Assembly (NCBI GenBank): GCA_014376985.1
Contig: JACMQM010000384.1
Location: 1 to 35,698, forward strand
Source of the DNA: Cytophagaceae bacterium
GTDB taxonomy: Bacteria > Bacteroidota > Bacteroidia > Cytophagales > Cytophagaceae
Reading direction: 5' to 3'
DNA length: 35,698 nt
The notes beneath the pieces were generated by a model, which did no database searches, was not told where the DNA came from, and worked only from the letters and a program-made list of their open reading frames with translations. Each line of letters opens with the position of its first letter. The stretch's first letter is position 1. A program made the translations under genes and the position numbers. Below are positions 1 to 35,698 of this stretch, in pieces.

Positions 1-636
1 ATAATGATTCATCAACACGCAATGCACAGGAAAACTTGCTTTGAAGGGAGGTAAACCATAATCTCCGCATTGTATGTTGAGCACACTTTTCAACAAAGGA
101 TCTTTGATGTGCCAGTCGATGACTCTTTTCAAGCTGAACAAACCATATTTACCCATGTTGCGCGTGCGAATAGGTATGAGCAAGTGATCCCAGAAGGTGC
201 GCATTTTAGGAATCAACTGAATTTCTTTCCCGACTGTATCTATGAGGCTAAGATATTTTCGAATGTTCTTTTGTTCTTTTGGAAAGCGCTTGGTTAAACT
301 GGCTTCCAGCTTGTCAAACCCTGCAGGCATATCGATTTTATGTTCACCTATGTAACAATGTTCATAAGCATTCTTATTCATTCTAAAAAATACCAGTTCA
401 TTTGCAATGCCCAAACCACGGTATAGATCGTTAGTAGAATCTCCTGCATTTACTAGTCCGATATAATGTACACCGGGACTGAAACGTTGACCTTTGAGAT
501 GAAAACTGTGACACCAACCTCCGGGTACATAATGTTGTTCTAAAACTAAAACGCTTTGTCCTGCTTTAGCAAGACATAACGCTGCAGCTAGTCCTCCCGC
601 ACCTGAACCGATTACAATGGCATCAAACTCTTTCAT
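1..636 (-). CDS. FAD-dependent oxidoreductase, RetSat/phytoene desaturase-like, 5' part only
   Basis: The reading frame is open from an ATG at 634-636 to the window edge, giving 212 N-terminal residues; the rest lies outside. Residues 5-40 form a dinucleotide-binding Rossmann fold with GSGAGG (about residues 10-15), an acidic strand end (VLVLEQ) and VPGGW, followed by FSPGVHYIG. This layout is typical of the carotenoid isomerase/phytoene dehydrogenase/all-trans-retinol 13,14-reductase group, whose members are about 500 aa and add or remove hydrogens on conjugated polyenes or related lipids. The substrate cannot be told from this part. It is the most downstream visible member of a minus-strand run that includes a ketoacyl synthase and a fatty-acid hydroxylase-like enzyme, so a lipid or polyene substrate is a reasonable inference. 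Confidence 0.85.
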   Translation of the reverse strand, partial: MKEFDAIVIGSGAGGLAAALCLAKAGQSVLVLEQHYVPGGWCHSFHLKGQRFSPGVHYIGLVNAGDSTNDLYRGLGIANELVFFRMNKNAYEHCYIGEHKIDMPAGFDKLEASLTKRFPKEQKNIRKYLSLIDTVGKEIQLIPKMRTFWDHLLIPIRTRNMGKYGLFSLKRVIDWHIKDPLLKSVLNIQCGDYGLPPFKASFPVHCVLMNHY

Positions 637-730
637 AGGAAAATAAAAAAAACAAGGTAGGTAGAATCGATGGATTAACACCGGATTGATCCATTATAAT
701 CTTGTGAAATTGTGCAGATTGGGGCGATTT

Positions 731-873
731 TGAAGAGTGAAGAGTGAAAAGTGAAGAATGAGTAGTGGATAAAGCCGAAATTGCTTGGTTAATCCACTCA
801 CTCACTCTTTAGTGGTTTCAAGTTTTCGGACGGACACAAACTAATCTCTTCACCCTTCACTACTCACTCTTCA
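731..873. repeat. Inverted pair of heptad arrays (element A)
   Basis: At 731-765 there are five tandem heptads of the form TGAAGAG (TGAAGAG, TGAAGAG, TGAAAAG, TGAAGAA, TGAGTAG). At 846-873 four heptads of the complementary form run in the opposite direction (CTCTTCA, CCCTTCA, CTACTCA, CTCTTCA). About 80 bp separate the arrays, so a transcript could fold into a long imperfect hairpin. The right-hand array touches the stop codon of the dioxygenase gene (874-876). Function is unknown; a 3'-end structure or transcription-ending role is an inference. Confidence 0.75.
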
Positions 874-1488
874 CTATTTCTTAAGCCATCCTGTTATACT
901 CATCCTGTTTTTAGTAGTGTTCAATACTTCGTGTTCCAGTTCGTTACTTTTGAAAAATACAGTTTTACCATTCGTAGGAGAGATCAATTGTTCTTCGTCG
1001 GGCAATTGAATCAGTAATTGGCCACCGTCTTCCGCTATCCAGTCTTCATTCAAATAACTGATGATGGAAAACTGACGACTGGAATTATTTTTAAACTGAT
1101 CTTTATGCCGCTTGTAAAAAGTCCCTGGCTCGTACAAGGTATAATGAAATTCATAGCTTGTAATGCCGGTATAGCAACTGTTGTTGAGGTACAACACAAA
1201 AGCATCCATGCGATCGAAAAATTCATTTTCATAGATGTTGTTATGTTCACGATCTAACCAATAGATGGCATCACCTCTTACCTGATTGTTTTGAATTGTC
1301 GATTCATTATTACCGGTTGAAGCTGCGGATAACATTTTTTGTTGTTGCAGTTGAATAATGTTATTCTTTAAATGTCCCGCCAGCACACTGTCCAGAAAAG
1401 AATCAGATATACCGACTTTGGTTTTTATATAACTGTCAATGATTGTTTCGAAATCGCTTTCGGGATTGCCTTGTTCCGTTATATCCAT
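874..1488 (-). CDS. 2OG-Fe(II) dioxygenase, prolyl 4-hydroxylase-like
   Basis: The 204-aa product has the C-terminal double-stranded beta-helix signature of 2-oxoglutarate/Fe(II) oxygenases: His128-x-Asp130 (in YKRHKDQF), distal His186 (in ELEHEVL) and Arg195 (in NRMSITGWL), which would bind the 2-oxoglutarate carboxylate. The core lies at about residues 110-203. Within this fold it resembles the SM-20/P4H alpha-subunit type; the N-terminal 70 residues are poorly defined. No signal peptide or membrane segment is seen, so it should be cytosolic. It hydroxylates either a protein residue or a small molecule; the neighbouring lipid enzymes favour the latter, but that is only context. The stop codon lies at the edge of a heptad array. 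Confidence 0.85.
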   Translation of the reverse strand: MDITEQGNPESDFETIIDSYIKTKVGISDSFLDSVLAGHLKNNIIQLQQQKMLSAASTGNNESTIQNNQVRGDAIYWLDREHNNIYENEFFDRMDAFVLYLNNSCYTGITSYEFHYTLYEPGTFYKRHKDQFKNNSSRQFSIISYLNEDWIAEDGGQLLIQLPDEEQLISPTNGKTVFFKSNELEHEVLNTTKNRMSITGWLKK

Positions 1489-1574
1489 GCTTCACATGTC
1501 CCGGCTAAAAATACGGCACAACTAAAGGTAGACTAATTCCAGTGGGTAAGAGAAGATTCTGGTTTATTATTGTG

Positions 1575-1730
1575 GTAAAGAGTGAAGAGTGAAGAGTAAA
1601 GAGTAAAGAGTGAAGAGTGAGCAGTAATAGATTAAAAAGCAAGGAGTGAATAATAACTGTGAAACGATTAAACAAAAAAAGGTGAACAGTGGAAAGAAGA
1701 TTCTCTTCACTATTCACCATTCACTCTTCA
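1575..1730. repeat. Inverted pair of heptad arrays (element B)
   Basis: At 1575-1623 there are seven tandem heptads (GTAAAGA, GTGAAGA, GTGAAGA, GTAAAGA, GTAAAGA, GTGAAGA, GTGAGCA). At 1703-1730 the opposite array reads CTCTTCA, CTATTCA, CCATTCA, CTCTTCA. The gap is 79 bp, almost the same as in element A, although the spacer sequences show no clear similarity. As in element A, the right-hand array runs into the stop codon of the gene to its right (TAA at 1734-1736). The heptad unit is the same as in element A. Confidence 0.75.
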
Positions 1731-1733
1731 CTA

Positions 1734-2012
1734 TTAACCTTTTTTAACTTTACTGACGATCAATTCAACGTCTTGATTGATCTTGTCATAAACTGCTTTC
1801 GTAACGTCTACACCATTTTTCTTGGCAGTAGAAATCATAGACGCGACTTCCGTAGAGTACTTCCTTAATTCAATCTTAGTCTTATTTAGCAAGCTTATTG
1901 TCATAGAGCCAAATTGATCTGAAGATCTTGGAATGTCTTCTACAATCGAATCAAGCTTGGTTCGGGCATTTTTAAACAACTCAATGAGTTTGTCAGCAAG
2001 TACATCGTTCAT
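1734..2012 (-). CDS. Small helical protein of unknown function
   Basis: The 92-aa product starts MNDVLADKL and is rich in Lys, Glu, Asp and small hydrophobic residues. Spacing of the hydrophobic residues suggests two or three amphipathic helices. There are no cysteines, signal peptide or membrane segment. I do not recognise the family; size and character recall small phasin-like or helical-bundle accessory proteins, but nothing decisive is visible. It lies on the same strand as its neighbours, 222 bp downstream of the 299-aa gene. Its TAA stop falls in the last degenerate unit of a heptad array. Confidence 0.6.
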   Translation of the reverse strand: MNDVLADKLIELFKNARTKLDSIVEDIPRSSDQFGSMTISLLNKTKIELRKYSTEVASMISTAKKNGVDVTKAVYDKINQDVELIVSKVKKG

Positions 2013-2234
2013 AACCTATACGTTTAAGTGTACGTCCTGTAAAACGTGGATTATTCCATGATAGTTCATCATTTTTGTGCCAAATGAGAAATGTCTAATT
2101 TTTACTTTTACTTTATTGTTGCAATAAATTCATTAATTCGGATAATTTCTAAGAAAACCTTCATGGTTAGCATTAATATAATCTTTGAAAAATCACATGT
2201 TTAAATTACTCTATATGAAGTTGTTTAAACGTCT

Positions 2235-3134
2235 TTAACTGTTTGGTGTGATGATACCATCTGAATATTGTTTGAGTTTCATGTTGACCAGTATTCGATG
2301 CAAGGTCTCCGCTGCCAATCCATGCAAGACCAATCGGTAAGCGGCATTATAAGTCGTTTCAGGTACCATGGGATGTTTGTTGTTGATCAATCCCATGTGC
2401 GCAGGTGCATTTAAAATCTGCGAGGTGTATATCGCAATCGTTTCATCAAGTTGTAAAGAATTAGACGCTCTGACGAAGTCATTGGAGGTGAGGAACAATT
2501 GATAGAACGGCGTAAATAACTCAATAGCGGAACGCAGGTCCAGCACGTTTGTCCACCGTTTAGGGAAATCGATGTGGTTAAATTGATCCTCTGTCATCAT
2601 GCTTAAGTCTAAGTTTTTTTTTCCTTTGATGCCGATGTTCTTCTCTCTCAATTGCGAATTAAGACGAATGACAAAGTTGTACAAGTTCAAGTCATGTTTT
2701 AAAAACAGGTCATCTTTGATGGCATTGAAATCATAAGGTTTCAGTGGACTCGTTACTATCTCAATGTTCTGAATGTTTTTTGAAATGAATTGCATGATCT
2801 CACTTCCTACGTGAAAATGGCGGAAGATCAATAAATTCGCATCCCGACTGACAAAGTGTTTCAATCCCCAGGCTAAAATACGGTGCAGTATTGTTGACGA
2901 ATTGATAAGGTTGGGAAAGAAAAACTTAAAGACATGGATAAAGAACATCACGACTTTAGAAAGCACGGTTATGAAGGGCAATAAGTATCGTTTGGACTTT
3001 GAATTATTATCCCGCATCAAACTGATTTTCGTTTTATCATTGATGGGAATGCTGCTGTCAAGGTACATCGCCAGCCAGGGATTAGGATCTCTGTCGTCGT
3101 GCGTGGCAAATTGTAATTCTGGATCTTTGTTCAT
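2235..3134 (-). CDS. Uncharacterised 299-aa protein of the lipid-like cluster
   Basis: I do not recognise this family with certainty. The product begins MNKDPELQF, followed by a short region with Asp-Pro-Asn-Pro-Trp. Residues about 50-75 are strongly hydrophobic and aromatic (for example VVMFFIHVFKFFFP) and could be a membrane-associated helix. Downstream are conserved-looking His/Arg/Asp positions (RHFHVGSE near 105, HGLAAETLHRIL near 275). No standard cofactor motif is visible. It follows the ketoacyl synthase fusion gene on the same strand after 234 bp that contain a structured repeat, so co-transcription is possible but not shown. The setting suggests a role, perhaps membrane-associated, with the lipid-type enzymes. 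Confidence 0.7.
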   Translation of the reverse strand: MNKDPELQFATHDDRDPNPWLAMYLDSSIPINDKTKISLMRDNNSKSKRYLLPFITVLSKVVMFFIHVFKFFFPNLINSSTILHRILAWGLKHFVSRDANLLIFRHFHVGSEIMQFISKNIQNIEIVTSPLKPYDFNAIKDDLFLKHDLNLYNFVIRLNSQLREKNIGIKGKKNLDLSMMTEDQFNHIDFPKRWTNVLDLRSAIELFTPFYQLFLTSNDFVRASNSLQLDETIAIYTSQILNAPAHMGLINNKHPMVPETTYNAAYRLVLHGLAAETLHRILVNMKLKQYSDGIITPNS

Positions 3135-3230
3135 GATGTTATGGTTAATGTTTATAGCTCTATTTAAAATGTATGCGATAAGAGTTAATGAATATTAAAT
3201 TAATCCAGTTATTTAGGATGAGAATAATAA

Positions 3231-3317
3231 GGGCGTTCCCTACGGGCCGGGCTTTCGCCACTCGCTTTCCCGCTGAAAAAGCGGGAAGAGCTCAGACAAT
3301 GGCTCAATCCCTAACGC
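3231..3317. repeat. Dispersed structured repeat, copy 1
   Basis: This 87-bp segment runs from GGGCGTTCCC to CCCTAACGC. Its reverse-oriented partner is at 16883-16970, with about 90% identity. Visible helices: outer GCGTT with AACGC; a CCC-TAC-GGG hairpin; GGG near 3247 with CCC near 3309; and CCGCT-GAAAA-AGCGG at about 3270-3284. Two of these helices vary in a compensatory way in the other copy. It resembles intergenic repeats I associate with Bacteroidota genomes, a recollection rather than a search result. It lies between two co-directional genes. Confidence 0.8.
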
Positions 3318-3368
3318 AAGCCATCATAATTATTTAACCACCATATCTAGATACATTTTTTTCTTTAG

Positions 3369-5216
3369 TTAATAGTTTCCTAGTTCTTCCAATTGCATTT
3401 TGTAAAGCTTCGCCGTCGTCTTCGCTGTTTTTATAATTTGCTTCGCCAGTTCCATATCCAATGCCGGATGATTCAGCGCTTGCTCCAGGTTCTTAAAGTG
3501 ATTTTCATCCGCTTCGCCGTGGTAGATAAAGAAAGAGACTTGATTATCCGCTAAGTTCAACTGTGCTTGCATGAGTCCTCCCCAGTCCGCTGCCAGACGT
3601 TTTCCTATGCCTTCAATGATGAACATGGCTCCTAATAAATCAATTGGATTCGCTTTGCTGGCTTGTTGGAAAATGAAGGAAGTCAGCGCCACACTACCGA
3701 TGTTTTTTTCGCCGTTGCGGATGATGTTTAAGTCTTCTCCCAAGTTCTCATAATTTTTTTCCAGGATCTGATAGTCTTTGTGTTCTGCTGCGGTATGTTT
3801 GATAAAGGCAGAACGTAATTCAAAGAGTTCAATGTCTATGTTAGACGCTGCTCTAGAGATCCACTGCGAACCGTCGATTACTTGTTGACGCATGTCGTGC
3901 AACAACAGGATATAATCTTGTCGGCTGAGTTTACCGTCGTGTATCTTTTTAACGATGGGCACTTTGTATAATTGTGATTCAAAATCAATCCATACCTGCG
4001 CCAATTGTCTTACCAGCCATTCTGATGTTTCTGTTTTTTTCAATATTAATTCCGGTGCTTCGATCTCGCGTGTTGCTAAGGACGTTTTTATTTCTTCTTG
4101 ACCTTCCACGGTCAATTGCATGAAAGATGTGATGAAGCGGCCGCTCTCTGGTACCATGCACACTATTTTATCGCCCACTTTAAGTTTACCGGAATACATC
4201 AATTCTTCCAGCATGATATAGATAGAAGCAGAACCTGTATTTCCTTTAGATGTAAGATTGCTAAACCATTTTTCACTGACGATTTCACCACCACCTTTTT
4301 TCATAAGTTCTTTGATCGGGTCCTTGAAATACTCAGAAGAGTAGTGACAGCACAGCCAATTCACTTGATCAACTTTAATTTTACCTTTATCGATGAGTTC
4401 GAAATAATGAGCCACGCCAGTCTTTACTACCTGATCCAACAAGCGTACGTCTTGCTTCAGGTTGATGGCTCCGGCTTTGGAAGCTGATTCATAATCAGGA
4501 TAATCCAGCCAGGTCATTTCGTTTTCGTTTTGATTGTCATTTTTACCCGTATACATGCACAAGGGAAATTCATTGGCATGTGATTTCAAATCGATCCAAT
4601 CTATGCGGAGGGAAATGCCTTTGGTTGATTTTTTATTTTCCAATACCATCGCACCGGCACCATCAGAAAGCATCCAGCGAAGAAACTCTGTATCGAAGGG
4701 AACCGATTTTACTTTCTGCGCATCGAAGCGGGAGCTTTTAAACAGTCTGCTTGGAAATTCACTGCCCACACATACCGCATTTTGTTTGTCTCCGCATTTA
4801 ATTTGAGCATAAGCATTCTTAAGCGCCATCATACCGCTGGCGCAAACACTTTGAAAGCTGGCCACTTCACAATTAGAGAAATCGAGTTTACTATGTACCA
4901 TACTGGCAAAACCAGGTACCGGTAAATCTCCTTGCGTAGTACCGGTAGACAAGAGCTCAATGTCTTTTCCTTTTAACGTACTTCTGGTGATGGCTTGTTC
5001 TGCCGCCAGAGCCGCCATCTGTGCATTGGAATGCGTACTTTCCTGTTGTTTGTTGAGCGCGTAGTATCTGTTTTGAATACCGTTCTGCTTGAGAATACGA
5101 TCTTTGATCCCACTGCTTTTTCCGTTTATTTTTCCTAAATATTCTTCCATCTCCGCGTTGTTGACAGGAGCGTTAGGCAAGAATGTCCCAGATGAAGTGA
5201 TATAGACTTTGTACAT
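3369..5216 (-). CDS. Ketoacyl synthase III fused to a heme-oxygenase-like di-iron domain
   Basis: This 615-aa product is about twice the length of an ordinary KAS III. Residues 1-370 form a thiolase-fold ketoacyl synthase III with an intact triad: Cys125 (in SVCASGMMAL), His291 (in LCCHYSSEYF) and Asn326 (in KGNTGSAS). Residues about 395-610 are all-helical and carry heme-oxygenase-like oxidase (HDO) hallmarks: His474/Glu478 in KHTAAEHKDY, Glu535 in MFIIEGIGKR, and His566-x3-Asp570-x2-His573 in YHGEADENHF. The last spacing matches the third metal-binding helix of HDO enzymes such as SznF and CADD as I recall them. Where UndA-type enzymes have E-x2-H, this protein has E-x2-D (Asp481), so metal loading may differ. 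Inferred role: acyl condensation followed by oxidative processing of the acyl product. The gene starts 11 bp after the hydroxylase gene ends, so they are probably co-transcribed. Confidence 0.88.
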   Translation of the reverse strand: MYKVYITSSGTFLPNAPVNNAEMEEYLGKINGKSSGIKDRILKQNGIQNRYYALNKQQESTHSNAQMAALAAEQAITRSTLKGKDIELLSTGTTQGDLPVPGFASMVHSKLDFSNCEVASFQSVCASGMMALKNAYAQIKCGDKQNAVCVGSEFPSRLFKSSRFDAQKVKSVPFDTEFLRWMLSDGAGAMVLENKKSTKGISLRIDWIDLKSHANEFPLCMYTGKNDNQNENEMTWLDYPDYESASKAGAINLKQDVRLLDQVVKTGVAHYFELIDKGKIKVDQVNWLCCHYSSEYFKDPIKELMKKGGGEIVSEKWFSNLTSKGNTGSASIYIMLEELMYSGKLKVGDKIVCMVPESGRFITSFMQLTVEGQEEIKTSLATREIEAPELILKKTETSEWLVRQLAQVWIDFESQLYKVPIVKKIHDGKLSRQDYILLLHDMRQQVIDGSQWISRAASNIDIELFELRSAFIKHTAAEHKDYQILEKNYENLGEDLNIIRNGEKNIGSVALTSFIFQQASKANPIDLLGAMFIIEGIGKRLAADWGGLMQAQLNLADNQVSFFIYHGEADENHFKNLEQALNHPALDMELAKQIIKTAKTTAKLYKMQLEELGNY

Positions 5217-5227
5217 GGTTTCTAAAG

Positions 5228-5956
5228 TTATTTGAGTTTCTTTTGAAAGGCGAAGATTTTATCGAGAACCGGACTGGCAAATCCATATTGATTCGTGTTT
5301 TTATAATGATGTGCGGAATGTCTGGTACCGAACAATTTCCAATTTCTTCCGCTTCCATTTCCAAATCTGTAATTATAATGACCGGCATAATTCAATAAAA
5401 TGCTGACCAATGGATAAAGGAAAATGGCGGTAGCAGAAAGAGGAATGAATAAGATAATGGTGACTTCTACTGTGCTCAGTAGGAACGCTTCTACCGGATG
5501 AAAACTGAAGACCGAGTATACGGTAGGTATTTTCGATACATGGTGCATATAATGAATATAGCGGTAGAATATAGGCCAGTGCATGACACGGTGCACGAGG
5601 AAGAAATGAATCTCATTCCATATAATCAGTGCCGCAAGACCGACAAGTGTTACCCAAAGACTGTCTGAAAGCAGTACGACGAATCCTGTTCGTACAAAAT
5701 AAATAATAGGAAGGCTGGAGAATCCAAATATCAGGATGGAGCGAAACGAATTTTTTATTTCGTAACGGATATTTTTATTCGGCTCAGGTGTCGACTGTAT
5801 CTGCTGGAGTGCTTTTATTTTTTCAAGTACTTTACAGGTATATCGAAAAAGAGGTCCTAGTATAAAATACAATAAAAGGAAATAAATGACGGTAAGTACA
5901 TACACCTGGAGGTAAGAGTAGTCCGTGATAAAGTGGTGTGTAAATTCCTGGATCAT
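5228..5956 (-). CDS. Fatty-acid hydroxylase / sterol desaturase superfamily membrane enzyme
   Basis: The 242-aa product has three or four hydrophobic segments and the eight-histidine di-iron pattern: HRVMH (122-126), HYMHH (135-139), His193 in AGHYNY and HSAHH (213-217), plus SFHPVEA at 151-157. These are the defining metal ligands of the superfamily that hydroxylates or desaturates fatty acids, sterols and carotenoids in membranes. Length is normal for bacterial members. The ATG at 5954-5956 was chosen because a 62-bp leader then separates it from the palindrome at 6018-6035. The gap to the ketoacyl synthase gene is 11 bp. A small dyad at 5976-5990 (GCTTA, five bases, TAAGC) lies in the leader. 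Confidence 0.88.
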   Translation of the reverse strand: MIQEFTHHFITDYSYLQVYVLTVIYFLLLYFILGPLFRYTCKVLEKIKALQQIQSTPEPNKNIRYEIKNSFRSILIFGFSSLPIIYFVRTGFVVLLSDSLWVTLVGLAALIIWNEIHFFLVHRVMHWPIFYRYIHYMHHVSKIPTVYSVFSFHPVEAFLLSTVEVTIILFIPLSATAIFLYPLVSILLNYAGHYNYRFGNGSGRNWKLFGTRHSAHHYKNTNQYGFASPVLDKIFAFQKKLK

Positions 5957-6017
5957 AATGGGCAGATACGGCTTTGCTTAATTGATAAGCAATATTAGCC
6001 CATGCCACAATCCTTTC

Positions 6018-6035
6018 TTTTGACATATGTCAAAA
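6018..6035. promoter_or_regulatory. Perfect palindrome, likely Crp/Fnr-type operator
   Basis: TTTTGACAT followed by its exact reverse complement ATGTCAAAA. The core TTGAC-N4-GTCAA has the half-site length and spacing of Crp/Fnr-family operators (Fnr: TTGAT-N4-ATCAA). It lies 10 bp past the stop of a Crp/Fnr-type regulator gene and about 60 bp upstream of the hydroxylase start, both on the minus strand. That placement suggests the regulator controls the downstream genes through this site; this is an inference. Confidence 0.6.
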
Positions 6036-6045
6036 AGAGAAAAGT

Positions 6046-6609
6046 TTAAATTTTTCCGCGAATTCTGCTGAGTGTTTCCTGACTAATGCCCAGGTAGGAA
6101 GCTATATAACCTAAAGGCATTCGTTGAAGAATGTGGGGAGAAAAATCAAGTAGCCCGGCGTAACGCTCTTTGGCTGTTTTAAATTGAGCGGCAACGAAAC
6201 GCTCTTCCAGACGAACGTAGTAGTTTTCATTTATAATTCTAACCAGGCGTTCTACCTCCGGATACTTGTCATAGAGTTTTTGAAGATCGTCGTAACTAAT
6301 GGCTAGCACCGTGCAGTCTTCAATGAGTTGAATGTTTTCAAAGGCAGGCTTTCTACTGATGAAACTGTAAAACGAAGTGACAAAACTGTATTCAAAGCCA
6401 AACCAATAGGTGACTTCTTTTCCGTCTAAATTATAATAACCTCTCACACATCCTTTTTCTACAAAGTACATGTGATGGCATACTTTACCTTCCGTTGCCA
6501 ATAAGGTATTCTTGGAAAATGATTGTTGATGCAAGACCTTTTCTATGGCTTGTCTGGACTCCTCGTTGAGTTTATAGAAGTGGTCTATGTGATCGAAAAA
6601 GTTATTCAT
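6046..6609 (-). CDS. Crp/Fnr-family transcriptional regulator
   Basis: The 187-aa product has an N-terminal cyclic-nucleotide-binding-like beta-roll (residues about 20-120, including GKVCHHMYFVEKGCVRGYY) and a C-terminal helix-turn-helix (MPLGYIASYLGISQETLSRI, about 165-184). This is the usual size and layout of the many Bacteroidota Crp/Fnr proteins. The Fnr cysteine cluster for a 4Fe-4S centre is missing, so direct oxygen sensing by that route is unlikely; the ligand is unknown. It is divergent from the hydrolase gene at 6733 and lies directly upstream of the hydroxylase/ketoacyl synthase genes, with a matching palindrome between. Control of one or both sides is plausible. Confidence 0.88.
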   Translation of the reverse strand: MNNFFDHIDHFYKLNEESRQAIEKVLHQQSFSKNTLLATEGKVCHHMYFVEKGCVRGYYNLDGKEVTYWFGFEYSFVTSFYSFISRKPAFENIQLIEDCTVLAISYDDLQKLYDKYPEVERLVRIINENYYVRLEERFVAAQFKTAKERYAGLLDFSPHILQRMPLGYIASYLGISQETLSRIRGKI

Positions 6610-6659
6610 CGGCAGACGAATATACGCAATACTATGGTTTCATAAACTATTTTATATAC

Positions 6660-6709
6660 ATTTCAGAAATTGTTATACAATCTTTTATTCAGCTCTTCGT
6701 CTCTGAAAT
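6660..6709. promoter_or_regulatory. Nested dyads in a divergent intergenic region
   Basis: The 123-bp space between the divergent regulator and hydrolase genes holds a dyad ATTGT-TAT-ACAAT at 6669-6681 and an outer inverted repeat ATTTCAGA (6660-6667) / TCTGAAAT (6702-6709). Such symmetry between divergent genes often marks regulator binding. No binding protein can be named. Confidence 0.35.
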
Positions 6710-6732
6710 AAAGGAAAAAAAAGAGATAGATC

Positions 6733-7728
6733 ATGAAAAATTTAGGTTATATAAAAAACGATAAACTCTTCACCATTAAATCCGATTGGAAGGGTACACC
6801 TATCGATAAGAACAATCGTTTCATGAATCATGAGTTTCCATTTGTGCCTAAGTTATCAGATGTTTTGAAATGGAGTTTTGAACGAAATCCGCAAAAAGAC
6901 GAAAAAAAAGCAGATGCGTTTAGACTTATTCATAAAGACGATAAAACGTTTTTAAAACATGATCGTGATTGCCTGATATGGCTGGGACATTCTACTTTCT
7001 TTTTGAGATTGAATGGTGTTAATCTTTTGATTGATCCCGTCTTTTATAAAATTCCTTTAGTGAAGCGTTATGCGGATCATGCTTTTTCTCCTCAGCTGTT
7101 TTCAAATTTACATTACCTTTTAATTTCTCATAACCATCAGGATCATTGCCAGGAAAAATCTATTCGTGAGATTTCCGCTTTAAATCCCGGACTAACTATT
7201 TTATCCGGATTAAGCATGGAAAATCTTCTGGCACCCTGGAGCAAAGGCACCACGGTGCAGACAGCCGGTTGGTACCAGCAATACCAGACATCAGATGAAT
7301 TAGCGATTTACTATTTACCTTCCAGGCATTGGTCTAAGCGAAGCCTGAACGATACCAACAGAGAATTGTGGGGAGCTTTTGTTTTTCAAACGAAAGAAAA
7401 AACAATTTACTTTAGCGGTGATACTGGATACGGAAGTCATTTTAAAGAAGCAAGAAAATTATTCCCTTCTATCGACATTGCCATTATTGGAGTGGGAGCG
7501 TACAAACCTGATTGGTTTATGCATGTCAATCATATTTCTCCGCAAGATGCTGTGAAGGCATTTCATGAATTAGGTGCCAAAATATTTATACCCATGCATT
7601 ACGGAACGTTCGATCTAAGCGATGAACCCGTGGGAGAGCCAGTGAGGCTATTGAAGGACTTTGCCAAACAAAATAAAATCAACGGAGAATTGAAGCTTTT
7701 AGATTTGGGAGAGAATTGGCTATTATAA
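6733..7728 (+). CDS. MBL-fold metal-dependent hydrolase, NAPE-PLD-like
   Basis: The 331-aa product has the metallo-beta-lactamase signature HNHQDH (His133-x-His135-x-Asp137-His138) and, in order, WLGHST (about 83-88), LLIDPVF, SRHWSKRS, FSGDTGY and PMHYGTF. The WLGHST / RHWS / GDTGY / HYGTF combination matches the N-acyl-phosphatidylethanolamine phospholipase D-like group more closely than RNase Z or glyoxalase II. Substrates would be phosphodiester or ester bonds; bacterial members are often annotated from the fold alone. There is no clear signal peptide. It is divergent from the Crp/Fnr gene and convergent with the membrane-protein gene that ends at 7734. Confidence 0.85.
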   Translation: MKNLGYIKNDKLFTIKSDWKGTPIDKNNRFMNHEFPFVPKLSDVLKWSFERNPQKDEKKADAFRLIHKDDKTFLKHDRDCLIWLGHSTFFLRLNGVNLLIDPVFYKIPLVKRYADHAFSPQLFSNLHYLLISHNHQDHCQEKSIREISALNPGLTILSGLSMENLLAPWSKGTTVQTAGWYQQYQTSDELAIYYLPSRHWSKRSLNDTNRELWGAFVFQTKEKTIYFSGDTGYGSHFKEARKLFPSIDIAIIGVGAYKPDWFMHVNHISPQDAVKAFHELGAKIFIPMHYGTFDLSDEPVGEPVRLLKDFAKQNKINGELKLLDLGENWLL

Positions 7729-7733
7729 TGTAT

Positions 7734-8111
7734 TTATTTACTCTTGCAGAGGATAAGTATAAGCCCCCAGATACCTAATGCATATTCCAATCCACCGACC
7801 CAATAGGTGGCTTTGTCTAAATGACCAAAGTAAAGAGCAGCGCTTGTTCTTGTCAGCATGATGCCTAGATAAAGACAAACAAGAAATAGCAAACCAGTGA
7901 ATCTCATTTCTTCCTTAAAGGCCGCGATAGTTAAGAATACAGTGAAACCAAGCTGAAGCCCGGTGTAGATGGTTAAGTATTCCACCTTACCGGTATTATT
8001 GAGAAATCCATAACCAAGAAAACGTGCACTGGTTTCATTTTTTACCAAACACCAAACAGTAAATAGCAGATAAAGAAAAGCATTCACGAGTAAATAAATC
8101 TGAATCATCAT
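7734..8111 (-). CDS. Four-helix membrane protein, DUF4345-like
   Basis: The 125-aa product has four hydrophobic segments: residues about 3-23, 48-65, 72-90 and 105-122. GKVEYLTIYTGLQLG between the first two resembles the conserved part of DUF4345-type proteins, whose function is unknown; this assignment is from memory. The gene ends 5 bp from the convergent hydrolase gene and starts 3 bp after the 49-aa gene upstream, so those two are probably translated from one message. Confidence 0.7.
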   Translation of the reverse strand: MMIQIYLLVNAFLYLLFTVWCLVKNETSARFLGYGFLNNTGKVEYLTIYTGLQLGFTVFLTIAAFKEEMRFTGLLFLVCLYLGIMLTRTSAALYFGHLDKATYWVGGLEYALGIWGLILILCKSK

Positions 8112-8114
8112 AGG

Positions 8115-8264
8115 TTAGGAATGCTTAAAATGTTGAATTTCTCTTTCGTGTTTTTGTGCCGCTTCCAGAGTAGGGAAGGTTCCTATATTTTTGCGCTTAT
8201 TCGTTTTAGGATCTACTTTTCTGGAGTAAATACGGTATTCTCCGGACTTAAGTCTGCGTATCAT
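8115..8264 (-). CDS. Conserved 49-aa basic protein
   Basis: Reading from the ATG at 8262-8264 gives a 49-aa protein starting MIRRLKSGEYRIYSRK and continuing with DPKTNKRKNIGTF and an Ala/Glu-rich helix ending QHFKHS. I recognise this pattern (K-S-G-E-Y-R-x-Y-S-R-K, then a short spacer, then G-T-F and a charged helix) from small hypothetical proteins of many bacteria. It could fold as a small beta-hairpin plus helix; the role is unknown. TAA at 8115-8117 is 3 bp before the next start, supporting an operon with the four-helix membrane protein. Confidence 0.75.
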   Translation of the reverse strand: MIRRLKSGEYRIYSRKVDPKTNKRKNIGTFPTLEAAQKHEREIQHFKHS

Positions 8265-8334
8265 AAAATAAGGTTTAAAGCAAACATCGATTTGATATAT
8301 GCTTTAACCCTTAAAAAATCGTGCCATCGTATAT

Positions 8335-9063
8335 CTATAAAATGAAAAGCATCAACCTACTCATGATGATCATTAAGCCATCTTCAACAATGGTGACTGT
8401 GCTCATGGGCAGATTAAACAAGGCCCCCAGACAGACACTTTTAATTTTTTGCTTGTTCAATACACTTTTTAATACTCCAATAATGCTAACTGTCATCACG
8501 ATCAGTGTGATCCAATGGGTCAGTATGGGCATGAAGTCTGTTACATAAGCCAAGCCCAATGCTAATTCGGTAAAGGCATAGAAGTATCCCCAGGCTTTTA
8601 TTTTTCCTGTTGCGAGATCATACATGGCATAACTTCCTGCAAATCCCTTTAAGTCGAGCATCTTAAAAAAGAAGAACGTCAGAAAAAAACCACCCATGAA
8701 TATAGACATGAAAGGCATCCAATGTATGCGGCCATCATGAATGGATAAGAGCAATGACAATGAAGTAATATAGGCGAAGATGATCAGAATGGGTTTGTAG
8801 GTTTGAAACCAGTTTGCAGCAGGTGCTTCTACGGTTTCAATTTTGGATACCGTTGCGGGTGCTATCTGTTATTTATTGTCTTGACCTCCTAATGATGTTT
8901 GTAGCGTGGAGGTAGAGATATGTTGATCCATAGAAAGTATAGCGGAATGACTTTCCTTGGAAACTTTTACAGCAGTAATACCCGGCACAGCTGATAGCAG
9001 GCTGTTTACTTTGGCTTCACAGCCGGCACAGGTCATGCCTGTGAGCGGATAAGTATGGGTCAT
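8335..9063 (-). pseudogene. HMA-MauE copper-type membrane protein split by an in-frame TAA
   Basis: A heavy-metal-associated domain (start ATG 9061-9063; Cys12-x2-Cys15 in GMTCAGC) runs to a TAA at 8869-8871. The same frame then stays open without indel for 177 codons. These encode a linker (QIAPATVSKIETVEAP) and a four-helix MauE/DoxX-like membrane domain with TYKPILIIFAY, DLKGFAGSYAMYD and VCLGALFNLPMSTVTIVEDG. I remember Bacteroidota proteins in which these two parts are one chain, often with a Tyr at the break. The second part has no ATG before the linker; the first plausible start is a TTG at 8758-8760, which would drop the first membrane helix. Simplest reading: a fused gene broken by one base change. 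Readthrough or a free soluble HMA protein are alternatives. It is divergent from the copper-storage gene. Confidence 0.7.
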
Positions 9064-9152
9064 GATTGAGTCTATAAGTAAATACAAAATTAGAGAAAAA
9101 ATTCCACGAGCAGCTGCTTTTTTGCTGTTGAATGTTGCAACCGGTTGTTCTG

Positions 9153-9177
9153 GACTATTTCAGAAGCTGAAATAGTC
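9153..9177. promoter_or_regulatory. 25-bp dyad between divergent copper genes
   Basis: GACTATTTCAG, then AAG, then CTGAAATAGTC: two perfect 11-nt arms around a 3-nt centre. It lies between the HMA gene (start 9063, minus) and the copper-storage gene (start 9305, plus). No T-run follows closely on either strand, so an operator is more likely than a terminator. A metal-responsive regulator is a natural guess, but none is encoded nearby. Confidence 0.5.
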
Positions 9178-9304
9178 AACAAAAAGAGGTTTTTTTTACA
9201 CAGGTATTTTTACACATCGTCTAACCATAGCTATCGGAGCTTATTTACTAATGGCATTGTTTTCCCTGACTGTAGATGTATTGTTCACCTAAATTAGTAT
9301 ACCT

Positions 9305-9676
9305 ATGGAAATGAAACCCGCTTCTCATCATCATTCAGAACATAATCACAGTGCTCTTATTCAAGAATTAGTAAATTGCGCTCTTGCGTGCGAAATGTGT
9401 TCTTCTGCTTGTTTGGATGAAAAGGATGTTACTATGATGGCCAGATGCATTGAATTGGATCGCGACTGTGCAGACATTTGTTTTCAAGCCTCAAGGCTTT
9501 TGCAACGCAACGCTGAGATTGCCCATCATTACTTAACGATCTGTGAAGAAATATGTCGTTTGTGTGCGGAAGAATGTGGTAAGCATGATATGGATCATTG
9601 CAAAAAATGTTCAGAAGCTTGTTCTCAATGTGCCAAAGCTTGTCACTCACATTTAGAAGCTATTCATGCTGCCTGA
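9305..9676 (+). CDS. Four-helix bundle copper-storage protein (Csp/DUF326-type)
   Basis: The 123-aa product contains 16 cysteines spaced on helices as C-x3-C, C-x2-C and similar (CALACEMCSSAC, CIELDRDCADIC, CEEICRLCAEEC, CKKCSEACSQCAKAC) and a His-rich N-terminus (SHHHSEHNH). In Csp proteins such cysteines line a four-helix bundle that stores many Cu(I) ions. There is no signal peptide or Tat motif, so it should be a cytosolic Csp3-like form. It is divergent from the HMA-MauE gene across a 25-bp dyad and ends at a strong bidirectional terminator. Confidence 0.9.
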   Translation: MEMKPASHHHSEHNHSALIQELVNCALACEMCSSACLDEKDVTMMARCIELDRDCADICFQASRLLQRNAEIAHHYLTICEEICRLCAEECGKHDMDHCKKCSEACSQCAKACHSHLEAIHAA

Positions 9677-9690
9677 ATTAATTCTTAACA

Positions 9691-9733
9691 TACATAAAAA
9701 AAGGGAAGATTTTATCTTCCCTTTTTTTATGTA
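9691..9733. terminator. Bidirectional intrinsic terminator
   Basis: A perfect 20-bp stem with a 3-nt loop (TTT). The inner arm is GGGAAGAT / ATCTTCCC flanked by seven A and seven T, so a U-tract follows the G/C part on both strands. It lies between the convergent copper-storage and YciE genes. Confidence 0.9.
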
Positions 9734-9745
9734 ATGAGGGGTTAA

Positions 9746-10300
9746 CTATTCTTCTTCTTCCGCAGCTTGAATATTGATTGTAGATTCAGCAATCTCTGTT
9801 AATTTTTGATCTGCGTTTTTTTCTTCATTTAGAATTTCTTCCAGGATATCTGCGGCATCATTCAATCCCAATGTTCTTGCAAATGTTCTCAATGTACCGT
9901 AAGTAGCAATTTCATAATGTTCAACTTTTTGTCCGGCAGAAATGATACCTGCATCGCGCATTGCGCCTTCGTCTGTGCTTTCCATAATTTCCTGTGCTTC
10001 TTTGATGAGACCATCCATGGCTTCACATTTTTTAGCTACAGGTTTTTTACCTAAGATGGCAAATACTTGTTCTACTTTTTGCACTTGCTCTTCTGTTTCT
10101 TCCAAATGACTTTGGAGAGCATCGATTAACTCTTGTGAAGTAGCATTTTTAGCCATTTTAGGTAGTGCTTTTGTCAAAGCTTTTTCTGCCCAGTAAATGT
10201 CTTTCAATTCGTCTTCAAATAATTTCAGAAGTTTTGATTCTTCGATAGCATATTCTGCTGTTGCTGTATTCGCGTGCGATTTACTTTTAGTGGTTTTCAT
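9746..10300 (-). CDS. YciE/YciF-type ferritin-like protein (DUF892)
   Basis: The 184-aa product matches the DUF892 family in length and motif order: [16 protein letters not shown] (about 28-43), [46 protein letters not shown] and a last helix with [12 protein letters not shown]. Glu and His at these places are the expected di-metal ligands of the four-helix bundle. The Lys/Ser/Thr-rich first 15 residues are variable in the family, and the C-terminus is acidic. YciE-like proteins are linked with stationary-phase and oxidative stress; their reaction is not settled. Confidence 0.9.
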
Positions 10301-10479
10301 AGTGGTTGTAGTTTAAGTACGCAATAAGAAGGTCAAATAGTATACCATTTCATTTAAGGCCACTACAAGAGGGTTTCTCGTATTGACATGTGTACTTTTT
10401 TTCACTCCTTTATACCTTTATTTCCACAAATGGAATTTAAATTTTAGCCAAAAATGTTATAACTTCTGTTATAGAACTT

Positions 10480-11703
10480 ATGCCAAAACTATATTTCAAT
10501 ACAACACAATATGCAGACCGGCCATTGCACTATGGCAAGCTTCCTCCATGGCTTTTCAATAGAATGGCATTGCTCGGTGGTGCCATAGTGGAGTCCATTG
10601 TATTAGAGTATGGTAAGTCGGCTGTATTAAGCAGGCTCAGTGATACCTTTTGGTTTCAGGCTTTTGGCTGTGCGTTGGGAATGGATTGGCATTCTTCCGG
10701 CATTACAACTTCCGTCATGGGTTCTTTGAAAACAGCTGTTGATCCTAAGTTTAAAGAGTTGGGGATTTATATCTGTGGAGGCAAAGGAAAACATTCTACA
10801 CAAACACCACATGAATTGCTTTTATTATCCGATCGTACGGGATTAAACGGGACAGAACTGGTGCGCTCCAGCAAGCTTGCCGCTAAAGTTGACAACACAG
10901 CTATACAAGATGGATTTTAATTGTACCTGCACAATTTTATTGTAACAGACGAAGGCGAATGGGCCGCGGTTCAACAAGGGATGAACGACAGTAATGGCAT
11001 GGCTCGCCGTTACTGTCGGCATTCCAATACAGTAAAGTCTTTTGTAGAAAATCCACATGCTTTTATTTATGGAAAAAATCAGGGAGAGATTTTGAACTTC
11101 GTAGATTTAAATGCCGCTGAATCAAAGACCGGAATATTGAACATCATTAAAGAGAATCCCGCGAAAATGTTTTCGGAAATACAAAAGGTCATCATGCCTT
11201 CACATCATGAAGTACGCGCATCAAATGTCAACTTGAAACGTTTGGGCAGCATGCTCGATTTAGCGCATGATAGACACTTACAAGATTTTGAATCCTTATT
11301 GATGTTGGAAGGAGTCGGTCCAAGAACGATACAATCCCTGGCTTTAGTACGCGAAGTGATTCATGGTACACTTACTCGGTTTAGTGATCCCGTCCGTTTT
11401 TATTTTGCACATGGAGGCAAAGATGGACATCCATTTCCTGTTCCTATTAAAGTGTACGATGAGACGATCGCTATATTAAGGTCCTCTGTTGAGAAGGCCA
11501 AAATAGGTGATACCGATAAACAGTTAGCCATTAAAAATTTAACATTAGCCGCTCAAAGCATGGAGAAAATTTTTGAACCTGATCCCAATGCTTTTGATCG
11601 TGTGATCGCGAAAGAACGTGCTGAATCCTATAAGTATGGCGGACGTACAGTTTTCAGAAAATCGAAGCCTCCAAAAGATGATGGTCAACTTAATTTGTTC
11701 TAA
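10480..11703 (+). pseudogene. DUF763 protein interrupted by one in-frame TAA
   Basis: Two segments in one frame, 146 codons from the ATG at 10480 and 260 codons after the TAA at 10918-10920, together make a full-length DUF763 protein (about 407 codons). Left part: PLHYGKLPPWLF, CALGMDWHSSGITTSV, then GGKGKHSTQTP. Right part: WAAVQQGMND, ARRYCRHS, LLMLEGVGPRTIQSLALV and FAHGGKDGHPFPVP. At the break the sequence reads AIQDGF, stop, LYLHNF; family members, as I remember them, have DGYQLYHH here, so CAA to TAA is the simplest change. The codon after the stop is TTG, which might allow restart. DUF763 is uncharacterised; VGPRTIQSLA resembles a helix-hairpin-helix DNA-binding motif, which fits the DNA-repair neighbours. 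Confidence 0.8.
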
Positions 11704-11708
11704 TATTT

Positions 11709-11768
11709 AATTCCCCTTTAGGGGTTAGGGGCAAGACAGATTGATTTAACGTAACCGTTTACTATTGT
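11709..11768. repeat. Direct repeat, left copy
   Basis: A segment of about 60 bp containing CCCC-TTTA-GGGG and the 16-mer AGACAGATTGATTTAA. It recurs with small differences at 11827-11888. It begins just after the DUF763 stop. Short CCCC/GGGG hairpins of this type are, in my memory, frequent between Bacteroidota genes. Confidence 0.6.
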
Positions 11769-11774
11769 CCAGCA

Positions 11775-11798
11775 GTGTCAGGTCTGAAGACCTGACAC
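11775..11798. repeat. Intergenic palindrome
   Basis: GTGTCAGGTCT, then GA, then AGACCTGACAC: perfect 11-nt arms. It lies between the two copies of the direct repeat. No U-tract follows, so it is a palindromic repeat rather than a standard terminator. Confidence 0.65.
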
Positions 11799-11826
11799 CC
11801 AGCAAAATTTATTCTGATTTTTTAAA

Positions 11827-11888
11827 ATTTCTCTTTATAGGGGTTAGTGGTAAGACAGATTGATTTAATATAAACCGATTGCTATTCT
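11827..11888. repeat. Direct repeat, right copy
   Basis: Second copy of the segment at 11709-11768, same orientation, about 118 bp further on. The shared core includes GGGGTTAG and the 16-mer AGACAGATTGATTTAA followed by a TAA(A)CCG stretch. Together with the palindrome it fills the gap before the DUF72 gene. Confidence 0.6.
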
Positions 11889-11964
11889 TAATCACTCTTT
11901 CTCCGCAGTCTTTCTCTTTTTAAAAATGGCATGTTGTTCGCAGTGAATATTGAAAATAACGATC

Positions 11965-12708
11965 ATGAGCGGCTCCAAATTTCGTATAGGTTGTTCAGGC
12001 TATCATTATACAGCCTGGAAAAATAATTTTTATCCACAAGGTTTACAGCCGAAGAACTGGTTGGCTTATTACAGCACTGTTTTTAATGCGGTAGAATTAA
12101 ACGCCACCTTCTACCGCACACTCAAACTGGCTGATCTCACGAAGTATGCGCACAATGCGGTAAATGATTTTAAATTTGCCGTGAAGATGAATAAATATAT
12201 TACGCATACATTAAAGCTGAAAGATAGCAAATCACAAATTCAGGATTTTCAGGAATTAATATTAGAAGGGTTAGGTAATAAATGTTCTCACTTTCTATTT
12301 CAATTACCTCCGTCATTTCAATATAATGAGGAAAATTTAGAAAGGATATTAACAAATATTCCTCATCAGGCGTCTAATGTAGTAGAGCTGCGCCATGTTT
12401 CATGGTGGAACGGAGAAGTAGAAAAAGCATTTTCACAAGCAGGACTTACCTTTTGCAATGTGGATTTTCCGGGAATGAATACTCAATTTATCCATACTTC
12501 TCCTCAATTTTATTTGCGCCTGCATGGTAATCCAGAATTGTTCAAATCTTCTTATAGCATAGAAGCATTAGAAAGTTTTCACCAGCGATTTCCTGAAGGA
12601 TCTCAATGTTATAATGTTTATTTTAATAACACTTATTACGAAGCCGCTTATACCAATGCTTTGCAATTGATGGAGTTGATCGGTAAAGAAAAAATGGTTC
12701 ACCATTGA
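11965..12708 (+). CDS. DUF72 family protein (TIM-barrel)
   Basis: The 247-aa product begins MSGSKFRIGCSGYHY. The family hallmarks are present in order: IGCSGYHYTAWKNNFYP, YYSTVFNAVELNATFYR, FKFAVKMNKYITH, FLFQLPPSF, NVVELRHVSWW, FYLRLHGN and YNVYFNN(T)YYEAAYTNALQL. DUF72 proteins adopt a TIM-barrel related to endonuclease-like folds, but no activity is established. I prefer the ATG at 11965 to the upstream TTG because family homology begins near it. The gene is 9 bp ahead of the glycosylase gene, so the two are probably co-transcribed. Confidence 0.88.
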   Translation: MSGSKFRIGCSGYHYTAWKNNFYPQGLQPKNWLAYYSTVFNAVELNATFYRTLKLADLTKYAHNAVNDFKFAVKMNKYITHTLKLKDSKSQIQDFQELILEGLGNKCSHFLFQLPPSFQYNEENLERILTNIPHQASNVVELRHVSWWNGEVEKAFSQAGLTFCNVDFPGMNTQFIHTSPQFYLRLHGNPELFKSSYSIEALESFHQRFPEGSQCYNVYFNNTYYEAAYTNALQLMELIGKEKMVHH

Positions 12709-12717
12709 GTATTGCTT

Positions 12718-13467
12718 ATGCCAGAAGGACCTTCTATTTTAATCCTAAGAGAATTACTTGAACCCTTTAAAGGTAAACAAGTGATCAATGCTTCTGGGGA
12801 TGCTGACATTGATCTCGATCGATTGAATGATCATATAATATCAGACATCAGAAGTTATGGTAAAAATATTTTTCTTTGTTTCACTGGATTTTACATACGT
12901 GTTCATTTAATGATGTATGGAACCTATAAGATTAATGGACGCAAAGAAGGAACGCCCAGATTAAGAATTACCACTAACAAGGAAGAAATAAATTTCTATA
13001 CTTGTATTGTTACTTTACTAGAAGGGAAATCTGCGGATCAGTACGATTGGGATACTGATGTTTTATCCGATGAATGGAATCCTTTAAAAGCAGAGAAGAC
13101 TTTGAAAGCCATGAAGAAAGAGAAAGTATCTGATGTGTTATTGGATCAGAATGTTTTTACAGGTGTAGGAAACATCATAAAGAACGAAGTACTGTTTAGA
13201 GTAAAAATTCATCCTGAATCCTTAGTGAGCGCATTGCCAACGAAGAAATTAAAAGAGTTGGTAAAAGTGGTAAGGCAGTTTAGCTTTGATTTTTATAATT
13301 GGAAGAATAAAAATCAATTGAATAAAAACCTAAATATTTACAGTAAGAAAAAATGTCAAAGGTGCGGCATACCCAACCATACCGCTTACATAGGAAAAGG
13401 CAAACGACTGCCTTGTTTCTGTGCTAACTGTCAGGTAATGTATGCTTCCGAAGCATTAACAAAATAG
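12718..13467 (+). CDS. Fpg/Nei family DNA glycosylase (endonuclease VIII-like)
   Basis: The start at 12718 was chosen because it gives MPEGPS: Pro2 (after Met removal) is the catalytic amine and Glu3 the acid of Fpg/Nei enzymes. The 249-aa product has the helix-two-turn-helix part VLLDQNVFTGVGNIIKNEVLF (split: VLLDQNVFTGVG and NIIKNEVLF) and a C-terminal zinc finger C-x2-C (CQRC) with C-x2-C (CANC). It should remove oxidised bases and cut the abasic site by beta/delta elimination. Neighbours are DUF72 upstream and the ligase-associated repair cassette downstream, supporting a DNA-repair island. The product lacks any export signal. Confidence 0.9.
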   Translation: MPEGPSILILRELLEPFKGKQVINASGDADIDLDRLNDHIISDIRSYGKNIFLCFTGFYIRVHLMMYGTYKINGRKEGTPRLRITTNKEEINFYTCIVTLLEGKSADQYDWDTDVLSDEWNPLKAEKTLKAMKKEKVSDVLLDQNVFTGVGNIIKNEVLFRVKIHPESLVSALPTKKLKELVKVVRQFSFDFYNWKNKNQLNKNLNIYSKKKCQRCGIPNHTAYIGKGKRLPCFCANCQVMYASEALTK

Positions 13468-13469
13468 TT

Positions 13470-13775
13470 ATGCATCTTATTTAAATTATTTTGCCGCTTT
13501 ACAATAAGGAAGGACAACCTTTTTCTTTTTCTTTATATGAAGAGGTGAAAATAAAATTATCACAGCGATTTGGGAGACTCACAGCTTATACTTGTTCACC
13601 TGCAAGTGGTATATGAAAAGACGGTGATAAAATTGTAAAAGACGATATCTATGTATATTAAATCATGCTTGCTGAAATCGATCATAATTTTTGAAGGAAG
13701 TATAAGTCTAACTTGCAACTGATTTTCCAACAGGACAAATTAATTATTCCTGTTTCATCTATCACCTTATTATAA
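13470..13775 (+). pseudogene. 101-codon gene with four nonsense codons and no indel
   Basis: From the ATG at 13470 one frame runs to a TAA at 13773-13775 with coherent protein-like sequence: IILPLYNKEGQPFSFSLYEE, SQRFGRLTAYTCSPASG, KDGDKIVKDDIYVY, IMLAEIDHN, RKYKSNLQLIFQQDKLIIP. It is broken by TAA 13482-84, TGA 13614-16, TAA 13659-61 and TGA 13692-94. I recall a family of about 100-aa hypothetical proteins with FGGxTAYxRxPAxGLW, DDxxxYEVM, a Trp pair and QDxxxIR. Against that pattern both TGA codons sit at Trp positions and the third stop at a Glu position. It lies 2 bp past the glycosylase stop and abuts the convergent metallophosphoesterase gene. Function of the family is unknown to me. 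Confidence 0.7.
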
Positions 13776-14417
13776 TTATTGAATACGAATCAATTTGTCT
13801 TCTACCACCGCAATCACCTGATCATTATCCAATACTTCTATGACATAACCACCTGTAAATTCTCCGAAGCTCGGAAGTATAGCTTGCTGTTCTCCAAAGT
13901 AAAAACAGGGAAACTTTAATCGTTGGTTGGCAAGTCCTCTTAATTTTACCACTGGATGGATATGGCCGGATATGACATATTCATCTTTTACCATCAAAGG
14001 TTTCGGATGATGAGTAAAAGTAAAAGCGCCCATTCGTAATTCTTTATCATAAACAACTATGCAAATCTCTTTGTATTTTTCAAGTGGGAATTCGTCGTGG
14101 TTTCCTAACACCAAAATCATATTTACTTCCTTGTATTGATTGCGCCAGTCACAGAAACGATCCCATTCCTCATTGATGTCGCTATGAAATAAATCACCGA
14201 CAAAGATGATGCATTTGACATCGTGACCTTGCATCATCGTATCCAACCGCTCAAAGTTTTCTTCCAATGCTTGTTGCGGAACAGCAATACCGGCCTTTCT
14301 GAAATGTGTGATCTTTCCTATATGCAAATCACTGATCAGCAACGTTCGTTCTTCTTCCCACCAGATGGCTTTTTGCTCCAGTAAAGTGAACGTATTATTT
14401 TTTAGCCTGAGCTGCAT
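13776..14417 (-). CDS. pdeM: Ligase-associated metallophosphoesterase (PdeM/MPE)
   Basis: The 213-aa product shows all calcineurin-like motifs: Asp30-x-His32 (SDLHIG), GDLFH (74-78), GNHDE (105-109), the HH in FTHHP near 136 and GHIHP (151-155). Length and the start LLISDLHIGKITHFRKAG(I) match the DNA ligase-associated metallophosphoesterase family, whose characterised member (MPE) is a manganese-dependent DNA endonuclease/phosphodiesterase. The ATG overlaps the end of the helicase gene by 23 bp, so translation is probably coupled. It is the last gene of the repair cassette. Confidence 0.9.
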   Translation of the reverse strand: MQLRLKNNTFTLLEQKAIWWEEERTLLISDLHIGKITHFRKAGIAVPQQALEENFERLDTMMQGHDVKCIIFVGDLFHSDINEEWDRFCDWRNQYKEVNMILVLGNHDEFPLEKYKEICIVVYDKELRMGAFTFTHHPKPLMVKDEYVISGHIHPVVKLRGLANQRLKFPCFYFGEQQAILPSFGEFTGGYVIEVLDNDQVIAVVEDKLIRIQ

Positions 14418-16872
14418 CTTCTTTTTCGAATTGTTTGATCATTTTATTAACACGGTCTTCCAGTTTTTCCGAAGATAATTGTTCCCTTAATCGATCTACC
14501 AGTATAGGAAAGGCGAAAGGAGTGGGACTGGGTGTTTGTTTAATTAATATACGCTGACGATGGATACGTTCCAACGCTTTTCTCAATCTTGTTTCTTCCA
14601 GTTGCTGATCCAGTACTTCCTGATAAGCTTGTTTGATGAGCATGTTCTTCGGATCATGAGTACTGATCACATCAAATAGTAAGGAAGAGGAAGCCTGCAA
14701 ATGTTTCGTCTTAACAAATTTCCCCGGATAGCCTTGAAAGAGCAAGCCGGCTATGGTTGAAATCTCACGAAACTTTCTTCTGGCCATCTCGGTGGAATTG
14801 ACACTGCGTTGTATGTCATCCAACAAGTGAGTAGTAGAAAACAAATCATGTTCTGACAATACGTGTTGAATATCTATTTCAGTATCTGAAAGTAATTCAA
14901 ATCCATAATCGTTCATGGCCATAGAGAACGTAATCGGTACAATCTTACTGATGCGGTAGGCGAGTAGAGAGGCCATGCCTTCATGCACCAATCTTCCTTC
15001 AAAGGGGAAGAAGAACAAATGATAACCGTCTTTCGTCTGACAGCGTTCGATCAGGAATTCATGTTCATTGGGAATAGCAGATCGTTCGCTTTGTAATTTT
15101 AAGATCGGTTGTAGCTTTTCCATTTCCGGGCCTGGTGATTCATTCGTTAAAGCATCGTTTAACCTTTCGCGAATAAAACGTGAAAGTTCTGAAGACAAAG
15201 GTACTCTACCACCCATCCAGCGCGGGACGATACCGCTTTTCTGTTTGGATTTTCGTACCTGTACCGTCATTTCTCTTACACGCACAAACTCCAGATTTAA
15301 TCCCGCAAAGAAAAACACAACGCCCGGTTTCATCCAGGAGATGAAATCTTCTTCTATCGTTCCAAGAAATTTACCGCCCATATACTTTACTTGGAGCACC
15401 GCATCAGAAACAATAGTACCTATGCTCAGGCGATGACGCAAGGCTACCTTACGGCTATTGACTGTGAATTTGTCGCCTTCTATTTCTACTCGTTTAAATT
15501 CATCATAGGCTAGTAAAGAAGGACCGCCTGTAGTGATAAAACCCAGTACCCATTGCCATTCATCATAGGTCATGTATTGAAAGCAAAAGGTGGACTTGAT
15601 TTCATGTGCGAGTTCTTCCTGTTCAAATCCATCACCTACTGCCAGCGTTACCAGATACTGAGCGAGTACATCAAAGCATTGAACCAATGGTGTACGATCT
15701 TCCTGGATATTTTTATGAACACCTTCTCTTAAAGAAACCCCTTCGATCAATTCCAGTGAATGGGTTGGAACAAAATAGATTTTACTGGTAGCACCAGGTT
15801 TATGTCCGCTTCGTCCTGCGCGCTGCAGGAAGCGAGAGATGCTTTTTGGACTGCCCACCTGTATCACCGTTTCTACCGGATGAAAATCAACACCTAAGTC
15901 TAAACTGGATGTACAGATGACGAGCTTCAATTTTTCTAAATGTAAATTCTCTTCCACCCAATCGCGAAGCTCACGATCTAGTGAGCCATGATGTAAAGCC
16001 ATGATGCCGGCCATGTCCGGATATTTTTCGAGAATGAAACGGTACCAGATTTCTGTTTGCGAGCGTGTATTGGTGAATAGTAGAGTAGTAGTACTCGCCA
16101 TGACAATCGGCATGACTTTATCTAATAGATTAATACCCAGATAACCTGCCCAGGGAAGCTTTTCTACTTTGTCCGGTAATACCGATTCTACTGTTATTTT
16201 TTTCTGAATGTTGGAGCGAACGATAACTGTTTGTTCTTTCGCTATATTCATTCCGGTCAATACTTGCAGTGCTTGTTCCAAGTTACCGATAGTCGCTGAC
16301 ATGCCCCAGGTGCGAACGGCAGGTTGGAGATGACGTAAGCGGCAAAATGCCAATTCCGTTTGCACACCGCGCTTGGTGCCTAACAATTCATGCCATTCAT
16401 CGGCAATGAGTATTTTCAGGTTTTTGAATAAGTCCGTATTGTTTTTAGTAGCAAATAGCAAATGCAAACTTTCCGGTGTAATCAGCAGGACTTCTGGCAT
16501 CGCTTTTTTCTGCGCTGCTTTTTCTTTCGCACTCACATCGCCTGTACGCACACCTACCTGCCAAGGAATCTCTAATTCGTCACAAGCCTTTTGCAGATTG
16601 CGTCGAAGGTCTTTCGTTAACGCACGCAGGGGGGTGATCCACAAAACCTGTAATCGGGAATTCTTTTTTGTTTTATAATCGGGATTGTTATTGATGTAAT
16701 CGATGAGGACAGGTAAAAATATACCGTACGTTTTTCCTGAACCGGTTGGCGCATTTAACAAACCACTCTTGCCTTCCAAGAAAGCAGCAATGGTCTCCTG
16801 CTGGAAGTCCGCGAGCTTCCAGGATTTGGCTTTCATCCAAGACGAAATTATTTTTTCTCCAGGTGTGGACAT
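14395..16872 (-). CDS. Ligase-associated DEXH-box DNA helicase (Lhr-Core type)
   Basis: The 825-aa product carries SF2 motifs in order: Walker A APTGSGKT (41-48), TPLRAL, motif II DEWH (158-161), SAT (192-194), TNTRSQTE, CTSSLDLGVDF and QRAGRSGH (350-357), then a long C-terminal winged-helix/Lhr-type region. This matches Lhr-Core helicases encoded beside an ATP-dependent ligase, which move 3' to 5' on single strands. A longer frame starts at 16917, but its first 15 residues would be encoded inside the structured repeat at 16883-16970; MSTPGEK at 16872 is therefore the better start. It overlaps pdeM by 23 bp at its 3' end. Confidence 0.92.
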   Translation of the reverse strand: MSTPGEKIISSWMKAKSWKLADFQQETIAAFLEGKSGLLNAPTGSGKTYGIFLPVLIDYINNNPDYKTKKNSRLQVLWITPLRALTKDLRRNLQKACDELEIPWQVGVRTGDVSAKEKAAQKKAMPEVLLITPESLHLLFATKNNTDLFKNLKILIADEWHELLGTKRGVQTELAFCRLRHLQPAVRTWGMSATIGNLEQALQVLTGMNIAKEQTVIVRSNIQKKITVESVLPDKVEKLPWAGYLGINLLDKVMPIVMASTTTLLFTNTRSQTEIWYRFILEKYPDMAGIMALHHGSLDRELRDWVEENLHLEKLKLVICTSSLDLGVDFHPVETVIQVGSPKSISRFLQRAGRSGHKPGATSKIYFVPTHSLELIEGVSLREGVHKNIQEDRTPLVQCFDVLAQYLVTLAVGDGFEQEELAHEIKSTFCFQYMTYDEWQWVLGFITTGGPSLLAYDEFKRVEIEGDKFTVNSRKVALRHRLSIGTIVSDAVLQVKYMGGKFLGTIEEDFISWMKPGVVFFFAGLNLEFVRVREMTVQVRKSKQKSGIVPRWMGGRVPLSSELSRFIRERLNDALTNESPGPEMEKLQPILKLQSERSAIPNEHEFLIERCQTKDGYHLFFFPFEGRLVHEGMASLLAYRISKIVPITFSMAMNDYGFELLSDTEIDIQHVLSEHDLFSTTHLLDDIQRSVNSTEMARRKFREISTIAGLLFQGYPGKFVKTKHLQASSSLLFDVISTHDPKNMLIKQAYQEVLDQQLEETRLRKALERIHRQRILIKQTPSPTPFAFPILVDRLREQLSSEKLEDRVNKMIKQFEKEDAAQAKK

Positions 16873-16882
16873 GTAATTATTT

Positions 16883-16970
16883 GCGTTAGCGATTGAGCCA
16901 TTGTTTGAGCTCTTCACGCTTTTTCAGCGTGAAAGCGAGTGGCGAAAGCGCGGCCCGAAGGGAAACGCCC
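16883..16970. repeat. Dispersed structured repeat, copy 2 (inverted relative to copy 1)
   Basis: The reverse complement runs from GGGCGTTTCCC to CGCTAACGC and matches 3231-3317 at about nine positions in ten. The hairpin ACGCT-GAAAA-AGCGT replaces CCGCT-GAAAA-AGCGG of copy 1, and the pairing GCG/CGC replaces GGG/CCC. The CCC-TTC-GGG hairpin contains a UUCG-type loop. It lies in the 151-bp gap between ligase and helicase genes, 10 bp upstream of the helicase start, where it could affect helicase expression. Confidence 0.8.
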
Positions 16971-17023
16971 TTATCATAAAGCTTCTGACGCTTATTCACT
17001 TTATAATTTTAATAAAATAAATT

Positions 17024-18616
17024 CTATTTATATGCTTTCAAAATACTTTTCAAATTATCCAACGTATCAGCTTCTTCCAACTTCTTGTCTTTTCTCCAAT
17101 TTAAAATACGAGGAAAGCGTACCGCTATACCTGACTTATGACGAGAGGATTCATTGATGCCTTCGAACCCGATTTCAAATACGAGTTGAGGTTTCACCGT
17201 ACGGACAGGACCGAATTTTTCAATGGTGTTCTGTTTGATGTAACGATCCACTTCTCTAATCTCTGCATCCGTTAAACCGGAATAAGCTTTAGCAAAAGGA
17301 ATCAGTTTATCCTTTTCCCAAACGGCGAAGGTATAATCGGTATACAGCTCCGCTCTACGCCCGCTTCCTTTCTGCGCGTAAACCAATACTGCGTCAATAC
17401 TGAGTGGATCCACTTTCCATTTCCACCAGTCTCCTTTTTTTCTGCCGGTCAGGTATTGCGCTTGTTTACGTTTGATCATGAAACCTTCCGCCGCCTGTTC
17501 TCTCGATTGCAGATGTAAATTTCTCAATTCATCCCATCCATCAAAAGTCAGCAAAGGTGAAATTTTAAACGCCCCTTTGATTTCCGTTTGTTCAAATAAG
17601 TCTTCCAAAATTTTACGTCTTTCTTCCTGTGGTTTTTGACGAACATCTTGTCCTTCGTATTCCATCACATCATAGCCAATGAAGGCTACAGGTGCTTCCG
17701 TTAAAATCTTCTTGGTAATATTTTTTCTGCCGATGCGCGTTTGTAAAATATTGAAGGGGAGTGGACGATCGTTTTCAAAACAAACAATCTCTCCATCCAA
17801 TACGGTGCCTGAAGGGAGTTGTGTCCTCAGCGATTCCAGTTCAGGAAACTTTTCCGTTACCAATTCTTCTCCGCGTGACCAAATGTATAATTCATTGTTG
17901 CGCACAATCACTTGAGAACGGATGCCGTCCCATTTCCATTCGGCAAACCAATCTTCCGGTTGCCCCAAGCTTTCCAATCCACCTTCTAAGCCATAAGCCA
18001 AATAAAAAGGATAAGGCTTCGATGTAGTATCTCCAGTATTTTCACCATAAATCAATTCTTTGTAGGACGAATGGTAAGGATCCCATTGACCCATCACGCG
18101 GTGTGCAACGACAGCGGAAGTCATGTCACTGACTTCACCAATGGCTCTCACCACCAGCGTTTGAGAAACACCGATGCGAAAACTACCCATGAGTAATTTA
18201 TTAAAAACAAATGTTTCATAGGTCGATAATTGTTTCCAGGCTTCAAGGATCAATTGTTTTTTCTCTTCATCTGTTGCTTTGTTCAATTGCGTGAAGTAGG
18301 CAAACCATTCACTTAATGTTTTCTCAGAGGTAGAAGTATTAACGGGTAAAATCAAAGAAATAGTTTCAGCCAAATCACCTACACTGCCATAACTTTCCCT
18401 GAACAACCACATCGGAATGTTCGCCTGTTCGATGGCCCATTCCTGTACCTGCGTCGTCTTAATCTTACGAGGAGGCCTGCGTCCGGTAAACAGAGCCAAA
18501 GCCCAGATTTTATCTTCATCTGGTGCGGACAGAAAATAAGCTTTCAACAAAGCGACTTTATCATTCGTCTTTGTTGTGCGGTCGAGTTCAAGAAAGAGGT
18601 TGGTAAATCGTTTCAT
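17024..18616 (-). CDS. ATP-dependent DNA ligase (ligase-associated cassette)
   Basis: The 530-aa product has an N-terminal DNA-binding domain (about 1-200), then the nucleotidyltransferase core: motif I EWKWDGIR with Lys228 as the adenylated residue, motif III VLDGEIV (272-278), FIGYDVMEYEG, motif IV AAEGFMIKR, motif V KWKVDPLSIDAVLV, and an OB-fold with RFPRILNWRKDK. This matches the ligase of the four-gene exonuclease/ligase/helicase/MPE cassette. No LigD polymerase or Ku gene is in the window, so classic NHEJ is not indicated. Its ATG overlaps the exonuclease TGA by 4 bp (ATGA), so translation is probably coupled. Confidence 0.93.
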   Translation of the reverse strand: MKRFTNLFLELDRTTKTNDKVALLKAYFLSAPDEDKIWALALFTGRRPPRKIKTTQVQEWAIEQANIPMWLFRESYGSVGDLAETISLILPVNTSTSEKTLSEWFAYFTQLNKATDEEKKQLILEAWKQLSTYETFVFNKLLMGSFRIGVSQTLVVRAIGEVSDMTSAVVAHRVMGQWDPYHSSYKELIYGENTGDTTSKPYPFYLAYGLEGGLESLGQPEDWFAEWKWDGIRSQVIVRNNELYIWSRGEELVTEKFPELESLRTQLPSGTVLDGEIVCFENDRPLPFNILQTRIGRKNITKKILTEAPVAFIGYDVMEYEGQDVRQKPQEERRKILEDLFEQTEIKGAFKISPLLTFDGWDELRNLHLQSREQAAEGFMIKRKQAQYLTGRKKGDWWKWKVDPLSIDAVLVYAQKGSGRRAELYTDYTFAVWEKDKLIPFAKAYSGLTDAEIREVDRYIKQNTIEKFGPVRTVKPQLVFEIGFEGINESSRHKSGIAVRFPRILNWRKDKKLEEADTLDNLKSILKAYK

Positions 18617-19632
18617 GATTCTGTTGTTTCTGTTGCCGCTTCTTCCTCTTCACCATACATTGTTTTCACTTCCGCCGATTCGACACCACGTTCGTTAAGC
18701 CATCTTGAAAAAGTATCTGTGTATCCATGCGTGACATACACTTTTTCAGCGCCTGTAGCATCGATGGCAGTATTCAGTTCATCCCAATCCGCATGATCAG
18801 AAAGTACAAATCCTCTGTCGATGGATTTACGGTTCTTCGCGCCGCGTATCGCCATCCAGCCGGAGCAATACCCGGTAGAGTAAGGCTCAAAACGTTTGAG
18901 CCAGGGAGTGTTTAATACTGAACCGGTGGCGAAAATCAAGGCACCCTGAAAGTCGCTTTTGCTCGCATTATTAACCGGCGGAATATAAGGCAAATCAAAT
19001 CCGGCAGTACGCAATTGTTCATTCACATTATAGATGGCACCGTGTGCGAAAACAGGTTGATCAAAAGGCTGTAAGTTCTTGATGAGTCGCTGCATCTTTC
19101 CCAAGGCATAACCCATGAGGATGCTGTTCTTACCTTGCAATTTATTTTGTAAAGCCCAGACTTTGATCTCGTCTATGATTTCCTGTTGTGGTTTCCATTT
19201 GTAGATCGGCAAACCAAAAGTAGATTCCGTGATGAATGTATGGCACTTGATCGCTTCGAAAGGAGGACAAAACAAATCGTCCTGTAATTTATAATCACCG
19301 CTGGCCACCCAGATTTCTCCTTGTTGTTCTACTCTTACCTGAGAAGAACCGATGATATGTCCGGCGGGATGGAGAGAAAAATTTACCCCGTTGATGGTAA
19401 AAGATTCTCCGTATTCCAGTGTTTGTAACGAGATATCTGATCCGAGTCGCATGCGAAGAATCGGCTCAGAATCCTTATGTGCCAGGTAATGTTGGCAACC
19501 CCACTTGGCATGGTCGCTGTGAGCATGGGTAATGATGGCGCGCTCCACTGGTTTCCAGGGATCAATATGAATGTCCGCCGAGGGACAGTAAATACTGGAA
19601 GCCGTAAAGGAGAGGAGTTCATTGCGTTTCAT
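18613..19632 (-). CDS. Ligase-associated MBL/beta-CASP DNA exonuclease
   Basis: The 339-aa product has the metallo-beta-lactamase motif HAHSDH (36-41), LHPAGHIIGSSQV, SGDYK, and the beta-CASP-type LSDHADW and THGYT near the end. This order marks the SNM1-like exonuclease group found beside ATP-dependent ligases. A manganese-dependent nuclease component of such cassettes has been characterised biochemically. It is the first gene of the cassette in transcription order and overlaps the ligase start by 4 bp. The C-terminal 15 residues are Glu/Thr-rich and probably disordered. Confidence 0.92.
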   Translation of the reverse strand: MKRNELLSFTASSIYCPSADIHIDPWKPVERAIITHAHSDHAKWGCQHYLAHKDSEPILRMRLGSDISLQTLEYGESFTINGVNFSLHPAGHIIGSSQVRVEQQGEIWVASGDYKLQDDLFCPPFEAIKCHTFITESTFGLPIYKWKPQQEIIDEIKVWALQNKLQGKNSILMGYALGKMQRLIKNLQPFDQPVFAHGAIYNVNEQLRTAGFDLPYIPPVNNASKSDFQGALIFATGSVLNTPWLKRFEPYSTGYCSGWMAIRGAKNRKSIDRGFVLSDHADWDELNTAIDATGAEKVYVTHGYTDTFSRWLNERGVESAEVKTMYGEEEEAATETTES

Positions 19633-19703
19633 AGTCTGTAAGGATACAAAAATGATACCTTCTAAACTTTAACAAACCAGTAGAGGGCAATGTTCAAAAA
19701 TGG

Positions 19704-19737
19704 AAAAAGGGAAAGTCTAAAGAGCTCAGACTTCCCC
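19704..19737 (-). terminator. Probable terminator (minus strand) upstream of the repair cassette
   Basis: On the minus strand, GGGAAGTCT pairs with AGACTTTCCC (one bulged base) around a 9-nt loop, followed by TTTTT. It could end transcription arriving from the NmrA-like gene region and insulate the exonuclease gene, whose start is at 19632. Confidence 0.45.
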
Positions 19738-19950
19738 TTAGATCAACCTTACCCTGGACATCAATTTAATTATATGGTGTAAACTGGTATGTTAGTACCG
19801 AATTTCTCAATTTCAATAATAGTTCTGTTTTTATTTTTTCTAATTGAGGATATGAAAATTCAAAATTTGATTTCTTGTTTTTATATTCAATTATATTCAA
19901 TTTTATCTAAATCATCAAGATCGGACGTGTCAAGACGCAATCTTTCTTAG

Positions 19951-20203
19951 TTATATTTAAAATGAGATTTTATGAAATATTTATATAACTCCAAAATTAT
20001 TGCTAACAACAAGACAACTAATACTAAAATCCATAACTGTATCTTAATATTCTAAAAAAAATAATTCAGGCCGTTAGAAAAGTAATACCATTATTATAAG
20101 CAGAATAAATTGTCCCAAAAAAGAAGCTAAGGCAAGAAAAATACCAGCAATTAATTTGCTTCTAACTGGGTCGCCTCATATTTTGTTTAAGCCGTTTCAT
20201 CAT
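19951..20203 (-). other. AT-rich spacer with two short transmembrane-coding fragments
   Basis: The 733-bp gap 19633-20365 has no complete gene. Two minus-strand fragments look protein-like. One, at 19951-20051, reads IQLWILVLVVLLLAIILEL followed by a basic tail, but a TAG lies directly upstream and there is no start codon. The other begins MMKRLKQN at 20203 and, after a one-base shift, continues GDPVRSKLIAGIFLALASF and a second hydrophobic stretch to a TAA at 20074. They may be remnants of small membrane proteins; chance hydrophobic frames in AT-rich DNA cannot be excluded. Confidence 0.3.
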
Positions 20204-20218
20204 TTTTGTCTTAAGGTT

Positions 20219-20354
20219 GCCACTAGCGTTTTGTGGCTATCCGAAGAGTGGAACTTTTACCACAAAACTTGATTTGAAAAACTAGTGTTTGATTGACCAC
20301 AAAACTGTCTTTGAAACAAAAGGCCCACCTTTTGTTATAGGTGCTGTTATAGCC
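20219..20354. repeat. 136-bp dyad-rich element, possibly attC-like
   Basis: The element starts GCCACTAGC and ends GTTATAGCC. Inside are two direct repeats, 20259-20282 and 20296-20319, sharing ACCACAAAACT and TTTGAA. The segments AAGAGTGGAACTTTT and AAAAGGCCCACCTTT are largely complementary, and GTTATAG occurs twice near the right end. The element begins 11 bp past the stop of the NmrA-like gene, as an integron attC site follows a cassette gene. The outer arms pair only partly and one expected GTT triplet reads GCT, so an attC identity is uncertain; a folded dispersed repeat is equally possible. Confidence 0.4.
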
Positions 20355-20365
20355 AATTCTTCTCT

Positions 20366-21235
20366 TCATTTTATCAATAGCAATTTGTTGTCCGTAACAA
20401 ATTGCTCAAATGTTATTGGCTGTCTATTTATAATTTTAGCAATCCAATCTGTTATTTCAGGTTCTTTTTGAAACCGCGGAAAATAATGTAGCATTATCAT
20501 TACAAGTATTAGCATTATCGATGTGTTTTCTTTTCTTTTTGTCAAAAAGAAGCTGATCAGACTTGGTGATTTATATTGAATGACAGTTCCTAAATTCTCG
20601 CTTAAAATTGTTGCCATTTCAGAAAATGTTAACTTTTTTTGACAAGTCAGTTCGTATGACTTATTTATATGTTGCGATATGTTTGTTAGGATAGTTGCAG
20701 AAACAGCGCCAATATCACGAACGTCTACAAGAGTGAATTTTGCGTTACCAGCAGGCAAATAAATTAGTTTTTTCTTCACTAAGTCGTTATGCAAAGTTGT
20801 AGTAAAATTTTCCATAAAATAAGCAGGTCGTAAGAATGTATATGGAATTTTACTGTCAACAATTAGCTTTTCAATTTTTTGGTGTGGAATTAGCTTACTT
20901 TTTTCAACTCCCTGAACCGATAAGAATACAATATGTTTAACGCCTTTGTCTTTACAAGTGTTAATTATAGGTTTAAAGTATTTTTCAACTTCTGAAATTT
21001 GTGGTGGTCGTAATAGAAAAAGGATATCGCAACCGTCCAAAGCTGTATTATATGTCTTAAAATCGGTAAAGTTAAATAGTAAATATTTTATTTTATAATC
21101 AGACAATTTAATTCTGTCTTCGTTCGAGTTTCTAACTCCAGCATAGATGTCAAGTTGATGGTCAATTTTTTGTAATGACTTTATCACTTCTGTCCCAACA
21201 TTTCCTGTAGCACCTGTAATTAAAACTTTTGTCAT
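20366..21235 (-). CDS. NmrA-like atypical SDR, NAD(P)-binding
   Basis: The 289-aa product begins MTKVLITGATGNVGTEV with the glycine motif G8-A-T-G-N-V-G14 of atypical short-chain dehydrogenases. HIVFLSVQGVEKS, TFLRPAYFMENF and FTLVDVRDIGAVSA follow, all typical of the NmrA/NAD(P)H azoreductase-like group, which act as redox-sensing proteins or quinone/azo reductases. The catalytic Tyr-x3-Lys is not clear. By eye the gene is more AT-rich than the repair cassette, and it stands alone between long gene-free stretches with an attC-like element at its 3' side, so gain by transfer is plausible. Three tandem TGTCAT units lie upstream of its start (21255-21272). Confidence 0.85.
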   Translation of the reverse strand: MTKVLITGATGNVGTEVIKSLQKIDHQLDIYAGVRNSNEDRIKLSDYKIKYLLFNFTDFKTYNTALDGCDILFLLRPPQISEVEKYFKPIINTCKDKGVKHIVFLSVQGVEKSKLIPHQKIEKLIVDSKIPYTFLRPAYFMENFTTTLHNDLVKKKLIYLPAGNAKFTLVDVRDIGAVSATILTNISQHINKSYELTCQKKLTFSEMATILSENLGTVIQYKSPSLISFFLTKRKENTSIMLILVMIMLHYFPRFQKEPEITDWIAKIINRQPITFEQFVTDNKLLLIK

Positions 21236-21702
21236 ACTATTTATGTAAAGTGTTTGTCATTGTCATTGTCATGTTTTCTTTTCGCATTCGCTATAAGCTA
21301 GCGTGGCTTCACGACGATGATGAGATTATAAAACTCTCCACCATTAAGCCGCATTAAAGTTTATTTAATTTCATCAAATTCAAACTGAAAAAATCTTATG
21401 GTATATTCATTAAGATAAACTAACAAGCTGATTTCACTTAAAGTAAACACAAAAATTTGCAAATAATACTACTGACCTAATTAATTGAAGTAATATTAAA
21501 TCCACTTTTTTAGTTACAATTAATATAATTCACAAATGGTAGGCTATTCCACTAAAATGTGGGATTGATGTAACTTATTTCAATTATTGTGTAATGCATA
21601 TCATTAAGATATAAAGTAGACTTGCGTTATTAGGTTGCATTATACAAATATATAAGCGTTTTACTTTTGTAAATGTGCGACACCATTAATTGAAAACTGT
21701 TT
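21236..21702. other. Gene-free AT-rich stretch
   Basis: No credible coding sequence is seen on either strand. It holds the TGTCAT x3 microsatellite at 21255-21272 and leads into a likely promoter for the 72-aa gene at its right end. Confidence 0.5.
21662..21669 (+). promoter_or_regulatory. Bacteroidota-type -7 promoter element
   Basis: TACTTTTG fits the TAnnTTTG consensus of the Bacteroidota primary sigma factor and lies 33 bp upstream of the ATG at 21703. A TTG at 21635-21637 is a possible -33 element, although the spacing (24 bp) is longer than usual. Confidence 0.4.
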
Positions 21703-21921
21703 ATGGAAACCAAAGAAAAACTGGATAAAGATATTGTTGAAATCACGATGCACATACAAGATAAGTTTCCTGAATTGTCAAAGTACATTGCTGAAATGCC
21801 TGTTCATATTCAGTATACTAATGGTTCGAATGTTAGTGTTGAAGATTTGAAAAAATATTACGATTCATTAAAAGAAGTACTGAAAAAATACGCTGAAGAA
21901 CACGAAGCTAAGAAACGTTAG
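21703..21921 (+). CDS. Small conserved hypothetical protein
   Basis: The 72-aa product starts METKEKLDKDIVEITMHIQ, then FPELSKYIAEMP, a short polar loop, VEDLKKYYDSLKEVLKKY and a charged tail. Two helices joined by a loop are likely. I recall similar small proteins in Bacteroidota with the FPELSKYI-EMP motif, function unknown. A promoter-like TAnnTTTG lies upstream. It precedes the DJ-1/PfpI and OsmC stress genes on the same strand, but the 72-bp gap does not prove an operon. Confidence 0.7.
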   Translation: METKEKLDKDIVEITMHIQDKFPELSKYIAEMPVHIQYTNGSNVSVEDLKKYYDSLKEVLKKYAEEHEAKKR

Positions 21922-21993
21922 TGTTTGTTATGTTGAGTCAATTGACAAGTGATCTGTAAATTTAATTTAACTTGACATAAACGATTATAAGTA

Positions 21994-22683
21994 ATGGTGA
22001 AAATATTAATTGTATTGACATCCCACAGTGCTCTGGGAAATACAGGAGAAAAAACAGGGTTTTGGATAGAGGAATTTGCTACGCCTTATTACGTAATGGC
22101 AGATGCAGGTGTAAGTTTAACTATCGCTTCTCCGCAAGGTGGTCAGCCACCTGTCGATCCTAAAAGTGAAGCTGCTGATGCACAAACAACCTCAACGGAG
22201 CGGTTTTATAAAGACAATGTGTTGATTGATAAAGTGGCTCATTCTTTTAAGCTAAGTGAAGTCAATCAAGCGGATTACGATGCGGTATTTTACCCTGGAG
22301 GCCACGGTCCGTTATGGGATTTGGCAGAAGATAAAAATTCTATCCATTTAATTGAAGGTTTTTATAACCATCAGAAACCAATTGCTTTTGTGTGTCATGG
22401 ACCTGCCGCTTTACTTCATGCGAAAGCGAAGAATGGAGAATTTCTTATAAAAGGCAAGCATGTTACGGCCTTTTCCAATGCAGAGGAAGAGGCAGCGAAG
22501 TTAACCAAAGTAGTTCCTTTTCTATTGGAAGAAGAACTAAAGAAAAATGGTGCACATTATAGTAAAGGCGAAGACTGGACTCCTTATGTGAAACAAGACG
22601 GTTTATTGATAACCGGCCAAAATCCTGCATCATCAAAGGATGTTGCTCTATTACTTTTAAAAACACTTAATATTCAAATATAA
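21994..22683 (+). CDS. DJ-1/PfpI family protein, Hsp31-like (type 1 GATase fold)
   Basis: The 229-aa product has LTSHSALGNTGEKTGFWIEE at the N-terminus, where Glu26 is placed to activate the nucleophile, AVFYPGGHGPLWDL, and the nucleophile elbow VCHGPAAL with Cys134-His135. This matches Hsp31/glyoxalase III-like members of the DJ-1/PfpI superfamily, which hydrate methylglyoxal and help repair or refold damaged proteins. The C-terminus (GLLITGQNPASSKDVALLLL) is also typical. It ends 1 bp before the OsmC-like start, so the two are almost certainly co-expressed against oxidative or aldehyde stress. Confidence 0.9.
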   Translation: MVKILIVLTSHSALGNTGEKTGFWIEEFATPYYVMADAGVSLTIASPQGGQPPVDPKSEAADAQTTSTERFYKDNVLIDKVAHSFKLSEVNQADYDAVFYPGGHGPLWDLAEDKNSIHLIEGFYNHQKPIAFVCHGPAALLHAKAKNGEFLIKGKHVTAFSNAEEEAAKLTKVVPFLLEEELKKNGAHYSKGEDWTPYVKQDGLLITGQNPASSKDVALLLLKTLNIQI

Positions 22684-22684
22684 T

Positions 22685-23122
22685 ATGAGTGATACCTATA
22701 ATTACGAAGTGAACTTACAATGGAACTACGAGACCAAAGGAACATTGAGTTCACCTGTTCTTCCCTCTAAAATAGAAGTCGCTACACCTCCTGAGTTTCC
22801 TAGAGGAATGGAAGGGATATGGTCGCCTGAGCATCTATTTGTTGCAGCTGTTAGTTCTTGCTTAATGGCTACCTTTCTTGCGATTACTTCTAATTCAAAA
22901 AATGAATTTATCAGTTTGGAGAATAATGCCATAGGAAAGGTGGAAAAAGTGGACGGCAAGTATGCTGTAACCGAGATTAGAATAGAACCTAAAATTTCAA
23001 TTTCTTCTTCCGGAGATCCTGATCGTATAAGGCATGTCATGACAATGTGTGAAAAAACATGTGCCATTTCAAATTCCATAAAGACAAAAGTTATTCTTTC
23101 TCCTGTATTTAAAATCATTTAA
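22685..23122 (+). CDS. OsmC/Ohr family peroxide-defence protein
   Basis: The 145-aa product shows WSPEHLFVAAVSSCLMATFL with the peroxidatic Cys59, and MCEKTCAISNS with Cys122 and Cys126; Cys59 and Cys126 align best with the two redox cysteines of OsmC-type thiol peroxidases. Length is normal for the family. It should reduce organic hydroperoxides in the cytosol using dithiol electrons. It follows the DJ-1/PfpI gene by 1 bp. Confidence 0.9.
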   Translation: MSDTYNYEVNLQWNYETKGTLSSPVLPSKIEVATPPEFPRGMEGIWSPEHLFVAAVSSCLMATFLAITSNSKNEFISLENNAIGKVEKVDGKYAVTEIRIEPKISISSSGDPDRIRHVMTMCEKTCAISNSIKTKVILSPVFKII

Positions 23123-23179
23123 TGGGCTGTAATTATTATCAGCATTGATAAGTATAATAAATAGTTTAGCCCATTTGAA

Positions 23180-24853
23180 ATGAAAATTTTATCGGTTTGT
23201 ATTTTTATAGTCATTTCAATGGTTATGTTAGCTTGTAAAAACAATGCTGTCATCAATCGTAAGCCGGCTCCTGATGTTGATCTGAATATCACGATAGAAA
23301 AAAGCGAAGGTGTTTCTTATTACCTGGATACAGTTCATGTGGTTGAATTTTTAAAGGATTATGCTATCCATAAAAACTATCAGAATGATCTTGAATTGTT
23401 TTACAAAAAAAGAAATTATGAATTTGCCTGGATGAATAGTGCTGGATTAAACGAGTATTCCAGTAGTTTTATAAACTTGTTAAATCAGGAACGAAATTTG
23501 TCCAAGCAGGACTCTACCTTGTACTATAATAGATTGCCCAACTTATATCACTTTTTTTTAGATCCTAATCAGTCATTTAGCAATAAAGATAGTTTGCTGA
23601 TGGAATTAGAACTTTTATTGACGATCAATTTTTTTGATTATGCCAAGCGGAATTGGAAAGGCGGGAGTGATGAAAACTTAAAACAGGTAAGGTGGTTTAT
23701 AGCACGAAAGAAAATGAATTACGAAACTTTATTGGATACTATTCTAACTCATGATCCACATAAATTTTCTTCCTTCGAACCAGTGTATAGGCAATATGGT
23801 TTGTTGAAAAACTATTTATTAAAGTACAGAGCCATCGAAGAATCTGGTGGATGGAAAACCTGGACAGATAAAGTAATTTCTCTCAAGAAAGGTGACAGTT
23901 CTGATTTTGTACTGTCCGCTAAAAATCAACTTTATCTTCTGGGTGATTTAAGTAAAAAGGATACTAGCTACATATTCGATAGTCCATTGGAAGATGCTGT
24001 GAAGAAATTTCAAAAGAGACATGGCCTAAGTCAGGATGGTATAATTACAGGCAAAACACGTTTAGCACTTAGTGTTCCACTTCGCACTCAAATAGAGCAA
24101 TTGCTAATTAATATGGAGCGCGGCAGATGGGTTCCCTTAGAGCCTGAGGGTGATTACCTGGTGGTAAATATTCCGGATTTTAAGTTGTATGTGTATACCG
24201 ATGACAGTATTGCCTGGACATGTAATGTCATCGTTGGTAGCTCTTCATTGAGAAGCAATACTGTCATATTTAATGATAATATAGAATACATCGTTTTTAG
24301 TCCTTATTGGAACATTCCGGAACACATCATCATCAAAGAAACACTTCCAGCAATAAAAAAAAATCCAAACTACCTGATAAAACATGATATGGAAGTGGTG
24401 AATATGTCTGGTAAAGTTATTCCCATCTCTTCCATCAACTGGCAATCCTATACCAACCATTTTCCTTACATCATACGTCAAAAGCCGGGTAGAGACAATG
24501 CATTGGGACAAGTGAAGTTTCTATTCCCCAACTCTTACGATATTTACATGCATGATACGCCGGTTAAATCACTGTTTGGGGAATCTTCCCGCATGTTTAG
24601 TCATGGTTGCATCCGCTTAGAAGATCCCTATAAATTGGCACAGTTTCTATTGAGAGATGATGCAAAATGGTCAGATCGAAGAATAAAGGCATCAATGAGT
24701 GATGAACAACAACTGTTTGTAAGATTGAAGAAGAAAGTTCCCGTGTTCATCGCTTATTTCACCAGTTGGGTGGATCGCAACGGGGAACTAAATTTCAGAG
24801 AAGATGTTTATCATCATGACGAAGAGATGAGGAAACTATTAATAATCAATTAA
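23180..24853 (+). CDS. L,D-transpeptidase, YcbB-like lipoprotein
   Basis: The 557-aa product begins with a lipoprotein signal peptide (MKILSVCIFIVISMVMLAC), with Cys19 as the lipidation site. Residues about 60-290 form the scaffold domain seen in YcbB (LdtD) proteins, with a peptidoglycan-binding segment near 270-295 (LEDAVKKFQKRHGLSQDGII). The YkuD domain follows (about 320-510) and ends in MHDTPVKSLF and the catalytic SHGCIRLEDP with Cys477 and His475. It should make 3-3 cross-links in peptidoglycan or attach proteins, in the periplasm, anchored to a membrane. A second L,D-transpeptidase follows 77 bp later. Confidence 0.92.
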   Translation: MKILSVCIFIVISMVMLACKNNAVINRKPAPDVDLNITIEKSEGVSYYLDTVHVVEFLKDYAIHKNYQNDLELFYKKRNYEFAWMNSAGLNEYSSSFINLLNQERNLSKQDSTLYYNRLPNLYHFFLDPNQSFSNKDSLLMELELLLTINFFDYAKRNWKGGSDENLKQVRWFIARKKMNYETLLDTILTHDPHKFSSFEPVYRQYGLLKNYLLKYRAIEESGGWKTWTDKVISLKKGDSSDFVLSAKNQLYLLGDLSKKDTSYIFDSPLEDAVKKFQKRHGLSQDGIITGKTRLALSVPLRTQIEQLLINMERGRWVPLEPEGDYLVVNIPDFKLYVYTDDSIAWTCNVIVGSSSLRSNTVIFNDNIEYIVFSPYWNIPEHIIIKETLPAIKKNPNYLIKHDMEVVNMSGKVIPISSINWQSYTNHFPYIIRQKPGRDNALGQVKFLFPNSYDIYMHDTPVKSLFGESSRMFSHGCIRLEDPYKLAQFLLRDDAKWSDRRIKASMSDEQQLFVRLKKKVPVFIAYFTSWVDRNGELNFREDVYHHDEEMRKLLIIN

Positions 24854-24930
24854 GAAGATTGCGAGATTAATTCGTTAACTTAAATTAACTCTGCGAATAC
24901 TTGCTGTTTCGCCTAAAAGAATTAAAGTAT

Positions 24931-25623
24931 ATGAGAACTTTATTGGTAAGCAAAATCAGTTTATCCTTGTTTTTCCTGTTGTTATTTACTGCTCCATGTT
25001 TCTCAAAACATGATGTAGGTATTCAGGTTTGTCAGTCTGAAGCCTATACCTTATACAATGAATTGCAATTGGAGCAATTGGGATTAAATCAATCTGTTTT
25101 CGCTAAAGCATTAAAGGGTTGGTCTGAATTGAAAAGACAAAATCTTCTACGATCAAACGTGCTTTCAATTGTTGACTTATCGCAGTCTTCTAATTCAAAA
25201 AGACTCTATGTGATTGACATGGAAAAAAAAGAATTACTGTTTAATACTTATGTGGCACATGGTCGTAATTCAGGCCAGGAATTCGCTTTAGATTTTTCAA
25301 ACGAATTAAATTCTTATAAATCCAGTTTAGGTTTTTACTTAACCGATGAGACTTATCAGGGAATACATGGCTTATCCATGAGGTTAAAAGGAATGGAGAA
25401 AGGCATTAACGATATTGCAGAACAACGTGGTATAGTCATGCATGGAGCGCCTTACGTGAGCGAGTCATTTATTCAGCAAAATGGAAGATTGGGACGAAGT
25501 CAAGGCTGTCCGGCGGTTATGGAAGAGCTTTGTGAGCCAATTATTAATTCAATTAAAGGAGGCTCCTGCTTTTTTATGTTTTATCCTGAGGCTACTTATA
25601 TTGAAAATTCAAAATTGCTGTAA
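24931..25623 (+). CDS. Murein L,D-transpeptidase catalytic domain protein (YkuD_2 type)
   Basis: Starting at the ATG at 24931 gives a 230-aa exported protein with a clear signal peptide (MRTLLVSKISLSLFFLLLFT then APCFS). The mature part has VIDMEKKELLFNTYVAHG, SSLGFYLTDETYQGIHG, IVMHGAPYVSE and GRLGRSQGCPAVMEE, with Cys193 as nucleophile. This is the compact YkuD_2 family, which lacks the scaffold domain of the preceding YcbB-like protein. The upstream TTG start at 24901 would put ten charged residues before the signal peptide and is less likely. Confidence 0.9.
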   Translation: MRTLLVSKISLSLFFLLLFTAPCFSKHDVGIQVCQSEAYTLYNELQLEQLGLNQSVFAKALKGWSELKRQNLLRSNVLSIVDLSQSSNSKRLYVIDMEKKELLFNTYVAHGRNSGQEFALDFSNELNSYKSSLGFYLTDETYQGIHGLSMRLKGMEKGINDIAEQRGIVMHGAPYVSESFIQQNGRLGRSQGCPAVMEELCEPIINSIKGGSCFFMFYPEATYIENSKLL

Positions 25624-25651
25624 GCACATGCTATCTGATCATATCATATAG

Positions 25652-25686
25652 GTTTTACGCTATCGTATGGTAATGATACCGTAAAC
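25652..25686. terminator. Hairpin after the L,D-transpeptidase gene
   Basis: GTTTTACG and CGTAAAC pair with one bulged T, and TATC / GATA extend the stem past one mismatch. It lies 28 bp past the stop codon. No strong U-tract follows, so it may be a weak terminator or a message-stabilising hairpin. Confidence 0.3.
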
Positions 25687-25690
25687 TAAT

Positions 25691-26189
25691 ATGATCGAAT
25701 ATTTAAGACATTTAAAATTTCTGGCGCTCAATTCAAAAGAGATTGTTGAGAAACAAGTAGATTCCTATCGATAGCAGCACTCTTATGAAGGTACCGTTAT
25801 TCGAGCAATATCGTTATACATTCCTTTTTTCTAAGTAGTCCGGATGGCAGTTTCATGGTCATTCAATTTAGTATGATCGTACCCATCATACTTTTTATAT
25901 TGGTTATATTTTTTATGCTAACTATTTTCAGAACAAAACCATTGGATCAGGCAGCCAGTGTCACCAAATATAAAGATTTACTTGACAAGAATTATAGAGA
26001 GATATTTTGTGTGAAATAAATGCGAATTCGTATTCCTACACGATAAACAAAACCATAACAGAAAAAGGTAATAAGATGTACGATATCGGAGTGAAATTGA
26101 CAACTATAGCACTTGTATTTTCAATTGTATTGATTTTAATAAATAAGCTGATCATTATAGAGAAGTCTCTAACAAAAATACAAGGGTGA
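25691..26189 (+). pseudogene. Decayed two-helix membrane protein gene
   Basis: Three frames join into one plausible protein of about 165 aa. Frame 1 from the ATG at 25691 reads MIEYLRHLKFLALNSKEIVE up to a TAG at 25772-25774, then QHSYEG and IPFF. After a run of six T it continues one frame over: LSSPDGSFMVIQF, a hydrophobic segment with PIILFILVIFFMLTIF, and KPLDQAASVTKYKDLLDKNY. After a T4 run near 26005 it shifts again: CEINANSYSYTINK, MYDIGVKLTTIALVF with a second membrane helix, ending at 26189. One nonsense codon and two frameshifts at T homopolymers explain the breaks. Family unknown to me. The C-terminal 60 codons are open and could still be expressed. Confidence 0.6.
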
Positions 26190-26346
26190 ATATCAATAAG
26201 CTGCCTATGCATGAATCAAAATAATAGTCTTGTACTTTTATCGAAATAAACAGTGAATCCTATAACTCTTCTAACTAGTTATATAATGCTTTAAAAGCGT
26301 TTTTTTTGAACTTTGTGTTTGACCCAATAACTCAATAGGCAAACTC

Positions 26347-26712
26347 ATGGAACAAAATCATACTTCGTATCTTATTTCAACCCAAAATCAAATTGCTTCC
26401 AGCGAATTCGAAGACTCTTTTTATGAGGCCAGACAAATATACTCCATGAGCCATGTGAGGTTTGTCGGTAGTCTTTCACAACAAATGACTCTGAAAGCAT
26501 TGGATAAATCATTTGAGATTTGTCGTTTAGCGGGTATTAAGAGTAAGCATCATTTCAAGAAAGTTTTCATATTTGATGCTACGATTGGGACTATTCTTAT
26601 TGACTGGCAAATGAGTAAAACAGGATTTAGTTTGATGATGATAGAAATTTCCTCTGCCGATGAAAAGTTAGAGCTTTGGTTAAGGAAGCTGGCAGTCAAT
26701 AAATTTTTATAA
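26347..26712 (+). CDS. Hypothetical 121-aa protein
   Basis: I do not recognise this protein. It starts MEQNHTSYLISTQNQI and has a helical first half (SEFEDSFYEARQIYS, LSQQMTLKALDKSFEICRLA), then a probable strand-rich part (KKVFIFDATIGTILIDWQM, FSLMMIEIS) and a C-terminal helix. It has one cysteine and no signal peptide or membrane segment. It lies 36 bp upstream of the D-lactate dehydrogenase gene on the same strand. The upstream region has AAGCGTTTT followed by TTTG-rich sequence, similar to that preceding the 72-aa gene. Confidence 0.6.
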   Translation: MEQNHTSYLISTQNQIASSEFEDSFYEARQIYSMSHVRFVGSLSQQMTLKALDKSFEICRLAGIKSKHHFKKVFIFDATIGTILIDWQMSKTGFSLMMIEISSADEKLELWLRKLAVNKFL

Positions 26713-26748
26713 ATCTTTCTTTTCTTTCTATTTAATTATTTAATTTAT

Positions 26749-27735
26749 ATGAAAATAGCTGTTTATAGCACCAAGTCTTATGACAAGCAGTATTTGCAAT
26801 CGTGCAATACAAATAAACACAGCTTGATTTTTCTGGAAGAAGCACTTTCTTTAGACACTGTATCCTTAGCGAAAGAGATGCAGGTTATTTCTATTTTTGT
26901 CAACGATGATGGTTCAGAACTTGTTCTTAAGGCATTGAAAGAAATAGGAATAAAACACATTGCCATCAGAGGCGCTGGATATGATCAGGTGGATCTTCTT
27001 TGCGCTCAAAAGTTAGGCATTACTGTTTCTCACGTTCCTAAGTATTCGCCTTATGCGATTGCAGAGCATGTCGTAACGTTGATGATGGCTTTGAATCGGA
27101 AAATTGTTCGGGCTAATAAAAAAGTAGAAGGTTATAATTTCAATTTAGACGACTTAATCGGATTTGACCTCAATGAGAAGAAAGTTGGGATCATAGGTTG
27201 CGGTAAGATAGGCGCTATTGTTGCTAAAATAGTTCATGGCTTTGGTTGTTCGATACTGGTTTACGACACGGTTAGAAATGAAGAAGTCATAAAACAATAT
27301 CAGGCAGAATACTGTAACCTTGATTATTTATTAGAGAACTCGGATGTCATTACACTTCACACTCCTTTAAATGAAGATACCAGACACCTGATTGACAAAA
27401 CAGCGATTGATAAAATGAAGAAGGGAGTGATGTTGATCAATACTTGCAGAGGTGCAGTAGTGGATACTCAGGCTGTTATAGATGGACTCGATAATGGTAA
27501 GATAGCATACTTTGGAATGGATGTTTATGAATATGAAAAGAGCCTTTTCTTTAAGGATCATTCTAAAGATGCGCATTCAGATACTTTGTTTGCCCGGTTA
27601 TTGAATTTTGAAAATGTTTTAATTACAGGTCATCAAGCTTTTCTTACAGATAATGCTTTAAGTAACATTGCGCAAACCACCATGGATAGTTTTGATGCCT
27701 GGTCAGTTAACAAATTTTCCGCAACAGAATTATAG
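26749..27735 (+). CDS. ldhA: D-2-hydroxyacid dehydrogenase, fermentative D-lactate dehydrogenase type
   Basis: The 328-aa product has the NAD-binding glycine motif GCGKIG (150-155) and the three catalytic residues of the D-isomer 2-hydroxyacid dehydrogenases: Arg234 (NTCRGAVVD), Glu263 (YEYEKS) and His295 (ITGHQAFLT). The start MKIAVYSTKSYD and the segment MDVYEYEKSLFF match the soluble fermentative D-lactate dehydrogenase branch. It would reduce pyruvate to D-lactate and recycle NADH when respiration is limited. The Mg2+-ATPase gene follows 42 bp later on the same strand, so co-transcription is possible. The gene symbol rests on motif resemblance only. Confidence 0.88.
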   Translation: MKIAVYSTKSYDKQYLQSCNTNKHSLIFLEEALSLDTVSLAKEMQVISIFVNDDGSELVLKALKEIGIKHIAIRGAGYDQVDLLCAQKLGITVSHVPKYSPYAIAEHVVTLMMALNRKIVRANKKVEGYNFNLDDLIGFDLNEKKVGIIGCGKIGAIVAKIVHGFGCSILVYDTVRNEEVIKQYQAEYCNLDYLLENSDVITLHTPLNEDTRHLIDKTAIDKMKKGVMLINTCRGAVVDTQAVIDGLDNGKIAYFGMDVYEYEKSLFFKDHSKDAHSDTLFARLLNFENVLITGHQAFLTDNALSNIAQTTMDSFDAWSVNKFSATEL

Positions 27736-27777
27736 GCTAACTGTATTGTCGTATTCTTTTCCTTAATCTTTTATATA

Positions 27778-30315
27778 ATGAATCCAATAGAAAGTAACAT
27801 CCAGCCGAATTTGCATTTTTGGTCTATTTCTTCCACAGAAATACTACCTAAACTAGGTAGCTCTACTAGCGGATTGAGCACAGAGGAGGCAAATAAAAGG
27901 CTTAAGCAATACGGCAAAAATAATATCATGCCTTCTTCTAAAGAGAGCGATCTAGTATTATTTTTCTCTCAGTTTAAAAGTCCTATCGTTATCATTTTAC
28001 TCTTTGCTTCAGTATTGGCTCTTTTTTTACAGGACTATAGCAACTCGGTTATTATCTTTTTCATTATTCTGATCAGTGGATTTCTAAGCTTTTGGCAGGA
28101 AAGAGGAGCCAAAGGTGCAGTAGAGAAGCTGCTTACCGTGGTACAGATAAAATCTTTAGTATTGCGTGACGGCAACAAAATAGATATTCCAACCGAGCAA
28201 ATAGTGCCAGGTGATATGGTACTGTTGAGTGCCGGTGATGTAATACCTGGAGATGGTATGATAATTCTTTCACAAGATCTTTTTGTTGATGAAGCATCTT
28301 TAACAGGTGAAACATTTCCAGTTGAAAAAAACTGTAATGCCGTAAAAGAAGATGCCGCTTTATCACAAAGGCACAATGTTGTGTTTATGGGTACACATGT
28401 TGTAAGCGGCACTGCCACGGTATTGATGGTGTATACTGGCAAACAAACAGAACTTGGTAAAGTAGCCAAACGACTGTCTATTCCAGCACCTGCGACGGAA
28501 TTTGAAGCTGGTATCAGAAAGTTTGGTTACATGTTGGTGGAAATTACGATGCTACTTGTATTGGTGATTTTCGTAATCAATATTTATTCTCATCGGCCAG
28601 TTGTAGATTCCTTGTTGTTCTCTTTAGCATTGGCGGTAGGTCTTACGCCTCAGTTGCTTCCTGCTATCATCAGTATCAATCTGGCTCACGGTGCAAAGAA
28701 AATGGCAAAATCGAAAGTGATTGTGAAAAAGCTTTCCAGTATAGAAAATTTTGGAAGCATGAATATATTATGCTCTGATAAAACGGGAACACTTACAGAG
28801 GGTGAAGTGAAGGTAAAGGGTTTCATGAATGCATCTGGCAACAACAGCGATAAAACATTATTATATAGTTACCTGAATTCATTCTTTGAAACAGGTTTTC
28901 AAAACCCGATTGACAAAGCTATTGTAAGTCATGCTACGCCTGATATCAGCGGGTATATAAAAACAGATGAGATCCCTTATGACTTCATTCGTAAACGATT
29001 GAGTATTTTAGTAAAGCATGAACAGCGTAATTTATTAATCACAAAGGGAGCCTTTCATAATATCCTGGATGTATGTAGTAAAATAGAAATCGAGGAAGGC
29101 AAGCAAGTCGATTTGTCACCCTTTAAAGAAGACCTGGAACACCAATTTCAGGATTTGAGTAAACAGGGTTATAGGGTTATAGGCATCGCATACAAGGATG
29201 CGACAGATCGTATCACGAAACAGAGTGAATCAGATCTTGTTTTTCTGGGGTTCATTGTATTGTTTGATCCACCGAAAGAAGGCATTATTGAAACCATACA
29301 GGAATTGAATAAGTTAGGGGTGAGTTTGAAGATCATTACTGGCGACAATCAATATGTTACAGCGCAACTCGCAAGTAAGATATTTTCCTACGCTCCAAAG
29401 ATTTTGACCGGTAAAGAATTGCATAGTATGAGCAATGAAGCACTGCTCCAACAAATTAATACCATCGATATTTTTGCGGACATTGAACCCAATCAAAAAG
29501 AACATATCCTCGTTTACTTAAAGAAGAAAGGTAACGTCGTAGGTTATATTGGAGATGGCATAAACGATGCTTCTGCTTTGCATGTAGCAGATGTTGGAAT
29601 ATCTGTAGAAAGTGCGGTAGATGTGGCTAAGCAGTCTGCGGATATTGTTTTGCTGGAGAAGAACCTAAATGTATTGATTGCAGGAGTAAAGGAAGGTAGA
29701 AAAACGTTTGCCAATACCATGAAGTATATTTTCATGGCTACGAGTGCCAATTTTGGAAATATGTTTAGCATGGCTGGCATATCTATATTTTTGCCTTTTC
29801 TTCCTTTACTGCCTGTACAAATACTGTTGATGAATCTTCTCACGGATCTTCCTGAAATGACCCTTGCTACTGACCATGTAGAGGAAGATCAAATCATTAA
29901 ACCCAGACGCTGGAACCTTAAATTGGTAAAGTCTTTTATGTTGGTATTCGGATTGCTAAGTTCCGTGTTTGACTTTATTACCTTCGGAATACTCATACTT
30001 ATCATGCATGCCAATGAAATAGAATTCCGTACAGCTTGGTTCATGGAATCTATTATTTCTGCCTCTGCTATCGTCTTAGTTGTGCGTACGCGTAAGAGCA
30101 TTTTTAAAAGCAAACCAAGTATGTATTTAGTCCTTTCCGTGATTGCTATTGGCTTAGTCGCTATGATTCTACCTTATACCCCAGTCGGCAAGTTCATGGG
30201 GCTATCCGCTATTCCTCTTCATTATTTAGGTGTAATTCTAATGATTGTGTTGGTATATATTGTCAGTACGGAATGGGTTAAAATATTTTTTTATAGAAGG
30301 ATAGCGAATATGTGA
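27778..30315 (+). CDS. mgtA: Mg2+-transporting P-type ATPase (P3B type)
   Basis: The 845-aa product has the N-terminal cation-ATPase domain, VDEASLTGETFPVEKN (actuator TGE), a first group of membrane helices, the phosphorylation site CSDKTGTLTEG with Asp334, GDGINDASALHVADVGISV (592 onward) and a C-terminal six-helix group with NLLTDLPEMTLATDHVEE. The NLLTDLPEMTLATD element and overall length match MgtA/MgtB importers rather than Ca2+ or H+ pumps. It would import Mg2+ across the inner membrane. No MgtC gene or Mg riboswitch is seen upstream; only 42 bp separate it from the lactate dehydrogenase gene. Confidence 0.88.
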   Translation: MNPIESNIQPNLHFWSISSTEILPKLGSSTSGLSTEEANKRLKQYGKNNIMPSSKESDLVLFFSQFKSPIVIILLFASVLALFLQDYSNSVIIFFIILISGFLSFWQERGAKGAVEKLLTVVQIKSLVLRDGNKIDIPTEQIVPGDMVLLSAGDVIPGDGMIILSQDLFVDEASLTGETFPVEKNCNAVKEDAALSQRHNVVFMGTHVVSGTATVLMVYTGKQTELGKVAKRLSIPAPATEFEAGIRKFGYMLVEITMLLVLVIFVINIYSHRPVVDSLLFSLALAVGLTPQLLPAIISINLAHGAKKMAKSKVIVKKLSSIENFGSMNILCSDKTGTLTEGEVKVKGFMNASGNNSDKTLLYSYLNSFFETGFQNPIDKAIVSHATPDISGYIKTDEIPYDFIRKRLSILVKHEQRNLLITKGAFHNILDVCSKIEIEEGKQVDLSPFKEDLEHQFQDLSKQGYRVIGIAYKDATDRITKQSESDLVFLGFIVLFDPPKEGIIETIQELNKLGVSLKIITGDNQYVTAQLASKIFSYAPKILTGKELHSMSNEALLQQINTIDIFADIEPNQKEHILVYLKKKGNVVGYIGDGINDASALHVADVGISVESAVDVAKQSADIVLLEKNLNVLIAGVKEGRKTFANTMKYIFMATSANFGNMFSMAGISIFLPFLPLLPVQILLMNLLTDLPEMTLATDHVEEDQIIKPRRWNLKLVKSFMLVFGLLSSVFDFITFGILILIMHANEIEFRTAWFMESIISASAIVLVVRTRKSIFKSKPSMYLVLSVIAIGLVAMILPYTPVGKFMGLSAIPLHYLGVILMIVLVYIVSTEWVKIFFYRRIANM

Positions 30316-30361
30316 AAAATAAAGCGATAATCATTTCACCGATATAAACTTGACAAGAGCG

Positions 30362-31357
30362 ATGAACAAAATTATAGTATTAGATAAAAGGCCACTTGGC
30401 CGACCTGACATCACTGATTTCAGATTTATCCAGGAAGAAATGCCCCAAATTACTGAAGGGGAAATTTTATTGGAAACACTATTTGTTTCTGTAGATCCTT
30501 ATTTACGGGGCAGAATGAATGATGCTAAATCTTACGTTCCTCCATTTGAATTAAATAAACCCGTACAGTCTACAATCATCGCCAAAGTCATAGGTTCTCA
30601 TCATGGAGAGTTCAGAGACGGAGATTTTGTGTCGGGAAATTTAGACTGGAAAGAATATCAAACTTCTTCTGGAAAAGGGTTGATAAAATTAAATGCACCA
30701 CTTGGTGATTTGTCAAAGTACTTGGGTGTATTAGGGATGACTGGGATGACTGCTTACCTGGGATTAACTGAAGTAGGTAAACCCAATGCCGGTGAAACAA
30801 TTGTGATCTCTGGAGCTGCAGGTGCAGTAGGGAGCGTAGTCGGACAGATTGGAAAAATTTTAGGATGTAGAGTCGTTGGAATAACTAGTACAGATAAAAA
30901 AGCAGATTTATTGAAGTCGAAATTCCACTTTGATGAAGTGATTAATTATATAAAGACTCCGGATTTGAAAGTGGCAATTAAAGAAGCGTGCCGTGCTGGA
31001 GTGGATATTTATTTTGATAATGTAGGTGGTGAAATATCTGATGCCGTTTTATTCAATATTAATAAATATGCCCGGATACCGCTTTGCGGAGCTATCTCAT
31101 TGTACAATGAGGTGAATCCAGTAGGCCCGCGTCTCCAACCGATACTCATTATTAAGAGGGCCATGATGCGTGGGTTTTTAGTGTCTGATTTTACTGATCA
31201 ATTTCCTGCAGCTATTCAACAGTTAGCATTTTGGTTAAAGGAAGGGAAAATTTCGTATGCTGAAACTATCGTGCAAGGTTTTGACAATATTCCACAAGCT
31301 TTTATTGATTTGTTTGATGGGAAAAATGAAGGTAAAATGATTGTTAAGGTAAAGTAG
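30362..31357 (+). CDS. NADP-dependent MDR reductase (zinc-independent, CurA/PTGR-like)
   Basis: From the ATG at 30362 the product has 331 aa. It shows VDPYLRGRMND near the N-terminus, LGVLGMTGMTAYLGL, the nucleotide-binding GAAGAVGSVVG (151-161), DIYFDNVGGEISDAVL and a C-terminal GKMIVKV. This is the leukotriene B4 12-hydroxydehydrogenase/CurA group of medium-chain reductases, without zinc ligands, which reduce the double bond of enones and alkenals with NADPH. A role in clearing reactive carbonyls fits the stress genes around it. The upstream TTG at 30350 would add only four residues. Confidence 0.9.
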   Translation: MNKIIVLDKRPLGRPDITDFRFIQEEMPQITEGEILLETLFVSVDPYLRGRMNDAKSYVPPFELNKPVQSTIIAKVIGSHHGEFRDGDFVSGNLDWKEYQTSSGKGLIKLNAPLGDLSKYLGVLGMTGMTAYLGLTEVGKPNAGETIVISGAAGAVGSVVGQIGKILGCRVVGITSTDKKADLLKSKFHFDEVINYIKTPDLKVAIKEACRAGVDIYFDNVGGEISDAVLFNINKYARIPLCGAISLYNEVNPVGPRLQPILIIKRAMMRGFLVSDFTDQFPAAIQQLAFWLKEGKISYAETIVQGFDNIPQAFIDLFDGKNEGKMIVKVK

Positions 31358-31405
31358 AGAGTATTGCCTCAATTAGTTTTATAGCTTTAAATGGTAAATA
31401 AATAA

Positions 31406-31431
31406 CCCTCGTTAATATCTATTAACGAGGG
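31406..31431. terminator. Terminator hairpin between convergent genes
   Basis: CCCTCGTTAAT, then ATCT, then ATTAACGAGGG: 11-bp perfect stem and 4-nt loop. On the minus strand it is followed by T-rich sequence (TTATTTATTT), so it best serves the His-rich gene ending at 31477. It may also stop the MDR reductase message from the other side. Confidence 0.75.
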
Positions 31432-31476
31432 CCAGAACAACTAATAAAATAAACAACTTCGACAGCGTTGTATAAT

Positions 31477-31938
31477 CTATTTAGCAGTGGTTTTTGCTTT
31501 TAGTATTTGGTGTTCTTTTTCCGCCTTATCTATTGATGTATGGATAGCCTTAGCATGCTCTTTCGCTTTCATTTCATCGTGCTTATCTTTTGCTAGTTCT
31601 GCATTCAGTTTATCGTGATGTGCTTTCGCTTCAGCATGATGTTTTTCAATTACTTCATGATGTGCTTTTGCTACCGTTTTGTATTGCTCAGGCATATTCT
31701 TTTTTAATTCCTGATGAGATGCTTTAGCATCGTTTAAGGATTTCCCAATTTCACCAGAGTGTTTTTTATGTGTCTCTTTCGTTTTTGATTCTCCGCTGGA
31801 TATTTTATGAGCATGCTCCTTTATTGAGGCATGATGAGCGGTTAGCTTTGCATGAATTTCTTCTTTTGTTTGTGCAAAAGAGATTGTCGATAGAAGCATT
31901 GCTCCACCGATTACTAAGGCATTAAGTGATTTTTTCAT
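31477..31938 (-). CDS. Exported His/Lys-rich helical protein
   Basis: The 153-aa product has a signal peptide (MKKSLNALVIGGAMLLSTIS, cleavage near FAQ). The mature part is almost wholly helical and low in complexity, with 18 histidines in repeats such as AHH, KHH and EHAH, and many Lys, Glu and Ala. There are no cysteines and few aromatic residues. The His pairs recall metal-binding or metal-buffering periplasmic proteins, but no family can be named. It ends before a hairpin terminator and shares its strand with SHOCT, Dps and BON genes, suggesting stress or metal homeostasis. Confidence 0.75.
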   Translation of the reverse strand: MKKSLNALVIGGAMLLSTISFAQTKEEIHAKLTAHHASIKEHAHKISSGESKTKETHKKHSGEIGKSLNDAKASHQELKKNMPEQYKTVAKAHHEVIEKHHAEAKAHHDKLNAELAKDKHDEMKAKEHAKAIHTSIDKAEKEHQILKAKTTAK

Positions 31939-32053
31939 GATGATTTGATTCGTTTAAATTATTAATTATTTTTCACTTTATTTATAGTTTGTTGTTCGCT
32001 AGGTAATAAGATAGGCTTTGTCATTTATTATGACATGTTTTTTATTTATGGCA

Positions 32054-32269
32054 TTAACTCGCCTGTAATATGTTTTTTCTTTCCTGATATTCATCTTTCG
32101 AAATTTCACCGGCAGCAAATCGCTTCATTAAAATATCAAGCGCAGAGTTTCTTGGGCTTCTTTGGCCAGGTATAGTATAAGGAGTAGCGAAGATCCAGAA
32201 AATCATGATGAACCAAGCGAACCACCAAACTAAATGCATTCCCCATAAATGATAACCATCGTATAACAT
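32054..32269 (-). CDS. SHOCT-domain small membrane protein
   Basis: The 71-aa product has one strongly aromatic membrane helix (HLVWWFAWFIMIFWIFA, about 12-28), then a short linker and a C-terminal SHOCT motif: ALDILMKRFAAGEISKDEYQ, ending in ERKNIL. SHOCT segments occur at the ends of many small bacterial membrane proteins and are thought to aid oligomerisation. Orientation is probably N-out/C-in, but this is not certain. It lies 46 bp downstream of the Dps gene on the same strand. Confidence 0.85.
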   Translation of the reverse strand: MLYDGYHLWGMHLVWWFAWFIMIFWIFATPYTIPGQRSPRNSALDILMKRFAAGEISKDEYQERKNILQAS

Positions 32270-32315
32270 AGTTTTAGATTTTAAAGTGAGTATTAATTTG
32301 TTGAAAATAATTGGA

Positions 32316-32789
32316 TTAGCTTAAATACCTTCTTAGCACCCAGGCTGTTGTTTCATGTTGTTCCATGATTCCTGTTAGGAAATCAATAGTTCCAGCATCC
32401 TTATTTTTAGTGTCCGATTCTTCTATATCTTTCCTTAATTCGCGGATGACTACTTCGTGATCACTCAACAGTTCTTTCATCATTTCCTTTTGGGAAGGAT
32501 ATTTGTTATCAGATTCTTTAAGTCTGGAGTGGTGAATGAACTCTTTCATCGTACCGATGGTCTTACCACCTAGTTTATTGATTCGTTCTGCAATCAGATC
32601 AATGGTTTCTTCCAGCTCTGTATATTGGGCTTGGAATAGTTTGTGAAGCTCCATAAAACTTTCACCTGATACATTCCAGTGAAACTTTCTGGTTTTAATG
32701 TATAAGGTCATTTCATCTGATAAAGCGATGGAAAGTAAATGAATACTCTTATCAAGGTTTTTTTCTGTGATTCCTATTTTGGGTTTCAT
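32316..32789 (-). CDS. dps: Dps family DNA-protecting ferritin
   Basis: The 157-aa product has the Dps ferroxidase signature: KFHWNVSGESFMELHKLF with His37 and His49, then IDLIAERI with Asp64 and Glu68. Dps proteins form 12-subunit shells whose metal sites lie between subunits, oxidise Fe(II) with hydrogen peroxide and store iron; many also bind DNA. The N-terminal tail has lysines (MKPKIGITEKNLDK), compatible with DNA binding. It belongs to a minus-strand stress group with SHOCT and BON genes. Confidence 0.93.
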   Translation of the reverse strand: MKPKIGITEKNLDKSIHLLSIALSDEMTLYIKTRKFHWNVSGESFMELHKLFQAQYTELEETIDLIAERINKLGGKTIGTMKEFIHHSRLKESDNKYPSQKEMMKELLSDHEVVIRELRKDIEESDTKNKDAGTIDFLTGIMEQHETTAWVLRRYLS

Positions 32790-32841
32790 TGGTTCTTAGA
32801 TTTAGTGACTGGAAATGAAAGGCTATAAGTTTGAGACACGA

Positions 32842-33228
32842 TTATTCTACGATTGAGTAATCGTATTCAACAACCAATTCATTGTCTACATCCCATACAT
32901 CTAATGCATTCCATGTTATTCTGGCAGCTTCTGTTTTTTGGTATAATGATTTCAAGGTACCCGTTAGTGTTACTTCAGTGGCAATTTCATTGTCGTTTTT
33001 ACTCCATGAATTGCCAAAGTTAATTTCTATTTTCTCTACTACAGCTTTTACTTCTGCAACATTTCTGGCGGCACTTTCAGCCTCTATTTTTTTAGAATAA
33101 CTATTTACTGTTCCTGTCAGTGTGATGACACCGTCTTGAGCGATAACACCGATCTCTGCGGCTTTCAATAAAGGTTCCCATTTTATGGCATCCTGAACGT
33201 CTTTTTGTAAGGTTTCATTGCTTTTCAT
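32842..33228 (-). CDS. BON-domain protein, apparently shortened by internal deletion
   Basis: From the ATG at 33228 (MKSNETLQKDVQDAIKW) the product has 128 aa. One full BON domain spans about 5-70 (VITLTGTVNSYSKKIEAESA, VKAVVEKIEI). Then NDNEIATEV, which starts the second BON domain in related proteins as I remember them, is joined directly to TLTGTLKSLYQKTEAARITW and DVWDVDNELVVEYDY, which normally end the third. Full-length relatives have three BON domains and about 215-220 aa, so the middle part seems lost in frame. BON proteins of this kind are cytosolic or periplasmic stress proteins; no signal peptide is seen. Upstream codons from 33294 are not convincing as coding. Confidence 0.82.
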   Translation of the reverse strand: MKSNETLQKDVQDAIKWEPLLKAAEIGVIAQDGVITLTGTVNSYSKKIEAESAARNVAEVKAVVEKIEINFGNSWSKNDNEIATEVTLTGTLKSLYQKTEAARITWNALDVWDVDNELVVEYDYSIVE

Positions 33229-33344
33229 ATTTCTGTTATTGCATGCTGCAATGAGTTTCGCAACAGTATAAATGTGAGTATTATAATTAAACATGATGTT
33301 ACAAATTTTTGAATATAAGTATCAACATTCACACATCATAAATA

Positions 33345-34691
33345 TTAAAAACCTATTGAAGCTTCCAGTATAAATCCGTCAAATTTTCCACCGGATCGAA
33401 TATCAGTCGATAAGAAATTTTGGTATTGTTGGTTTACGTATTCTCCTTTAAGCATTATATTTTTGGTGATGAACCATCCCACTGAAGCTGCCGCACGATT
33501 GATAGTAATGTCATTGGTGTTGAATGCTTGTCTTGTGGTTAAAGAATTATAACGTAGACCAACCCAGAAGTTTTCTTTTCCTTGTGGAAATCGATAAATG
33601 ATATCAGCTGCATATTGGGTAGCCTTGCGCATCTCTTTTTCAGTGATCAATCTTCCTTGAGCCATTTCAAATGTTCCAAATAATTCTAAACCTTTGTATT
33701 TAATAAACGGGTTAATCATAAACGTATTGACCTGTTGGCTAAACTGTGGATTATGTCTTCCAGACCATGCATTGCCATCAGAAGTGGCAAGCGTATTTTC
33801 CATCACATAGAAATAGTGCGAGCCGGTTCTGTCTCCGAAAAATAAGGTGTTGTTATTTGCACTACGAACAGAATAAACTGATCCTGTAATCCTAAATCTT
33901 AAGTCTTCTGTTAATTGTTTGTCGTATCCTACTTTACCATGAAAGGCAGGTGGGTAGGCATTGGCTTTTCCAGTGGCAGAGTCTATCTTGGTTGAAGTAA
34001 CTACTGTCGGATTTAGCTCTCCATTGGTTATACCTACCATGGCCATTAATCCGTTTTTATTGTGGTAATAAACTTCGCCTCCAATTTCTGTTGTAAATTC
34101 GTCCATAATATAATTTTCGACAAATGGATTATAAATGGCGTTACCCCCATCACTTCTTCTGAAATGCTGATCTCCATAATCTACTTCATAATCGCCGACC
34201 TTTATAGTAAAGTTTTGCATGAGTCTGTCAATAAAAATACTTTTTAGAAAAGTAAGTTTGTCAAACTGTATGTAACCTCCTTTAACCCATACTTCCTGAT
34301 GATGACGAGCCGATAAATACATGGTCATATTCAACCGTATACCATCATATAGCTGTGCATCGATATTTAGGTTAGCCATGGCAAGATTAAATCCATTGTT
34401 AATTCCAATCAGTTTATTAGTATTGACGCCATTTGCATCATAGACTGGGGTAGCATTGTTTTGATGATTTAAGCCTTGGAAGTCTTGAGTAAAATTTCCA
34501 CCCACTCTTACTTTGATTCCATCAAATACGTTCGTATCTATTTTCGTAGTTTCATAGGTGTTTATACCTGTTTGGTTATTAGGACGAAAATATTGCAAAG
34601 GAGCTTGTTGAGCATTTACTGAGAGACTCACAGTTAATGCAACTATAAGTAATGCAACCTTGATTGACTTTTTGGGTAGGAGTTGATTCAT
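33345..34691 (-). CDS. Outer-membrane beta-barrel protein, porin-like
   Basis: Starting at the ATG at 34691 gives 448 aa with a signal peptide (MNQLLPKKSIKVALLIVALT then VSLSVNAQ). A longer frame from 34757 would bury the signal and is rejected. The mature chain alternates polar and hydrophobic residues in short strands, is rich in Asn, Tyr, Gly and Thr, has no cysteines, and ends in a typical barrel signature (FDGFILEASIGF, terminal Phe). Motifs such as FKVGDYEVDYGDQHFRRSD-like text (IKVGDYEVDYGDQHF) point to a porin-type barrel; the substrate is unknown. It starts 16 bp after the YceI gene ends, so the two are probably one unit. Confidence 0.8.
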   Translation of the reverse strand: MNQLLPKKSIKVALLIVALTVSLSVNAQQAPLQYFRPNNQTGINTYETTKIDTNVFDGIKVRVGGNFTQDFQGLNHQNNATPVYDANGVNTNKLIGINNGFNLAMANLNIDAQLYDGIRLNMTMYLSARHHQEVWVKGGYIQFDKLTFLKSIFIDRLMQNFTIKVGDYEVDYGDQHFRRSDGGNAIYNPFVENYIMDEFTTEIGGEVYYHNKNGLMAMVGITNGELNPTVVTSTKIDSATGKANAYPPAFHGKVGYDKQLTEDLRFRITGSVYSVRSANNNTLFFGDRTGSHYFYVMENTLATSDGNAWSGRHNPQFSQQVNTFMINPFIKYKGLELFGTFEMAQGRLITEKEMRKATQYAADIIYRFPQGKENFWVGLRYNSLTTRQAFNTNDITINRAAASVGWFITKNIMLKGEYVNQQYQNFLSTDIRSGGKFDGFILEASIGF

Positions 34692-34707
34692 TGAAGTAGC
34701 TTTGGGC

Positions 34708-35313
34708 TTAGTTTGAGACCATGAAATTCGTTTTAAAATGTATTGTGACCTCGTCACCGGTTTTTAGTGTTCCTAAAAGCGCTGTAGGTGGTTCTATACC
34801 ATAATCTGTCATTTTAATCTTCTTTGATCCTTCGAATGTCATCTTGCGACGTTCTTCCATGAACAGATGTACTTGCATGTCGATCGGTTTGGTTACACCG
34901 GCAATAGTCAGGTTAGCTTTTACGGTAAATGATTTTTCATGAGCTTCTAATTTAATGGCTTCAATAGGATTTGTAAGAGTGAAAATAATATCAGGATTGT
35001 TATCTGCTTTCAATGCCTTATAAGTATTATGATTCATGATTGATCCTTCTTCGCTTATAATCGATTTTACATTGAATCGTATATCGATTTTATTTAAATC
35101 GAAACTTTTATCTGTGTTCCATATTACTTCAGCGTTGCCTGATACGATTTCTACTTTTTCATCCCACTCATGTAAGTTAGACGTGCCATGAATAGTAATC
35201 GCATAATCTTTGGTGAGAGTATATGTATTTTTAATGAAAGCAGCAGCGCTTATGAAAATGATGGCAATGATCATTAAAATGTAATTTTTAAACTGCCTTG
35301 TTTTTTCTTTCAT
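34708..35313 (-). CDS. YceI family protein
   Basis: The 201-aa product has an N-terminal hydrophobic segment (YILMIIAIIFISAAAFI, about 11-27), a signal peptide or anchor. The YceI lipocalin-like barrel follows: YAITIHGTSNLHEWDEKVE, IRFNVKSI, MNHNTYKALKADNNPDIIF, KANLTIAGVTKPIDM and MTDYGIEPPTALLGTLKTGD. YceI proteins are periplasmic and bind isoprenoid-type lipids such as polyprenyl pyrophosphates or quinones. It lies directly upstream of the porin-like gene, which may suggest transport of a lipid-like compound, but YceI genes have varied neighbours. Confidence 0.9.
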   Translation of the reverse strand: MKEKTRQFKNYILMIIAIIFISAAAFIKNTYTLTKDYAITIHGTSNLHEWDEKVEIVSGNAEVIWNTDKSFDLNKIDIRFNVKSIISEEGSIMNHNTYKALKADNNPDIIFTLTNPIEAIKLEAHEKSFTVKANLTIAGVTKPIDMQVHLFMEERRKMTFEGSKKIKMTDYGIEPPTALLGTLKTGDEVTIHFKTNFMVSN

Positions 35314-35698
35314 AGATGATATTTTTAATTGTGTTTAACTACAATGGATTACAGGATATTTTTTTTGTAATAAGATGGATCGATTTCAATGATGTAGTTT
35401 AATCACTACACTAAGTAAAGTTAATGACTAAGCCATCAGGTGTTTTATATAACAGTTGAAATAAGTATCATCATTCACTGATTAAGAAGTGCTTTAATTG
35501 TTTTCTTAAGAATGGATGTCATTTGAAAAATAGAAATCTATAGCCTATTTAAAAATTTAGAATTAGTGACTTAGTTCCCATAATATAGATTTTTATAGGT
35601 CATTGGTTGATGTGTTACCATTAAATCAATAAGAGATTTCCAAGCAGGTTTCTTGCTGTACCTATTGTTAAACCTAAAACAAAACTCATCTAGATATC
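35314..35698. other. Gene-free end of the window
   Basis: No convincing coding sequence is seen. It should contain the promoter of the YceI/porin unit on the minus strand. A small dyad (TGTAGT, six bases, ACTACA) lies at 35393-35410. Confidence 0.4.

Follow-up and report, generated by a model that had tools for sequence, protein, structure and literature searches.

The window analysed here (35,698 nucleotides, contig JACMQM010000384.1 of the Cytophagaceae genome GCA_014376985.1, hereafter G000, which comprises 389 contigs) carries on its minus strand, at 3369–5216, a gene for a single chain of 615 amino acids in which a StlD/DarB-like ketosynthase is joined to a heme-oxygenase-like oxidase, as indicated by the open reading frame, Pfam, NCBIfam, and an AlphaFold model. 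A fusion of a ketosynthase with an oxidase had been proposed by a sequence-only reading of this DNA, and both the frame and the residues singled out there (Cys125, His291, Asn326, Glu478, Asp481, Glu535, His566, Asp570, and His573) are confirmed in the translation; the plus strand of the same interval is closed by many stops. The ketosynthase domain spans residues 1–370 (4107–5216, minus strand; NCBIfam, StlD match, and alignments) and the heme-oxygenase-like domain residues 394–615 (3372–4037, minus strand; AlphaFold, fold matches, and Pfam PF14518). Pfam ACP_syn_III_C and Haem_oxygenas_2 (PF14518) both score above their cut-offs, the latter with 31.2 bits against 28.9. The closest named relative carrying the fusion gene is a Cytophagaceae MAG, with 89% identity.

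Upstream of the fusion gene, at a distance of 11 bp, lies a gene for a membrane protein of the fatty-acid-hydroxylase family (5228–5956, minus strand, 242 amino acids; Pfam PF04116, 71 bits, and synteny) with the histidine boxes HRVMH, HYMHH, and HSAHH, and downstream there is a gene for a DUF6999 protein (2235–3134, minus strand, 299 amino acids; Pfam PF22523, 387 bits, alignment, and synteny). Immediately ahead of the hydroxylase and fusion genes we also found a Crp-like cyclic-nucleotide-binding regulator (PF00027, 6046–6609, minus strand), whose place is kept in a near relative (L036) and which may regulate the operon; a scan of the fusion operon for promoters and terminators stayed at chance level. 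Elsewhere in the window, a DUF763 gene (PF05559, 10480–11703, plus strand) is broken by a single in-frame TAA (10918–10920), after which the frame resumes as a second ORF, the interruption being either that of a pseudogene or a sequence error. At 13776–19632 (minus strand) an Lhr-type helicase and an ATP-dependent DNA ligase cluster with two more ORFs in what looks like a known DNA-repair operon.

The catalytic triad of the ketosynthase, Cys125 (4842–4844), His291 (4344–4346), and Asn326 (4239–4241, all on the minus strand), is intact, and the alignment shows it unchanged throughout the 39 ketosynthases of the group to which this domain belongs. The earlier description of this domain as a KAS III stands in so far as it is a condensing enzyme with a complete triad, but it is no ordinary FabH: NCBIfam scores of 433.7 bits for the StlD/DarB family and 91.5 bits for FabH rule out a generic FabH identity. 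The score falls narrowly below the curated StlD/DarB cut-off (NF005293, 450 bits) and is far above those of all other ketosynthase families, and the nearest solved structure is StlD (5gk0, E 3.5e-80), aligned over the entire ketosynthase domain. E153 and R180, which we take to be the StlD cyclisation residues E154 and R190, are likewise invariant (39/39), and the pair also appears in every other StlD/DarB-type ketosynthase sampled; one FabH encoded by the host genome lacks the arginine equivalent to R180 in the matching motif. The StlD/DarB group makes cyclohexane-1,3-diones and dialkylresorcinols, so that, judging from this kinship, a cyclohexanedione is a likelier product here than a simple beta-ketoacyl chain. 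Cyclohexane-1,3-diones are intermediates en route to dialkylresorcinols (PMC4414361), and the components listed for the Azoarcus cluster include DarB as cyclase and DarA as aromatase (PMC3949708). Although StlD and the DarB proteins of flexirubin and dialkylresorcinol pathways share with the present domain its full length, its triad, and the E153/R180 pair, this domain is fused to an oxidase, has no adjoining DarA, lies just under the family cut-off, and bears Phe103 instead of His (residue 103 is Phe in 37 of the 39 ketosynthases of its group and His in 13 of 14 Bacteroidota DarB). Given the sub-cut-off score and differences such as Phe103, the product may therefore differ from that of DarB. 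G000 also has an ordinary DarB/DarA locus elsewhere, and the fusion gene is thus a second system in this genome.

The AlphaFold model of the oxidase domain, built with 28 sequences, is well defined (pLDDT 91.7, pTM 0.89) and displays the seven-helix heme-oxygenase fold, bearing out the fold proposed earlier for the C-terminal region. Its top fold match is the uncharacterised Shewanella protein Sden_3740 (3dde; Z 24.4, 2.1 Å, 217 residues), also the only solid match in a profile search of the PDB (E 8.7e-7), which differs from the domain studied here in being unfused and in bearing E-x2-H on core helix 1. CADD follows (Z 23.5, 2.0 Å over 208 residues), and then TenA, HrmI (20.2), PqqC, heme oxygenases, UndA (19.2), and FlcD (19.2). 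UndA is thus on a par with TenA, PqqC, and the heme oxygenases, and the suggested link to UndA-type formation of terminal alkenes, though possible, has so far found no support, UndA being one among many fold matches at about equal distance. UndA, AetD, HrmI, SznF, and FlcD, which are di-metal or mono-metal oxidases, have the same fold but retain the helix-1 His that is Asp here and act on amino or fatty acids; for these five we found no described fusion to a ketosynthase in the literature. The PDB title of the FlcD entry 3bjd is putative 3-oxoacyl-ACP synthase, a name perhaps inherited from ketosynthase–oxidase fusions.

The putative ligands follow the order E478, D481, E535, H566, D570, and H573. 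In the model, E478 and D481 fall in helix 462–491, E535 in helix 527–553, and H566, D570, and H573 in helix 557–581, that is, on the three core helices expected from known heme-oxygenase-like di-iron oxidases (HDOs); the idea that they meet at one site is partly upheld by the model, at the level of helix placement. The motifs are H474-x3-E478-x2-D481 on core helix 1 (3774–3797), Glu535 on core helix 2 (3612–3614), and H566-x3-D570-x2-H573 on core helix 3 (3498–3521, all minus strand). Asp481, correctly read before as replacing the usual His, is Asp in every homologue inspected (29 aligned homologues plus eight further Pseudomonadota sequences, L126–L133) and is therefore no quirk of the window. 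H474, E478, E535, H566, D570, and H573 are equally invariant in the 29 homologues and the further Pseudomonadota sequences. There is no His at 3, 7, or 10 residues past E478, and His474 lies one turn ahead of it on the same helix.

D481 and E535 are 54 residues apart, the same distance as between what we take to be His88 and Glu142 of CADD, which places D481 at the His site; His474, seven residues ahead of D481, would then fall where CADD presumably has Glu81. With CADD and NePabS, self-sacrificing pABA synthases of HDO fold, the domain has in common the H-x3-D-x2-H motif and the helix-2 Glu, and it departs from them in the Asp at 481, the His at the Glu81 position, and the ketosynthase fusion. 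The His that lies three residues past the helix-1 Glu in UndA is likewise Asp481 here. Set against the motif E-H-E-H-(D/E)-H (3H/3C) that defines HDOs (PMC11363339, PMC13108848), the first His is replaced by Asp481 and the other five positions match. About 85% of the 150 largest HDO groups keep E-H-X-H-(D/E)-H and some 9% have no strong prediction (PMC11363339), and HDO sites are mostly 3H/3C, with some 3H/4C (PMC13108848). In AetD, where H79 and D76 of H72-x3-D76-x2-H79 are iron ligands and H72 together with E140 held a stray metal in one crystal form, the motif has the same spacing as H474-x3-E478-x2-D481 here (PMC10654658). Other Bacteroidota PF14518 proteins were considered as carriers of the same Asp, but the CADD-like set inspected (L082–L094) retains a Glu...His pair on that helix. 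The conserved residues would be consistent with a putative metal site of 2H/4C or permuted 3H/4C type.

A search for the same domain pair, as had been suggested, recovered the fusion in over 25 further genomes from three phyla, and this recurrence rules out an assembly accident. Fused pairs turned up in many Bacteroidota families as well as in Paenibacillus and Pseudomonadota, and the module as a whole spans Bacteroidota, Pseudomonadota, and Bacillota, either fused or as two adjoining genes (L048, L051, L057, L078, L132, and L133). That the pair is kept across phyla, and also as neighbouring genes, supports the earlier idea that the condensation product is handed to the oxidase. Among 395 Bacteroidota genomes the oxidase domain is found in four, solely inside frames of fusion length. 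The module is rare (about 1–2% of sampled genomes), with identities of 65–80% between Bacteroidota families, and this combination suggests horizontal spread. A single origin of the fusion was rejected, since two ketosynthase trees, which fix neither a root nor whether the oxidase or DarA was the earlier partner, require three to four changes of the fused label; fusion or fission has therefore probably happened more than once. Two Paenibacillus ketosynthases (L049 and L050) stand alone, with no oxidase, DUF6999, or DarA, and group with the fused Paenibacillus ones, probably by secondary loss of the partner.

DUF6999 is the constant companion of this pair, found immediately downstream, or nearly so, in 34 of 35 oxidase-bearing loci; the only one lacking it (L039) stops at a contig edge. 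Each of the nine sampled Pseudomonadota genomes in which DUF6999 exceeds the Pfam cut-off holds ketosynthase, oxidase, and DUF6999 together. The family has many invariant polar residues in the alignment (e.g., R105, H106, H147, D148, D230, H254, H271, and E276). Its AlphaFold model (pLDDT 83) gave no Foldseek match below E 0.001 and no VIA-align Z above 4.5, which by itself does not prove a new fold, and a profile search of the PDB gave no match. The PF04116 hydroxylase gene lies ahead of the fusion in the majority of Bacteroidota loci and, among six fused Pseudomonadota loci, in five. A fatty-acid desaturase is present in L034, with a relative of it in L039, and in L126, and similar histidine-rich frames occupy the desaturase position of L126 in L127, L129, and L131. 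At the place of the hydroxylase, the split ketosynthase and oxidase genes of Gammaproteobacteria are preceded by a His-rich protein of ca. 188 amino acids with hydrophobic stretches and no Pfam match (L048:440–1009, L078:8427–8993, and L133:9441–10007). In one distant locus (L134:1404–5132), three genes in a row encode a protein weakly related to DUF6999, a divergent StlD/DarB-like ketosynthase, and a monooxygenase of the FMO type, as though the oxidase had been exchanged for a flavin enzyme. Control searches with the DUF6999 and PF14518 families also match in Caulobacter vibrioides, so this model organism may carry the module.

We searched the DarA profile in 71 ketosynthase loci, leaving the window's own locus out of the count. 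DarA was present in 30 of them, none with the oxidase, and the oxidase in 35, none with DarA, six loci having neither, although these counts are inflated by related genomes. The DarA gene beside the ketosynthase that characterises a dialkylresorcinol cluster is thus absent from 35 of 35 oxidase loci, and the window's locus likewise has the oxidase and no DarA nearby. Genome-wide, 14 of 19 module genomes lack DarA; of the remaining five, two (G000 and G007) carry it at a DarB locus apart from the module, and in none of the five is there a DarA match on the module's contig stretch. This mutual exclusion, together with the minus-strand orientation, the invariant His474, and the constant DUF6999 partner, goes beyond the sequence-only reading. 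The oxidase belongs to a family unrelated to DarA, the dialkylresorcinol aromatase (PMC3949708), and occupies its gene position beside the ketosynthase. The simplest reading of this pattern is that, once the ketosynthase has made the ring, the oxidase may take over DarA's step or carry out an oxidation equivalent to it.

The account we favour, although we give it slightly less than an even chance, is that of a two-domain enzyme whose ketosynthase supplies a ring on which the metal oxidase acts in place of DarA, with tailoring by nearby proteins. From two fatty-acyl thioesters the ketosynthase domain would build a 2,5-dialkyl-cyclohexane-1,3-dione or some ring closely akin to it. The oxidase domain would bind a pair of metals through H566, D570, H573, E535, E478, and D481, with H474 possibly replacing one of them or serving as a further ligand, and would use O2 to oxidise the ring to a dialkylresorcinol or a more oxidised ring, replacing the aromatase. 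The membrane proteins of the hydroxylase and desaturase families and DUF6999 would tailor the precursor or the product. The module would then probably produce an oxidised ring lipid through a pathway that has yet to be described. Against this account, the exclusion of DarA would be equally expected if the product were a different molecule that can do without an aromatase, one of the canonical metal ligands has been exchanged, and L134 has a flavin monooxygenase at the oxidase's place. Aromatisation of a cyclohexanedione is not known for any HDO.

The same L134 row lends itself to a rather unlikely alternative in which the oxidase hydroxylates instead of aromatising, the ring or alkyl chain gaining oxygen to give a hydroxy-cyclohexanedione, a hydroxyresorcinol, or a quinone-like lipid; known HDOs include oxygenases (PMC13108848) and membrane hydroxylase-family genes often accompany the module, but the L134 ketosynthase is very distant and the DarA exclusion indicates DarA's own step, not an added one. 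Decarboxylation or desaturation by the oxidase of a beta-keto acid or acyl chain from the ketosynthase, to an alkene or ketone as in UndA, is improbable: UndA acts on fatty acids (PMC13108848), it is a fold match, and genes of fatty-acid-modifying families are nearby, yet it is no nearer than TenA, PqqC, or heme oxygenases and retains the His lost here, and the ketosynthase falls in a ring-forming group. Least probable of all is a helical domain with no metal pair, acting metal-free like PqqC or TenA or as a scaffold, since the seven invariant residues from H474 to H573 need not be kept by metal-free relatives, even if PqqC and TenA fit the model as well as UndA and one canonical His position is lost in every member.

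Returning to the ring-oxidising two-domain enzyme, its broadest form is possible but more doubtful, namely that an oxidase of HDO fold with a new set of ligands (2H/4C, or a 3H/4C set in which His and carboxylate have swapped places on core helix 1) takes over from DarA in one chain with the ring-forming ketosynthase and yields a new class of oxidised ring lipids, made together with DUF6999. The parts are of known kinds; what is new, as a variant, is the way they are combined and the set of ligands. In the open literature, with most subscription papers outside the search, we found no description of a ketosynthase–HDO fusion, of the helix-1 ligand change, or of DUF6999. More than 10,000 HDO sequences are available and about a dozen have been characterised (PMC13108848), and for this one the fused ketosynthase indicates which kind of substrate to try. 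The module offers a test of a ligand set for which no description was found in this fold, may represent a second way of oxidising the ring in dialkylresorcinol-type pathways, and places DUF6999 for the first time in a functional setting.
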